In this document: positions 1-64,000 of the stretch, piece after piece
Numbering within the stretch: position 1 is the first letter of the stretch
How the letters are laid out: each line of letters starts with the position of its first letter
Translations under genes and position numbers: made by a program
Notes under the pieces: generated by a model
The model's database searches: none
Seen by the model: the letters and a program-made list of their open reading frames with translations, nothing else
What the model was told of the DNA's origin: nothing
Assembly (NCBI RefSeq): GCF_039541115.1
Contig: NZ_BAABFP010000002.1
Coordinates: 930,001-994,000 of the forward strand
Source of the DNA: Angustibacter luteus
GTDB taxonomy: Bacteria; Actinomycetota; Actinomycetes; Actinomycetales; Angustibacteraceae
Length of the DNA: 64,000 nucleotides
Direction of reading: 5' to 3'

Positions 1-42
1 CGCCAGCCGACGGCGGAACGGGTGGATGTGCACGGCGATCAT
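1..42 (-). CDS. First 14 codons of a probable secreted protein (runs off the left edge)
   Basis: An ATG at 40-42 on the minus strand opens a frame reading MIAVHIHPFRRRLA up to the window edge. A GGGAG ribosome-binding site lies about 8 bases upstream. The run of arginines followed by the first small or hydrophobic residues looks like the n-region of a signal peptide, so the product may be exported. The CTGCAAG-type box about 100 bases upstream suggests a sugar-regulated gene, such as a glycoside hydrolase or a sugar-binding lipoprotein. That is inference; the product itself cannot be seen. Confidence 0.35.
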   Translation of the reverse strand, partial: MIAVHIHPFRRRLA

Positions 43-137
43 GGGGGCGCTCCCAACCGGGGCGGACGTCGGTGTCCGCGGTGTCCGTTTGGTGCGTGAC
101 AGTAGTCCGGTTTGCCGTCCCGATGGAAGATCTAGCC

Positions 138-161
138 GAAACTTTCTGCAAGATCTTTCAG
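138..161. promoter_or_regulatory. LacI-family-like operator (CTGCAAG/CTTTCAG palindrome)
   Basis: Positions 146-161 read CTGCAAG-AT-CTTTCAG, a 7-base inverted repeat with one mismatch, preceded at 138-146 by GAAACTTTC. CTTGCAG-type boxes are known operators of LacI-family maltose/amylase regulators (MalR type) in actinobacteria. It lies between the gene leaving the left edge and the end of the membrane-protein gene at 170. It most plausibly controls the left-edge gene. The regulator itself is not in the window. Confidence 0.4.
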
Positions 162-169
162 TGCCAGCG

Positions 170-739
170 TCAGAGGGGCGGCCAGGACGGATCGTTCGGC
201 CGCGGCGGCTTCGGGCCGGGCTCGAGCTGGCGCTCCTGGTGGCTCATCGGCTCGGGCCGCAGGTGCATCGACGTGCGCGGACGGGTCAGCAGCAGCACCA
301 GCGTGGTGCACGCCAGGCCCAGCATCGAGCTGGCCACGACGTACCACCAGGGAACCGGGTAGGCCAGCGGCGCCAAGACATCCAGGGTGACCGCCACCGC
401 GACCACGACCCCGAAGATCCGGCACTCGCTGGACCGGTGCAGCACGCCCAGCACGAGGAGCACCAGGATCAGGACGAGGCCCAGGTCGAGCAGCGCGCTC
501 CACTGCGCCGGCGCCCGCAGCGCCGACTCCGTCCACCCGGCGTCCGAGTGCATGTCCAGGTGGTGCGCGTGCCCGTAGGTGCGCAGGAACTCCGGCCACT
601 CCCCCAGCACCATCCAGGCGCGCAGCCCGGCCAGGGCCGTCAGCGACACCAGGAGGGCGCAGGCAGCCCGCACGCCATCGGGCGCGGATCCCCAGTCTCC
701 GCGCTCCGAGGGCACCTCGAGGTCCCGGACGTCGAACAC
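170..739 (-). CDS. Hypothetical multi-pass membrane protein, paralogue of its upstream neighbour
   Basis: I do not recognise a named family. The protein (about 189 residues from the proposed GTG) has four hydrophobic segments, a Pro-Val-Pro-Trp-Trp-Tyr motif before the last one and a charged, proline-rich C-terminus. The 166-residue protein encoded at 909-1409 has the same layout and an equivalent Pro-Ser-Pro-Trp-Trp-Tyr motif, so the two look like diverged duplicates. I chose the GTG at 739 because GGAGG precedes it by four bases. The frame stays open to 865, but that extra N-terminus is low-complexity and unlike the paralogue. It is likely in one transcription unit with the ABC-F gene upstream. 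Confidence 0.6.
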   Translation of the reverse strand: MFDVRDLEVPSERGDWGSAPDGVRAACALLVSLTALAGLRAWMVLGEWPEFLRTYGHAHHLDMHSDAGWTESALRAPAQWSALLDLGLVLILVLLVLGVLHRSSECRIFGVVVAVAVTLDVLAPLAYPVPWWYVVASSMLGLACTTLVLLLTRPRTSMHLRPEPMSHQERQLEPGPKPPRPNDPSWPPL

Positions 740-908
740 ACCGCCTCCAGCCCGTCGGCCGCGCACCGGTGCCGAGCTCGGCACCTGGTGCGGGCCGTCG
801 TCCCTTGGTGACCTTAGGCGCGGACGAGTCCACCAGTCAGCGCCCGTGACCCAACCCGCGCCCACTCGTGACCGAACGGAGACCCGGCGACCCGGCGACC
901 CGGCCCGA

Positions 909-1409
909 TCAGCCGGTCTCGTGCCGGCGGGCCCGTACCTCGGCGTCGTGCCGCTCCTGGTAGTCCTCGATCACCGGCGTCCGCCAGAGCAGCACGATGA
1001 CGATCCCGGTCAGGGCCACCATCAGCACCGTGAGCGCGTAGTACCACCACGGCGACGGCACGGCGAGCGAGCCCAGGGTGTTCAGCCCGCCGGCCGCGGA
1101 CAGGATCAGCGCCAGGTTGCGCGCCCAGGGCGTCCCGGTGCCGATCCGCTTGATCAGCGGGAGCAGCAGCAAGCCGGCGCAGAGCAAGCTGAAGTTGGCC
1201 GAGTCGAAGTGCCCCGGCACCTCGCGCTTGGCCACCTCCAACCCGAGGAACGTGTTCGTGTCCAGGCCGGCGTAGTCCGCGTACGCCTGCACGAACGCCA
1301 TGCGCTGGGTGTGGCAGAGCACCACCCGCAGCACCCCGATGCCGATCACTGCCACCAGCAGCACCTTGGTCCACGCCGCCCGGGACAGACCGGCGAACGA
1401 CTCGGTCAT
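909..1409 (-). CDS. Hypothetical four-helix membrane protein coupled to an ABC-F ATPase
   Basis: A 166-residue protein of unknown function with four predicted membrane helices: near the N-terminus, around residue 70, around residue 95, and near 125-145 after a Pro-Ser-Pro-Trp-Trp-Tyr motif. The C-terminal tail is charged and cytoplasmic-looking. Its ATG overlaps the stop codon of the ABC-F gene as ATGA (1406-1409), so the two are translationally coupled. The protein is a paralogue of the one encoded at 170-739. The coupling hints at a shared function, but ABC-F proteins normally act on ribosomes and need no membrane partner, so no role is assigned. Confidence 0.7.
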   Translation of the reverse strand: MTESFAGLSRAAWTKVLLVAVIGIGVLRVVLCHTQRMAFVQAYADYAGLDTNTFLGLEVAKREVPGHFDSANFSLLCAGLLLLPLIKRIGTGTPWARNLALILSAAGGLNTLGSLAVPSPWWYYALTVLMVALTGIVIVLLWRTPVIEDYQERHDAEVRARRHETG

Positions 1410-3088
1410 CGCTGCCTCACCACCCTCGTCTCATCCCAGACCGGGTCCGTCGACTCGTACACGTCGCCGTCCGAGCCGAACACCAGGAACCGGTCGAAAC
1501 CCCTCGTGAACCACCGGTCGTGGGTCACGGCCAGGACCGTACCCTCGAACGCCGACAGTCCGTCCTCGAGCGCCTCGGCCGAGTGCAGGTCGAGGTTGTC
1601 GGTCGGCTCGTCGAGCAGCAGCAGCGTCGCGCCGCTCAGCTCGAGCAGCAGGATCTGGAACCGGGCCTGCTGGCCGCCGCTCAGCGACTCGAAGACCTGC
1701 TCGCCGGCCCGGGCCAGCTCGTAGCGGTCCAGCGTCTTGGCCGCCTGCTCGCGGGGCAGCCCGTCCCGGTGCTCGTCGCCCCGGTGCAGGATCTCCAGCA
1801 GGGTGCGCCCGACCAGCCGGGGGTGCTCGTGCGTCTGCGCGAACCACCCCGGCCGCACCCGCGCGCCGAGCCGGGCCCGACCCTGGTGCACCACCGGCGC
1901 GATGACCACGTCGTCCACCGGCTGGTGCTCGACGTCGGGGTCGCTGCCACCCGCGGCCAGCAGCCGCAGGAAGTGCGACTTGCCGGAGCCGTTCGACCCG
2001 AGCACCGCGACCCGTTCGCCGTACCAGACCTCCAGGTCGAACGGCTTCATCAGGCCGGTCAGCTCGAGCTGCTCGCAGATCACGGCGCGCTTGGCCGTGC
2101 GGCCCCCCTGCAGCCGCATCCGGACGTTCTGCCGCTGCGGCAGCTCCTCCGGCGGGCCGGCCTCCTCGAACTTCGCCAACCGGGTCTTGGCCGCCTGGTA
2201 CCGGCTGGCCAGCCCGTCGTTGTAGGCCGCCTTGACCTTGTACATCTGCACCAGGTCCTTGAGCTTCTGGTGCTCCTCGTCCCAGCGGCGGCGCAGCTCC
2301 TCGAGCTTGGCGAACCGGGCCGCCCGCGCTGCGTGGTACGTCGAGAACCGGCCGGGGTGCACCCACGCGGTGCTGCCCGCCGCGCCGGGCTCGAGCGTCG
2401 CGATCCGGCTGGCCGCGCGGTCCAGCAGCTCGCGGTCGTGGCTCACCAGCAGCACGGTCTTGGGGGTCTCGCGCAGCCGCTCCTCCAGCCAGCGCTTGCC
2501 CGGGACGTCGAGGTAGTTGTCCGGCTCGTCGAGCAGCAGGACCTCCTCCGGCCCACGCAGCAGCGCCTCGAGCACCAGCCGCTTCTGCTCGCCGCCGGAC
2601 AACGTGCGCACCTCGCGCCACTGGGCCTTCTCGTACGGGATGCCGATCGCGGCCACCGTGCAGACGTCCCAGAGCGTCTCGGCGTCGTACCCGCCGGCGT
2701 CCGCCCAGTCCGCGAGCGCCTGCGCGTACCGCATCTGGATCGGCTCGTCGTCCGACTCCATCATCAGCAGCTCGGCGTCGGCAAGCGCGTCGGCGGCCTC
2801 CCGGACCCGCACGGGGGCCACGGTGAGCAGCAGGTCGCGGACCGTCGAGGTGTCGCGCACCTGGCCGACGAACTGGCGCATGACGCCGAGGCCGCCGCTG
2901 CGGGTGACGGCCCCGCCGTGCGCGTCCAGGTCGCCGGCGATGATCCGCAGCAACGTGGTCTTGCCGGTGCCGTTGGGGCCGACCAGCGCGACCGTGGCAC
3001 CGTCCCCGACCCGGAACGAGACGTCGTCCAGCAACGGCCGGCCGTCCGGCAGGTGGTAGCTGATGGCATTCAGGTCGACGTGTCCCAC
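1406..3088 (-). CDS. ABC-F family ATPase (ribosome-acting, possible antibiotic-resistance type)
   Basis: A 560-residue protein with two ABC ATPase domains and no membrane segments, the layout of ABC-F translation factors and ribosome-protection proteins. Domain 1 has Walker A GPNGTGKT (37-44), signature LSGGEQKR (163-170) and Walker B ending in DEP near 188. Domain 2 has Walker A GSNGSGKS (364-371), signature LSGGQQAR (469-476) and a second DEP near 493. A charged helical linker (about 250-330) corresponds to the region that reaches the ribosomal P-site tRNA in this family. The start is a GTG. Housekeeping and resistance members cannot be separated by eye, so a drug specificity would be a guess. 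Confidence 0.85.
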   Translation of the reverse strand: MGHVDLNAISYHLPDGRPLLDDVSFRVGDGATVALVGPNGTGKTTLLRIIAGDLDAHGGAVTRSGGLGVMRQFVGQVRDTSTVRDLLLTVAPVRVREAADALADAELLMMESDDEPIQMRYAQALADWADAGGYDAETLWDVCTVAAIGIPYEKAQWREVRTLSGGEQKRLVLEALLRGPEEVLLLDEPDNYLDVPGKRWLEERLRETPKTVLLVSHDRELLDRAASRIATLEPGAAGSTAWVHPGRFSTYHAARAARFAKLEELRRRWDEEHQKLKDLVQMYKVKAAYNDGLASRYQAAKTRLAKFEEAGPPEELPQRQNVRMRLQGGRTAKRAVICEQLELTGLMKPFDLEVWYGERVAVLGSNGSGKSHFLRLLAAGGSDPDVEHQPVDDVVIAPVVHQGRARLGARVRPGWFAQTHEHPRLVGRTLLEILHRGDEHRDGLPREQAAKTLDRYELARAGEQVFESLSGGQQARFQILLLELSGATLLLLDEPTDNLDLHSAEALEDGLSAFEGTVLAVTHDRWFTRGFDRFLVFGSDGDVYESTDPVWDETRVVRQR

Positions 3089-3158
3089 GAGGGTCCAGTG
3101 TCCTCTGTCCGCCGGGGGTTAGGCACCTGCATTTCCGGGCGGAGGGGCGTCGGCCCGG

Positions 3159-3854
3159 CTACGGCGTGGCGTTCAGCAGCAGCCGGTACCCGGCGCCGGC
3201 CAGGGCGACCGCGAGCGCCACCGGGATCAGGACCAGGGTCACCAGCGCGGACGTGTCCTGGAACCAGTCCCACAGGTCGTGCCAGGCCGCCAACCAGGTG
3301 ATCAGGGCGACCAGGCCGCCGACCACCACGACCGACCCGATGGCCAGCCAGATCATCCCGCCCTGACGCCAGCGGTGCTGCACGACGGCCATTCCCATCA
3401 GCAGCGTTCCGAGCAGCAGGAACGGCGCCGCGTAGACCAGGAGCTGGAGCACCGGGTCGTCCTGGCGCAGCCCCGGCACGCGGAAGAAGTTCAGCTCCAC
3501 CCCGAAGCCGCCGGTGGCCGACTCCAGGTACCGCAGGATCGTCAGGGCGGCCGCGAACAGCCCGGCCTGCAGGGCCAGCAGGGCGCCGGTGCCGGCCGCG
3601 AAGGCCTTGCGGGTGACGCCCATGCCGAGCGCGAACGGGAAGACCTGGCTCACTGCCTGGTAGGCCAGCCACGCCGCCACGAAGTAGAGCGAGGCGATCC
3701 CCCCGGTGCCGCTCTGCTGCCGGCTGCCGGGGTCGAGCAGCGCCTGGATCACCCAGTTGATGACGAACGAGGAGGCCAGCACGGCCCAGGGCCAGATGAC
3801 GGCGGAGCGCCAGGTGACCAGGTGCAGCCGGGCTGCGGTGACGGCGTGGCTCAT
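3159..3854 (-). CDS. ABC transporter permease-type membrane protein of a GntR/ABC operon
   Basis: A 231-residue membrane protein with about six hydrophobic helices, beginning near residue 20 and ending near 225. It has no recognisable enzyme motif. Its ATG overlaps the stop of the ATPase gene (ATGA, 3851-3854), and the operon starts with a short GntR regulator. This is the layout of YtrA/YtrB-type operons in Gram-positive bacteria, where the third gene is the membrane component. The substrate is unknown; such systems usually respond to cell-envelope stress. The next gene, encoding the ABC-F protein, starts about 70 bases downstream and may be co-transcribed. Confidence 0.7.
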   Translation of the reverse strand: MSHAVTAARLHLVTWRSAVIWPWAVLASSFVINWVIQALLDPGSRQQSGTGGIASLYFVAAWLAYQAVSQVFPFALGMGVTRKAFAAGTGALLALQAGLFAAALTILRYLESATGGFGVELNFFRVPGLRQDDPVLQLLVYAAPFLLLGTLLMGMAVVQHRWRQGGMIWLAIGSVVVVGGLVALITWLAAWHDLWDWFQDTSALVTLVLIPVALAVALAGAGYRLLLNATP

Positions 3855-4792
3855 CGGGAGACCTCCTGCTCGTGGTGGGCGGACGGCGTCAGCTCGCTGC
3901 CGGCGGGCTTGGCGCAGCCGCCGGCCTGGGTCGTGCGGATGACGAGCTGCTGCAAGGACAGCGGCTCGACGGTCAGGCCCGCTGTGCGCGCCTGCGTCCG
4001 GACGTCGTCCGCGGCCCGGGTGCGGACCGTGACCCGGGCGAGACCGGCCATCTGCTCGCAGTGCAGCACCCGGCGTCCGTTGACGACCTCGGCGACCACG
4101 GCGGACGGCCCGCTGATGACGACCGCCCCGGCGCGCAGCTCGTCGGCGTCCGCGTCGACCAGCACCTGGCCGTGGTCGACCAGCACGACGTGCTCGAGCA
4201 GGTCGGCCACCTCGTCGATCAGGTGGGTGGACAGCACCACGGTGCGCGGGTGCTCGGCGAAGTCGCCCAGCAGCCGGTCGTAGAAGAGCTGGCGGGCCAC
4301 CGCGTCCAGCCCGAGGTAGGGCTCGTCGAACAGGGTCAGCTCGGCCCGCGAGGCCAGTCCGACGACCACCCCCAGCGCCGAGCGCATCCCGCGGGAGAGC
4401 TTGCGGACCCGGCGTCCGAGCGGGAGGTCGTACTCGGCGAGCAGGTGGCGGGCGAACGCCTCGTCCCAGCGCGGGTGCAGCAGCCGGGCCGCAGCAATCA
4501 CGTGGCAGACGCGGTACGCGTCCGGGTAGGTCTGCCCCTCGGCCACGAAGCAGGTGCGGGCCAGGACGTCCGGGTTCTCGTACGGGTCCTCGCCGAACAG
4601 CCGGACCTGACCCGACGTCGGCCGGTCCTGGCCGGTGAGCAGCTGCATGAGCGTGGTCTTCCCGGCGCCGTTGCGACCCAGCAGCCCGTGGATGCGTCCC
4701 GGCTCGAGGGCGAGGTCGACGTCCTGGACCGCTGTGACCTCGCGGTAGCGGCGGGTCAGGCCACTGGTCTGTACGACCGGCTGGGTGCTCAT
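3851..4792 (-). CDS. ABC transporter ATP-binding protein (YtrB-like)
   Basis: A 313-residue ATPase with Walker A GRNGAGKT (39-46), signature LSRGM (132-136) and Walker B ending FDEPYLGLD (155-163), followed by a switch histidine in STHLID. About 100 residues after the ATPase core form a C-terminal accessory domain common in exporters of this type. It should power the membrane protein encoded next. Its start overlaps the stop of the GntR gene (ATGA, 4789-4792), and its end overlaps the permease start, so all three proteins are probably made in step. Confidence 0.85.
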   Translation of the reverse strand: MSTQPVVQTSGLTRRYREVTAVQDVDLALEPGRIHGLLGRNGAGKTTLMQLLTGQDRPTSGQVRLFGEDPYENPDVLARTCFVAEGQTYPDAYRVCHVIAAARLLHPRWDEAFARHLLAEYDLPLGRRVRKLSRGMRSALGVVVGLASRAELTLFDEPYLGLDAVARQLFYDRLLGDFAEHPRTVVLSTHLIDEVADLLEHVVLVDHGQVLVDADADELRAGAVVISGPSAVVAEVVNGRRVLHCEQMAGLARVTVRTRAADDVRTQARTAGLTVEPLSLQQLVIRTTQAGGCAKPAGSELTPSAHHEQEVSR

Positions 4793-5154
4793 GAGCCCAC
4801 CACCGCGTCGTCCAGCAGGCTCTTGATCTCGTCCGGCCCCAGGCCGAGCCTGCGCGCCTCGGCGACCAGCGGGTCGACGTACTGGCGCGCGAAGTCCGCC
4901 CGCCGCCGCTGCCGCAGCAGGTCGCGCGCCCCTGCGCTGACGAACATGCCGATACCCCGTCTCTTGTAGAGGACCCCGTCGGCGACCAGGCGGTTGATGC
5001 CCTTGAGCGCCGTGGCGGGGTTGATGCGGTGAAAGGCGGCGAGCTCGTTCGTCGAGGGGACCTGGTCCTCCTCGGCGAGGCTGCCGTCGATGATCGCGGA
5101 CTCGATCTGCTCGGTGATCTGCACGAACAGCGGCCGGTCCTCGAACACCATCAC
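4789..5154 (-). CDS. GntR-family transcriptional regulator (YtrA type)
   Basis: A 121-residue repressor with an N-terminal winged helix-turn-helix (about 1-75) and only a short C-terminal tail, the size of the YtrA subfamily of GntR regulators. Family-typical positions are visible in PLFVQITEQI, QVPSTNELA and NPATALKGINRL. YtrA-type regulators normally repress their own ABC-transporter operon. That fits here: it is the first gene, and a 20-base palindrome lies over its promoter, 14 bases upstream of the start. The start codon is the first of two ATGs, preceded by AAGGAA. Confidence 0.85.
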   Translation of the reverse strand: MMVFEDRPLFVQITEQIESAIIDGSLAEEDQVPSTNELAAFHRINPATALKGINRLVADGVLYKRRGIGMFVSAGARDLLRQRRRADFARQYVDPLVAEARRLGLGPDEIKSLLDDAVVGS

Positions 5155-5167
5155 CGGTTCCTTGGTT

Positions 5168-5213
5168 GGTTACTCACGTAACTAACCATGCAACCACCCC
5201 GGCCCCCTGTCAA
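5168..5213 (-). promoter_or_regulatory. Promoter with overlapping GntR operator
   Basis: On the minus strand TTGACA (5208-5213) is followed after 17 bases by CATGGT (5185-5190), a plausible -35/-10 pair. The palindrome GGTTACTCACGTAACTAACC (5168-5187) covers the -10 and the expected start point. A bound repressor would block RNA polymerase, so autorepression by the first gene of the operon is the simplest reading. Binding has not been shown. Confidence 0.6.
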
Positions 5214-5220
5214 CCAGAAA

Positions 5221-5277
5221 GCGGGAAATCCGGGGTCATGTGCGCCGAATGAGCCCGGATAGCGGGACATCTGCGGG
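5221..5277. repeat. Dispersed palindromic repeat, copy 1
   Basis: This intergenic stretch shares GGGGTCATG and AGCGGGACATCT-like blocks with the reverse complement of 54356-54422, at roughly three quarters identity over about 50 bases. Each copy can fold back on itself. This copy begins right at the truA stop codon and precedes the GntR promoter. It may act as a terminator for truA. It looks like a small REP- or MITE-like element. Confidence 0.5.
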
Positions 5278-6129
5278 TTACGGGAGGGTGCGGACGGCGC
5301 GCGCCTGCTCCGCGCGGACGGCGAGCTCGTCGTCCGGCGGGTAGACGACCTCCTCCAGCGACAGGCCGTGGGGCGGCATCACCGCGACCGCCGCGTCCCG
5401 GGCGCCGGCGGCCAGCACCTGCGCGGGCCACTCGACCGGACGTCGTCCCTGGCCGACCGGCACCACGGCACCGACCAGGGACCGCACCATCGAGTGGCAG
5501 AACGCGTCGGCGACGACCCGGGCGGCCAGCGTCCCGTCGTCCTGGCGGCACCACGAGTACTCGAGCAGGGTGCGGACGGTGGTGGCGCCGTCGCGCCGCT
5601 TGCAGAACGCCGCGAAGTCCTGCAGGCCGAGCAGCAGCTGGGACGCGTCGTGCATGGCCTGCTCGTCCAGCGGCTCCTTCAGCACGACCGTGTCGACCCG
5701 GCGCAGCGGGTCCAGCCGCGCCGGCCCGTCGCAGATCCGGTAGCGGTACCGCCGGCGCATCGCCGCGAACCGCGCGTCGAAGCCGGGTGGGGCGACCTGC
5801 ACCGCCCGCACCACGACGTCCGACGGCAGGACGCCGGCCAGCCGGGTCACAGACGCCGCCTCGGGCGTGCGGTCGGACCGGCCGGGCAGGGCGGCCCACG
5901 CGTCGACGGCGACGTCCGCGTGCGCGACCTGGCCGCGTGCGTGCACCCCGGCGTCCGTGCGACCGGCCACCGTGAGCCGGACCGGCTGGTCCGCCCGCAG
6001 CACGGTGGTGAGCGCCCGGGACAGCTCGTCCTCGACCGTGCGCCGCCCGGGCTGGGCCGCCCACCCGGAGAAGTTGGTGCCGTCGTACGCGAGGTCGATC
6101 CGCAGGCGCACGGTCTCGGCCTCGCTCAT
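5278..6129 (-). CDS. truA: tRNA pseudouridine synthase A
   Basis: TruA converts uridines 38-40 in the tRNA anticodon stem-loop to pseudouridine. The 283-residue protein has the family's N-terminal RIDLAYDGTNFSGWA block and the catalytic aspartate in GRTDAGVHA (D59). It also has the later FxxxxDFAAFCK-like and RxxxRVVADAFCHSMVRS blocks. I start it at the ATG giving MSEAETVRL; the frame is open to 6213, but the extra residues are not conserved and run into the rplQ terminator. Its place after rplQ is the usual one in bacteria. Confidence 0.9.
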   Translation of the reverse strand: MSEAETVRLRIDLAYDGTNFSGWAAQPGRRTVEDELSRALTTVLRADQPVRLTVAGRTDAGVHARGQVAHADVAVDAWAALPGRSDRTPEAASVTRLAGVLPSDVVVRAVQVAPPGFDARFAAMRRRYRYRICDGPARLDPLRRVDTVVLKEPLDEQAMHDASQLLLGLQDFAAFCKRRDGATTVRTLLEYSWCRQDDGTLAARVVADAFCHSMVRSLVGAVVPVGQGRRPVEWPAQVLAAGARDAAVAVMPPHGLSLEEVVYPPDDELAVRAEQARAVRTLP

Positions 6130-6200
6130 GCCGGCAAGGCTATCCGCCGACCGCCACCACCCACCCTCGGTGGCGCAGGGCGCGGTCAGCGCGGGACGGC

Positions 6201-6236
6201 GAGAGCCCGCCACCCGAGGTCGGGTGACGGGCTCTC
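6201..6236 (-). terminator. Strong hairpin after rplQ
   Basis: GAGAGCCCG pairs with CGGGCTCTC and, inside it, CACCCGA pairs with TCGGGTG around a two-base loop. This gives a 16-pair stem with one internal mismatch between the rplQ stop and the truA start. There is no U-run, as is usual for G+C-rich actinobacterial terminators. Confidence 0.75.
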
Positions 6237-6255
6237 GTGCGAGCTCAGCGAGGGC

Positions 6256-7008
6256 TCAGGCGTCCTTGTCGGACTCCTCAGCGGTCTCGGCCTCAGCGGC
6301 CTCCTCGGCGTCGGGCATGGAGCCCGGGGCCTCGAAGCCAGCGGCCTCGGCGGCCTCCTGGGTGGCGAACCACACCTCGGCCTCGGTCTGCTCGAACCAC
6401 GGGGACTCTTCGGTGTGGTACTTCTTCGAGTCCTCGTTGCCCTTGATCGGGAAGCCTTCCGGCGCGGAGCCGTCGGCCAGCGGGGCGTGCGAGCCCTCGC
6501 CGTACGGCGCCTCGGTCGCCTCGGCCGCACCCTCGGTGGCCTCTGCCGCCGGAGCCGCCTTCTTCGCCGTGGACTTCTTGGCCGCCGACTTCTTGGCCGC
6601 CCGCTTCGTCGCGCCCTCGGCCTCCTTCACGGTGGCCTGCTTGGCGGACAGCGGCTCGCGGACGAGCTCGATGACGGCCATCGGCGCGTTGTCGCCCTTG
6701 CGCGGGGCGATCTTGGTGATGCGGGTGTAGCCACCCTGGCGGTCGGCCACGTCGGGCGCGATCTCGGTGAACAGGCGGTGCACGACGCTCTTGTCGCTGA
6801 TCACCGCGAGCACCCGGCGACGGGCGTGCAGGTCACCGCGCTTGGCGAAGGTCACCAGCCGCTCGGCGAGCGGACGCAGCCGCTTCGCCTTGGCCTGGGT
6901 GGTCGTGATGCGGTCGTGCTCGAAGAGCGCCTGGGCGAGGTTGGCCAGGATGAGCCGCTCGTGCGCCGGGCCGCCGCCGAGGCGCGGACCCTTCGTGGGC
7001 GTGGGCAT
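6256..7008 (-). CDS. rplQ: 50S ribosomal protein L17 with C-terminal extension
   Basis: L17 lies near the peptide exit tunnel of the large subunit. Residues 1-120 are the ordinary L17 fold ([34 protein letters not shown]). They are followed by a lysine/alanine-rich linker (about 130-155). Residues 167-227 form a second conserved block containing GFPIKGN, a YH pair and AEVWFAT, ending in AAGF. I recognise this block as the small domain often appended to actinobacterial proteins (called 'sunset' in some databases, from memory). The tail is acidic. At 250 residues the protein is about twice the length of E. coli L17. Confidence 0.93.
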
Positions 7009-7067
7009 GGTGGTCGATCTCCTACCGGTCGGTCACGGGGTTCGGGTCAGGTCCGGATCAGTCCGGC

Positions 7068-8084
7068 TCAGTACTGCTCGTCCTCGGCGTAGGCCGCGTC
7101 GTCGTCCGCGCCGTACGCCTCGACAGCAGCGGCCGGGTCGAACCCGGGCGGGCTGTCCTTGAGCTGCAGCCCCATGCCGACGAGCTTGGCCTTGACCTCG
7201 TCGATCGACTTGGCGCCGAAGTTGCGGATGTCGAGCAGGTCCGCCTCGCTACGACCCACGAGCTCACCCACGGTGTGGATGCCCTCGCGCTTGAGGCAGT
7301 TGTAGGAGCGGACCGTGAGGTCGAGCTCCTCGATCGGCAGCGCGAGGTCCGCAGCCAGCGCGGCGTCCGTCGGCGACGGACCCATGTCGATGCCCTCGGC
7401 CTCGACGTTCAGCTCACGGGCCAGGCCGAACAGCTCGACCAGCGTCTTGCCGGCCGAGGCCATGGCGTCGCGGGGGGAGATGCTGGACTTGGTCTCGACG
7501 TCGACCACGAGGCGGTCGAAGTCGGTGCGCTGCTCGACGCGGGTGGCCTCGACCTTGTAGGTCACCTTGAGCACCGGCGAGTAGATCGAGTCGACCGGGA
7601 TGCGGCCGATCTCGGCGTCGCCGGACTTGTTCTGCGCGGCGGAGACGTAGCCGCGGCCACGCTCGACGGTGAGCTCCATCTCGAGCTTGCCCTTCGCGTT
7701 CAGCGTGGCGAAGTGCAGGTCCGGGTTGAGGATCTCGACGCCGGCCGGCGGGGCGATGTCAGCAGCGGTGACCGCGCCGGGGCCCTGCTTGCGCAGGTAC
7801 ATGACGACGGGCTCGTCGTGCTCGCTGGAGACGACCAGCGCCTTCACGTTGAGGATGAGCTCAGTGACGTCCTCCTTGATCCCAGGGATCGTGGAGAACT
7901 CGTGCAGCACGCCGTCGATGCGGATGCTCGTCACGGCCGCGCCCGGGATGGACGACAGCAGCGTGCGACGGAGGGAGTTGCCGAGGGTGTAGCCGAAACC
8001 GGGCTCCAGCGGCTCGATGACGAACCGCGAGCGGGCGTCGTCGACGCTGTCCTCGGTGAGCTGGGGACGCTGTGCGATCAGCAC
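7068..8084 (-). CDS. rpoA: DNA-directed RNA polymerase subunit alpha
   Basis: The alpha subunit dimerises to nucleate RNA polymerase assembly and contacts upstream promoter DNA and activators. The 338-residue protein has the N-terminal assembly domain ([20 protein letters not shown] near the start), a flexible linker near 235, and the C-terminal DNA-binding domain ([17 protein letters not shown] through [14 protein letters not shown]). I use the GTG giving (M)LIAQRP, which has a GGAAGG site upstream; an open stretch to 8123 is unconserved. The acidic tail is usual in actinobacteria. Confidence 0.95.
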
Positions 8085-8168
8085 TGGTGTTCTTCCTTCC
8101 CACGGGTGTCCGCCATATGACACCTCGCGAATCCCCGCACGGACTCTGTCCGCCGTGCCGGGTGTGCC

Positions 8169-8209
8169 GGACGCCGGTCCGCGCCGCAGGTGCGCGCGGA
8201 CCGACGTCC
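8169..8209 (-). other. Stable hairpin between rpsD and rpoA
   Basis: CGGTCCGCGC (8175-8184) pairs perfectly with GCGCGGACCG (8194-8203), and GGAC/GTCC extends the stem outside it. It lies just after the rpsD stop and before the rpoA leader. It could be a partial terminator or an RNA-processing site that sets the rpoA-to-ribosomal-protein ratio; which one cannot be told from sequence. Confidence 0.5.
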
Positions 8210-8218
8210 GTCAGTGGT

Positions 8219-8848
8219 TCAGTTCTTCGAGTACAGCTCGACGATCAGCTGCTCCTGGACGGGCGTGTCGATGACCTGCCGGGCCGGGAGCGAGTGAACG
8301 AGGATGCGCATCTGGGTCGGAATCGCCTCGAGCCACGCGGGCACGGTGCGCTCGCCGGCCTCGGCGCGAGCGACGACGAACGGCGTCATCTCGTGCGAGC
8401 GCTGGCGGACCTCGATGATGTCCTTCTCGCGGACCCGGTACGACGGGATGTCGACCTTGACGCCGTTCACGAGCAGGTGGCCGTGGCGGACCAGCTGGCG
8501 CGCCATGTCACGGGACTTGGCGAAGCCAGCCCGGTACACGACGTTGTCCAGCCGGGTCTCGAGGATGCGCAGCAGGTTCTCGCCGGTCTTGCCGGTGGAA
8601 CGGTGCGCCTCCTCGTAGTAGCCGCGGAACTGCTTCTCGAGGACGCCGTACATGCGCGCAGCCTTCTGCTTCTCGCGCATCTGGAGCAGGTACTCGGACT
8701 CCTTGGTCCGGGCACGACCGTGCATACCCGGGGGGTACGGACGGATCTCGATGGGGCACTTCGGCCCATCGCACTTGGAGCCCTTGAGGAAGAGCTTGGT
8801 CTTCTCGCGACGGCAGCGCTTGCAGTCTGCGCCGGTGTAACGCGCCAT
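8219..8848 (-). CDS. rpsD: 30S ribosomal protein S4 (zinc-binding form)
   Basis: S4 binds 16S rRNA early in small-subunit assembly. The 209-residue protein keeps four cysteines (C9, C12, C26, C31) in the N-terminal zinc-binding pattern, so it is the C+ form. The S4 RNA-binding domain follows ([28 protein letters not shown]). It belongs to the infA-to-rplQ operon, between rpsK and rpoA. Confidence 0.96.
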
Positions 8849-8896
8849 GTGGCTGGTTCTCCTTGGTGAAGGCGCTAGTGGGTCAGGTGGCGCAGC

Positions 8897-9304
8897 TCAG
8901 ACGCGGCGGCGCTTGGGAGGACGGACACCGTTGTGCGGCACCGGGGTCACGTCCTGGATCGAGCCGACCTCGAGGCCGGTCGCGGTCAACGAGCGGATCG
9001 CGGTCTCGCGACCGGAACCCGGGCCCTTCACGAACACGTCGACCTTGCGCATGCCGTGCTCCATCGCGCGACGAGCAGCGGCTTCGGCGGCCATCTGCGC
9101 GGCGAACGGGGTGGACTTGCGCGAGCCCTTGAAGCCCACCTGGCCGGCCGAGGCCCAGGCGATGACGGCTCCGGTCGGGTCGGTGATCGACACGATCGTG
9201 TTGTTGAAGGTGCTCTTGATGTGAGCGTGCCCGTGGGCGATGTTCTTCTTCTCCTTGCGGCGCACCTTCTTGGCGCCCGCAGCGGTACGGCCCTTGGGAG
9301 GCAT
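8897..9304 (-). CDS. rpsK: 30S ribosomal protein S11
   Basis: S11 forms part of the small-subunit platform near the mRNA exit. The 135-residue protein has a basic N-terminus, the family's [15 protein letters not shown] block, and the C-terminal [13 protein letters not shown] tail. Its gene lies between rpsM and rpsD in the alpha operon. Confidence 0.96.
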
Positions 9305-9367
9305 CTGCTGGTTACTCCTACGTTCGAGGTACGGGACCCGTGCGCGTCAGCACACGGCGGGGGCTGG

Positions 9368-9748
9368 CTACTTGCGGCCGGCCTTCTTCTTGCCGGCCAC
9401 CGTGCGCTTGGGCCCCTTGCGGGTGCGCGCGTTGGTCTTGGTGCGCTGTCCGCGCACCGGCAGGCCACGGCGGTGCCGCAGCCCCTCGTAGCTACCGATC
9501 TCGACCTTGCGGCGGATGTCGGCAGCAACCTCGCGACGCAGGTCGCCCTCGAGCTTGAAGCTCGCCTCGAGGTGGTCACGCAGCTTGACGAGGTCTTCGT
9601 CGGTCAGGTCGCGCACGCGCACGTCCGGGCTGACCCCGGTCGCCACGAGCGTCTGCTGGGCGCGGGTGCGCCCAACGCCGAAGATGTAGGTGAGCGCGAT
9701 CTCGACGCGCTTGTCGCGCGGGAGGTCGACGCCGATCAGACGTGCCAT
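9368..9748 (-). CDS. rpsM: 30S ribosomal protein S13
   Basis: S13 sits in the 30S head and makes bridges to the large subunit and contacts P-site tRNA. The 126-residue protein has the N-terminal [19 protein letters not shown] block, the helix-two-turn-helix, and the C-terminal [20 protein letters not shown] tail that reaches towards the tRNA. It is separated from rpmJ by a hairpin-rich spacer. Confidence 0.96.
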
Positions 9749-9795
9749 CTGGCGGTGTCTCCTGGTCTGTCGTCACGGAGGTCTGGAGCAGCACC

Positions 9796-9840
9796 GGTCC
9801 CCACCGTTCGAGGTGGGGTCCCCGGCCTCCGTGGCCGGGG
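9796..9840 (-). other. Tandem hairpins between rpmJ and rpsM
   Basis: CCCCACC (9799-9805) pairs with GGTGGGG (9812-9818), and CCCCGGCC (9820-9827) pairs with GGCCGGGG (9833-9840). The two stems sit back to back in the 180-base rpmJ-rpsM spacer. They could be a leader for S13-operon autoregulation, an attenuator or a processing site; the sequence alone does not decide. Confidence 0.4.
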
Positions 9841-9926
9841 GTGGCGTCCGACGCTCTCGCGTCAGGGTCGGGTGCTGCGGCTGTCGTTTCGTTGTGTCGT
9901 GAAGCCCTGCTGTGCTGCGGTGCTGC

Positions 9927-10040
9927 TCAGCCCTGGCGCTGCTTGTGGCGCAGGTTCTCGCAGATCACCATGACCCGGCCGTTGCGGCGGATCACCTTGC
10001 ACTTGTCGCAGATCTTCTTGACGCTCGGCTTGACCTTCAT
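9927..10040 (-). CDS. rpmJ: 50S ribosomal protein L36 (zinc-binding form)
   Basis: A 37-residue protein beginning [15 protein letters not shown] and ending LRHKQRQG. L36 stabilises 23S rRNA at the base of the large subunit. It keeps the zinc ligands C11, C14, C27 and H32, so it is the zinc-containing form. It lies in the conserved infA-rpmJ-rpsM order. Confidence 0.93.
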
Positions 10041-10113
10041 CGCCCTGCTGTCTGCTCGTGGTGGTCAGTCGGACTGTCGTGCTGGTGGTGCTGGTGGTGC
10101 GGGACTGCGGACC

Positions 10114-10335
10114 TCAGCGGTACCGGAAGACGATCCGGCCACGGGTGAGGTCGTACGGGCTGAGCTCGACGACCACGCGGTCCTCGGGGAGGATCCGGAT
10201 GTAGTGCTGACGCATCTTTCCTGAGATGTGCGCCAGCACCTTGTGGCCGTTGCTCAGCTCGACGCGGAACATCGCGTTCGGCAGAGCCTCGACGATCGTG
10301 CCTTCGATCTCGATGACACCGTCCTTCTTCGCCAT
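10114..10335 (-). CDS. infA: Translation initiation factor IF-1
   Basis: IF-1 occupies the ribosomal A site during initiation. The 73-residue protein is one OB-fold: [20 protein letters not shown] at the start, then [19 protein letters not shown], and a C-terminal RGRIVFRYR. It is the first gene of the alpha operon. Here the operon is separated from map by the 4-kb Mau-like cluster. Confidence 0.96.
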
Positions 10336-10485
10336 GTCCTCCGCAATCCGTTGTGTCGTGGGCCGCCCGCACGCGGACGAACCCCCAGGTGGTGGTGCTG
10401 CAGCGCACGCGTGACAGCGTCCTCATGCCGCCAGAACCAGCCGCGGGACGGGGCGAGGACGAGGGTGCTCGTGAGCCGACACAGC

Positions 10486-10515
10486 AGAATACGCCAGATC
10501 GTGCTCAGACCCCAA
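10486..10515 (-). promoter_or_regulatory. Candidate promoter of the infA operon
   Basis: On the minus strand TTGGGG (10510-10515) and TATTCT (10486-10491) are separated by 18 bases. The -10 is good, the -35 only partial. It lies just past the stop codon of the cysteine-rich protein gene and about 150 bases before infA, so infA need not depend on read-through from the Mau-like cluster. Confidence 0.45.
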
Positions 10516-10527
10516 ATGCGACCGTGC

Positions 10528-11925
10528 TCAGACGGTCAGCACGCCCCCCTCGAAGGCTTGCTGCGTCCCGCCGCCGTCCACCGCGGTCGCCGGTCCCACG
10601 GGGTATCCCCACCGGCCCGTCTCCGCGCCGTCCTGCTTCCAGCGGGTGAAGACCGCGCCGGTCACGGACTGCGTGGTCGTGCTCGTGGTGTCCGCGATCA
10701 CGCCGCGCTCGAAGTACTGGATCCACCGGTCGCTGCTGACCACGCGGTCCTTGACCGGGAACCCCAGGGCGCTCTTCTCGCCGCCCAGCGCCTTCCAGAC
10801 CGTGTAGGAGGTGCCGCTGAGGTAGGCGGTCACCGAGCTGGTCGTGTCCGCGATCACGCCGTGCTCGAAGTACTGGATCCACCGGTCGCTGCTGACGACG
10901 CGGTTCGTGATCGGGTAGCCGAGCACCCCGGAGTAGCCGCCCAGCTGGCGCCAGCGGCCGTACGCGACGCCGAGCACCAGGGCGGTCGCCGAGCTGGCGG
11001 TGTCGGCGATCCCGCCCTTGTCGAAGTACTGGACCCACTTGCCGGACGTCACCACCTTGTCGCCGCGCGGGTAGCCCAGGCTCCCCCGCTCGCGGCCCTG
11101 GGCGACCCACACGGTGTAGGCGTAGCCGAAGACCGCGTGCGCCCCGTTCTCGGGCCGCCAGCTGATCGCTCCGTGCTGGTAGTTCACGTACTTGCCGATG
11201 CCGTCGCCGACCGCGCGGTCAGGTCCGGTGGACGCGCCCAGGGGCGAACCCAGCGACCCGAGCGCGTCGTACTTGCGCGAGATCGGGCTGCACCCCTGCA
11301 GGCACGGCGCGTTGTGCTCCGCCGTCGCGTTGTCGCTGAGCGAGGTCGTGGTGCAGTTCGCCCACTTGTACGGCGCCACGCAGCTCACCACCCGGCAGGC
11401 CACCCCGCCACTGCACTTCACGTGCGTGTTGCACTGCCCGTAGCGGAAGGCGTTGCAGCACACCCGACGCTGGTCGCAGGTGGACTTGGAGCCGCACTTG
11501 CAGCTGCAGCTCCAGCAGCCGGAGCTGCAGATGTTGTCGTCCGAGCAGCCCGACGTGCACTTCGAGCAGCTCGCGTTGCAGTCGGTGATGTAGCGGTAGC
11601 CGCCGCAGCACCACGACGAGTCGGCAGCCTTCCACCAGCCGGCCGCGAACGTGCCGGGCGGGCAGGCGTTGACGCCCTTGTTGATCGTGCAGCACATCAC
11701 CGTGTAACCCGCCGCGCACGACGCGGCCGGGCCGCACCCCACGGCGGCGGAGGCGGTCATCGGGGTGAGCACGTAGTTGCGTGGGTCGACGACGATCGCC
11801 GACCCGACCACCGCCGTCCGCACGAGGAAGCCGCGGCGGCTGAACCGGCCCAGCCGGTTCGAGACCCGCTCGACCAGTCGCATCGTGGGGCTGCTGGCGG
11901 TCGTCGCCTCCTGCAGGGTGGTCAC
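10528..11925 (-). CDS. Tat-exported cysteine-rich MauA-like protein with LGFP repeats
   Basis: A 465-residue protein in three parts. Residues 1-60 hold a twin-arginine signal (SRRGFLV at 29-35). Residues 64-212 carry 26 cysteines. They include a CPPGT block (88-92) with W97/W98 close behind and a later W188 followed by C191, reminiscent of the methylamine dehydrogenase small subunit, where two tryptophans form the TTQ cofactor. From about 222 there are five LGFP-type repeats (LGSP, LGYP, LGYP, LGFP, WGYP), modules known in actinobacterial cell-wall-associated proteins. I infer an envelope redox or structural protein matured by the MauE- and MauD-like neighbours. No heavy chain or MauG is nearby, so amine oxidation is unproven. 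Confidence 0.7.
   Translation of the reverse strand: MTTLQEATTASSPTMRLVERVSNRLGRFSRRGFLVRTAVVGSAIVVDPRNYVLTPMTASAAVGCGPAASCAAGYTVMCCTINKGVNACPPGTFAAGWWKAADSSWCCGGYRYITDCNASCSKCTSGCSDDNICSSGCWSCSCKCGSKSTCDQRRVCCNAFRYGQCNTHVKCSGGVACRVVSCVAPYKWANCTTTSLSDNATAEHNAPCLQGCSPISRKYDALGSLGSPLGASTGPDRAVGDGIGKYVNYQHGAISWRPENGAHAVFGYAYTVWVAQGRERGSLGYPRGDKVVTSGKWVQYFDKGGIADTASSATALVLGVAYGRWRQLGGYSGVLGYPITNRVVSSDRWIQYFEHGVIADTTSSVTAYLSGTSYTVWKALGGEKSALGFPVKDRVVSSDRWIQYFERGVIADTTSTTTQSVTGAVFTRWKQDGAETGRWGYPVGPATAVDGGGTQQAFEGGVLTV
10688..10904. repeat. Near-identical 61-base blocks inside the LGFP region
   Basis: Positions 10688-10748 and 10844-10904 differ at only two of 61 bases. They are offset by exactly 156 bases (52 codons), the length of one LGFP unit. 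The other units have diverged much further, so two units were duplicated recently or kept alike by gene conversion. Confidence 0.85.
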
Positions 11926-12401
11926 GGCAGGGCTCCTGTCCGCAGCATCTCGGTCCTGCTGGCGACCCGCACCGACCGCACCATCGCCTGCGCCCGAGGC
12001 ACGGTCGCCATCCGCCGCGAGTGCGCCCCGAGGACGACGAACAGGCAGAACGCCCGACCACCCTCGGAGAAGAAGTGCTGGGCCGCGCTGACTCCGGGGT
12101 AGGACCGGGCCAACCGGTTCGTGGCGAACTGCGACGGCCGCAGCGCCGGCCGGCCCTGCCGCGCGAACAGGCCCTGGTCGGCCACCTCGGTGCCGTAGTC
12201 GATCAGCGAGACGAAGACGTCGTCGGCGCCGAGCAGGTCGATCACCCCCGAACCGAAGTCCCCTCGGACGGCGGGCAGCGGCCGGGTGCAGGCGTGCAGC
12301 ACCGGGTGGGTGACCTCGTCGGCGCCCAGCGGCTCGCGGCGGAAGACCCGTGTCTCCCAGCCGTGCTCGGCCGGCACCGTCAACCCGTACCTGGACGCCA
12401 T
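11922..12401 (-). CDS. Unknown soluble protein of the Mau-like cluster
   Basis: I do not recognise this 159-residue protein. It has no signal peptide or membrane helix, two cysteines (about residues 38 and 120), and blocks such as DDVFVSLIDYG and PSQFATNRLARSYPG that look folded and globular. I chose the ATG at 12401, which has GGAG six bases upstream and lies two bases past the preceding stop; an ATG at 12413 is possible. Its stop overlaps the start of the cysteine-rich Tat protein (ATGA). It may be a cytoplasmic maturation factor or chaperone for that protein, which is inference from position only. Confidence 0.6.
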   Translation of the reverse strand: MASRYGLTVPAEHGWETRVFRREPLGADEVTHPVLHACTRPLPAVRGDFGSGVIDLLGADDVFVSLIDYGTEVADQGLFARQGRPALRPSQFATNRLARSYPGVSAAQHFFSEGGRAFCLFVVLGAHSRRMATVPRAQAMVRSVRVASRTEMLRTGALP

Positions 12402-12403
12402 CG

Positions 12404-13000
12404 TCAGCTCCATCCCGAGGCGACCACGACGGTCGCGGTCAGCACCAGCGCGCCCCGCGCCAGCCGGTCCACCGGTCGGGCCCAGCGGTCGAGCCGGGCG
12501 AAGAACCGGTGCAGGTCACCGGGCGAGTGCACGCCGTGCAGCGCCAGGATCGGCAACCCGCGGGCCACCCCGAAGACCAGGCCGAGCAGGAGCCCCACCC
12601 ACAGCTGTCCCGACCACGCCGCCAGCAGCAGCACCGCGTACACCGTCGAGCTGGTGACGATCGTCATCACCCCGGCACCGAGCTGCAGACCGAAGCCCAG
12701 GCCGTAGACCCAGCCGCGGTAGCGGGTCAGCCACGCCTCGTCGACCTGGCGCTTCCAGGACGGCAGGCCGTGCCCGCGGGCCCGCAGATCCAGGGCCAGG
12801 CCGACCAGCACCCCGATCGCCACGAGCACCGCGGCGGCCACCGAGTCACGCCAGGACGCCGGCAGCGCGCTGCCCAGGGCAGCGGCCAGCGTCCCGGCGA
12901 CCGCACCGCCGACCAACGACCCGACGAGGTAGGCGGTGACGGTCAGTCCCCACCGGGCACCACGGGCCCGCTCACCGAGCGGGCTGATGCTGGACAGCAT
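12404..13000 (-). CDS. Six-helix membrane protein of the Mau-like cluster
   Basis: A 198-residue protein with about six hydrophobic helices and glycine-rich stretches (GLGFGLQLGAG, GLVFGVARGLP). The layout recalls CcdA/DsbD-type transmembrane electron carriers, but it lacks the paired cysteines they need, so it cannot be called one. AGGTGAG, from the end of the small upstream reading frame, serves as its ribosome-binding site. A role as a membrane partner of the MauD/MauE-like proteins is inferred from the operon. Confidence 0.6.
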   Translation of the reverse strand: MLSSISPLGERARGARWGLTVTAYLVGSLVGGAVAGTLAAALGSALPASWRDSVAAAVLVAIGVLVGLALDLRARGHGLPSWKRQVDEAWLTRYRGWVYGLGFGLQLGAGVMTIVTSSTVYAVLLLAAWSGQLWVGLLLGLVFGVARGLPILALHGVHSPGDLHRFFARLDRWARPVDRLARGALVLTATVVVASGWS

Positions 13001-13009
13001 CGACTCACC

Positions 13010-13090
13010 TCAAGGTGACCAGGTCGAGCGCACCGCGGCCACGAGGGCCAGCGGCAGCCCGACGACGACGGCGACGAGCTGGGGGGTCAT
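13010..13090 (-). CDS. 26-residue single-helix membrane peptide
   Basis: An ATG at 13088-13090 overlaps the stop of the MauD-like gene (ATGA). It opens a 26-codon frame starting MTPQLVAVVVGLPLA and ending in RSTWSP: one hydrophobic helix with a short positively charged end. The TGA is followed directly by AGGTGAG, which is the ribosome-binding site of the six-helix protein gene. Coupling on both sides suggests it is really translated. It could be a small subunit or a regulator of the membrane complex. It may only be a coupling frame, and no homologue is known to me. Confidence 0.45.
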   Translation of the reverse strand: MTPQLVAVVVGLPLALVAAVRSTWSP

Positions 13091-13932
13091 GGCTGACCCG
13101 GCTCGTCGTCCGGTGGACCGGGGTTCTCGTACATGCTCTGGTGACCCGGGTGGATCCCGGCCCCCAGCAGCTCACGGTCGATCCGGGCCAGATCCGCGTA
13201 GTCCTGCAACGGGTCCAGCCCACCTGCGCCGGCCCCGGGCCCGATCGGGCCCGGTCCGGTGCGGCCCGCGCGGCGACGCGCGTCCGCGGTGTCCGCGACC
13301 GCCTGGCCCATCAGGTCGCGCACCTGGGCCCAGGTGGTCGACGAGCCCTCGCCGGTGATCAGTCCGTCCTCGACGTACACGAAGTACGGCGAGCCGGGCA
13401 CGCCGTAGTCGGTCCAGACCGCATCGGACTGGACGACCTCGAGCCGGTCCCGGGCCAGGTCGCGCAGCCGCGACACGCTCTCCTCCTGAGGACCCTTGGT
13501 CACGACGACGAGCCGGCCCTGGCCGGGGACGTCCGGCGTTCCGACGGACAGCTCGTCCCAGAAGGTCTGGCAGACCGAGCACCCGCTCGACAGGAACGCC
13601 AGCAGGGTGCGCCGCCCACCACCGGCGACGGGGATGGTCACCTCGTCGCCGTCCAGCGTCGTCCCGATCACCGCGGCCGCCCGGACGCTGGCCGGGCGGG
13701 TGGCCGGCATGATGCCGGTCTCGAGGTCGACGTCCACCGGGCCGGTGCCGGATCCGTGCTGGTGCGCGGCCTCCCCCGCCGCACCCGCCGTCGCGCCGGG
13801 CTTCTCGAGGTCGAGGCCGGCACCCAGCTCGTGCAACGCGCGCAGGATCAGCGCGTGGCTGCGGAGCAGGCCGACCACGAGCAGGGCGAGCAGCGCGATG
13901 GCCGCACCTTCGGCGACGACGACAGCGAGCAC
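13087..13932 (-). CDS. MauD-like membrane-anchored thioredoxin-fold protein
   Basis: A 281-residue protein with an N-terminal membrane anchor (about 5-25), a linker, and an extracytoplasmic thioredoxin/TlpA fold with the redox pair CSVC (C118, C121) in LAFLSSGCSVCQTFW. A cis-proline is in GVPGSPYFVYV. The C-terminus carries a glycine/proline-rich tail. MauD proteins help form disulfides in the methylamine dehydrogenase small subunit. Here the obvious client is the 26-cysteine protein of the same operon. It begins three bases after the MauE-like gene and its stop overlaps the small peptide gene. Confidence 0.8.
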   Translation of the reverse strand: MLAVVVAEGAAIALLALLVVGLLRSHALILRALHELGAGLDLEKPGATAGAAGEAAHQHGSGTGPVDVDLETGIMPATRPASVRAAAVIGTTLDGDEVTIPVAGGGRRTLLAFLSSGCSVCQTFWDELSVGTPDVPGQGRLVVVTKGPQEESVSRLRDLARDRLEVVQSDAVWTDYGVPGSPYFVYVEDGLITGEGSSTTWAQVRDLMGQAVADTADARRRAGRTGPGPIGPGAGAGGLDPLQDYADLARIDRELLGAGIHPGHQSMYENPGPPDDEPGQP

Positions 13933-13935
13933 GGA

Positions 13936-14484
13936 TCAACCTCTCTGCGGGGCGGTGGCCGAGCGCACCGCGCTCGGGGTGACGGTGGGCAGGACGGCGA
14001 TGACCAGGTAGCTCAGCCAGGTGAGCAGGACGGCGAAGCCGAGGACGGCGACGGCCAGCGCCGGGTCGTCCGTCGCGGCCGCCCACCAGGTGCCCGCGGG
14101 CGGGTCGAGCGCCACCGCGACGCCGGACGCCGCCAGCAGGCCGGTGACCACGAGATGCGCTCGGGTGGGTGGGGTGTCCGGGCGGCCGAAGCAGCCACAG
14201 GAACCGAGGACCCCGCCGCGGGACAGGGCCAGGGCGACGAAACCGGTGAACACGAGGTAGGCGACCGCGACCAGGACGGCGGTCAGCCGGCCGGGGCGCA
14301 CCAGGGCCAGGACGCCCCCGAGCACCTCCGCGGCGGCCGCGGCGCGGACCGGCGTGCGCCCGGCCGGCAGTCCGACGGAGCGGACCGCCCGGACGAGCGG
14401 CAGTGGATCACGCAGCTTGGGGAGGCCGGCCAGGACCAGCAGCACGGCGGCCGCCAGGTAGGCGCAGACGGCGATGTTCCCCAT
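13936..14484 (-). CDS. MauE/DoxX-like redox-associated membrane protein
   Basis: A 182-residue membrane protein with four to five helices. It has the MauE signature LPKLRDP after the first helix and a conserved SCGCFG cysteine motif after the third. MauE works with MauD in making disulfides in the exported methylamine dehydrogenase small subunit, probably by passing electrons to quinone or a DsbB-like route. I start at the ATG giving MGNIAVCAY; the frame is open to 14547, but that stretch overlaps the end of map and lacks conserved residues. It is the first gene of the cluster. Confidence 0.8.
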   Translation of the reverse strand: MGNIAVCAYLAAAVLLVLAGLPKLRDPLPLVRAVRSVGLPAGRTPVRAAAAAEVLGGVLALVRPGRLTAVLVAVAYLVFTGFVALALSRGGVLGSCGCFGRPDTPPTRAHLVVTGLLAASGVAVALDPPAGTWWAAATDDPALAVAVLGFAVLLTWLSYLVIAVLPTVTPSAVRSATAPQRG

Positions 14485-14521
14485 GCGGCTCGACGCTACA
14501 CGGTCGGTGTCGCCGCAACCG

Positions 14522-15358
14522 TTAGCCGAGGGGGGCGAATGCGGCACCGAGCTCGGCGAGCCTCTGCGCGCCGCCGTCCAACGCCGTCAGCACCCACAGG
14601 CCGTCGTCGCCGACCGCCACGGTGTGCTCGAAGTGGGCCGCCCGCGACCCGTCCAGGCTCACCACCGTCCAGTCGTCCGCCAGCACGCGGGTCTGGGCCG
14701 ACCCGCGGGTCAGCATGGGCTCGATCGCGACGACCAGCCCCGACCGGACCCGCACACCCTTGTCGCGCACGCGGTAGTTCGGCACCTGCGGGTCCTGGTG
14801 CATCTCGGTGCCGATGCCGTGGCCGACGTACTCCTCGACGATGCCGTATCCCGCGTCGGCACCCAGCACCGTGTCCTCGACGGCGGCACCGACCGCGTGC
14901 AGCCGCTCACCCACCGCCAGGGCCGCGATCCCCCGCCACATCGACTCCTCGGTCACCCGCAGCAGGTCCAGGTCCGCCGGGTCGGCCTGCGCTTCGTCGC
15001 CGACCACCACGGTGATCGCCGAGTCGCCGTGCCAGCCGTCGACGATGGCGCCGCAGTCGATGGAGACCAGGTCACCGTCGGCGAGCCGGCGCTGGCCGGG
15101 CACACCGTGCACGATCTCGTCGTTCACCGAGATGCACACCGTGCCGGAGAACGGCGGGTGCCCGTAGCCGAGGAAGCTGGGGGTCGCACCGGCCTCGCGG
15201 ATCGTGCGCTCGGCCAAGGCGTTCAGCTCGCCGGTGGTGACGCCGGCGACGGCGGACTCGCGCAGCCGCTGCAGGGTCTGCCCGACGAGCACCCCCGCCC
15301 GGCGCATGAGGCGCACCTGGTCCGGTGACTTGTACTGGATGCGGTCGCGGCCGATCAC
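14522..15358 (-). CDS. map: Methionine aminopeptidase, type I
   Basis: Removes the N-terminal methionine from new proteins with two metal ions. The 278-residue protein shows the metal ligands in SIDCGAIVDGWHGDSA (two aspartates), GHGIGTEMH (histidine), AIEPM (glutamate) and FEHTVAV (glutamate). It follows adk by nine bases, in the conserved secY-adk-map order. The Mau-like cluster comes next instead of infA. Confidence 0.95.
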   Translation of the reverse strand: MIGRDRIQYKSPDQVRLMRRAGVLVGQTLQRLRESAVAGVTTGELNALAERTIREAGATPSFLGYGHPPFSGTVCISVNDEIVHGVPGQRRLADGDLVSIDCGAIVDGWHGDSAITVVVGDEAQADPADLDLLRVTEESMWRGIAALAVGERLHAVGAAVEDTVLGADAGYGIVEEYVGHGIGTEMHQDPQVPNYRVRDKGVRVRSGLVVAIEPMLTRGSAQTRVLADDWTVVSLDGSRAAHFEHTVAVGDDGLWVLTALDGGAQRLAELGAAFAPLG

Positions 15359-15367
15359 GGCGTGCCC

Positions 15368-15937
15368 TCAGTGACGGGCGTCGATGGCGGCGACGAGCCG
15401 GTCGGTCACGTCCGCGACCTCACCGAGACCGTCCACGGCCACCAGCAGCGCCCGCTCGCGGTAGATCTCGACCAGCGGGGCGGTCTCGTCGGCGTAGATC
15501 TGCTGCCGCTTGCGGATGACGTCCTCGGTGTCGTCCGTGCGACCGTCGGTGGCGGCCCGCTTGAGCAGGCGGCCCACGATCTCGTCACGGTCCACCGTGA
15601 GCTCGGCGACGACGTCCAGCGCGTGGCCCTGCTCGGCCAGCATCGCGTCGAGCTCCTCGACCTGGGCCTTGGTGCGGGGGTAGCCGTCCAGCAGGAAGCC
15701 GGGCTCGGCGTCGTCCTGCGCGAGGCGGTCGCGCACCATGGCGTTGGTGATCTCGTCGGAGACGTACCCGCCGCTGTCCAGGATCTCCTTCACCTGCACG
15801 CCGAGCGGCGTGCCCTCGGAGATGTTGGCGCGGAAGATGTCGCCGGTCGAGACCGCCGGGATGCCGTAGTGCGCGGCCAGCCGGGCTGCCTGCGTGCCCT
15901 TGCCGGCACCGGGCGGTCCGAGGATGACGAGACGCAT
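15368..15937 (-). CDS. adk: Adenylate kinase (short-lid form)
   Basis: Converts ATP plus AMP to two ADP. The 189-residue protein has the P-loop GPPGAGKGT (7-15), the AMP-binding STGDIFR block and LDGYPR. The lid is short and lacks the zinc cysteines of the long form. Its ATG shares one base with the secY stop (TGATG). Confidence 0.95.
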   Translation of the reverse strand: MRLVILGPPGAGKGTQAARLAAHYGIPAVSTGDIFRANISEGTPLGVQVKEILDSGGYVSDEITNAMVRDRLAQDDAEPGFLLDGYPRTKAQVEELDAMLAEQGHALDVVAELTVDRDEIVGRLLKRAATDGRTDDTEDVIRKRQQIYADETAPLVEIYRERALLVAVDGLGEVADVTDRLVAAIDARH

Positions 15938-17235
15938 CAGCGCAGGAACCCTTCGTAGTGCCGCTGCTGGAGCTGGGACTCGATCTGCTTCACGGTCTCC
16001 AGTCCGACGCCCACGATGATCAGGATCGAGGTGCCGCCGAACGGGAAGTTGCTACTCGCACCCACCAGGGCGAGGGCGATGAGGGGGATCATCGACAGCA
16101 CGCCGAGGTAGAGGGCGCCGGGAAGGGTGATCCGGCTGAGGATGTAGTCCAGGTACTCGGCGGTCGGCCGACCGGCCCGGATGCCCGGGATGAAGCCGCC
16201 GTACTTCTTCATGTTGTCGGCGATCTCGTCCGGGTTGAAGGTGATCGCCACGTAGAAGTACGTGAAGAAGATGATCAGGACGAAGTACACGAGCATGTAC
16301 AGCGGGTGGTCGCCGCGCACGAAGTAGCGGTTGATCCAGACGACCCAGTCCGAGGTCTTGTCGTGCTGGAACTGGGCGATCAGGGCCGGCAGGTACAGCA
16401 GCGACGAGGCGAAGATGACCGGGATGACGCCGGCCTGGTTCACCTTGATCGGGATGTACGTGCTGGTGCCGCCGTACTGGCGGCGGCCGATCATCCGCTT
16501 GGCGTACTGCACGGGGACGCGGCGCTGGGACTGCTCGACGAACACGACGGCGCCGACGATCACCAGCCCGATCGCGATGACCAGGAAGAAGACGCTCCAG
16601 CCCTTGGCGGCCTTGATGGCCCACAGGGCGGTCGGGAAGCTCGCGGCGATCTGGGTGAAGATCAGCAGCGACATGCCGTTGCCGATGCCCTTGTCGGTGA
16701 TGAGCTCGCCGAGCCACATGATCAGGCCGGTGCCGGCCGTCATGGTCAGCACCATGATCATGATCGTCGACCAGGAGTCGCTGGGCACCAGGTCGTTGGC
16801 GCAGCCGGGGAACAGCGTCCCGGGGTTGCGCGCGACGGACACCAGCGTCGTGGACTGCAGGACCGCGAGGCCGATCGTCAGGTAGCGGGTGTACTGGGTC
16901 AGCTTGGCGGTGCCCTGCTGACCCTCCTTCTTCAGCGCCTCGAACCGCGGGATGACCACGGTGAGCAGCTGCACGATGATGCTCGCGGTGATGTACGGCA
17001 TGATGCCGAGCGCGAAGACGGACAGCTGGAGCAGTGCGCCGCCGCTGAACATGTTGACCAGGCCCAGGAGCGAGTTGTCCTTGGTCTGGTCGATGCAGGT
17101 GCGCACGGCCGGGTAGGAGATGCCCGGCGTCGGGATCAGCGAGCCCAGCCGGAACAGCGCCATGATCGCCATGGTGAAGAAGATCTTCTTGCGCAGATCA
17201 GGCGTGCGGAATGCCCGTGCGAACGCGGTGAGCAC
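15937..17235 (-). CDS. secY: Protein translocase channel subunit SecY
   Basis: The ten-helix channel of the Sec system. The 432-residue protein keeps FFTMAIMALFRLGSLIPTPG in helix 1 and the plug region, the GTSTYIPIKVNQAGVIPVIFA block, and the cytoplasmic C-terminal ESQLQQRHYEGFLR-like tail. I use the GTG giving (M)LTAFARAFRTPDLR because GGAGG lies just upstream; the frame is open 15 codons further without conservation. A terminator-like hairpin separates it from rplO. Confidence 0.95.
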   Translation of the reverse strand: MLTAFARAFRTPDLRKKIFFTMAIMALFRLGSLIPTPGISYPAVRTCIDQTKDNSLLGLVNMFSGGALLQLSVFALGIMPYITASIIVQLLTVVIPRFEALKKEGQQGTAKLTQYTRYLTIGLAVLQSTTLVSVARNPGTLFPGCANDLVPSDSWSTIMIMVLTMTAGTGLIMWLGELITDKGIGNGMSLLIFTQIAASFPTALWAIKAAKGWSVFFLVIAIGLVIVGAVVFVEQSQRRVPVQYAKRMIGRRQYGGTSTYIPIKVNQAGVIPVIFASSLLYLPALIAQFQHDKTSDWVVWINRYFVRGDHPLYMLVYFVLIIFFTYFYVAITFNPDEIADNMKKYGGFIPGIRAGRPTAEYLDYILSRITLPGALYLGVLSMIPLIALALVGASSNFPFGGTSILIIVGVGLETVKQIESQLQQRHYEGFLR

Positions 17236-17299
17236 GAATCCTCCAAATCCACCGCGGTGGCGGCGTTGACGGCCCGTCACGACGGACCTGCGGACGATA

Positions 17300-17361
17300 A
17301 CACCCCGGAACCCGGCGAGGCGGGGTCCGGGGTGTCAGCCGTGAGCCCGGGTCTCGGGCTC
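17300..17361 (-). terminator. Two hairpins between rplO and secY
   Basis: ACACCCCGGAACCC (17300-17313) pairs with GGGGTCCGGGGTGT (17322-17335) apart from one mismatch, and GAGCCCG pairs with CGGGCTC at 17343-17361. They follow the rplO stop. They probably act as a partial terminator that lowers secY transcription relative to the ribosomal proteins. Confidence 0.6.
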
Positions 17362-17369
17362 GAAGCGGG

Positions 17370-17822
17370 CTACAGCTCGGTTGCGCTGCCCCCGGCCGCG
17401 GCGATCTTGTCCTTCGCCGACGCCGAGAACTTGTGCACGGTGACGTTGACCGCGACCGAGATGTCGCCGGTACCCAGGACCTTCACGGGCTCGCCCTTGC
17501 GGACCGCCCCCTTGGCCACCAGGTCGTCGACGGTCACGTCGCCGCCGTCCGCGTAGAGCTCACCGAGACGGTCGAGGTTGACCACCTGGTACTCCACCCG
17601 GAACGGGTTCTTGAAGCCGCGCAGCTTCGGCAGCCGCATGTGCAGCGGCGTCTGGCCACCCTCGAACGTCGCCGGCACCTGGTAGCGCGCCTTCGTGCCC
17701 TTGGTACCGCGACCCGCGGTCTTGCCCTTGCTGCCCTCACCGCGACCGACCCGGGTCTTGGCCGTCTTGGCCCCCGGTGCCGGGCGAAGGTGGTGCACCT
17801 TCAGCGTGGTGTCCTTGGCCAT
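17370..17822 (-). CDS. rplO: 50S ribosomal protein L15
   Basis: L15 is a late-assembling large-subunit protein with a glycine-rich N-terminal arm. The 150-residue protein has the family's [31 protein letters not shown] arm (split here by trypsin-like basic residues) and the C-terminal [10 protein letters not shown] block. It lies between rpmD and secY. Confidence 0.95.
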
Positions 17823-17823
17823 G

Positions 17824-18006
17824 TCAGTCGACCTCCTGGTACGTCACGAGATGAGCCACCGTGGCGATCATGCCGCGGATCTCGGGACGGTCCTCCTTGA
17901 CGACGACGTCGCCGATTCGCTTGAGACCCAGCGTGCGCAGGGTCTCTCTCTGGTTCTGCTTGCCACCGATCGTGGACCGGGTCTGGGTCACCTTGAGGCG
18001 GGCCAT
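17824..18006 (-). CDS. rpmD: 50S ribosomal protein L30
   Basis: A 60-residue large-subunit protein with the family's [20 protein letters not shown] start and [14 protein letters not shown] middle. It overlaps the rpsE stop by one base and sits two bases before rplO, the usual spc order. Confidence 0.95.
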
Positions 18007-18632
18007 CAGGCACCCATCCCAGCGGCCCGGGCCCGCAGCATCGCGGCGGGGGCCACGTGCTCGAGCGGCAGCCCACGGCGGGCGGCCACGGCCTCGGGGC
18101 GCTCAAGGCCCTTCAGCGCGGCCACGGTGGCGTGGACGATGTTGATCGGGTTGTCCGAGCCGAGCGACTTGCTGAGCACGTCGTGGATGCCGGCGCACTC
18201 CAGGACGGCGCGCACCGGACCACCGGCGATGACACCGGTACCCGGGGCCGCCGGACGGAGCAGGACGACACCGGCCGAGGCCTCACCCGTGATGGGGTGC
18301 GGGATGGTGCCCTGGATGCGGGGGACCTTGAAGAACGCCTTCTTGGCTTCCTCAACGCCCTTCGCGATCGCGGCGGGCACCTCCTTGGCCTTGCCGTAGC
18401 CGACGCCCACGGTGCCGTCGCCGTCGCCCACCACGACCAGCGCGGTGAAGCTGAAGCGGCGGCCACCCTTGACGACCTTGGCCACGCGGTTGATCGTCAC
18501 GACGCGCTCGACGTAGACGTTCTTCTCGCCGGAGTCGCGACCACCGCGGCCGCCACCGTCACGACGGTCACGACGCTCGTTGCCACCGGCACCGGCACCG
18601 GCACCGGTTCCACGGCGCTGGGGTCCAGGCAT
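18006..18632 (-). CDS. rpsE: 30S ribosomal protein S5
   Basis: S5 lies at the mRNA entry and contributes to decoding accuracy. The 208-residue protein has an actinobacterial glycine/arginine-rich N-terminal extension. The S5 double-stranded RNA-binding fold ([20 protein letters not shown]) and the C-terminal domain ([19 protein letters not shown]) follow. I start at MPGPQRRG with GAGGAA upstream; the frame runs open to 18800 without conservation. Confidence 0.95.
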
Positions 18633-18687
18633 CAGACGTTCCTCTTCTCTGCGACTACGGAGTTGGCCTCGAGGGCGTTGGTCGGCA

Positions 18688-19062
18688 TCACAGCGCCAGG
18701 CCCCCCTCGCGGGCGCCGTCGGCGATCGCCGCGACCCGGCCGTGGTACTTGTTGCCGGCGCGGTCGAACACGACGGACTCGACACCCGCGCTCTTCGCAC
18801 GGTCGGCCAGCAGCTCGCCGACCTTGCGGGCCTTCGCGGTCTTGTCGCCGTCCAGGGCGCGCACGTCCGGCTCCATGGTGGACGCCGACGCCAGGGTCAC
18901 GCCCTGGGTGTCGTCGACCACCTGCACGAAGACGTGCCGGGTGGAGCGGGAGACGACCAGGCGAGGACGCGCTGCCGTGCCGGAGATCTTCTTGCGGACC
19001 CGCAGGTGACGACGGCCACGTGCGGCCACCTTGCCCTTGGCCCGCTTGACGGTCACTGCCAT
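18688..19062 (-). CDS. rplR: 50S ribosomal protein L18
   Basis: L18 binds 5S rRNA together with L5 and L25. The 124-residue protein has the basic N-terminal [20 protein letters not shown] block, a typical [17 protein letters not shown] strand pair, and the C-terminal [20 protein letters not shown]. It lies between rplF and rpsE. Confidence 0.95.
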
Positions 19063-19065
19063 GAC

Positions 19066-19605
19066 TTACTTCCCAGCCTTTCCGACCTTGCGGCGGATGT
19101 GCTCGCCGGCGTACCGCACGCCCTTGCCCTTGTACGGGTCAGGCTTGCGCAGCTTGCGGATGTTGGCGGCGACCTCGCCGACCTGCTGCTTGTCGATGCC
19201 CTGGACGCTGAGGCGCAGCGGGCCGTCGGTGGTGAAGCTGATCCCCGCGGGGGCCTTCACCGTGATGGAGTGGCTGTAGCCGAGCGCGAACTCGAGGTCG
19301 GAGCCCTTGGCCACCACGCGGTAGCCGGTGCCGACGATCTCGAGCTTCTTCTCGTAGCCGTTCGTGACGCCCTCGACCATGTTGGCGATGAGCGTGCGGG
19401 TCAGGCCGTGCAGCGAGCGGTTGCGGCGCTCGTCGTCCGGGCGCGTGACGTTGATCGTGCCGTCGTCGTCGCGAGCGACGACGATCGGCGTGGCCACGGT
19501 GTGCGACAGGGAGCCCTTGGGGCCCTTGACGTGCACGTCCTGACCGTCGATGGTCACCTCGACGCCCGAAGGCACGGTGACAGGGAGTCGACCGATGCGA
19601 GACAT
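19066..19605 (-). CDS. rplF: 50S ribosomal protein L6
   Basis: L6 sits near the factor-binding centre of the large subunit. The 179-residue protein starts [17 protein letters not shown] and has the two L6 repeats, with [20 protein letters not shown] in the linker and [18 protein letters not shown] at the C-terminus. Confidence 0.96.
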
Positions 19606-19617
19606 GGTTTCCCTCCC

Positions 19618-20013
19618 TTACCAGACGTAGGCGAGGACTTCCCCACCCACGCCCTTCTGAGTCGCCTGACGGTCGGTGAGCAGACCCGAGGACGTCGACA
19701 GGATCGCGACGCCCAGGCCGCCGAGCACCTTCGGCAGGTTGGTGGACTTGGCGTAGACCCGCAGGCCGGGCTTCGACACGCGGCGGATGCCGGCGATCGA
19801 GCGCTCGCGGCTCGGGCCGTACTTGAGCTCGATCACGAGCTTCTTGCCCACCTCGGCGTCCTCGACGGCCCAGGAGGAGATGTACCCCTCGGCCTCCAGG
19901 ATCTCGGCGATGTGGGACTTCAGCTTGCTGAACGGCATGGCCACGGAGTCGTGGTACGCCGAGTTGGCGTTCCGCAGACGCGTGAGCATGTCTGCGATGG
20001 GGTCGGTCATCAT
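19618..20013 (-). CDS. rpsH: 30S ribosomal protein S8
   Basis: S8 binds the central domain of 16S rRNA, and in E. coli it also represses the spc operon. The 131-residue protein starts with two methionines ([17 protein letters not shown]), either of which could be the start. It ends with the conserved [17 protein letters not shown] and GGEVLAYVW blocks. Confidence 0.96.
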
Positions 20014-20081
20014 CGGGCTTTCCTGCCCTTCCTCACCGTGGTTTCACGAGCCGACGTGGCTCAGGACCTGCGGTGTAGTGG

Positions 20082-20267
20082 TTACCAGCTGCTCTTGGTG
20101 ACGCCCGGCAGCTCGCCGCGGTGTGCCATCTCGCGAAGGCAGATGCGGCAGAGGCCGAACTTGCGGTACACGGAGTGCGGACGGCCGCACCGCTGGCACC
20201 GGGTGTAGCCACGGACCTTGAACTTGGGCTTGGCCGCGGCCTTGTTGACTAGGGACGTCTTCGCCAC
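20082..20267 (-). CDS. rpsN: 30S ribosomal protein S14, type Z (zinc)
   Basis: A 61-residue small-subunit protein of the short zinc-binding type, with paired CxxC motifs in RCQRCGR and [17 protein letters not shown]. Its place between rplE and rpsH is the usual one for the type-Z gene. Confidence 0.96.
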
Positions 20268-20268
20268 G

Positions 20269-20838
20269 TCAGTTCTCCTTGAACGGGAAGCCGAGCTGCT
20301 TCAGCAGCGCCCGACCCTCGTCGTCGTTGTTCGCGGTCGTCACGACCGTGATGTCCATGCCGCGCACGCGGTCGATCCGGTCCTGGTCGATCTCGTGGAA
20401 CATCGACTGCTCGTTGAGACCGAAGGTGTAGTTGCCGTTCCCGTCGAACTGCTTCGGCGACAGGCCGCGGAAGTCACGGATGCGGGGCAGCGCCGTGGAC
20501 ACCAGACGGTCCAGGAACTCCCACATCCGGTCGCCGCGCAGCGTGGTGTGCGCGCCGATCGGCATGCCCTCACGGAGCTTGAACTGCGCGATGGACTTGC
20601 GGGCCTTGGTCACGACCGGCTTCTGACCGGTGATCGCGGTGAGGTCCTTGACCGCACCCTCGATCAGCTTCGAGTCGCGAGCCGCCTCGCCGACGCCCAT
20701 GTTGACGACGACCTTGACGACGCCGGGCACCTGCATGACGTTCCCGAAACCGAACTGCTCGGTCAGGTTCGCGATGATCTCGTCGCGGTACTTCTGCTTC
20801 AGCCGCGGCAGCGCGCGGGCCTCAGTGGTGGCAGTCAT
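20269..20838 (-). CDS. rplE: 50S ribosomal protein L5
   Basis: L5 binds 5S rRNA and contacts P-site tRNA at the central protuberance. The 189-residue protein has [16 protein letters not shown], the loop [18 protein letters not shown], and the C-terminal [20 protein letters not shown]. One base separates it from rpsN, and its start overlaps the rplX stop. Confidence 0.96.
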
Positions 20839-21203
20839 CAGACGTCCTTCCCCGACCGCTTGGCCACGCGCACGCGGACGGTGCGCTCGCGGCCGTCACG
20901 CTCGACGGTCTCGGTGCGGTACCCGACCCGGGTGCGCTTCTTGGTCTCGGGGTCGACCAGCTGGACGTTGCTGATGTGCAGCGCCGCCTCCTGGGTGATG
21001 ATCCCGCCGGTCTTGGCGCCACGGCCGGACGTGCCGACCTTGGTGTGCCGCTTGACCTGGCGAACGCCCTCGACGAGCACCCGCTGGCGCTCGACGTCGA
21101 CGCTGATCACCTTGCCCTGCTTGCCGCGGTCGCCGCCGTTCTTCTGCGAGCGACCGGTGATGACCTCGACGAGGTCACCCTTCTTGATCTTCATCTTCGC
21201 CAT
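20838..21203 (-). CDS. rplX: 50S ribosomal protein L24
   Basis: L24 is an early assembly initiator of the large subunit near the tunnel exit. The 121-residue protein has the KOW motif in [26 protein letters not shown] and a later [16 protein letters not shown]. It is slightly longer than the E. coli protein because of a basic C-terminus, common in actinobacteria. Confidence 0.95.
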
Positions 21204-21205
21204 GG

Positions 21206-21574
21206 TCAGAGCACCTCCGGCGCAAGGGACACGATCTTCATGAACTTCTTGTCGCGCAGCTCGCGACCGACCGGCCCGAAGATGCGCGTCCCGCGCGGGT
21301 CGCCGTCGCCCTTGAGGATGACGGCTGCGTTCTCGTCGAAGCGGATGTATGAACCGTCCGGCCGCCGGCGCTCCTTGCTGGTGCGCACGATGACCGCCTT
21401 GACGACGTCGCCCTTCTTGACGTTGCCGCCGGGGATGGCGTCCTTGACGGTGGCGACGATGACGTCACCGATACCCGCGTAGCGCCGACCCGAGCCACCG
21501 AGAACGCGGATGCACAGGATCTGCTTGGCACCCGTGTTGTCGGCGACCTTGAGTCGCGACTCCTGCTGGATCAC
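21206..21574 (-). CDS. rplN: 50S ribosomal protein L14
   Basis: L14 forms bridges to the small subunit. The 122-residue protein starts [20 protein letters not shown] and has the [20 protein letters not shown] block and the C-terminal [19 protein letters not shown]. It matches the family in length. Confidence 0.96.
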
Positions 21575-21635
21575 TACTAACTCCTGTCGTCGCGCTGGTT
21601 CTCGCAGTACGAGCCTTGCGGAACTGGTGTTGGGA

Positions 21636-21938
21636 CTACTTGGCCTTCTCGAGGATCTCCACGACGCGCCAGCGCTTGGTGGCTGACAGCGGGCGGGTCT
21701 CCATGATCACCACGAGGTCGCCAGCGCCGGCCGAGTTGTCCTCGTCGTGCGCCTTGACCTTGCTGGTGCGTCGCAGGACCTTGCCGTAGAGCGCGTGCTT
21801 GACGCGGTCCTCGACCTCGACCACGACGGTCTTGTCCATCTTGTCGCTCACCACGTAACCACGGCGGGTCTTGCGGTTCGCGCGGTCGACGGTCTCGGTG
21901 CTGGTGCTCACGGTGTCCTTCTCGTTCTTCTCACTCAT
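21636..21938 (-). CDS. rpsQ: 30S ribosomal protein S17
   Basis: S17 is an OB-fold protein that binds 16S rRNA helix 11. The 100-residue protein has a 20-residue acidic, threonine-rich N-terminal extension before the core ([51 protein letters not shown]). Its start overlaps the rpmC stop by four bases (ATGA). Confidence 0.95.
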
Positions 21939-22174
21939 GCCTGGCCCTCCGAACGGGTCCGGATGCCGAGCTCGTACTCGCGCAGCACCGTGTAGATGCG
22001 GGCGATGTCACGACGGACGGCGCGCAGCCGACCGTGGCTCTCGAGCTGGCCGGTGGCCGACTGGAAGCGCAGGTTGAACAGCTCTTCCTTGGCCTTGCGC
22101 AGCTCTTCGACGAGGCGCTCCTCGGTCATCTCGGCCAGGGCCGAGGTGGTGAGGTCCTTGGAACCAACGGACAT
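21935..22174 (-). CDS. rpmC: 50S ribosomal protein L29
   Basis: L29 is a two-helix protein at the tunnel exit where targeting factors dock. The 79-residue protein has the family block [22 protein letters not shown] and [16 protein letters not shown]. One base overlaps rplP. Confidence 0.95.
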
Positions 22175-22593
22175 CAGAGGTCACCGCCTTCACGCCGCAC
22201 GAAGCGGCACTTCATGGGGAGCTTGTGCATCGCACGCAGCATGGCCTCGCGGGCGATGGGCTCCGGGACGCCGGACAGCTCGAACATCACGCGTCCGGGC
22301 TTGACGTTGGCGATCCACCACTCCGGCGAACCCTTACCGGAACCCATGCGGGTCTCGGCAGGCTTCTTGGTCAGCGGACGGTCCGGGTAGATGTTGATCC
22401 ACACCTTGCCGCCACGCTTGATGTGCCGGGTCATGGCGATACGCGCGGACTCGATCTGCCGGTTGGTGACGTAGGCGGGCTCGAGAGCCTGGATGCCGTA
22501 GTCGCCGAAGGCGATCGTGGTGCCGCCCTTGGCAGCGCCCGAGCGACCCGGGTGGTGCTGCTTGCGGTGCTTCACACGACGAGGGATCAGCAT
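22174..22593 (-). CDS. rplP: 50S ribosomal protein L16
   Basis: L16 helps position A-site tRNA in the large subunit. The 139-residue protein starts [19 protein letters not shown] and has [17 protein letters not shown] and the conserved [19 protein letters not shown]. Its gene lies between rpsC and rpmC. Confidence 0.96.
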
Positions 22594-22596
22594 GCC

Positions 22597-23424
22597 TCAG
22601 CCCTCCGTTGCCGGGGTAGCGGCGGCCTCGGCCGCCGGAGCGGTCTCGGTGCCGGCCGGCGCGTCGGCGCGAGCGCCACGGGTCGGACGGTCACCACGGG
22701 CGCCACGAGCCGGACGGTCGCTGCGGTCGCTGCGCGGGCCACGGGGCGCCCGCGGCGCAGCGGCCTGCTGCTGCGCGAGCTCCTTGGCCGTGACGTCGCC
22801 CTTGTAGATCCACACCTTGACGCCGATGCGACCGAACGTCGTCCGGGCCTCGTACAGGCCGTAGTCGATGTTGGCGCGCAGCGTGTGCAGCGGGACGCGA
22901 CCCTCGCGGTAGAACTCCGAGCGCGACATCTCGGCGCCACCGAGGCGGCCCGAGCACTGCACCCGGATGCCCTTGGCACCGGCGCGCAGCGAGCTCTGCA
23001 TGCCCTTGCGCATCGCGCGTCGGAACGACACGCGGGCGCTGAGCTGCTCGGCGATGCCCTGGGCGACCAACTGCGCGTCGATCTCGGGGTTCTTGACCTC
23101 GAGGATGTTCAGCTGGACCTGCTTGCCCGTGAGCTTCTCGAGCTCGCCGCGGATGCGGTCGGCCTCCGCGCCGCGACGGCCGATGACGATGCCCGGCCGG
23201 GCGGTGTGGATGTCGACGCGGACGCGGTCACGCGTGCGCTCGATCTCGACCTTGGAGATGCCGGCCCGCTCCATGCCCGTGGACATGAGCTTGCGGATCG
23301 CGACGTCTTCCTTCACGTAGTCGCGGTAGCGCTGGCCCGGCTTGGTGCTGTCGGCGAACCAACGGCTCTTGTGGTCGGTGGTGATGCCGAGTCGGAACCC
23401 GTGCGGGTTGACCTTCTGTCCCAC
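22597..23424 (-). CDS. rpsC: 30S ribosomal protein S3 with basic C-terminal extension
   Basis: S3 lines the mRNA entry and unwinds structured mRNA with S4 and S5. The 275-residue protein has [14 protein letters not shown], a KH domain ([20 protein letters not shown]) and the C-terminal domain. After about residue 215 it has an extension rich in R, A, P and D, which is commonly seen in actinobacterial S3. Confidence 0.95.
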
Positions 23425-23825
23425 TAGCGGGTCCTCCCCTTCGTGGCGGCCTTCGTGCTCTGGCCGGTGGTGTCGGTGTCGACGGTGCCCACGACCACGG
23501 TGATGTGGCTCGTGCGCTTGCGGATCCGGTAGGCACGCCCCTGGGCGCGCGGCCGGAACCGCTTCATGGTCGGTCCTTCGTCGACGTACGCGGCCTGGAC
23601 GACCAGGTCACGCTCGTCGAAGGCCTCGGAGGCCTTGTCCGCCTTGACCCGCGCGTTCGCGACGGCGCTGAGCAGCACCTTGCGAATCGGCTCGCTGGCC
23701 GCCTGCGGAGCGAACTGCAGCACCGCGGAGGCCTGCGTCGCATCCTTGCCTCGAATGAGGGCGACGACGCGCCGGGCCTTCTGGGGCGTGACACGGACGT
23801 ACCGCGCCTGCGCCTTGGCTTCCAT
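23424..23825 (-). CDS. rplV: 50S ribosomal protein L22
   Basis: L22 has a long loop forming part of the exit tunnel and is a site of macrolide-resistance changes. The 133-residue protein has [20 protein letters not shown] and the loop block [22 protein letters not shown] with no obvious insertion or deletion. It overlaps rpsC by one base. Confidence 0.95.
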
Positions 23826-23878
23826 TGCTGTCCCTTGTCTCTCGGTGAGTTTCGTTGTGTCCGGTGAGTGCCGGCGCG

Positions 23879-24160
23879 TCAGCGCCGGCGACCCTTGCGG
23901 TCGTCCTTCTCGTGCCCGCGGAAGGTGCGGGTCGGAGCGAACTCACCGAGCTTGTGGCCGACCATCGACTCGGTCACGAAGACCGGGACGTGCTTGCGGC
24001 CGTCGTGGACGGCGATCGTGTGACCGAGCATGTCCGGCACGATCATCGAGCGCCGGGACCAGGTCTTGATGACGTTCTTGGTCCCCTTCTCGTTCTGCAC
24101 GTCCACCTTCTTCTGCAGGTGGTCGTCGACGAAGGGGCCCTTCTTCAGACTACGAGGCAT
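23879..24160 (-). CDS. rpsS: 30S ribosomal protein S19
   Basis: S19 is in the 30S head next to S13. The 93-residue protein starts [18 protein letters not shown] and has [21 protein letters not shown] and [14 protein letters not shown], matching the family end to end. Confidence 0.96.
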
Positions 24161-24173
24161 GTGTCAGGGCTCC

Positions 24174-25010
<837 letters not shown>

Positions 25011-25051
25011 AGCTCAAAGTCCTCTTCGAAGTTCTCTCGTCGGCAGCCCGG

Positions 25052-25363
25052 TCAGGAGACCGGACCCCCGAAGATGTCGATGGACCCCTCGCTCAGGGTC
25101 ACGATCGCCCGCTTGGTGTCCTTGCGCTTGCCCATGCCGAACCGCGTACGACGGGTCTTGCCCTTGCGGTTCAGCGTGTTGACCGACTTGACCTTGACGC
25201 CGAACACCTGCTCGACCGCGATCTTGATCTCGGTCTTGTTGGCGCGCGGGTCCACGACGAAGGTGTAGGCACCCTCGTCGAGCAGGCCGTAGCTCTTCTC
25301 GGACACCACGGGGGCGAGCAGGATGTCCCGCGGGTTCTTCTGCACGGTGTACTCGGTGCTCAC
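25052..25363 (-). CDS. rplW: 50S ribosomal protein L23
   Basis: L23 lies at the tunnel exit and is the docking site of trigger factor and SRP. The 103-residue protein has [19 protein letters not shown] and [20 protein letters not shown]. It overlaps the rplD stop by four bases (ATGA). Confidence 0.95.
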
Positions 25364-26049
25364 TTCGCGGCCTCCTCGTCAGCAGCCTCGGACTCGGTCG
25401 CGACGGCCTTGGCGCTCTTGCCCTTGACGGGCCCGGCGACGAAGGCGTCGAACGCACCGGACGTGAAGACCACGTCGTCGGCGCACAGCACGTCGTAGGT
25501 GTTCAGCTGGTCGGGCACGATCACGTGCACGCGGTCGACGTTCGACAGGCTCTTCCAGCCCGTCACGTCGGCGCGCTCGACCACCACGAGCAGGTGCTTG
25601 CGGTCGGACACGGCGGCCAGGGCCGCGACAGCGCCCTTGGTCGACGGCGCGTCACCCTCGACGAGCGAGGAGAGCACGTGCACGCGGCCGTTGCGCGCCC
25701 GGTCGGACAGGGCCCCGCGCAGGGCGGCGACCTTCATCTTCTTCGGGGTGCGCTGGCTGTAGTCGCGCGGCTGCGGGCCGTGCACCACGCCACCGCCGGC
25801 GAACTGCGGCGCGCGGGTCGAGCCCTGGCGGGCGCGACCGGTGCCCTTCTGCCGGTACGGCTTGCGGCCACCGCCGCGAACCTCGCCGCGGGTCTTGGTG
25901 GAGTGCGTGCCCTGGCGGGCCGCGGCCTGCTGGGCCACCACGACCTGGTGGATCAGCGGCACGTTGGTCTGCACGTCGAAGATCTCGGCGGGCAGCTCGA
26001 CCGAACCGGAAGTCTCACCGGCCGGGGAGAGGACGTCGATCGTCGTCAT
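25360..26049 (-). CDS. rplD: 50S ribosomal protein L4
   Basis: L4 has an extended loop in the exit tunnel and, in E. coli, represses the S10 operon. The 229-residue protein has [36 protein letters not shown], and an unconserved alanine- and glutamate-rich C-terminal tail. Confidence 0.95.
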
Positions 26050-26053
26050 GGCG

Positions 26054-26710
26054 TCAGGCCCCCTTCACAACGAGCTTGGCAGCGGTCTTGACCAGCACGA
26101 CGCCGCCCTTGGGGCCGGGAACGGCGCCCTTGATGAGCAGCAGGCCCTTGTCGGCGTCGATGGCGTGCACGGTCAGGTTCTGGGTGGTCTTGCGGACGTG
26201 GCCCATGCGGCCGGCCATCTTCAGACCCTTGAACACGCGGCCGGGCGTCGAGGCCCCGCCGATGGAACCGGGCTTGCGGTGGTTGCGGTGCGCACCGTGG
26301 GAGGCGCCGACGCCGTGGAAGCCGTGACGCTTCATGACACCGGCCGTGCCCTTGCCCTTCGTGGTGCCGACGACATCGACCTTCTGGCCGGCCTCGAACA
26401 CCTCGACGGTGAGCTCCTGCCCGAGGGCGTACTCACCGGCATCGGCGGTACGCAGCTCGACCAGGTGGCGACGCGGGGTGACACCGGCCTTCGCGAAGTG
26501 ACCGGCCATCGGCTGGTTCACCTTGCGAGGGTCGATCGCGCCGTACGCGATCTGGACGGCGTCGTAGCCGTCGCTGTCGGAGGTACGGACCTGGGTGACG
26601 ACGCACGGCCCGGCCTGGACGACGGTGACCGGAACCAGCCGGCCGTTCTCGTCCCAGACCTGGGTCATGCCGAGCTTCTCACCCAGGACGCCCTGAATCT
26701 GCTTGGTCAT
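26054..26710 (-). CDS. rplC: 50S ribosomal protein L3
   Basis: L3 initiates large-subunit assembly and reaches towards the peptidyl-transferase centre. The 218-residue protein has [19 protein letters not shown], the conserved [19 protein letters not shown] loop, and [14 protein letters not shown]. It follows rpsJ by eleven bases. Confidence 0.96.
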
Positions 26711-26721
26711 TGAAAGGTCCC

Positions 26722-27030
26722 TTAGAGCTTGATCTCGATGTTCACGTCCGCCGGCAGGTCGAGACGCATGAGCGAGTCGACAGCCTTGGGCGTGGGATCG
26801 ATGATGTCGATGAGGCGCTTGTGGGTGCGCATCTCGAAGTGCTCGCGGCTGTCCTTGTACTTGTGCGGCGAACGGATGACGCAGTAGACGTTCTTCTCCG
26901 TAGGCAGCGGCACCGGACCAACGACCGTCGCACCAGCGCGCGTCACCGTGTCGACGATCTTGCGCGCCGAGCTGTCGATGACCTCGTGGTCGTAGGACTT
27001 CAGCCGGATGCGGATCTTCTGTCCCGCCAT
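26722..27030 (-). CDS. rpsJ: 30S ribosomal protein S10
   Basis: S10 is part of the 30S head and, as NusE, of transcription antitermination complexes. The 102-residue protein starts [19 protein letters not shown] and has [11 protein letters not shown] and [16 protein letters not shown]. The frame is open 74 codons upstream, but only this start is conserved. It is the first gene of the long S10-spc run. Confidence 0.96.
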
Positions 27031-27369
27031 CGCTTCGGTTAACTCTCTCTCGCTGCTCGGTGTCCCGGTTCGGCGGTAGCCGCTCCGGGTGGCGACCTCG
27101 CCGACCCCCGAGGTCGGGCGTGTCGCGCTCGCGCCACGCGCCGAAGCTGACATCTTTCGATGCCGTCCTCGTCGGGTCTTCTTGGTCACCGGCCTGGGCC
27201 GGACGTCGACACGCCTTCCCCGCCGTGAGGCGGAGCGCCGAGGGCCGCCCACCGTGGTGGTCAGCCGCGCCGGGGCGCGTCGAGCAACTTGTCTATTGTG
27301 CCAGAGCGACCGGCCGCTTGGCGAATCCGCTCAGTGCGGCCGCCGTGCGCAGGTCCCCCGGCCATGCCG
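27031..27369 (-). promoter_or_regulatory. S10 operon promoter and leader
   Basis: This 340-base stretch between tuf and rpsJ holds no convincing gene. On the minus strand a -10-like CACAAT lies at 27295-27300, followed by AGACAAGTTGCTCG, a sequence I associate with actinobacterial ribosomal-protein promoters from memory; the -35 is unclear. The leader of about 260 bases contains the stems CGCGCC/GGCGCG (27266-27279) and CCGACC/GGTCGG (27101-27117). These could serve in autoregulation. Confidence 0.4.
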
Positions 27370-27398
27370 CGGGGCTCGGGCGGTGCGCCCGAGCCCCG
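27370..27398 (-). terminator. Terminator of tuf
   Basis: CGGGGCTCGGGC and GCCCGAGCCCCG form a perfect 12-pair stem around a five-base loop, just after the tuf stop. There is no U-run. Confidence 0.8.
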
Positions 27399-27416
27399 TG
27401 GCCGGTGGTGCTGGTG

Positions 27417-28613
<1,197 letters not shown>

Positions 28614-28717
28614 TGTGGGTCCTCCTCAGGACTGGGTGTTGTTGCCGCGGTTCTGGGTGATGCGGCTGGTCTGTGTGGTCGTGCTCTGGTGGAACGAACT
28701 CGCTGGCCGGAGCCAGG

Positions 28718-30820
<2,103 letters not shown>

Positions 30821-30887
30821 GGTTTCCTGCCCGTCTACGTCGAGAGTGTTCTGGCGGTGGGGTGGGGGCCGGTCCGGCCCCCCGTCA

Positions 30888-31358
30888 TCACCAGCGGTAG
30901 TGCGCGAAGGCCTTGTTGGACTCGGCCATCTTGTGGGTGTCCTCGCGGCGCTTCACAGCGGCACCGAGGCCGTTGCTCGCGTCGAGGATCTCGTTCATGA
31001 GGCGCTCGGTCATGGTCTTCTCACGACGGTCGCGCGAGTAGTTCACGAGCCAGCGCAGCGCCAGGGTGGTCGAGCGGTTCGCCTTGACCTCGATCGGCAC
31101 CTGGTAGGTGGCACCACCGACGCGACGGCTCTTGACCTCGATCGCCGGCTTCACGTTGTCCAGGGCGCGCTTGAGCGTCACCACCGGGTCGGTGCCGGTC
31201 TTCTCCTGGGCGCCCGCGAGGGCGCCGTACACGATCCGCTCGGCAACGGACTTCTTGCCGTCGAGCAGGATCTTGTTGACCAGCTGGGTGACCAGCGGCG
31301 AGTTGTACACCGGGTCGACGACCAGCGGTCGCTTCGGGGCGGGACCCTTGCGGGGCAT
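30888..31358 (-). CDS. rpsG: 30S ribosomal protein S7
   Basis: S7 initiates assembly of the 30S head and lies near the E site. The 156-residue protein starts [20 protein letters not shown] and has [14 protein letters not shown] and the C-terminal NKAFAHYRW. Its ATG shares one base with the rpsL stop (TAATG). The frame is open far upstream in the shadow of rpsL; only this start is conserved. Confidence 0.96.
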
Positions 31359-31732
31359 TAGCTCTTCTCCTTCTTGGCGCCGTACCGGCTGCGAGCCTGC
31401 TTGCGGCCGCGGACACCCTGGGTGTCGAGCGAGCCACGGACGATCTTGTAGCGGACGCCGGGAAGGTCCTTCACTCGGCCGCCGCGCACGAGCACGATCG
31501 AGTGCTCCTGCAGGTTGTGACCGACACCCGGGATGTACGCCGTGACCTCGATGCCGCTGGTCAGGCGGACGCGAGCCACCTTGCGCAGCGCCGAGTTCGG
31601 CTTCTTCGGGGTGGTCGTGTAGACGCGCGTGCACACGCCCCGCCGCTGCGGGCTCCCCTTGAGTGCGGGGGTCTTGGTCTTGGTGACCTTGTCCTGCCGG
31701 CCCTTTCGGACCAGCTGCTGGATCGTGGGCAC
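31358..31732 (-). CDS. rpsL: 30S ribosomal protein S12
   Basis: S12 is at the decoding centre. The 124-residue protein has [15 protein letters not shown] at the start, then [17 protein letters not shown] and [17 protein letters not shown]. Both lysines where streptomycin-resistance substitutions usually arise (in PKKPNS and RVKDLPG) are the wild-type residue. The start is a GTG. Confidence 0.97.
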
Positions 31733-31931
31733 TCTGTCTCCGTCTCTTGCGCGGTCGTGCTGTCAGTGATGGTTCGTGTCGTGGTGCGCTCCAGGACCCC
31801 GCCCTACGACCCCCGCGGTCGGGAGTGTCGGTCAGAGTCACCGCGCGATGTGCAACCGGTGCTCGCGCCACCCCCGACAGCCTGAGCGTCAGCGGGCGCG
31901 CACACCCAGGTCTCCCCGGGCACGGAGCACA

Positions 31932-31961
31932 ACTTTACCCGCCTGTGCTCAGCCTGGTCAA
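31932..31961 (-). promoter_or_regulatory. Promoter of the rpsL-rpsG-fusA-tuf operon
   Basis: On the minus strand TTGACC (31956-31961) and TAAAGT (31932-31937) are 18 bases apart, a good housekeeping-sigma match. It lies just downstream of the rpoC terminator. The transcript would have a leader of about 190 bases before rpsL, with no gene in it. Confidence 0.65.
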
Positions 31962-31974
31962 AACGAGGCGGCCC

Positions 31975-32018
31975 GGACGCGGCGACTCCGCCCCGGCGAG
32001 GGGGCGGAGTCGCCGTCC
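31975..32018 (-). terminator. Terminator of rpoC
   Basis: GGCGACTCCGCCCC (31981-31994) pairs perfectly with GGGGCGGAGTCGCC (32001-32014). GGAC/GTCC extend the stem beyond a two-base bulge. It starts ten bases after the rpoC stop and separates rpoBC from the str operon. Confidence 0.85.
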
Positions 32019-32028
32019 GAGCAGTCGA

Positions 32029-35901
<3,873 letters not shown>

Positions 35902-35967
35902 GTGTGTCCTTCTCTCAGTCTTCTCGGTCGATCGGGTCTGACGGTTGGTTGACGGCTAGCTGCTCCG

Positions 35968-39441
<3,474 letters not shown>

Positions 39442-39769
39442 GGAGGGTCCTTCCACGGGCCTTTGATGCGGTAAGTACGCACGCCGATCGACCCGGCGCT
39501 CGGACTGGCACGGAAGTGCTCATCCGATCGACGGGCATGGATACAGGCAGCGCAAAGCGCAAGCATACACGACGAAGCGCATGCAAGGAAACGCCCCTGT
39601 CAAGGTCACGATCGCCCGCACGAGACCCGGCTCTGCTACCGCTCAGAACCGCGCTGCTCGGGGCTGCTGTCGTGACGACAACGGTGCGCCATGAGGATGA
39701 CGCTCCCCGGCGCCCGCGTCAAGACTGCCGCCACCTACGGCGCGCCGCGACCCGACGTCCGGATGGCGG
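39442..39769 (-). promoter_or_regulatory. rpoB upstream region
   Basis: This stretch between the end of the mce operon and rpoB has no gene. Possible promoter elements on the minus strand are TTGACA (39598-39603) and TATGCT (39562-39567), but their 30-base spacing does not make a single promoter. TATGCT may be a -10 with a poor -35. Short GCGC-AAGCGC motifs around 39550-39580 repeat. No strong hairpin separates it from the mce genes, so read-through is possible. Confidence 0.3.
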
Positions 39770-40444
39770 CTACAGGCCTCTGACCTGCGAGACCAGCCAC
39801 TGACCACCGCGATGGCTCATCGTCATCTCCACCCGGTTCTGATCCAACTGCGGGCGCTCCAGGCGGTTCGAGGTGGTGGTCTGGTTCACGAACAGGACCA
39901 CCACGACCTCGTCGCCCGTGGCCCGCACGACGCCGGTGGAGGCGACCTGCGCGACCACGGTGGCCTTGGTCTGGGTGGCCACCTGCTTGACCGCCTGGCT
40001 GGTGGTCTTCGCGTACTGGTCGCGGAAGGCGCCGGTGGTCCTGGCCCGGCCGGCCGCGAAGTCGGCGTCCAGGTGCCGGTAGTCGTAGCTGAGCACCTTC
40101 GTCGCGGCCGTCGCGGCCGCTCGGGTGGCCGCGCCACGGGCGTCGTCCACCGCCTGGGCCCGGCGATCGAGCACGACCAGCGCGCCGACGCCGACCAGCG
40201 CCACGACCAGCAGCCCGGCGAGGACGCCCAGCAGCCACACCGGCACCGCCCGTCCCCCGCTGGTGACGCGGTCGCGTGGCCCCGGTGCGGGCTGAGGGGA
40301 CGAGAGCGCGTCACGAGTGCGAGCAGGGCGCGGCCGGGGTTGGGGCTGGGGCTGGGCCTGGGGCTGGGGGTGCGGCTGGGGGCGGCGGGTGCGCTCCCCA
40401 GCCACTCGGCGGCGGGCGGTGGGCGGTCGTCGTACGTCGGTCAT
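39770..40444 (-). CDS. Mce-associated membrane protein (second)
   Basis: A 224-residue protein with a long basic, proline/glutamine-rich cytoplasmic N-terminus (1-65), one membrane helix (about 68-92) and an extracytoplasmic domain of about 130 residues typical of Mce-associated (Mas/OmpA-neighbour) proteins. In mycobacteria such proteins stabilise the Mce complex. The PQ-rich stretch is coded by a tandem run of about 8-12 short G+C-rich hexamers (40328-40383). GGAGGAG precedes the ATG. It is the last gene of the mce operon. Confidence 0.75.
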   Translation of the reverse strand: MTDVRRPPTARRRVAGERTRRPQPHPQPQAQPQPQPRPRPARTRDALSSPQPAPGPRDRVTSGGRAVPVWLLGVLAGLLVVALVGVGALVVLDRRAQAVDDARGAATRAAATAATKVLSYDYRHLDADFAAGRARTTGAFRDQYAKTTSQAVKQVATQTKATVVAQVASTGVVRATGDEVVVVLFVNQTTTSNRLERPQLDQNRVEMTMSHRGGQWLVSQVRGL

Positions 40445-40458
40445 CGTCGTCTCCTCCG

Positions 40459-40962
40459 TCAGGCCACGAACTGCAGCTGGTTGGCGAGCCAGCGGTCACC
40501 GGACCGGCTCAGGTCGACCTGGATGCGGTAGTGCCGGGGCACCGCGGTCGTGGCCGAGGTGTTGGTCACGTCGGCGTCCACGACGAGCAGCACGCGGGCG
40601 CTGTCGGCGTCGCTGGAGACCAGCCCGGCGGACAGCACCTTGCCCTTGCTGACCGCCTTGTTGCTGGTCACGAGCTTCTTGAGCTGCGCGGACTGGGCCG
40701 CGAACTCCTTCTTGAACGTGCCCGTCGCATCGGCCAGCACGCGGTTCGAGTCCCGGTCGAAGGTCCGGTAGTCCAGGGTCGTGAAGTTGACGCCGAGCTG
40801 GCCGGCAGCGGCGACCGCGTCCGCGCCGCGGGCGTCGGTGCGCCGGTCGTCCAGCACACGACGTCCGACGAACGCACCGGCGGCGACGGTCACCAGCAGC
40901 AGGGCCGCCAGGCCGAGCGCGAGGCCGCGGCGCAGCCGCGGGGTCAGCGGGACAAGGGTCAT
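40459..40962 (-). CDS. Mce-associated membrane protein (first)
   Basis: A 167-residue protein with one N-terminal membrane helix (about 12-34) and a soluble extracytoplasmic domain, homologous in layout to the next gene's product (both end WLxxQxxxx after a conserved strand with GDRW or GGQW). It probably supports the Mce lipid-import complex. The ATG at 40962 overlaps the mceF stop (ATGA). Confidence 0.78.
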   Translation of the reverse strand: MTLVPLTPRLRRGLALGLAALLLVTVAAGAFVGRRVLDDRRTDARGADAVAAAGQLGVNFTTLDYRTFDRDSNRVLADATGTFKKEFAAQSAQLKKLVTSNKAVSKGKVLSAGLVSSDADSARVLLVVDADVTNTSATTAVPRHYRIQVDLSRSGDRWLANQLQFVA

Positions 40963-42203
40963 GACTGGTCTCCGATCAGCATCCAGGCGAACGAGTCGGC
41001 GCCCTGCGGCGCGACCGAGGTGTGCACGGTGGGGTCGGTGGAGTCGGCCGGGCCGGGGCCAGCGGCTCCGAAGGGCACGGACGACGCCGGGGCCGACCCC
41101 GGCCGCGGGGCGTTCTGGGCGCCCCGCACCGAGGACGACGACCCGCGCGGCAGGGTGCACCGCACACCCGTGTTGAGCGGCGGCAGACCGGTGGTCTGCT
41201 GCGGGTCGGTCCGCTTGGTGCCGCCGTACCCCTGCGTGCAGGACGGCGGGTTGTCGACGTTGAGCTGCAGCCCGAAGTGCGCCGTGCCGTCGCCGGGAAC
41301 GACGGTGTAGCCACCCCGGACGACGTCCGGGTAGGTGATGAACATCTGCCGGAGCCCCTTGGTGCGGGTGACCGTGACCTGGCCGACGGTGACCAGGTTG
41401 GTCAGCAGCGCTCCCAGGTTGGTGCGGTTCTCCCGCAGCAGCGCGTCGACCTGCTGGCTGGCGACGACCCCGCGGTCCAGCACGGTGCGCAGGTCGCTGT
41501 CGCTGGTGCGCAGCTGGCCGGACAGGTCGTCCAGGTCGGCGGCGAAGGCACGGATGTCGCTGCCGGACGCCTTCTGGGTGTCCAGCACGGGCTTGCCGTC
41601 CTGGATCAGCCTCGTGGTCTCCGGCAGCGCCTCGCTGGCCGACCGGGTCAGGGCGTCCCCGGCGTCGATCAGCCGCTGCAGGTCGGTGCCGCCGTCCGCG
41701 AACGTCCTGCCCAGCTCGTCGACGGTGGTGCTGAGGTCGTCCCGGTCCACCGACCGGACCAGCCGGTCGACGTCCAGCAGCACCGTGTCGACCCGGGTCG
41801 GGGTCCGGGTGTCATCCCGGGCGATCCGCGAGCCGCCGGTCAGGTAGGGCCGGGCGCTGGTGCGCGGCTGCAGGTCCACGTACTGCTCGCCGACGGCGGA
41901 GCGGTTCTCCACCACCGCGAGGGTGTCCCGCGGCACCTGGGAGCCGCGGCGCATCCGCAGGTCGACCAGCACCCCGCCGTCGGTCAGCCGGAGCCGGTCG
42001 ACCTTGCCGACCGTCACGCCGCGGTAGGTGACCTCGGCGCCGGTGAAGATGCCGCCGGAGTCGCCGAAGTCGGCGGTGACGACGTACGAGCCGCCGGCCA
42101 CCCTGTCGAACAGGCCGACGTAGCGGGCCGAGAGCACGCTGACCGCCACCAGGGCGAGCGCGAGGAACGCGACGAGCTGGATCCGGACTCCACGGGTGAC
42201 CAT
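40959..42203 (-). CDS. mceF: MCE family protein MceF
   Basis: A 414-residue secreted or anchored subunit of the Mce lipid transporter. It has an N-terminal membrane helix (about 8-28) and an MlaD/MCE domain (about 38-115, with DSGGIFTGAEVTYRGVTVGKV). A helical region (about 140-290) follows that in mycobacterial Mce complexes forms the tube, and then a disordered serine/proline-rich tail. One base overlaps mceE (TGATG). Confidence 0.88.
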   Translation of the reverse strand: MVTRGVRIQLVAFLALALVAVSVLSARYVGLFDRVAGGSYVVTADFGDSGGIFTGAEVTYRGVTVGKVDRLRLTDGGVLVDLRMRRGSQVPRDTLAVVENRSAVGEQYVDLQPRTSARPYLTGGSRIARDDTRTPTRVDTVLLDVDRLVRSVDRDDLSTTVDELGRTFADGGTDLQRLIDAGDALTRSASEALPETTRLIQDGKPVLDTQKASGSDIRAFAADLDDLSGQLRTSDSDLRTVLDRGVVASQQVDALLRENRTNLGALLTNLVTVGQVTVTRTKGLRQMFITYPDVVRGGYTVVPGDGTAHFGLQLNVDNPPSCTQGYGGTKRTDPQQTTGLPPLNTGVRCTLPRGSSSSVRGAQNAPRPGSAPASSVPFGAAGPGPADSTDPTVHTSVAPQGADSFAWMLIGDQS

Positions 42204-43612
42204 CAGGCAGCACCTCCCAGCAGCAGCCCGGCGAGGTCGGTACCGGACTGGCCGGCCCCGCCGGACTTCCCCTCACCGCTGCCGGACGAGCCCAGGCACA
42301 GGACGCCGGGCAGGCAGATCCCGCCGCCGGAGCCGCCCCCGGTGGGGCTTGGCGCGGGCGCGGGCTTGGCCGCGGTCCTGGTCCAGCCCTTCGGGCAGGT
42401 CACGCCGCGGAACGGCAGCACCAGGGCCTTGACGGTGTCGTTGCGGCACTGGACGGTCAGGTCGCCGGGGGCGATCGCGGCCGGGCACTTCGCGCCCGGG
42501 AACTGGACGAGCTGGCCGAGGATCGTGCACGGGATGGACTTCACGTCGGGCAGCTGCGGCAGCGTGCCGAGTCCGGGGATCCCGGGCAACGGGCCGCTCG
42601 GGCCGGTCGGCAGGTCGAGCAGGGAGCGGGCGTCCAGGTCCGCGGTGATCCACAGGTTGGTGTAGTCGCCCTTGACGCCGTCGACCGCCGAGTCGGGGAA
42701 CGGGTAGGTGAGCAGCAGCTGCAGCGACTTCGGCAGGTCGTCGCCGGCGTCGTTCAGGGCCTTGAGCACGGGCTTGAGCGCGCTCAGGTTGGCCACCGTG
42801 TCGTCCTTGGACGCCTTGATGACCCGCGAGCCGACGTCGCCCAGCCGGTCGAGCGAGGTGAGCAGCGCGGTGAGCTGCTTGCGCTGGTCGGCGAGCACCT
42901 TGAGCCCGCCGGGCAGCTGGTCCAGCGCGGTCGCGATGTCGTCGCGCTGCGCGGCGAGGCGGGCGGCGAGCCGGTCGACCGAGTCCAGGGCCCGGTTGAT
43001 CTCGGCTTTCTGCGAGTCCAGCGACCCGACCAGGGTGTCGAGCTTGCTGAGCAGGTCGCGCACCGCGGGCTCGTTGCCGGTCAGGGCCTGGTTGAGCTCG
43101 GTCTCGATGATCTTCAGCTGGGCCACCCCGCCGCCGTTGAGCAGCATCGACATGGCGCCGAGGACCTCCTCGACCTCCGGGTTGCGGCCCGATCGGGCCA
43201 GCGGGATCACGTCGCCGTCGGACAGCCGACCGACCGCCGTGGCGTCCGTCGGGGCCTGCAGCGAGACGTACTTCTCGCCGAGCAGGCTGGTCTGCTTCAG
43301 CTCGGCGGTCGCGTTGTCCGGCAGCTTCACCGAGTCCTCGAGGCGCACCGTGACCCGCGCCGTCCAGCCGTCCAGCGCGATCTTCTCGACCGAGCCGACC
43401 GTGACGTCACCGACCTTGACCGCCGACTGCGGCACCAGGTCGAGGACGTCCGCGAACTGCACGGTCACCCGGTAGATGTCGCCGCGGCCCGCGACCCCGC
43501 CGGGCAGCGCGACGTCGTACGCGCCCTGGCAGCCGCCGAGCAGCAGCGCGACGGCGCCGGCGACGACCGCGAGCGCAGCCGTTCGCAGCCGGGGGCTCAT
43601 GCGGGGGCTCAT
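42203..43612 (-). CDS. mceE: MCE family lipoprotein MceE
   Basis: A 469-residue lipoprotein with a signal peptide and the lipobox LGGC (C28), as is usual for the fifth Mce subunit (LprK type). The MCE domain follows (about 45-120, SAVKVGDVTVGSVEKIALDG), then the long helical region and a cysteine-containing, glycine/serine-rich C-terminus. I start at the ATG overlapping the mceD stop (43609-43612); an in-frame ATG four codons later is also possible. Confidence 0.88.
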   Translation of the reverse strand: MSPRMSPRLRTAALAVVAGAVALLLGGCQGAYDVALPGGVAGRGDIYRVTVQFADVLDLVPQSAVKVGDVTVGSVEKIALDGWTARVTVRLEDSVKLPDNATAELKQTSLLGEKYVSLQAPTDATAVGRLSDGDVIPLARSGRNPEVEEVLGAMSMLLNGGGVAQLKIIETELNQALTGNEPAVRDLLSKLDTLVGSLDSQKAEINRALDSVDRLAARLAAQRDDIATALDQLPGGLKVLADQRKQLTALLTSLDRLGDVGSRVIKASKDDTVANLSALKPVLKALNDAGDDLPKSLQLLLTYPFPDSAVDGVKGDYTNLWITADLDARSLLDLPTGPSGPLPGIPGLGTLPQLPDVKSIPCTILGQLVQFPGAKCPAAIAPGDLTVQCRNDTVKALVLPFRGVTCPKGWTRTAAKPAPAPSPTGGGSGGGICLPGVLCLGSSGSGEGKSGGAGQSGTDLAGLLLGGAA

Positions 43613-44745
43613 CGCCCGCTCCCCAGGATGCCGGCCAGCGTCGGGTCGGACTGGATCAGCGGTGACAGCAGCGGGCCGAGCGCCTTCTGGCAGGCGGTGG
43701 CCTGGCTGACCTGCTGGTTGATCAGCCCGCAGAGCAGCTCGTCGGGGTGCTTGAGCTGGTCGGCGTTGTCCCGGACGTCGAGCGTGCCGGAGGCCGGGTT
43801 GTAGGCGTTCTGCAGGTTCGACAGCGCGACGGGCGCGTTGTCCAGCAGCTCGGCGAGCTGGTTGCGGTCGGCGGCGATGGTGCCGGTCACCGAGGTCAGG
43901 TCCGCGACGTCCGTCGTGAGCACCGAGCGGTTGTCCGCGACGAACGTGGACACCTCGTTCAGGGCGACGGCGAGGTTCTTCAGGGCCAGCCCGAGGTCGT
44001 CCTTCTCGCCGTTCAGCTGGTCGGCGACGGAGGCCAGGTCGGTGTTCAGCCGGCGCACCTGCGGGTCGTTCGCGGCCAGTGTGCTGGTGAAGGTCTGCAG
44101 GTTCTTCACGGTGCTGAACAGGTCGCCCCGGCTGCCCGAGACGGTGCCGAGCGCGAGGGAGAGCTGGTGCACGGCCTCGTTCGCCTTGTCGCCCTCGCCA
44201 CCCAGGTTGTCGGCGCTGGTGGCCAGCAGCCGGGACAGCGAGCCGTCGGCGTTGGCGCCCTTGGGCCCGAGGGCGGTGCTCAGGTCGTCCAGGCTCTGGG
44301 TGACCCGGTCCAGCTCGACCGGGACGGCGGTGCGCTCGATCGGGATGTCTGCGTGGTCGGCCAGCTTCGCGCCGCCGGTGTAGGCGGGCAGCAGCTGCAC
44401 GTACCGGTCGCTGACCAGGGACGGCGAGAGCACGGCGGCCTGCGCATCGGCCGGGATGGTGACGTCGCCCTTGACCTTCAGCGTCACCTCGACCTGCTCG
44501 CCCTGCGGCCGGACCCGCTCGACCGTGCCCACCGGCACGCCCAGCACGCGCACCTGGCTGCCCTCGTAGAGGCCGACGGCCCGGGTGAAGTGCGCGGTGA
44601 TCGTGCGGTCCGGCGTCGAGGGCCACAGCACGAACGCGGCCGCGGCCAGGACGCCGACCACGAGGACGCCGGCCAGCACCTTGCGCAGGTCGAGACCGCG
44701 CAGGTCGGGCAGGTCGGGCAGGTTCGAGACGCGGGGCCGCTTCAC
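43609..44745 (-). CDS. mceD: MCE family protein MceD
   Basis: A 378-residue Mce subunit with a membrane helix (about 23-42), an MCE domain (about 45-120, including EGSQVRVLGVPVGTVERV), and the helical tube-forming region ending in a loop with two cysteines near residue 335-350. The GTG start overlaps the mceC stop (GTGA, 44742-44745). Confidence 0.88.
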   Translation of the reverse strand: MKRPRVSNLPDLPDLRGLDLRKVLAGVLVVGVLAAAAFVLWPSTPDRTITAHFTRAVGLYEGSQVRVLGVPVGTVERVRPQGEQVEVTLKVKGDVTIPADAQAAVLSPSLVSDRYVQLLPAYTGGAKLADHADIPIERTAVPVELDRVTQSLDDLSTALGPKGANADGSLSRLLATSADNLGGEGDKANEAVHQLSLALGTVSGSRGDLFSTVKNLQTFTSTLAANDPQVRRLNTDLASVADQLNGEKDDLGLALKNLAVALNEVSTFVADNRSVLTTDVADLTSVTGTIAADRNQLAELLDNAPVALSNLQNAYNPASGTLDVRDNADQLKHPDELLCGLINQQVSQATACQKALGPLLSPLIQSDPTLAGILGSGR

Positions 44746-45722
44746 TTGCCACCTCCGGTGATCGTGCCGCCGACGGGGACCAGGTTCGGGATGTAGGTGT
44801 CGAACCAGCGGCCGTTGCCGAGGGTGTTCGCGAAGACCCGGGTGAACGGCGCCATGGCCTTGATCCCGGCGTCCAGGTCGTCCTGGTGCTTGCGCAGCGT
44901 GGCCAGCACGCCCTGCAGCTCGGTCAGGGCCGGCGTCAGCTGGGCCCGGTTGTCCCGCACCAGGCCGGTGATCTGCGCGGCGAGCGCCGCGGTGTTGGTG
45001 AGCAGGGTGTGGATCGCGGCCCGGCGCTTCTGCAGCTCGAGCAGCAGCAGGTCGCCGTCCTTGATCAGCGACTCGACCTCGCCGTTGCGCGCGGCCAGGG
45101 TGCCGGACACGTCCTTGGCGTGCGCGAGCAGCTCGGCCAGCTCCTGGTCGCGCGAGGAGATGGTCCTGGACAGCCGGGTCAGGCCCTCGAGCGAGGCCTT
45201 GACCTGGGGCGGGCTGTCCTTGAACTCGGTGGCGATGACGTCCAGCGACTTCGACAGCTGCGGGACGTCGATCGCCTCCGTGGTGGTGGTGAGGTCGCTG
45301 AAGGCGTCGATGACGTCGTACGACGGGGTGGTGCGGCTGGTCGGGATCGTCGTCCCGGCCTTCAGCTGGCCCGGGCCCTGGGGGTCGAGCGCGAGGTACT
45401 TCTGGCCCAGCAGCGTCTTGAGCTTGACCGCGGCCGCGGTCCGGGAGCCGAAGTGGGCGGGCTCGGTGATCTTGAACGAGATCAGCACCTGCGCGCCGTC
45501 CAGCTCGATCTTCTTGACCTTGCCGACCTTCACCCCGGCGACCAGGACGTCGTCGCCGGTCTTCAGCCCGCCGACCTCGGTGAAGGCGGCCCGGTAGGTG
45601 TCGCCGCGGCCGAGCAGCGGCAGCTTCTGCACGTTGAAGGCGGCCAGCAGCAGGGCGCCGATCAGCAGCAGCCCGACGGCCCCGATGGGCACCGGGTTGC
45701 GCTCGCGGAAGGGGGTGCTCAC
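44742..45722 (-). CDS. mceC: MCE family protein MceC
   Basis: A 326-residue Mce subunit: membrane helix about 13-33, MCE domain about 42-115 (TGDDVLVAGVKVGKVKKIEL), helical region to about 310. It lacks the long proline-rich tail that some mycobacterial MceC proteins have. The GTG start overlaps the mceB stop. Confidence 0.88.
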   Translation of the reverse strand: MSTPFRERNPVPIGAVGLLLIGALLLAAFNVQKLPLLGRGDTYRAAFTEVGGLKTGDDVLVAGVKVGKVKKIELDGAQVLISFKITEPAHFGSRTAAAVKLKTLLGQKYLALDPQGPGQLKAGTTIPTSRTTPSYDVIDAFSDLTTTTEAIDVPQLSKSLDVIATEFKDSPPQVKASLEGLTRLSRTISSRDQELAELLAHAKDVSGTLAARNGEVESLIKDGDLLLLELQKRRAAIHTLLTNTAALAAQITGLVRDNRAQLTPALTELQGVLATLRKHQDDLDAGIKAMAPFTRVFANTLGNGRWFDTYIPNLVPVGGTITGGGK

Positions 45723-46774
45723 TTGCCGACACCTCCGCACCGGGCGGCGCCGTTGGACACGACGTCCACCGGGAGGCGGGTGTCCTTGCCCAGCCCGAGG
45801 ACGCCGGTGGGCAGCACGACCGACCCGTCGAACGAGCAGAGGTAGAAGTTGAACCAGGAGCCGTACGTGGCGGTGCGGGTCAGGGTGTTGACCTTGCCGG
45901 GCCAGGTGTCCATGAAGTGCTCGAAGACCTTCGTGTTCTCGGGCTTGTTGAGCGTCGTCGAGAGCTTGCCCAGGTTCGCGATGTCCGCCTTCAGCGGCGG
46001 GCGGGCCTGGCTGAGCAGCCCGGCGGTGTCGGCGGCGAGCCCGTTGATCGAGGTGAGCGAGCTGCCGATGGCCACCCGGTCGGCGGACAGCCCGGACACG
46101 AACCGCTGCAGCTGCACCAGGAGCTGGTCCAGCTGGTCGTCGCGGGCGTCGACGGTGCCGAGCACCTGGTTGAGGTTGCTGATGGTCCGGCCGATCACGG
46201 CGTCCCGGTCGGCGACGGACGACGTCAGCGACGCGGTGTGCGCGAGCAGGCTGTTGATGGTGCCGCCCTCACCCTGCAGGACCTGGATGATCTCGCCGGA
46301 CAGCTGGTTGACGTCCTGCGGCGACAGCGCGGCGAACAGCGGCTTGAACCCGTTGAACAGCACCGTCAGGTCCAGCGCCGGTTGGGTCCGCTCGATCGGG
46401 ATGGTCGCCCCCGACCGCAGCTGGTTCCCCGCACCGGCCCCCTGCACCAGTGCGACGTACCGCTGCCCGATCAGGTTGCGGTAGCGGACGACGACCTGCG
46501 TCGTGTCCGTCAGCGGGTGGTCGGTGTCGACGTCCAGGGTGACCAGGGCGCGGCTGCGCCCGCTCAGCCCGATGTCCTTGACCCGGCCGACCGGCACCCC
46601 GGCGATCCGGACGTCGTCGCCCTTGGCCAGCCCGGTCGCGTCGGCCAGCACCGCCTTGTACTGGGTGCGGTCGCCGCCGGCGATGGGCGAGATGGTGAGC
46701 GCGAGCATGCCGAACGCGGCGATCGTCGCCACGGCGAAGACCACCAGCTTGATCAGGCTGGACGTCGTCCTCAC
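45719..46774 (-). CDS. mceB: MCE family protein MceB
   Basis: A 351-residue Mce subunit with a membrane helix (about 8-27), an MCE domain (about 38-115, KGDDVRIAGVPVGRVKDI), the helical region, and a C-terminal domain with two cysteines (in YLCSF and AARCGG). The GTG start overlaps the mceA stop. With mceA, C, D, E and F it would form the hetero-hexameric lipid tunnel. Confidence 0.88.
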   Translation of the reverse strand: MRTTSSLIKLVVFAVATIAAFGMLALTISPIAGGDRTQYKAVLADATGLAKGDDVRIAGVPVGRVKDIGLSGRSRALVTLDVDTDHPLTDTTQVVVRYRNLIGQRYVALVQGAGAGNQLRSGATIPIERTQPALDLTVLFNGFKPLFAALSPQDVNQLSGEIIQVLQGEGGTINSLLAHTASLTSSVADRDAVIGRTISNLNQVLGTVDARDDQLDQLLVQLQRFVSGLSADRVAIGSSLTSINGLAADTAGLLSQARPPLKADIANLGKLSTTLNKPENTKVFEHFMDTWPGKVNTLTRTATYGSWFNFYLCSFDGSVVLPTGVLGLGKDTRLPVDVVSNGAARCGGVGK

Positions 46775-48114
46775 GAGGCGTCCTGGTTGACCTCGGTACC
46801 GCGCACCAGTGGGCCGAGCAGCAGGTTCGAGATGTCCGGCATGGCGTCGGGGCTGGTGCCCATCGCGGGCGCGAACAGCGCGTCCGTGACGGCCTGCTCC
46901 CCCGCCGTCCCGGCGTCCCCGCTCTGCGGGTCCGTGTACGCCGCCCCGTCGGCGAACGAGCTCGGCAGCGCGCTGGCGCTGGACGCCCGGTAGACGTTGG
47001 CGGTGCCGTCCGGGATGTAGTCGCCGGTGTACGGGTGCGCCTGCGAGCCCGCCTTGCCCGGCAGGCCCTTGCAGTCGGGCGCGCGGTTCGCGATCCAGGC
47101 GGGCTCCTCGCCGGGCTGGTACGCCGGCCGCTGCGGCACGACCTCGAGGGTGATGTGCAGCGAGCTGTCCCCGAACGCCTGGTCGATGCGCGGCACCCAA
47201 CCGGCCAGCCCCTGGGCGAAGCAGGCGTAGATCGGCGAGTACCGCTTCAACAGGTCGAGGGTCGGGCGGCTGACCCGGCCGAGCCGGATGATCCGGTCCT
47301 CGTTCTCGTTCAGCACGGACGTCGCGGTGTTGGCGAAGCCGGTGGTGCCGGCCAGGAACCCGGCGAGCGCGCTCTGCTTCTCGACCAGGGTCTGGCTGGT
47401 CACCGACAGGTTGCGCGCCATCTTCAGCAGGTCGGGCGCGGCGTCGGCGTAGATCGAGGCCACGTCGGCGAGCCCGCTGATGTCCTGCTTCAGGGTCGGC
47501 AGGTTCGGGTTGAACGCGGTCAGGAACTTGTCGGCCAGCACCAGGTTCTCGCCGAGCGGCTTGCCGCGGCCCTCCAGCGCGGTCGCCATCGCGTTCAGCG
47601 TGGTCGCCAGCTGGGCCGGCTTCACCGTGCGCAGCAGCGGCAGCAGGTTGTCGAAGACCTGCTCGAGCTCGATGGCCACGCTGGTGCGGTCCTGGCCGAT
47701 CACGTCGCCGGCCCGCAACGGCGTGCGGGCAGGGTCGTCCGGCGTCACCAGGTCGACGTACCGCTCACCGAACAGCGTCTTGGGCAGCAGCCGGGCACTC
47801 ACGTTGGCCGGGATGGCACCGACCTGGTCGGGCTGCAGGGCGAGCTCGATCTGCGCACCGTCGCCGACGTGCTCGATCTTGCGGACCTGCCCGACCACCA
47901 GCCCGCGGATCTTCACGTCCGAGGTGGTCTGCAGCTGGTTGCCGATGTGGTCGGTCCTGAGGGTCACCAGGGTGACCGGGGTGAACCGCTGCTGGTACAT
48001 GGCGACGGACAGCGCGAGCAGCAGCGCGAGGACCAGCAGGAACACCAGCCCGTACGCGTGCGTGGAGTAGCGGGCCAGGGCGCGCCCGGCCGGCTGCTTC
48101 GCTGCCATGTGCAT
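46771..48114 (-). CDS. mceA: MCE family protein MceA
   Basis: A 447-residue first Mce subunit: membrane helix about 22-41, MCE domain about 45-125 (TTSDVKIRGLVVGQVRKIEH), helical region, and a C-terminal domain with conserved cysteines (YACFAQGLAG, APDCKGLPG). The start is taken at MHMAAKQ; the second ATG two codons later is equally possible. It begins six bases after the yrbEB stop. Confidence 0.88.
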   Translation of the reverse strand: MHMAAKQPAGRALARYSTHAYGLVFLLVLALLLALSVAMYQQRFTPVTLVTLRTDHIGNQLQTTSDVKIRGLVVGQVRKIEHVGDGAQIELALQPDQVGAIPANVSARLLPKTLFGERYVDLVTPDDPARTPLRAGDVIGQDRTSVAIELEQVFDNLLPLLRTVKPAQLATTLNAMATALEGRGKPLGENLVLADKFLTAFNPNLPTLKQDISGLADVASIYADAAPDLLKMARNLSVTSQTLVEKQSALAGFLAGTTGFANTATSVLNENEDRIIRLGRVSRPTLDLLKRYSPIYACFAQGLAGWVPRIDQAFGDSSLHITLEVVPQRPAYQPGEEPAWIANRAPDCKGLPGKAGSQAHPYTGDYIPDGTANVYRASSASALPSSFADGAAYTDPQSGDAGTAGEQAVTDALFAPAMGTSPDAMPDISNLLLGPLVRGTEVNQDAS

Positions 48115-48119
48115 CGTCG

Positions 48120-48962
48120 CTACCCCGCGATCCGCACGGTGGTGGTGGCGCCCCAGATGGCCAGCGACAGGAAGAAGTCGACGATGTTGATCGCCACGAT
48201 CGACGTCCGGACGGCCTTGCCGACCGCGACGCCGACGCCGGCCGGGCCGCCGCTGGCGGTGTAGCCGTAGTAGCAGTGGATCAGGATGATCACGACGGCG
48301 AAGACCAGCACCTTGAGGAACGACCACAGGACGTCGCCGGGCGGCAGGAACAGGTGGAAGTAGTGGTCGTACGTGCCCGTGGACTGCCCGAAGTACTGGG
48401 TGGTGATGAAGCGGGTCGCGAAGTACGACGACAGGAGGCCGACCACGTACAGCGGCATCACCGCGATGAACCCGGCGATCATCCGGGTGGTCACCAGGAA
48501 GGGCAGGCTCGGCAGTCCCATCACCTCGAGGGCGTCGACCTCCTCGCTGATCCGCATCGCACCGAGCTGGGCGGTGAAGCCGCAGCCGACGGTGGCCGCG
48601 AGCGCCAGGCCGGCGACCAGCGGGGCGATCTCGCGGGTGTTGAAGTAGGCCGAGATGAAGCCGGTGAACGCGCCGGTGCCGAGCTGGTTGAGCGCGCTGT
48701 AGCCCTGCAGCCCGACCTCGGTGCCGGTGAAGAAGGCCAGGAAGGTGATGACGCCGACGGTGCCGCCGATGACCGACAGGGCGCCCGTGCCGAGGCTGAC
48801 CTCGGCCAGCAGGCGCATGATCTCCTTCTTGTAGCGGCGGATCGTGCGCGGCGTCCAGGCGAGCGAGCGCACGTAGAAGCGCAGCTGGCCGCCGAGGCTG
48901 TCCAGGCCCTCGACCGGCTTGCGCGCCGTGTCGGCCACCTTGGTCCCGATGCTGGTCATCAC
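48120..48962 (-). CDS. MlaE/YrbE-type permease B of the mce operon
   Basis: A 280-residue membrane protein of the MlaE permease family, with five to six helices and the conserved block around ATVGCGFTAQLGAMRISEEVDA preceding ALEVMGLP. It forms the inner-membrane channel of the Mce transporter with its neighbour encoded at 48964-49737. One base separates the two genes. Confidence 0.92.
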   Translation of the reverse strand: MMTSIGTKVADTARKPVEGLDSLGGQLRFYVRSLAWTPRTIRRYKKEIMRLLAEVSLGTGALSVIGGTVGVITFLAFFTGTEVGLQGYSALNQLGTGAFTGFISAYFNTREIAPLVAGLALAATVGCGFTAQLGAMRISEEVDALEVMGLPSLPFLVTTRMIAGFIAVMPLYVVGLLSSYFATRFITTQYFGQSTGTYDHYFHLFLPPGDVLWSFLKVLVFAVVIILIHCYYGYTASGGPAGVGVAVGKAVRTSIVAINIVDFFLSLAIWGATTTVRIAG

Positions 48963-48963
48963 G

Positions 48964-49737
48964 TCACCCGAGCTTCTGCGGGACGACCTGGAAGTACACG
49001 GCCGTCAGGACGAAGTTGACGACGAACAGCAGCATGAAGGTGATGACGACGGACTGGTTGACCGCGTCGCCCACCCCCTTCGGGCCGCCGCCGGCGGTGA
49101 GCCCCTTGTACGAGGCGACGATCGCCGCGATGGCGCCGAAGATCAGCGCCTTGATCTCGCCGGAGCCGAGGTCGGCCACCTGCGCGAGCGCGGTGAACGA
49201 CGCGAGGTACGCGCCCGGCGTCCCGCCCTGCAGGACGACGTTGAAGAAGTAGCCGCCGATCACCCCGACCACCGAGACCAGCCCGTTCAGCAGCAGCGCG
49301 ACGAGCATCGAGGCCAGCACCCGCGGGACGACGAGCCGCTGGATCGGGCTGATGCCCAGCACCTCCATGGCGTCGATCTCCTCGCGGATCTTGCGGGACC
49401 CGAGGTCCGCGCAGATCGCTGAGCCCCCTGCGCCCGCGATCAGCAGGGCCGTGACGATCGGGCTGGCCTCGCGGATGATCGCCAGGACGGACGCCGCGCC
49501 GGTGTAGGACTGCGCGCCGAGCTGGCGGGTCAGGCTGCCGAGCTGCAGCGCGATGACCGCGCCGAACGGGATGGAGACCAGCGCCGTGGGCAGGATCGTG
49601 ACGCTCGCGATGAACCAGGACTGCTGGATGAACTCCTTGCCCTGGAACGGCCGACGGGGCAGGGCTCGCAGCACGTCGAGGGCGAGCGCGAAGAGGTTGC
49701 CGGACTGCCGCAGGGCGCCGGTGACCGGCGCGCTCAC
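48964..49737 (-). CDS. MlaE/YrbE-type permease A of the mce operon
   Basis: A 257-residue MlaE-family permease paralogous to the next gene's product. The conserved GAGGSAICADLGSRKIREEI and DAMEVLGISP blocks contact the ATPase. Its ATG overlaps the mceG stop by four bases (ATGA), so the ATPase and permease are coupled. Confidence 0.92.
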   Translation of the reverse strand: MSAPVTGALRQSGNLFALALDVLRALPRRPFQGKEFIQQSWFIASVTILPTALVSIPFGAVIALQLGSLTRQLGAQSYTGAASVLAIIREASPIVTALLIAGAGGSAICADLGSRKIREEIDAMEVLGISPIQRLVVPRVLASMLVALLLNGLVSVVGVIGGYFFNVVLQGGTPGAYLASFTALAQVADLGSGEIKALIFGAIAAIVASYKGLTAGGGPKGVGDAVNQSVVITFMLLFVVNFVLTAVYFQVVPQKLG

Positions 49738-50690
49738 GACGCCACCGGCTCGGACATGGAGTCGTCGCTGAACGAGCGCGGCGGCGGCGTCACGCCGTTA
49801 TCCCGGCACCACCCACCGGGCTCGCGCTGGTGGCGACGCACGGTGCCGTCGCTGGTGCCGAGCTGCATCGGGATCGGCGGCAGCGGCGGCAGCTCCTGGC
49901 CGGACTCGGCCGCCAGCTCGTCGGCGTCCTTCTCCTCGCTCATCCCGATCGGCCCGATCCGCTGGGCGTTCAGGAACTGCCGGACGACGGGCTCCTCGCT
50001 GCTCAGCAGCATCTCGCGCGGGCCGAACATGGCGAGGTGGCGGTGGTACAGCAGGCCGATGTTGTCCGGCACGGTGCGGGCGGTGTTGATGTCGTGCGTG
50101 ACGATCAGGAACGTCGCGTCGATCTGCGCGTTGAGGTCGACGATCAGCTGGTTCAGGTAGGCCGTGCGCACGGGGTCGAGGCCGGAGTCGGGCTCGTCGA
50201 ACAGGATGATCTCGGGGTCGAGCACCAGCGCGCGGGCCAGTCCGGCGCGCTTGCGCATGCCGCCGGAGATCTCGCCGGGCAGCTTGTCCTCGGCGCCCTG
50301 CAGCCCGACGAGCTCGAACTTCTCGTTGACGATCTGGCGGATCTCGGACTCGGACTTGCGGGTGTGCTCGCGCAGCGGGAAGGCGATGTTGTCGTACAGG
50401 CTCATCGAGCCGAACAGCGCGCCGTCCTGGAAGAGGACGCCGAACAGCTTGCGGATCTCGTAGAGGTCGCTCTCGCGCAGCGTGACGAGGTCACGGCCCT
50501 CGATGAAGATGGACCCGCGGTCCGGCTTGAGCAGGCCGACCAGCGTCTTGAGGAACACGGACTTGCCCGTGCCCGAGGGCCCGAGCATGACGGAGATCTC
50601 CCCGGCAGGGAGCGTCAGTGTGACGTCCTGCCAGATCGTCTGCGAGCCGAAGGACTTGGTCAGTCCCTCGACACGGATCTCGACTCCCAC
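49734..50690 (-). CDS. mceG: Mce transporter ATPase (MceG/Mkl/MlaF type)
   Basis: The ABC ATPase that powers lipid import by Mce complexes. The 318-residue protein has Walker A GPSGTGKS (37-44), signature ISGGM (141-145) and Walker B ending FDEPDSGLD (164-172). Its C-terminal extension of about 70 residues is proline-rich, as in the mycobacterial protein. The start is a GTG. In M. tuberculosis the homologue mkl (Rv0655) stands alone between rplL and rpoB. Here it occupies the same neighbourhood and heads a complete operon. Confidence 0.9.
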   Translation of the reverse strand: MGVEIRVEGLTKSFGSQTIWQDVTLTLPAGEISVMLGPSGTGKSVFLKTLVGLLKPDRGSIFIEGRDLVTLRESDLYEIRKLFGVLFQDGALFGSMSLYDNIAFPLREHTRKSESEIRQIVNEKFELVGLQGAEDKLPGEISGGMRKRAGLARALVLDPEIILFDEPDSGLDPVRTAYLNQLIVDLNAQIDATFLIVTHDINTARTVPDNIGLLYHRHLAMFGPREMLLSSEEPVVRQFLNAQRIGPIGMSEEKDADELAAESGQELPPLPPIPMQLGTSDGTVRRHQREPGGWCRDNGVTPPPRSFSDDSMSEPVAS

Positions 50691-50788
50691 GTGTGTCCAC
50701 CCCTCGTCGCTGAGGATCCCTGCAGGGTGCTCAACGAGCGGGTGGCGCGGAGGTTACGGGCGGGCACGGTCCTCGCGCGTGCCAGGAG

Positions 50789-50834
50789 AGCATCCAGCGT
50801 TGCTCTTGGCAGGACAACCGTGTGGTCAGACCAC
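50789..50834 (-). promoter_or_regulatory. mce operon promoter with FadR-like operator
   Basis: On the minus strand TTGTCC (50812-50817) and GATGCT (50789-50794) are 17 bases apart. Immediately upstream is GTGGTCTGACCAC (50822-50834, reading minus), a perfect 6-base inverted repeat whose core TGGTCTGACCA fits the FadR consensus TGGTCNGACCA. GntR/FadR-family regulators (Mce1R) control the mycobacterial mce1 operon. Control by such a regulator is plausible here, but none is encoded in the window. Confidence 0.5.
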
Positions 50835-50893
50835 GGCAACATCCCTGCCGGTCCCATGAGGGCAGCCGTGTTGGTTGCAGCCCAGTCGTGCGG

Positions 50894-51799
50894 TCAGCCG
50901 ACAGGCGTCCAGAGCCGGTCGATGGGCATGACGTAGAGCCGGTCCTCGAAGCTGAACGAACGCGGACCAGTGGCCAGGACCACTCCGGCGATGAACCTCT
51001 TGCCGAGCGCATCGCGCAGCTTGCGAAGGCCAGAGAACTCCCTGCCTGGGACGCGTTCGCCGGCCTTCACCTCAAAGGCCAGCACACCGCCGTCGTCGAA
51101 CTCGATGACGAAGTCGACCTCGTCTCCGTCGTGAGTGCGCCAGTGCCCCACGGTGACCTGCTCTTCGAGCCACGAGACCTGCTTGCGCAATTCACCAACC
51201 ACGAAGGTTTCCAGAAGGTTCCCGAACTCGGTCAACGCAGTTGGGTCCAGGCTGGCCAGCTTGTCCGGCGTGAGCCGCAGCAATCGTGCTGCGAGCCCGG
51301 AGTCGACCATGTGCACTTTGGGACTGGAGGCTGCTCGGGCGCGCAGCGTCTTGCCCCATGCTGGTAGTCGCGCGATGAGGAAGAGATCTTCGAGGAGCTT
51401 GGTGTACTCCTCGGCGGTCTTGCGTTCCACGCCGAGCCCGTCGATGGCGTTGCTCAGGTTCAGGATCTGCCCGGTCCTGCCACCCAGGCGGTTCAGTAGC
51501 TCGCGCAGGACCTGTCGCTGCCTGATGCGCACCAGCTCCAGGGCGTCGCGCTCTACCGACTGGGAAACGTAATCGTCGAACCACCGGTTGCGTGCCGCCA
51601 GCGAACGGTTGATCGCCAAGGGAAACCCGCCTGCGCAGACGCGTTCGATGTACTCGCTACGGGTGGTGGTCGAGGAGGGGTGGGCAAGCACAGCGGGCTC
51701 GGGATTCGTGCGAAGCGCCGGGATGAGGTCTTCGATGACGCCGGCGATCTCTCCCTGGGACAGCGGCCAGATCTTCATGGAGTGCAGACGACCGGTCAA
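50894..51799 (-). pseudogene. 5'-truncated AAA/DUF4143 ATPase remnant
   Basis: The 301 residues match the later part of archaeo-eukaryotic-type AAA_14/DUF4143 ATPases: LTGRLHSMKIWPLSQGEI, then GGFPLAI, and the DUF4143 nuclease-like end (ADFVIEF-like DEVDFVIEF, FEVKAG). The N-terminal ATPase part with the P-loop (about 100-130 residues) is missing; in-frame stops lie just upstream of the TTG at 51799. Codon use is less G+C-biased than in neighbours, so it was probably acquired. The gene appears broken. Whether the fragment is made is unknown. Confidence 0.65.
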
Positions 51800-51962
51800 C
51801 GCCCCGAGGCTAGTTAACTACCAAAATCCGAGGGCTCAAACTGCCAAAGTACGAGGGGAAGACCTCCGGATTTCGACGTCGGGACGGCGAGCCCTCGAGC
51901 ACCCATCAAGGCTCAACCCTGCCAAGATCGCCACCCGTTGCTGTCGTGGCACCACGTTCGGG

Positions 51963-52982
51963 TCAGCGCGCGTCGAGGGCGCGCTCGAGCTCCGGGACGG
52001 TCAGGGACGCCGGGCGGGCACCGGACGACGACGCCTGGCGGGCGAGCGCCTGGACCCTCGCGTTCAGCGGAGCCTCGCCGCCGTGGGCCCGGGCGATGGC
52101 GACGATCTCGCCGTTCAGGAAGTCCGCCTCGTTGGAGTCGGCGCCGCGAGCGAGCGACTGCCAGGTCGACCCGCCCATCTGCGCTGGCTCACCGGGGACC
52201 ACGCGGTCGACGAACAGGTCCCGGCGCCAGGCGTCCTCCTCGTCGGCGCTCGCGCACTCGATTCCGGCGTGCGCGAGCACGGCGGCCCCCTCCTGCCGCA
52301 GGCGGGCCGACACCGCGCCCGCGCCCTCGGCGTCCGGCCCGACCAGCGCCTGCACGGCGTTGCCGAGGTTGGTCAACAGCTTGCGGTACTTCCAGCGCAG
52401 GACGTCCTCGACGACGTGGATCTCGAACCCGGCTCGTTCGAGGTCCGCGGCGACGCCGTCCAGCAGGCCGTCGGCACGCCCGCCGGGCGGCACCTCGCCG
52501 AGGATCAGCACGCCCGACCTCGGCGCGATCCGGACGAACACCTCGCCCGGCTCCAGGCTCACCGCGGGCAGCCACACGCACACCCCGACGACCCGGTCGA
52601 AGTAGCGATGGGCGATCTGCTCGGCCGCCACGCCGTTGAGCGCCAGGAGCACCGGCAGCCGCTCCCCCGCCGTCCCGACCTGGTCGTCGCCCTCGTGCAC
52701 GGGCACGTCCACCCACTCCCGCAGGGCGCCCTCGACCTGCTGGGTCTTCGTCGCCATGACCAGGACGTCGTCCGCGCGCAGCCGCACGTCGGCCGGCGAC
52801 CGCACGACGTCCACCCCGATGACGACGTCCTCGTCCGGCGTGCGCAGGCGGAGGCCGACGTGCTCGATCAGGTCGGCCCGACGGCCCCGGGCCGCCAGCA
52901 CCACCCGGTCGCGACGCTGCTGCGCGAGCCGGGCCGCGATCGCCCCACCGATCGACCCGGCCCCGATCACGACGTACCGCAT
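51963..52982 (-). CDS. ApbA/PanE-type ketopantoate reductase family protein
   Basis: A 339-residue NADPH-dependent reductase of the PanE family, which reduces 2-oxo acids such as ketopantoate. The Rossmann motif GAGSIGG is at 7-13, and the catalytic-lysine block WKYRKLLTNLGNAV is at about 197-210. The C-terminal helical domain is present. It stands alone between rplL and the truncated ATPase. Paralogues with other substrates are common, so I give no gene symbol. Confidence 0.75.
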   Translation of the reverse strand: MRYVVIGAGSIGGAIAARLAQQRRDRVVLAARGRRADLIEHVGLRLRTPDEDVVIGVDVVRSPADVRLRADDVLVMATKTQQVEGALREWVDVPVHEGDDQVGTAGERLPVLLALNGVAAEQIAHRYFDRVVGVCVWLPAVSLEPGEVFVRIAPRSGVLILGEVPPGGRADGLLDGVAADLERAGFEIHVVEDVLRWKYRKLLTNLGNAVQALVGPDAEGAGAVSARLRQEGAAVLAHAGIECASADEEDAWRRDLFVDRVVPGEPAQMGGSTWQSLARGADSNEADFLNGEIVAIARAHGGEAPLNARVQALARQASSSGARPASLTVPELERALDAR

Positions 52983-53031
52983 GCCACCTCCGATGTGGGC
53001 GTCCGCTCATCCTGCCCTGCGCGCAAAACGC

Positions 53032-53095
53032 GAGCCAGGGCCGACCCGGCGTACCGGGTCGGCCCTGGCTCAGGGTGCTCAGCGTGTCGCTGAGC
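53032..53095 (-). terminator. Tandem terminators after rplL
   Basis: An 18-pair perfect stem (53032-53049 with 53054-53071, loop CGTA) follows a smaller perfect stem GCTCAGCG/CGCTGAGC (53077-53084 with 53088-53095). Both lie right after the rplL stop. They should isolate rplJL from the genes downstream. Confidence 0.9.
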
Positions 53096-53101
53096 GGGCG
53101 A

Positions 53102-53485
53102 TCACTTGAGGGTGACGGTGGCCCCGGCGCCCTCGAGGGACTCCTTGGCCTTCTCCGCAGCAGCCTTGTCGACCTTCTCCAGGACGACCTTGGGGGCGCC
53201 GTCCACGAGGTCCTTGGCCTCCTTCAGGCCGAGGGAGGTGAGGGCGCGCACCTCCTTGATGACCTGGATCTTCTTGTCGCCAGCAGCCTCGAGGACGACG
53301 TCGAACTCGTCCTGCTCGGCCTCGGCCTCGGCGGGGGCAGCGCCACCACCGGCAGCGGCAACCGCGACCGGAGCCGCAGCGGTGACCTCGAAGGTCTCCT
53401 CGAACTTCTTCACGAACTCGGAGAGCTCGATCAGGGTCATCTCCTTGAACGACTCAAGCAGGTCGTCCGTGCTGAGCTTCGCCAT
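53102..53485 (-). CDS. rplL: 50S ribosomal protein L7/L12
   Basis: L7/L12 forms the multi-copy stalk that recruits translation factors. The 127-residue protein has an N-terminal dimerisation helix, an alanine/glycine-rich hinge (about 38-55), and the factor-binding domain ([20 protein letters not shown]). The usual strong terminators follow. Confidence 0.97.
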
Positions 53486-53566
53486 GTCGGCGTTCCTTCC
53501 TGTCTTCGCCCGCGAACGGGCGGTCGTGTGTGGGCGGGCTCGCCCGGGGGGTGGTGCTTCGGGCGA

Positions 53567-54091
53567 TCAGCCCTGGTCCTGCTCGACCTTCTGACGAAGG
53601 GCGTCGACCACGCGGGCGGTCTGGGCCAGCGGGGCGGCGAACAGAGCCGCAGCGCCGGACATGGACGCCTTCATGGCGCCGGCCAGCTTGGCCAGCAGCA
53701 CCTCACGGGACTCGAGGTCCGCGAGCTGCTTGACCTCGTCGGCCGTCAGCGGCTTGCCGTCAAGCAGGCCGCCACGGACGACGAGAGCGGGGTGATCCTT
53801 GGCGAAGTCCCTGATCTTCTTCGCCGTCTCCACCGCGTCACCGGTGATGAAGGCGATCGCGGACGGGCCGGCGTACTGGCCGTCGAAGGCCGAGACACCG
53901 GCTTCCTTCGCCGCGATCTCGGTCAGGGTGTTCTTCACCACGGCGTACGTCGCGTGCTCACGGATGGCGCTGCGCAGCTCGGTCAGCTGGGCCACGGTGA
54001 GACCGCGGTACTCGGTCAGCACGGCCGCGTTGGACTCACGGAACTTGTCGGTGAGCTCAGCGACGGCTGCTGCCTTGTCGGGCCTGGCCAT
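53567..54091 (-). CDS. rplJ: 50S ribosomal protein L10
   Basis: L10 anchors the L7/L12 stalk to 23S rRNA and autoregulates its operon by binding the leader. The 174-residue protein has [20 protein letters not shown] and [15 protein letters not shown] at the start and the C-terminal helix for L12 dimers. It lies 81 bases before rplL. Confidence 0.96.
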
Positions 54092-54355
54092 GGGCCTCCT
54101 TCCACGGGTGAAGCGCCGGCGGTTCCGGACCCGCTCATGACGAACGCCCCGGCGCTAGGCGCACGGGGCGTGGACGACCGCGTCACGGGGACGCACTGTC
54201 GAGAACCTCGGTCACCTGCGCGGGTCGCCCGCGTGAGCGGACTTTCGGACGTCGTGCCAGGTGCGGCACTCGGTCGACCAGCGGTCTTGGGCAGCCTCCA
54301 GAGTACGGGGCGGGGCGCCGTCCGACCAAATCGGCCCACTCCGGCCGTCCCACCA
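54092..54355 (-). promoter_or_regulatory. L10 leader region with strong hairpin
   Basis: No gene is visible here. The hairpin ACGCCCCGGCGC-TAG-GCGCACGGGGCGT (54144-54171), a 12-pair stem with a single bulged A, lies about 55 bases before the rplJ start. The L10 leader (Rfam L10_leader) usually binds L10-L12, and position and structure fit, but the consensus kink-turn was not checked. Confidence 0.5.
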
Positions 54356-54422
54356 CCCCGAATGTCCCGATATTCGGGGCTATGGATCCGCCATGACCCC
54401 GAATGTCGGGACATCTGGGGTG
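54356..54422. repeat. Dispersed palindromic repeat, copy 2
   Basis: CCCCGAAT (54357-54364) pairs with ATTCGGGG (54373-54380), and a similar inverted pair with ATGTC/GACAT lies in the second half. The whole reads as two nested hairpins around GGATCC. Its reverse complement resembles 5221-5277 over about 50 bases. It lies after the stop of the lipoprotein gene. Confidence 0.55.
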
Positions 54423-54453
54423 CCGGGGCGCCGGGGTGCCGGGGCCCGGCGGC

Positions 54454-55356
54454 TCAGCTCTTCGTCGTCTTGCCCGGGGCCTTGTTGACGGTGATCCGGA
54501 TCCGGTCCGGGGAGGCGATCTTCGAGGCCGGCGGCAGGTCGAACGCGTGCCCGGCCTTGACCGGCCGCACCTTCACCTCGAACGTGGTCGGCCCGAAGTC
54601 CTGCACCAGGGAACGGATCAGGCCCGCCGAGTCGATCTCGATCTGCAGGTATGCCTTCTCGCCCTTGAGCAGGCGCAGAGCCCTGCGCAGCCGCGGGTCC
54701 AGCTTCTTGCCCGCCAGGGTCTTGGCGACGTCCAGCTCACCCTTGTAGACCTGCACCGGCTCGTCCAGGATCTGGCTGGAGCCGGCGGGCACCAGCCCCC
54801 GCTCCAGCGCCAGCGCGTTGACGTCCTTGAGGTCGTCGCGCTTGGCCACCGCCCGCATCTGGTCGCCGAACTGCTTGAACGCCTTCGAGATGCCGTCCTT
54901 GCCGCCCGGGCGCAGGCGGACCCACGTCTTCGGCATGTTCGAGATCAGGCCGAGCGCGTACACGTCGCCGTCCTGCTGCACGATCGTCTCGATGACCTGC
55001 TTGCCGAAGGTGACGCTGGCGCGCAGCCGGTGCGGCGTGACGCCGTAGTCGATGGTGTCGACCTCGGCGAAGATCCGGTCGTCGCGGTAGGTGTAGTTCG
55101 TCTGCGTCTCGACGTACCGCACCTTCTTGCGGGCGGTCACGGCACGCACCAGCAGCGCCTTGGTGTCGGACGCCGAGGCGGTCGCGACGGACGTCGGGCC
55201 GGCGGTGGCCGTGGCACTGGCCGTCGCGCTCGCGGACGTCGAGGGGCTGCTCGAGGCACCCAGGCTGGCGACGGAGCCGCCGGAGTCGGAGCACGCGGCG
55301 AGGGCGAGGGCCAAGGTGCCGGCGGTCAGCGCGGCGAGCACGGGACGACGGGGCAC
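54454..55356 (-). CDS. Secreted lipoprotein between rplA and rplJ
   Basis: A 300-residue lipoprotein with a signal peptide (basic start, hydrophobic core) and the lipobox LAAC near residue 22. A serine/threonine/alanine-rich linker follows, then a globular domain of about 230 residues that looks like the LolA/LppX fold used for lipid carriage. A lipoprotein in this position is shared by streptomycetes (SCO4651, from memory). I chose the GTG at 55356 because GAGGA lies six bases upstream. Possible role: carrying or sensing lipids in the envelope. Confidence 0.7.
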   Translation of the reverse strand: MPRRPVLAALTAGTLALALAACSDSGGSVASLGASSSPSTSASATASATATAGPTSVATASASDTKALLVRAVTARKKVRYVETQTNYTYRDDRIFAEVDTIDYGVTPHRLRASVTFGKQVIETIVQQDGDVYALGLISNMPKTWVRLRPGGKDGISKAFKQFGDQMRAVAKRDDLKDVNALALERGLVPAGSSQILDEPVQVYKGELDVAKTLAGKKLDPRLRRALRLLKGEKAYLQIEIDSAGLIRSLVQDFGPTTFEVKVRPVKAGHAFDLPPASKIASPDRIRITVNKAPGKTTKS

Positions 55357-55428
55357 GGGCACTCCTCGCTGCAGGGGCCCGAGGTGTCCGGAGCCAGGCG
55401 CATCCTGCCAGCACGAAGACCCGCGGCG

Positions 55429-55491
55429 CGCACCATTCGCGCAAGACGTGGCCATCCGGCCCTGAGAACCACTTGGAGCGCGAATGGTGCG
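55429..55491. repeat. 14-base perfect inverted repeat (long palindrome)
   Basis: CGCACCATTCGCGC (55429-55442) and GCGCGAATGGTGCG (55478-55491) are perfect inverted copies. Between them CAAG-GTGG and CCACTTG can pair further. It lies in the spacer between the rplA terminator and the lipoprotein gene. It differs from the other repeat pair. Its hairpin form suggests an intergenic REP-like element or an operator. Confidence 0.6.
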
Positions 55492-55505
55492 GCGGACGGG
55501 ACGGC

Positions 55506-55538
55506 GAAGGGCCCCTGCCGCAGTGGCAGGGGCCCTTC
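55506..55538 (-). terminator. Terminator of rplKA
   Basis: GAAGGGCCCCTGCC (55506-55519) pairs perfectly with GGCAGGGGCCCTTC (55525-55538) around a five-base loop, about 20 bases after the rplA stop. Confidence 0.85.
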
Positions 55539-55556
55539 GGACGACGCGGGGCCGGG

Positions 55557-56279
55557 TCAGGCGGACTCGGCCTCGTCGGCGACGGTGACGTTGCGCGTGC
55601 GGTTCGGGTCGACCGGGATGCCCGGGCCCATCGTGGTGGCGACGGTGGCCTTGCGCAGGTAACGACCCTTGGCGGACGACGGCTTGAGCCGCAGCACCTC
55701 CTCGAGCGCGGCGGCGTAGTTCTCCACGAGGTTCTGCTCGCTGAACGACGTCTTGCCGATGATGAAGTGCAGGTTCGCGTGCTTGTCCGAGCGGAACTCG
55801 ATCTTGCCGCCCTTGATGTCGGTAACGGCCTTGGCGACGTCCATCGTCACGGTGCCGGTCTTCGGGTTCGGCATCAGGCCACGCGGGCCGAGCACCTTGC
55901 CGAGCCGGCCGACCTTGCCCATGAGGTCGGGGGTGGCGACGACGGAGTCGAAGTCGAGCCAGCCGCCCTGGACCTTCTCGAGCAGATCGTCGCTGCCGAC
56001 GAAGTCGGCGCCCGCGGCGGTCGCCTGCTCAGCGCGCTCACCCGTGGCGAAGACCAGGACCCGAGCGGTCTTGCCGGTGCCGTGCGGCAGGTTGACGGTG
56101 CCGCGCACCATCTGGTCGGCCTTGCGGGGGTCGATGCCCAACCGGAAGGCGACCTCGACGGTCGCGTCGTACTTCGTGGTCGACGTCTCCTTGGCGAGGC
56201 GGACGGCGTCCAGCGGTGCGTAGAACTTGTCGGCGTCGATCTTCTCGGCCGCCGAGCGGTAGGACTTGCTGCGCTTCAT
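55557..56279 (-). CDS. rplA: 50S ribosomal protein L1
   Basis: L1 forms the mobile L1 stalk that helps release E-site tRNA. The 240-residue protein has [15 protein letters not shown] at the start, [20 protein letters not shown] in the middle, and the [17 protein letters not shown] motif. The frame runs open to 56339 without conservation. Confidence 0.96.
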
Positions 56280-56377
56280 GTGGTGCTCCCTGGTTCTGGG
56301 TGGGGGTGTGGTCGAACGGGCCAGCGCTGGCCCTGCCACGGACTTCTGGGTCGTGCAGGTGGTGCGAGGGGTGGTGC

Positions 56378-56812
56378 TCAGCCCTCGACCGTGATGCCCA
56401 TCGAGCGGGCGGTGCCGGCGATGATCTTCGCGGCGGCGTCCACGTCGTTCGCGTTGAGGTCCTCCATCTTGGACTGCGCGATCTCGCGGACCTGCTCGTT
56501 GGTGAGCTTGGCGACCTTGGTCTTGTGCGGCTCGCCGGAGCCCTTGGCCACGCCAGCGGCCTTCTTGATCAGCTCGGCGGCCGGCGGGGTCTTCGTGATG
56601 AACGTGAACGAGCGGTCCTCGTACACGGTGATCTCGACCGGGATGACGTTGCCGCGCTGGGCCTCCGTCGCGGCGTTGTACGCCTTGACGAACTCCATGA
56701 TGTTCACGCCGTGCTGGCCGAGAGCCGGGCCGACGGGCGGCGCGGGGGTCGCGGCACCGGCCTGGATCTGAAGCTTGATGAGGCCAGTGACCTTCTTCTT
56801 CTTGGGGGGCAT
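56378..56812 (-). CDS. rplK: 50S ribosomal protein L11
   Basis: L11 binds the GTPase-associated rRNA and is the thiostrepton/stringent-response element. The 144-residue protein has [21 protein letters not shown], the proline-rich loop that matters for thiostrepton, and a normal C-terminal RNA-binding domain. Confidence 0.97.
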
Positions 56813-56888
56813 TTCTCGGGTCCTTACGTGGTGCGGGTTCTCGACGCGGTCGGACGACGACGTCGGGGTCTGTGGGGGCTGCCGGGGC

Positions 56889-57662
56889 TCAGATCTTCGC
56901 GACCTGGCTGAACGACAGCTCGACGGGCGTCTCGCGGCCGAAGATCGACACGAGCACCTTGAGCTTCTGGGCGTCCGCGCTGATCTCCGAGATCGTCGCC
57001 GGCAGGGTCTCGAACGGGCCCTCCATGACGGTGACCGACTCGCCGACCTCGAAGTCGATGACCCGGACCGGGGCGGCGGCCTTCTGGCCGGGCTTCTCCT
57101 TGACGTCGAGCGTGGGGGCCAGCATCGAGAACACCTCGTCGGTGCTCAGCGGCACCGGCTGGTGGGTGTTGCCGACGAAGCCGGTCACGCCCGGGGTGTG
57201 CCGGACGGCGCCCCAGGACTCGTCCGTGAGGTCCATCCGGACCAGGACGTAGCCGGGCATGCGCACGCGGCGGACCTGCTTGCGCTGGCCGTTCTTGACC
57301 TCGGTGACCTCCTCCATGGGGACCTCGACCTGGAAGATGAAGTCCTCCATGGTCAGGCTCTGGATGCGGGTCTCGAGGTTCGTCTTCACGCGGTTCTCGT
57401 AGCCGGCGTAGGAGTGGATCACGAACCAGTCGCCGGGGGCGCGGCGCAGGCCGGCCTTGAACTCCTCGACCGGGTCGACGTCGTCGTCCTCGTCCGCGGT
57501 CGCGTCCTCGGTCGCGTCCTCGACGGGCGCGTCCACGACGGCGGCGTCCACCTCGGCGTCTGCCTCGGCAGCGTCGTCGTTGGTGGACAGCTCGACCTCG
57601 GCGGCGCCGTCAGGGGCGTCCTCACCGATGGTCTGCGTCGTCGGATCCGTCTGGTCGGACAC
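56889..57662 (-). CDS. nusG: Transcription elongation/antitermination factor NusG
   Basis: NusG contacts RNA polymerase and ribosomes. The 257-residue protein has an acidic, poorly conserved N-terminal extension (1-75), the NGN domain ([34 protein letters not shown]), and a KOW domain ([20 protein letters not shown]). The long acidic extension is usual in actinobacteria. Confidence 0.96.
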
Positions 57663-57724
57663 GTCGTGCCTGCTTCCTCGTCGTCAGTCGTGCGTGCGGG
57701 TCGTGCTGGTCCTGCTGGTCCTGC

Positions 57725-57952
57725 TCAGCTGCTGGAGCCGCCGAAGACCCGGACCACGACGGCGCCGAGCCCGATGTCGAGCGCGGCGACGAACGCCATG
57801 ACCGAGACCACGAACACCATGCAGACCGCGGTGTACGTCAGCAGCTCGGTGCGCGTCGGCCGGACGACCTTGCGCAGCTCCGCCATGACCTGGCGGAAGA
57901 ACAGCCCGATCCGCGACAGCGGCCCTCGTCGGGCGGTGCTGGTCTGGCTCAC
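57725..57952 (-). CDS. secE: Preprotein translocase subunit SecE
   Basis: SecE holds SecY together. The 75-residue protein has the amphipathic FFRQVMAELRKVVRPTRTEL block and one membrane helix (about 38-65). It lies immediately before nusG in the canonical order. Confidence 0.95.
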   Translation of the reverse strand: MSQTSTARRGPLSRIGLFFRQVMAELRKVVRPTRTELLTYTAVCMVFVVSVMAFVAALDIGLGAVVVRVFGGSSS

Positions 57953-58034
57953 TGTCCCTCACCTGGTGCTCGTCGGAATCCACCCGCAAGGCGCATCAGG
58001 CGCCCCGGGGCCGGGACCGTGTCGTCGACGCGGC

Positions 58035-58078
58035 CCCGCCGCCTCGCGGCGGGTCGGTGCTCACCCCACGAGGGGGTG
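58035..58078 (-). terminator. Two hairpins between tRNA-Trp and secE
   Basis: CCCGCCGC/GCGGCGGG (58035-58053) and CACCCC/GGGGTG (58062-58078) lie just after the tRNA gene in the direction of its transcription. They could end tRNA transcription or act in processing. Confidence 0.5.
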
Positions 58079-58083
58079 CAACG

Positions 58084-58156
58084 CAGGGCAGGAGGGACTT
58101 GAACCCCCAACCGTCGGTTTTGGAGACCGATGCTCTGCCAATTGAGCTACTGCCCT
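58084..58156 (-). tRNA. tRNA-Trp(CCA)
   Basis: 73 bases fold as a cloverleaf: acceptor stem AGGGCAG/CTGCCCT with discriminator G, D-arm with GCTC/GAGC, anticodon stem TCGGT/ACCGA around CTCCAAA (anticodon CCA), and T-arm with TTCAAGT. CCA is not encoded. tRNA-Trp before secE is common in actinobacteria. Confidence 0.96.
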
Positions 58157-58345
58157 TCAGGTCGTCGACGCCCCGCTGAGACCACCCAGCATCGAACCCC
58201 GGGCAGGCGACAGCATGGCGGCCGTCAACCACCGCAAGGAAGTGTACGCGAGTCACGGCCACCGGGTCGAACCGGCCGACGGTCGGTCCGCCCGCCGCGG
58301 AACCTGGTCGACGCCGACCGGGGTCCCGGTGGGAGGATGGCTGTC

Positions 58346-59599
58346 GTGAGCGAGCCGACGACGTCCACCAGCCCCTCCAAGATGTCCGCCGCGACCGCGC
58401 AGCGCCGCGTCTCCCAGCGTATCGGCGCCATCGCGGAGTCCGCGACGCTCGCCGTGGACGCCAAGGCCAAGGCGCTCAAGGCCGAGGGCCGCCCGGTGAT
58501 CGGGTTCGGCGCGGGCGAGCCCGACTTCCCGACGCCGGACTACGTCGTCGAGGCGGCGATCGAGGCCGCCCGGGTGCCGGCGAACCACCGCTACACGCCC
58601 GCGGGTGGGCTCCCCGACCTCAAGAAGGCCATCGCGGCCAAGACCGAGCGGGACAGTGGCCTGCTGGTCGCTCCCGACCAGGTGCTGGTCACCAACGGCG
58701 GCAAGCAGGCGGTCTACCAGGCCTTTGCGACCCTGCTGGACCCCGGCGACGAGGTCATCGTGCCGACTCCGTACTGGACGACGTACCCCGAGGCGATCAA
58801 GCTGGCCGGCGGCGTCCCGGTCGACGTGTTCGCCGGCGCGGACGCCGGGTACCTGGTCACGGTGGACCAGCTCGAGGCCGCCCGCACGGACCGCACCAAG
58901 GTGCTGCTGTTCTGCTCGCCCTCGAACCCGACCGGCGCGGTCTACCCGCCCGACCAGGTCAAGGCGATCGGCGAGTGGGCGCTCGAGCACGGCATCTGGG
59001 TGGTCACGGACGAGATCTACGAGCACCTCGTGTACGACGGCGCCGAGTCGGTCTCGATGCCGGTCGTCGTGCCGGAGCTGGCCGACACCTGCGTCGTGCT
59101 CAACGGGGTCGCCAAGACCTACGCCATGACGGGGTGGCGGGTCGGCTGGCTGCTCGGCCCGAAGGACGTCGTGAAGGCGGCCACCAACCTGCAGTCGCAC
59201 GCCACGTCCAACGTCGCGAACGTGTCCCAGCGAGCGGCGATCGCCGCGCTGACTGGCGACCTGTCCGCCGTGGCCATGATGCGCGAGGCCTTCGACCGCC
59301 GCCGGCGCACCATCGTCGACATGCTCAACGCGATCGACGGCGTGCACTGCCCGACGCCGCAGGGCGCGTTCTACGTGTACCCCTCGGTCGAGGGCGTGCT
59401 CGGGCGCACGATCCGCGGCCGGACGCCGACGACGTCTGCCGAGCTGGCCGAGCTGATCCTGGACGAGGTCGAGGTCGCCGTCGTGCCGGGCGAGGCGTTC
59501 GGTCCGAGCGGCTACCTGCGGCTGTCGTACGCGCTCGGTGACGCCGACCTGGCCGAGGGCGTCGGTCGGATCCAGGAGCTGCTCGGCGAGGGCCGCTGA
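58346..59599 (+). CDS. Pyridoxal-phosphate aminotransferase, aspartate type (class I)
   Basis: A 417-residue PLP enzyme of aminotransferase class I that probably makes aspartate or a related amino acid. It has [28 protein letters not shown], the PSNPTGAVY block, and the PLP-lysine motif [15 protein letters not shown]. The start is a GTG nine bases after GGGAGG; an ATG at 58337 lies right on that site. It is the first plus-strand gene and diverges from tRNA-Trp and secE. Aspartate aminotransferase is likely but not proven. Confidence 0.85.
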
Positions 59600-59607
59600 C
59601 CGCGACC

Positions 59608-60645
59608 GTGGCAGCACAGCGCGACCTGGCCGCCCTGCCGAAGGCGCACCTGCACCTGCACTTCACGGGCTCGATGCGGCCGGCGACGGTGATCGACCTG
59701 GCGCACCAGCACGGCATCCACCTGCCCGACGCGCTGACCAGCGGCCAGCCGCCGGAGCTGCACGCGACGGACGAGAAGGGCTGGTTCCGCTTCCAGCGGC
59801 TCTACGACATCGCGCGCTCGTGCGTGCGGACCGAGGACGACGTCCGCCGGCTGGTGCTGGAGGCGGCCCAGGACGACGCCCGGGACGGCTCGCGCTGGCT
59901 GGAGATCCAGGTCGACCCGACCTCGTACGCCGTGCACCTGGGTGGGCTGACCCCGACCCTCGAGCTCGTCCTGGACGCCGTGAAGGTGGCGAGCGCGCGG
60001 ACCGGTGTCGGCATCGCGGTCGTCGTCGCGGCCAGCCGGATCCGGCACCCGCTGGACGCCCGCACCCTGGCCCGGCTGGCCGTCCAGTACGTCGGCGACG
60101 GGCCCGGCGAGGTGGTCGGCTTCGGGCTCAGCAACGACGAACGCCGCGGCCGCACCGAGGACTTCGCGGGGGCCTTCCGGATCGCCCGCAACGCTGGCCT
60201 CGCCAGCGTGCCGCACAGCGGTGAGCTGCTCGGCCCGGACCACGTGCAGGTGACCCTCGACGCGCTCGCGCCGGACCGGATCGGCCACGGCGTCCGCAGC
60301 GTCGAGGACCCACGCGTGCTCGAGCAGATCGTGCAGCGCGAGATCACCCTGGAGACGTGCCCCGGCTCGAACGTCGCGCTCGGCGTCTACCCCGAGGCCG
60401 AGGCGGTGCCGCTGCGGACCCTGCTGGACGCCGGCGCCCGGGTCGCCCTCGGCGCCGACGACCCGCTGCTCTTCGGCACCCGGCTCACCGACCAGTACCG
60501 GATCGCCCGCGAGGTGCACGGCCTGGACGACGCCGCGCTGGCGGCGCTGGCGGCGTCCTCCATCCGCGGCTCGCGAGCGCCGGACGACGTCAAGCGCGGG
60601 CTCCTCGGGGACGTCGACGCCTGGCTGGCGAGCGACCCGACGTGA
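59608..60645 (+). CDS. Adenosine deaminase family protein
   Basis: A 345-residue zinc hydrolase that deaminates adenosine or a related purine. Visible motifs are KAHLHLHFTGS (zinc histidines near 16 and 18), PHSGE, RIGHG and LGADDPLLF (zinc aspartate). The first block reads FTG where ADA has LDG. The GTG start is eight bases after the aminotransferase stop. Its end overlaps the next gene by four bases. Confidence 0.85.
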   Translation: MAAQRDLAALPKAHLHLHFTGSMRPATVIDLAHQHGIHLPDALTSGQPPELHATDEKGWFRFQRLYDIARSCVRTEDDVRRLVLEAAQDDARDGSRWLEIQVDPTSYAVHLGGLTPTLELVLDAVKVASARTGVGIAVVVAASRIRHPLDARTLARLAVQYVGDGPGEVVGFGLSNDERRGRTEDFAGAFRIARNAGLASVPHSGELLGPDHVQVTLDALAPDRIGHGVRSVEDPRVLEQIVQREITLETCPGSNVALGVYPEAEAVPLRTLLDAGARVALGADDPLLFGTRLTDQYRIAREVHGLDDAALAALAASSIRGSRAPDDVKRGLLGDVDAWLASDPT

Positions 60646-61427
60646 CCGCCCCGGCCGTCGTGACCGGGATCGGCGAGGTGTTCCGGGTCTTCGACCAGCA
60701 GGACTCCGGCTGCGTCTCCTACGGGGTGCGTCGCGGCTCCGAGCGGTACTTCGTGAAGACGGCGACGACACCGGCCGCCGACCGGTCGCTGCGCCGGGCG
60801 GTCGAGGTGCACGGCGCGGTCCAGCACCCGGCACTGGTGGCCCCGGTCCGGGTGGAGCCCGACGGCGACGGCATCGCCCTGGTCTACCCGTGGGTCGACG
60901 GCGACGTGCTCTACCACGCGACCGTCGGACCGGACGGCCGCGCGACGTCGGCCCGGCGAGACGACCCGGGCAGTCCGCTGGCGCGCTTCCGCGGGCTCCC
61001 GCTGCCAGCCGTGCGACGGGCGATCAGCACCATCCTCGAGGCCCACGTGCCCGTGGACGAGGCCGGCCTGGTCGCGGTCGACCTGTACGACGGCTGCTTC
61101 CTGTACGACTGGGCGGCCGACGCGGTGCGGATCATTGACGTCGACGAGTACCGCCGGGGGCCGTTCGTCCCGGACACGCAGCTCCCGGGATCGACCCGGT
61201 TCTACGCGCCCGAGGAAGTCGGTGTCGGTCAGGTCGTGGACCGTCGGACGACGGTCTTCCGGCTCGGTCGGGTCGCTCGGCTGCTGCTGGACGCCGGCGA
61301 CACCGAGTCGGCCTGGCGGGGAAGCGGGGCCGAGCTCGAGGTGATCGCACGAGCCACCCACCGGGATCCGGACCAGCGCTTCCAGTCCGTCGCCGACCTG
61401 GTGGCGCACTGGCACGCCGCCGGCTGA
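60642..61427 (+). CDS. Kinase-fold protein (atypical), coupled to the deaminase
   Basis: A 261-residue protein with the protein-kinase or phosphotransferase fold. There is a lysine in YFVKTATTP, a DLYDGCFLYDW catalytic-loop-like block and IDVDEY in place of DFG. The usual HRDxxxxN loop is altered, so it may be a sugar- or antibiotic-type kinase or catalytically inactive. Its GTG overlaps the deaminase stop (GTGA), so the two are translated together. The substrate is unknown. Confidence 0.65.
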   Translation: MTAPAVVTGIGEVFRVFDQQDSGCVSYGVRRGSERYFVKTATTPAADRSLRRAVEVHGAVQHPALVAPVRVEPDGDGIALVYPWVDGDVLYHATVGPDGRATSARRDDPGSPLARFRGLPLPAVRRAISTILEAHVPVDEAGLVAVDLYDGCFLYDWAADAVRIIDVDEYRRGPFVPDTQLPGSTRFYAPEEVGVGQVVDRRTTVFRLGRVARLLLDAGDTESAWRGSGAELEVIARATHRDPDQRFQSVADLVAHWHAAG

Positions 61428-61428
61428 G

Positions 61429-62019
61429 TCAGACCTCCAGTCCCCGCAGGAAGGCGAGCGAGCGCTGCCAGAGCAGCTCGGTGGCGACGGCGTCGTACTC
61501 CTTCGGCAGCGACGGATCGGTGAACAGGTGGCCGTCGCCCGCGTACTCGAACACGTCGATCCGGCCGCTGGCCGCCTGGACCTGCGCGACCGTGCCGTCG
61601 ATCTCACCCTGCTCGCGGAACGGGTCGCCCACCGTCGAGTGCAGCTGGGCGGGCACCCCCGCCGGCCAGCGCACGTCGTCCCCCAACCACTCGACCAGGA
61701 AGGCGCCGGCGAAGAGCAGGACGCCGGCCACCGGCCGCCGGGTGGCGACCAGCACGGCCGAACCCCCGCCGGCGGAGAAGCCCGCCGTCACGAAGCCGTC
61801 AGGCAGGTCGGCGACGGCGGCCAGCCCGCGACGCATGACCTCGAAGGGGCCGAGCTCGTGCTCGGCGTACTGCATGGCCGGCTCGTACTCGTCGAAGACC
61901 CGACCCTCGTAGAGGTCGGGGACGAGCACCTCGTGGCCGTCGGCTCGCAGCCGCTCGGCGGCGTCCAGCACGCCCGGGCGCACACCGAGGACGGAGTGGA
62001 ACAGGGCGATCTGCGTCAT
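61429..62019 (-). CDS. Dienelactone hydrolase family alpha/beta hydrolase
   Basis: A 196-residue alpha/beta hydrolase of the DLH-like family, with nucleophile block GFSAGGGSA (serine where classical dienelactone hydrolase has cysteine) and a catalytic histidine in GDGHLF. I start at MTQIALFHSV; an in-frame ATG eight codons upstream is possible. It converges on the kinase-fold gene with its stop one base away. Confidence 0.75.
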   Translation of the reverse strand: MTQIALFHSVLGVRPGVLDAAERLRADGHEVLVPDLYEGRVFDEYEPAMQYAEHELGPFEVMRRGLAAVADLPDGFVTAGFSAGGGSAVLVATRRPVAGVLLFAGAFLVEWLGDDVRWPAGVPAQLHSTVGDPFREQGEIDGTVAQVQAASGRIDVFEYAGDGHLFTDPSLPKEYDAVATELLWQRSLAFLRGLEV

Positions 62020-62053
62020 GCCCGACAGCAGACCACCCGGCACCGACAGTCGG

Positions 62054-62236
62054 TCAGCGGTGCTGGCCCGGAGCGAGCCGCGCCAGCGCCTCGGCGGCGG
62101 CCGCGTTGTGCCGGGCGATCGGCACGAGGACGCGCACGGCGTCCGAGGTCTGGCCGGTCTGGCGCACGGCCGCCGCGAAGGCGGTCGCGCCGATGAGGCC
62201 GGCGGTGAGCTCTGTGACGTAGATGCTGAGGTCCAT
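62054..62236 (-). CDS. Small hypothetical protein (60 residues)
   Basis: A 60-residue protein beginning MDLSIYVTELTAGLIGATAF, alanine-rich and helical. I do not recognise it. It may be a small cytoplasmic or membrane-associated helix. GGAA lies a few bases before the ATG. It ends 34 bases upstream of the hydrolase start and is divergent from the chelatase gene. Its reality depends on codon usage and on this start. Confidence 0.4.
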   Translation of the reverse strand: MDLSIYVTELTAGLIGATAFAAAVRQTGQTSDAVRVLVPIARHNAAAAEALARLAPGQHR

Positions 62237-62323
62237 GGCAGTTCCGTATCGTCGGGGTTCGCTACCTGCTGGATCGGCCACCCGCGCAGCAGCCTTGAGG
62301 ACTTCGCCCGTCACAATGGGCCC

Positions 62324-63037
62324 GTGAGCAACCCGGTGCTGGTCGCCTGCGCGCACGGCACGCGCGGCGCTGACGGCCGTCGCGCCGTCGGGACGCTCGT
62401 CGCCGCGGTGCAGGCGGCACGGCCCGGGACGGTCGTGCGGGCCGCCTTCGTCGACGTCCAGGAGCCCACGGTCGCCCACGTCGTCCACGAGGTCACCGAC
62501 GCGGGTTCGTCGGTCGTCGTCGTCCCGCTGCTGCTGTCCGCCGGCTACCACGTGGCGGTGGACATCGGGCGGGCCGTGCACGGCCGGGCGGCCACCGCGA
62601 CGCCCGCGCTGGGCCCGGACGACCGGTTGACCGCACTGCTGCACGACCGGCTGCTCGCCGCGGGCACCGGGGACGAGGACGCCCTCGTGCTGGCCGCCGC
62701 GGGGTCCAGCGACCCGGCAGCGGTGCGCGACGTCGAGCGGGTGGCCGCGGCGCTGGCCGCCCTGCACTCCGGTCCGGTCACGGTCGGGTACGCCGCCGCC
62801 GCCAAGCCGTCGGTGACCGAGGCTGTCGAGACGGCCCGGCGCGAGCACCCCGGACGTCGGGTCGTCGTGGCCGCCTACCTGCTCGCCCCCGGCCACTTCC
62901 ACCGCCGGCTCGGCGACGTCGGCGCGGACGTCCTCACCGCCGCGCTGCTGTCCGCCGCGGGCCCGCCGGACCCGCGGCTGGTCGAGATCGTCCTGGACCG
63001 CTATGACGCCGGCGTGCGCAGCCTGCTCAGAGACTGA
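62324..63037 (+). CDS. Sirohydrochlorin chelatase-like (CbiX family) protein
   Basis: A 237-residue two-domain CbiX-type protein, which inserts metal into sirohydrochlorin in sirohaem or cobalamin synthesis. Histidines for metal binding appear in ACAHGTR (first half), SAGYHVAVDI and APGHFHRRL (second half). The GTG start has no strong ribosome-binding site. It converges on murB and overlaps its end by 11 bases. Confidence 0.8.
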   Translation: MSNPVLVACAHGTRGADGRRAVGTLVAAVQAARPGTVVRAAFVDVQEPTVAHVVHEVTDAGSSVVVVPLLLSAGYHVAVDIGRAVHGRAATATPALGPDDRLTALLHDRLLAAGTGDEDALVLAAAGSSDPAAVRDVERVAAALAALHSGPVTVGYAAAAKPSVTEAVETARREHPGRRVVVAAYLLAPGHFHRRLGDVGADVLTAALLSAAGPPDPRLVEIVLDRYDAGVRSLLRD

Positions 63038-64000
63038 GCCCGACCAGCACCGGCTCGTTGACCAGCGTCACGGCAAACTCGTCCTGCACGCCGTCCCGCA
63101 CCACCCGGGCCAGCGCCACCAGCTCGGCCGCCGAGGCACCGCCACGGTTCGTCACCGCGAGCGTGTGCTTGGTCGAGAGCGCGACCCGTCCCGGCAACCC
63201 GAAGCCCTTGCCGAAGCCGGCCCGCTCGATCAGCCACGCGGCACTCGTCTTGGTGCCGGCGTCCTCCGGCCAGGCCGGCGGCTCGACGTCCGGCCCGAGG
63301 CGCTCGCGCACCCGCTCGCGCAGCCGCTCGAAGTCCGTCGCGGACAGGATCGGGTTGGTGAAGAACGACCCCGCGCTCCAGGTGTCGTGGTCCTCGGCGT
63401 CCAGCACCATGCCCCGGCGGCGGCGCTGCTCGAGCACGGCCTGCCGGGCGTCGGCGAGCGGGACCCGGCCACCCACCTCGACGCCGAGGCCCTGGGCCAG
63501 GTCGCGGTAGCCGATCGGTGCGGACAGGTCACCCAGCCGCAGCTGGAACAGCACGTCCAGCACCACGAAGCGGTCGGTGCCCTTGAACGCGCTGTGCCGG
63601 TAGGTGAACCGGCAGTCCGCGTTGGCCACGGTGACCACCTGCTGGCCGAACCGGTCCCACACCCGCACCTGGGCGATCGTCTGGGAGACCTCCTGGCCGT
63701 ACGCGCCGACGTTCTGCACCGGCGTGGCGCCGACCGAGCCGGGGATGCCGGACAGCGCCTCGATGCCCACCCAGCCCTCGTCGGCGGCGCGGGCCACCAG
63801 GTCGTCCCAGGGCTCCCCCGCGGCGACCCGCACGTTCACCCCGCCGCAGCCGTCGGCCGACTCCACCACGACCCCGGACGACGCGACCCGGACGACGGTG
63901 CCGGGCACCGGCTCGTCGCTGACCAGCAGGTTCGAGCCGCCGGCCAGCAGCAGCAGCGACTCGTCGGCGTCGTCGACCTCGCGGACGGCGTCCACCAGCT
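63027..64000 (-). CDS. murB: UDP-N-acetylmuramate dehydrogenase (partial, start outside the window)
   Basis: MurB reduces UDP-GlcNAc-enolpyruvate to UDP-MurNAc with FAD and NADPH. The visible part (about 324 residues) has the FAD motif GGSNLLVSD, SGIPGSVGATPVQNVGAYG, SAGSFFTNPI and STKHTLAVTNRG. The frame continues beyond position 64000. The family's N-terminal FAD start is missing because of the window edge. Its end overlaps the chelatase gene. Confidence 0.93.
   Translation of the reverse strand, partial: LVDAVREVDDADESLLLLAGGSNLLVSDEPVPGTVVRVASSGVVVESADGCGGVNVRVAAGEPWDDLVARAADEGWVGIEALSGIPGSVGATPVQNVGAYGQEVSQTIAQVRVWDRFGQQVVTVANADCRFTYRHSAFKGTDRFVVLDVLFQLRLGDLSAPIGYRDLAQGLGVEVGGRVPLADARQAVLEQRRRRGMVLDAEDHDTWSAGSFFTNPILSATDFERLRERVRERLGPDVEPPAWPEDAGTKTSAAWLIERAGFGKGFGLPGRVALSTKHTLAVTNRGGASAAELVALARVVRDGVQDEFAVTLVNEPVLVGLSL

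What the first reader, a model, noticed from the sequence alone, without database searches (positions are those of the whole stretch)
10528..14484. Mau-like redox cluster inserted between map and infA
Between map and infA, usually adjacent in actinobacteria, lie five annotated genes plus a 26-codon frame, most coupled by ATGA overlaps. They encode MauE-like and MauD-like proteins, a six-helix membrane protein, an unknown soluble protein and a Tat-exported 26-cysteine protein with LGFP repeats. The parts needed to export, oxidise and anchor a redox protein are together, but mauB and mauG are absent. It may be an envelope system with a new maturation route.
Basis: partly seen in the sequence, partly recalled or inferred. 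Interest (0 to 1): 0.78.

Follow-up and report, generated by a model that had tools for sequence, protein, structure and literature searches.

The report
Selenocysteine-containing Mau-type folding gene cassette
A five-gene cassette widespread in actinobacteria seems to fold an exported, densely disulfide-bonded protein, and one of its membrane proteins (MauF), which looks like two separate frames, is probably a single undescribed selenoprotein.

Summary
(1) The 'six-helix protein' is a homologue of MauF, a methylamine dehydrogenase maturation factor (hhalign 98.6%, E 1e-15). (2) The '26-codon frame' is its N-terminus: its TGA (13012-13010) is in frame with the next ORF, exactly where MauF has cysteine. 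In 66 readable members the codon is TGA in 58 and Cys in 8. A hairpin follows in 78 of 89 TGA forms and 0 of 15 Cys forms. tRNA-Sec occurs in 9 of 9 cassette genomes tested; the own genome has SelA and SelB; in six loci selA or selB lies directly beside the cassette. This is very probably a selenoprotein; it is absent from a 2026 table of 119 families. The Cys-rich domain has an even Cys count in 77 of 79 relatives, with cysteines lost in pairs: probably fully disulfide-bonded. Kinship to MauA is plausible but weak; a TTQ quinone is unlikely. Best model: a MauD/E/F-Sec pathway for oxidative folding of an exported client. Nothing has been tested experimentally.

The parts
13936..14484 (-). mauE-like gene, membrane protein with invariant CxC (SCGCF)
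   Evidence: Pfam MauE 1.5e-15; C96 and C98 invariant in 43 rows including Paracoccus MauE
13087..13932 (-). mauD-like gene, membrane-anchored thioredoxin-fold protein with CxxC (GCSVC)
   Evidence: TIGR02661 1e-4, below cut-off; C118/C121 invariant in 41 rows including Paracoccus MauD
12404..13090 (-). mauF-like gene read as one 228-residue frame with Sec27 at the in-frame TGA; otherwise seen as a 26-codon frame plus a six-helix protein
   Evidence: hhalign to MauF E 1e-15; in-frame reading; conservation of WSP-UGA/Cys-G
13010..13012 (-). TGA codon proposed to be read as selenocysteine
   Evidence: 58 TGA, 8 Cys, 0 TAA/TAG in 66 readable family members
12986..13001 (-). hairpin 1 after the UGA (GATGCT-N4-AGCATC), SECIS-like
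   Evidence: 6 bp invariant in 45 of 45 aligned; 5-bp core in 78 of 89 TGA forms, 0 of 15 Cys forms
12966..12984 (-). hairpin 2 with a GGU apical loop, SECIS-like
   Evidence: GG-loop hairpin of 5 or more bp in 76 of 89 TGA forms and 1 of 15 Cys forms; two pairs with changes on both sides
11922..12413 (-). orfX, soluble protein without an evident signal peptide, Mog1/PsbP-like fold predicted; a second possible start is at 12401
   Evidence: AF2 pLDDT 94.6; VIA-align best Z 6.8, LpqN 5.8, EagT6 5.1, PsbP 4.9
10528..11925 (-). exported Cys-rich client with LGFP repeats
   Evidence: LGFP 5.1e-29; 26 Cys, none in the LGFP part
11746..11925 (-). twin-arginine-like signal region of the client (SRRGFL)
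   Evidence: by eye; TIGR01409 13.5 bits, below its cut-off of 16.7
11287..11742 (-). Cys-rich domain (GWWK, R-Y-x-x-D-C, FRYGQC motifs)
   Evidence: 80-sequence alignment A2; AF2 pLDDT 92.3
10531..11286 (-). LGFP repeats, probable cell-wall anchor
   Evidence: PF08310; phmmer match to PS1 chains 6swz and 6sx4

Best explanation
The cassette encodes a dedicated export-and-oxidative-folding pathway. The client is exported (probably by Tat) with a domain of about 8-13 disulfides; here it is probably held at the wall by LGFP repeats. MauD (CxxC thioredoxin fold) and MauE (CxC membrane protein) make and recycle disulfides. MauF, the third Mau maturation factor, is a selenoprotein here: an in-frame UGA at the conserved MauF cysteine is read as selenocysteine with the help of RNA hairpins just downstream, giving MauF a reactive selenol at the end of its first membrane helix that would exchange with MauD/MauE or with client cysteines. 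orfX may act in the cytosol as a client chaperone. Shown by computation: the five-gene linkage, MauF homology, the UGA/Cys alternation with hairpins specific to the UGA form, the Sec machinery, and paired loss of client cysteines. Inferred: actual Sec insertion, redox direction, Tat use, the role of orfX, wall attachment. Kinship of the client to MauA is a weaker inference, about 0.55; the client probably lacks TTQ.
For: MauF homology: hhalign prob 98.6, E 1e-15, 169 columns, 0 of 100 column shuffles reach it. UGA: read without asking for a motif, the codon before the ORF is TGA after an in-frame xxWSP in 58 of 66 readable members; the other 8 have TGC/TGT inside one continuous ORF; a 67th is cut by a contig end. 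Motif count over more MauF loci: 89 TGA, 12 TGC, 3 TGT, 0 TAA/TAG/TGG of 104. 15 of 15 relatives fetched in the order have TGA. Hairpin 1 core in 78 of 89 TGA forms, 0 of 15 Cys forms; the Ser codon in its 3' arm is AGC in 58 of 58 TGA forms and 0 of 5 Cys forms. tRNA-Sec (tca) in 9 of 9 cassette genomes tested, the window's own included; own SelA 418.4 and SelB 265.5 bits, both over cut-off. SelA and/or SelB in the stretch held of 9 of 80 loci, in six of them directly beside the client gene. L161 has CTG, not ATG, where re-initiation would start. Client: even Cys count in 77 of 79; Cys columns co-lost in pairs, phi 1.0 for 11-85, 20-149, 83-98. Co-occurrence.
Against: No experiment and no proteomics. 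TGA is 325 of 350 stops of the cassette genes, so 'always TGA' alone is weak (0.014 for 58 of 58 if independent). GGNGAG before the downstream ATG resembles a ribosome-binding site, so separate initiation is possible. tRNA-Sec is also over cut-off in 4 of 6 genomes of the order without the cassette and in 5 of 14 named controls. Hairpin 1 is invariant in the 45 sequences aligned, so covariation there is untestable; its core is missing in 11 of 89 TGA forms. MauF was not found in 14 of 80 loci, several cut by contig ends; a wider profile tried on 11 of them found none, so MauF is not always needed or not always adjacent. In 10 of 80 loci the client ends within 40 residues of the Cys domain with no contig end to blame, so the LGFP anchor is not universal. 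Client against MauA: 2 of 100 shuffles reach the local profile score and the global comparison gives nothing; Foldseek has no significant match.
Confidence: 0.72

Rival explanations
1. Leader peptide plus re-initiation: the 26-codon frame is a short leader ending at a normal stop, and MauF starts at MLSS by translational coupling; no selenocysteine.
For: GGNGAG-TCG-ATG looks like a ribosome-binding site and start, and is typical of the TGA forms; TGA is 92.9% of the stops of these genes.
Against: The upstream frame is conserved up to the codon (AAxR[SA]xWSP), matches MauF's own STWSPC, and continues as one ORF with Cys in 8 of 66 members. L161 has CTG, not ATG, at that start. The downstream hairpin covers the ATG and was found in no Cys form (0 of 15). 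Sec machinery in 9 of 9 tested.
Confidence: 0.1
2. Amine dehydrogenase-like quinoprotein: the Cys-rich domain is a MauA light chain with a tryptophan-derived cofactor and the cassette is a variant methylamine dehydrogenase.
For: MauD/E/F are the MADH maturation factors; CPPGT and Trp in similar order; the only VIA-align rows with Z>=2 are MADH/AADH light chains; W38, W39 and D56 invariant in 80 of 80.
Against: No PF02975 match in 15 members; none in the genome either (though no control rang there); by an alignment made by eye the second TTQ Trp is an invariant Gln; the two invariant Trp are adjacent; no heavy chain or MauG between map and infA; even Cys counts leave no spare Cys for a Cys-Trp quinone.
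Confidence: 0.1
3. The client is a secreted antimicrobial or RiPP-like product and MauD/E/F are its modifying enzymes, as proposed for mauE/mauD clusters in Streptomyces (decRiPPter).
For: decRiPPter reports 3 families with mauE, one also with mauD, each with a predicted precursor of at least 8 Cys (PMC7794033, passages).
Against: Here the client is a 465-aa protein with LGFP repeats, as in 15 of 15 cassette relatives of the order; no transporter or protease family stood out among neighbours, in a clustering of limited sensitivity; paired cysteine loss points to disulfides, which MauD/E/F could suffice to explain.
Confidence: 0.08

Closest known systems
mau cluster of Paracoccus denitrificans (mauR, F, B, E, D, A, amicyanin, J, G ...), methylamine dehydrogenase
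   Same: MauF, MauE and MauD homologues beside a Cys-rich protein with a twin-arginine-like start
   Different: No mauB, amicyanin or mauG between map and infA; client lacks a PF02975 match and carries LGFP repeats; MauF has UGA in place of its SPC cysteine; extra gene orfX
Mau-like cluster in an actinomycete of the same order (L135, G133)
   Same: MauE, MauD and MauF with a TGA at the same cysteine; SelB in the genome
   Different: Its client looks like a MADH-type light chain with both TTQ Trp motifs and a propeller-like lipoprotein follows; no LGFP client and no orfX hit in the stretch
decRiPPter mauE/mauD candidate RiPP families of Streptomyces (PMC7794033)
   Same: MauE (and one MauD) with a Cys-rich gene product
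   Different: Predicted precursor peptide, called a RiPP; neither MauF nor selenocysteine appears in the passages seen
Known prokaryotic selenoprotein families (119 in PMC13188914, Table 1)
   Same: In-frame UGA at a redox Cys with Cys homologues, downstream hairpin, Sec machinery
   Different: MauF is not in the table; the membrane-type entries there (YeeE/YedE, SO_0444 transporter, rhodanese/DsbD fusion TsoB) have other names and motifs
LpqN / PsbP / Mog1 / EagT6 fold proteins
   Same: Predicted fold of orfX (Z 4.1-6.8)
   Different: No sequence family match; middling Z; function not transferable

Membership tests
MauF family | Sequence homology over the membrane core | tested here: met
   hhalign prob 98.6, E 1e-15, 169 columns, 0 of 100 shuffles; not contrasted with a CcdA/DsbD profile
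MauF family | SPC cysteine near the end of an N-terminal helix | tested here: met
   UGA in 58 and Cys in 8 of 66 readable members; met in the window only if UGA is read as Sec
Selenoprotein | In-frame UGA aligned with Cys of homologues, flanks conserved | tested here: met
   89 TGA, 15 Cys, 0 TAA/TAG of 104
Selenoprotein | SECIS-like RNA structure just downstream | tested here: met
   Hairpins in 78 and 76 of 89 TGA forms against 0 and 1 of 15 Cys forms; little covariation to count; no SECIS program was run
Selenoprotein | Sec decoding machinery in the genome | tested here: met
   tRNA-Sec, SelA and SelB in the own genome
Selenoprotein | Selenium in the protein | not testable with these tools
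   needs 75Se labelling or mass spectrometry
Methylamine dehydrogenase light chain (MauA, PF02975) | Match to the family profile | tested here: not met
   0 of 15 members at E<=10; the same library finds Paracoccus MauA at 2e-53
Methylamine dehydrogenase light chain (MauA, PF02975) | Light-chain fold | tested here: inconclusive
   VIA-align Z 2.3-2.5, only MADH/AADH chains pass Z 2 (6 of 52 aligned); Foldseek not significant
Methylamine dehydrogenase light chain (MauA, PF02975) | Two Trp forming TTQ | tested here: inconclusive
   W38/W39 invariant; the position taken by eye as W108 is Gln in 80 of 80
Methylamine dehydrogenase system | Heavy chain MauB and MauG encoded with it | tested here: inconclusive
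   Not between map and infA; neighbour clustering found no such family but recovered MauE and MauD in only 26 of 80 loci each; not searched genome-wide
MauD (TIGR02661) | Score over the equivalog cut-off | tested here: not met
   21.8 bits against 188.6; CxxC kept in 41 of 41 rows
MauE (PF07291) | Score over the gathering cut-off | tested here: met
   58.1 bits against 27

The most novel reading that the evidence does not exclude
MauF is an undescribed, widespread selenoprotein family, and MauD/E/F is a general actinobacterial module for oxidative folding of Tat-type exported, disulfide-dense proteins. Methylamine dehydrogenase's light chain would be one specialised client among several (LGFP wall proteins, a 10-Cys CGHT family and others), with a selenol in the membrane used where the disulfide load is high.
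Probability: 0.6. Interest if true: 0.9.

Novelty: new variant of a known kind. Interest (0 to 1): 0.85.

Why it matters
It would add a membrane selenoprotein family spread across Actinomycetota that ordinary gene finding cuts in two, give the poorly understood MauF a testable active residue, and recast the Mau maturation proteins as a general disulfide-folding route. It makes an old question, what MauD, MauE and MauF do, directly testable in culturable strains by selenium labelling and deletion.

Tried and rejected
Sequence search of the Cys domain against the PDB by profile: nothing relevant (one tail-fibre chain at E 5.6; none). PF02975 in the own genome (none) and in 396 phylum genomes (one weak hit with a stop inside, none over cut-off); no control rang in either, so these do not show absence. 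Global profile comparison of the client with MauA: no signal. Client families B, C and D against MauA or A2: no significant link except B with C (E 1.6e-07) and C with D (E 1.5e-04), C and D being two-sequence alignments. Foldseek on the client: not significant. The 'always TGA' argument was tested against the baseline stop usage and found weak alone. VKOR in the own genome: none. Literature: searches listed, by title and abstract, no paper on a MauF selenoprotein or on this cassette; the library holds only open-licence PMC papers. What I saw of papers: PMC13188914 passages and section 7 parts 1-2 of 3 with all of Table 1; PMC7794033 passages; PMC12013277 passages; PMC9312934 a term search without a hit. 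The rest only as search listings. MauA numbering (W57, W108), the order of the full mau operon and SECIS loop features are recalled.
Full report
What is there. On the minus strand between map and infA the window holds mauE-like 13936-14484, mauD-like 13087-13932, a membrane ORF that begins at 13000, orfX 11922-12413 and a Cys-rich LGFP protein 10528-11925. All 26 cysteines of the last lie in residues 60-213. Pfam recognises MauE (1.5e-15), LGFP (5.1e-29) and, for the membrane ORF, DsbD_2 just over cut-off (26.5 against 24.9 bits). The MauD-like protein hits TIGR02661 only weakly.

One system. The Cys-rich domain was sought in 297 genomes of the order: 18 matched, one of them weak and broken by stops; the profile search found 17. 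OrfX was found in 16 genomes, all among those 17; in the remaining one, G032, the client lies on a 4,466-base contig. MauF-like hits were strong in the same 16 and weak in three further genomes without the Cys domain. Stretches around 16 of the 18 matches were fetched: 15 show the cassette in the same order (one lacks mauE at a contig start, one has a frameshift in the client), and G098, the weak match, gives no hit. The place in the genome varies: only L020 (same genus) has both map and infA in the stretch, and L024 (same family, contig cut) has infA; 13 have neither.

Spread. A scan of one genome per species, by short peptide patterns, found 221 relatives of the Cys domain; the best 80 were kept. 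79 of the 80 titles name actinobacterial groups; L055 is titled Melainabacteria. All five genes lie within 6 kb in 57 of 80: 42 in the order E-D-F-X-Cys, 8 in E-Cys-D-F-X, 7 otherwise. Of the other 23, 14 have the client at or near the start of the contig; 8 lack MauF (L098 and L108 also MauE; some contigs end close by); one, L107, has the client alone. MauF is missing in 14 of the 80 in all; a wider profile tried on 11 of these found none. In 10 of 80 loci the client ends within 40 residues of the Cys domain (L059, L064, L068, L069, L072, L074, L083, L089, L098, L108), so an LGFP tail is not universal; LGFP was matched in 15 of 15 order loci and not scanned in the rest. A clustering of neighbour ORFs named no sixth partner, but it was insensitive: MauE and MauD came out in 26 loci each, orfX in 15, and the next family, in 10, is an antisense frame.

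The membrane protein is MauF. An alignment of 65 members compared with five MauF proteins from named mau clusters gives hhalign probability 98.6, E 1e-15 over 169 columns; 0 of 100 column shuffles reach the score. I did not contrast it with a CcdA/DsbD profile.

The split frame is a selenocysteine codon. MauF reads LLSTWSPCGYSS. In the window the 26-codon frame reads MTPQLVAVVVGLPLALVAAVRSTWSP, then TGA (13012-13010), then in frame GESMLSSISPLGER. For the window and 66 loci I read the codon before the ORF without asking for any motif. In 58 it is TGA preceded in frame by xxWSP; in 8 the ORF runs on upstream and holds Cys there (TGC or TGT; WSPC in five, YSPC in one, SSPC in two); one is cut by a contig end. 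With a motif search over more MauF loci: 89 TGA, 12 TGC, 3 TGT, no TAA, TAG or TGG among 104 (some loci may be the same species). All 15 cassette relatives fetched in the order have TGA. Since TGA makes up 325 of 350 stops of the cassette genes, the absence of TAA/TAG alone is weak evidence.

RNA structure. Right after the UGA lies a hairpin GATGCT-N4-AGCATC, then a second with a GG-starting apical loop. The 5-bp core of the first is present in 78 of 89 TGA forms and 0 of 15 Cys forms; the second (5 bp or more) in 76 of 89 and 1 of 15. The Ser codon in the 3' arm is AGC in 58 of 58 TGA forms and 0 of 5 Cys forms. In 45 of the 58, aligned, helix 1 is 100% paired but invariant; helix 2 is 96.2% paired with two pairs changed on both sides, and the covariation score exceeds all 500 shuffles, a control that ignores relatedness. 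In 8 of the 12 'V' members left out the second hairpin forms in another register (CTCCCC-GGTC-GGGGAG and the like). The GGU-type apical loop fits bacterial SECIS elements as I recall them; no SECIS program was run.

Machinery. tRNA-Sec scores over the Rfam cut-off in 13 of 15 genomes and ARAGORN calls SeC (tca) in the same 13: 9 of 9 with the cassette (of 17 such genomes), 4 of 6 without; 5 of 14 named control genomes also pass. The window's genome has SelA (418.4 bits, cut-off 267.9) about 6 kb from, and SelB (265.5, cut-off 242.25) directly beside, its tRNA-Sec. SelA and/or SelB lies in the stretch held of 9 of 80 loci; in six loci of Phycicoccus, Pedococcus and Knoellia one of them starts within about 110 bases of the end of the client frame, and in three of these tRNA-Sec is there too. 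In L025 the order is tRNA-Sec, selA, selB, then the cassette; L022 has the same SelB neighbour, there at 240.5 bits, just under the cut-off. L161 lacks the ATG that a re-initiation model needs.

The client. Over 79 domains the Cys count runs from 16 to 26 and is even in 77. Variable cysteines vanish in pairs: 11-85 (59 of 59), 20-149 (54 of 54), 83-98 (74 of 74), 81-97 (phi 0.94), 48-153 (0.89), 61-112 (0.72) (domain numbering); 64, 74 and 78 vary together without a clear pair. This is what a fully disulfide-bonded protein would show. The AF2 model is confident (pLDDT 92.3). Foldseek finds nothing significant (best E 4.0; an AADH light chain is rank 6). VIA-align on 52 chains gives six with Z>=2, all MADH or AADH light chains, Z 2.3-2.5, 77-84 residues aligned. 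Profile comparison with MauA/AADH is borderline locally (E 0.0099, 2 of 100 shuffles reach it; with one actinobacterial MauA added E 0.0061, 0 of 50) and nil globally. W38, W39, R52, Y53, D56, F101, R102, Y103, Q105 and R119 are invariant in 80 of 80. Aligned by eye, W39 may match MauA W57 and Q105 the second TTQ tryptophan W108 (MauA numbering recalled), so TTQ looks unlikely. I hold kinship to MauA at about 0.55.

OrfX is predicted with confidence (pLDDT 94.6) as a Mog1/PsbP-like fold, best Z 6.8, with LpqN, PsbP and EagT6 among the matches; Z under 8 can mean only a common arrangement. A cytosolic client chaperone is a guess from the fold and the GTGA overlap.

Wider picture. A MauF profile rings in 71 of 396 Actinomycetota genomes. 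Of 20 weaker MauF places fetched, 13 have on the same strand within 4.5 kb a gene with a twin-arginine-like start and many cysteines, of several unlike families; 7 do not (a regular-expression screen). G133 carries what looks like a MADH-type set whose MauF also has TGA at the cysteine, and a SelB hit just over cut-off (243.3 against 242.25 bits). This suggests, without proving, that MauD/E/F serve a class of exported disulfide-dense proteins. The window's genome has no VKOR match.

Prior art. decRiPPter noted mauE/mauD beside Cys-rich predicted precursors in Streptomyces and called them candidate RiPPs (PMC7794033, passages). A May 2026 inventory of 119 prokaryotic selenoprotein families (PMC13188914, Table 1 read) has no MauF. 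Searches listed nothing on a MauF selenoprotein.

Verdict. Ordinary as a list of genes, but not as a system: a conserved MauD/E/F pathway with a selenocysteine MauF (about 0.9 for the selenocysteine reading, lower for the folding role), serving what is probably a fully disulfide-bonded exported protein.

Noticed in passing
L135:3533-7830 (G133): MauE, MauD, a MADH-type light chain with CEYWRWC / EFWVGCC / IIWCVS motifs, MauF and a propeller-like lipoprotein (by eye): apparently a methylamine-dehydrogenase-like set in an actinomycete; its MauF cysteine codon is TGA (5534-5532) and the genome has a SelB hit just over cut-off.
   Followed up: partly
L180-L185, L195, L199: Another candidate MauD/E/F client family: Tat-like start, 10 Cys, motifs such as CGHTYTTGSCPHP and DCCSxSDTRINGD.
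   Followed up: partly
L187, L189, L190, L193, L198; L137, L138: Further unlike Cys-rich candidates with a twin-arginine-like start beside MauF; in L189, L190, L192 and L194 MauF has TGA at the cysteine.
   Followed up: partly
G000:C8:77131-77523 (L139): The own genome has a second MauE-family gene directly before a DsbA-like gene (FQCPIC, by eye), and no VKOR match: MauE may regenerate DsbA here.
   Followed up: no
L034 (G147): The client gene is split by a frameshift within the Cys domain in one genome of the same order.
   Followed up: no
L107 (MAG YX2bin23): A copy of the Cys-rich domain gene without the four partners in the stretch held, in a MAG that also has a full cassette (L089).
   Followed up: no
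L055: A contig titled Candidatus Melainabacteria carries the cassette with tRNA-Sec, selA and selB nearby: transfer or a binning error.
   Followed up: no
L076, L077, L082, L094, L098, L108, L111, L112: Loci, 5 of 8 titled Acidimicrobiia/Acidimicrobiales, that have the client, MauD and orfX but no MauF found nearby; some contigs end close by.
   Followed up: partly
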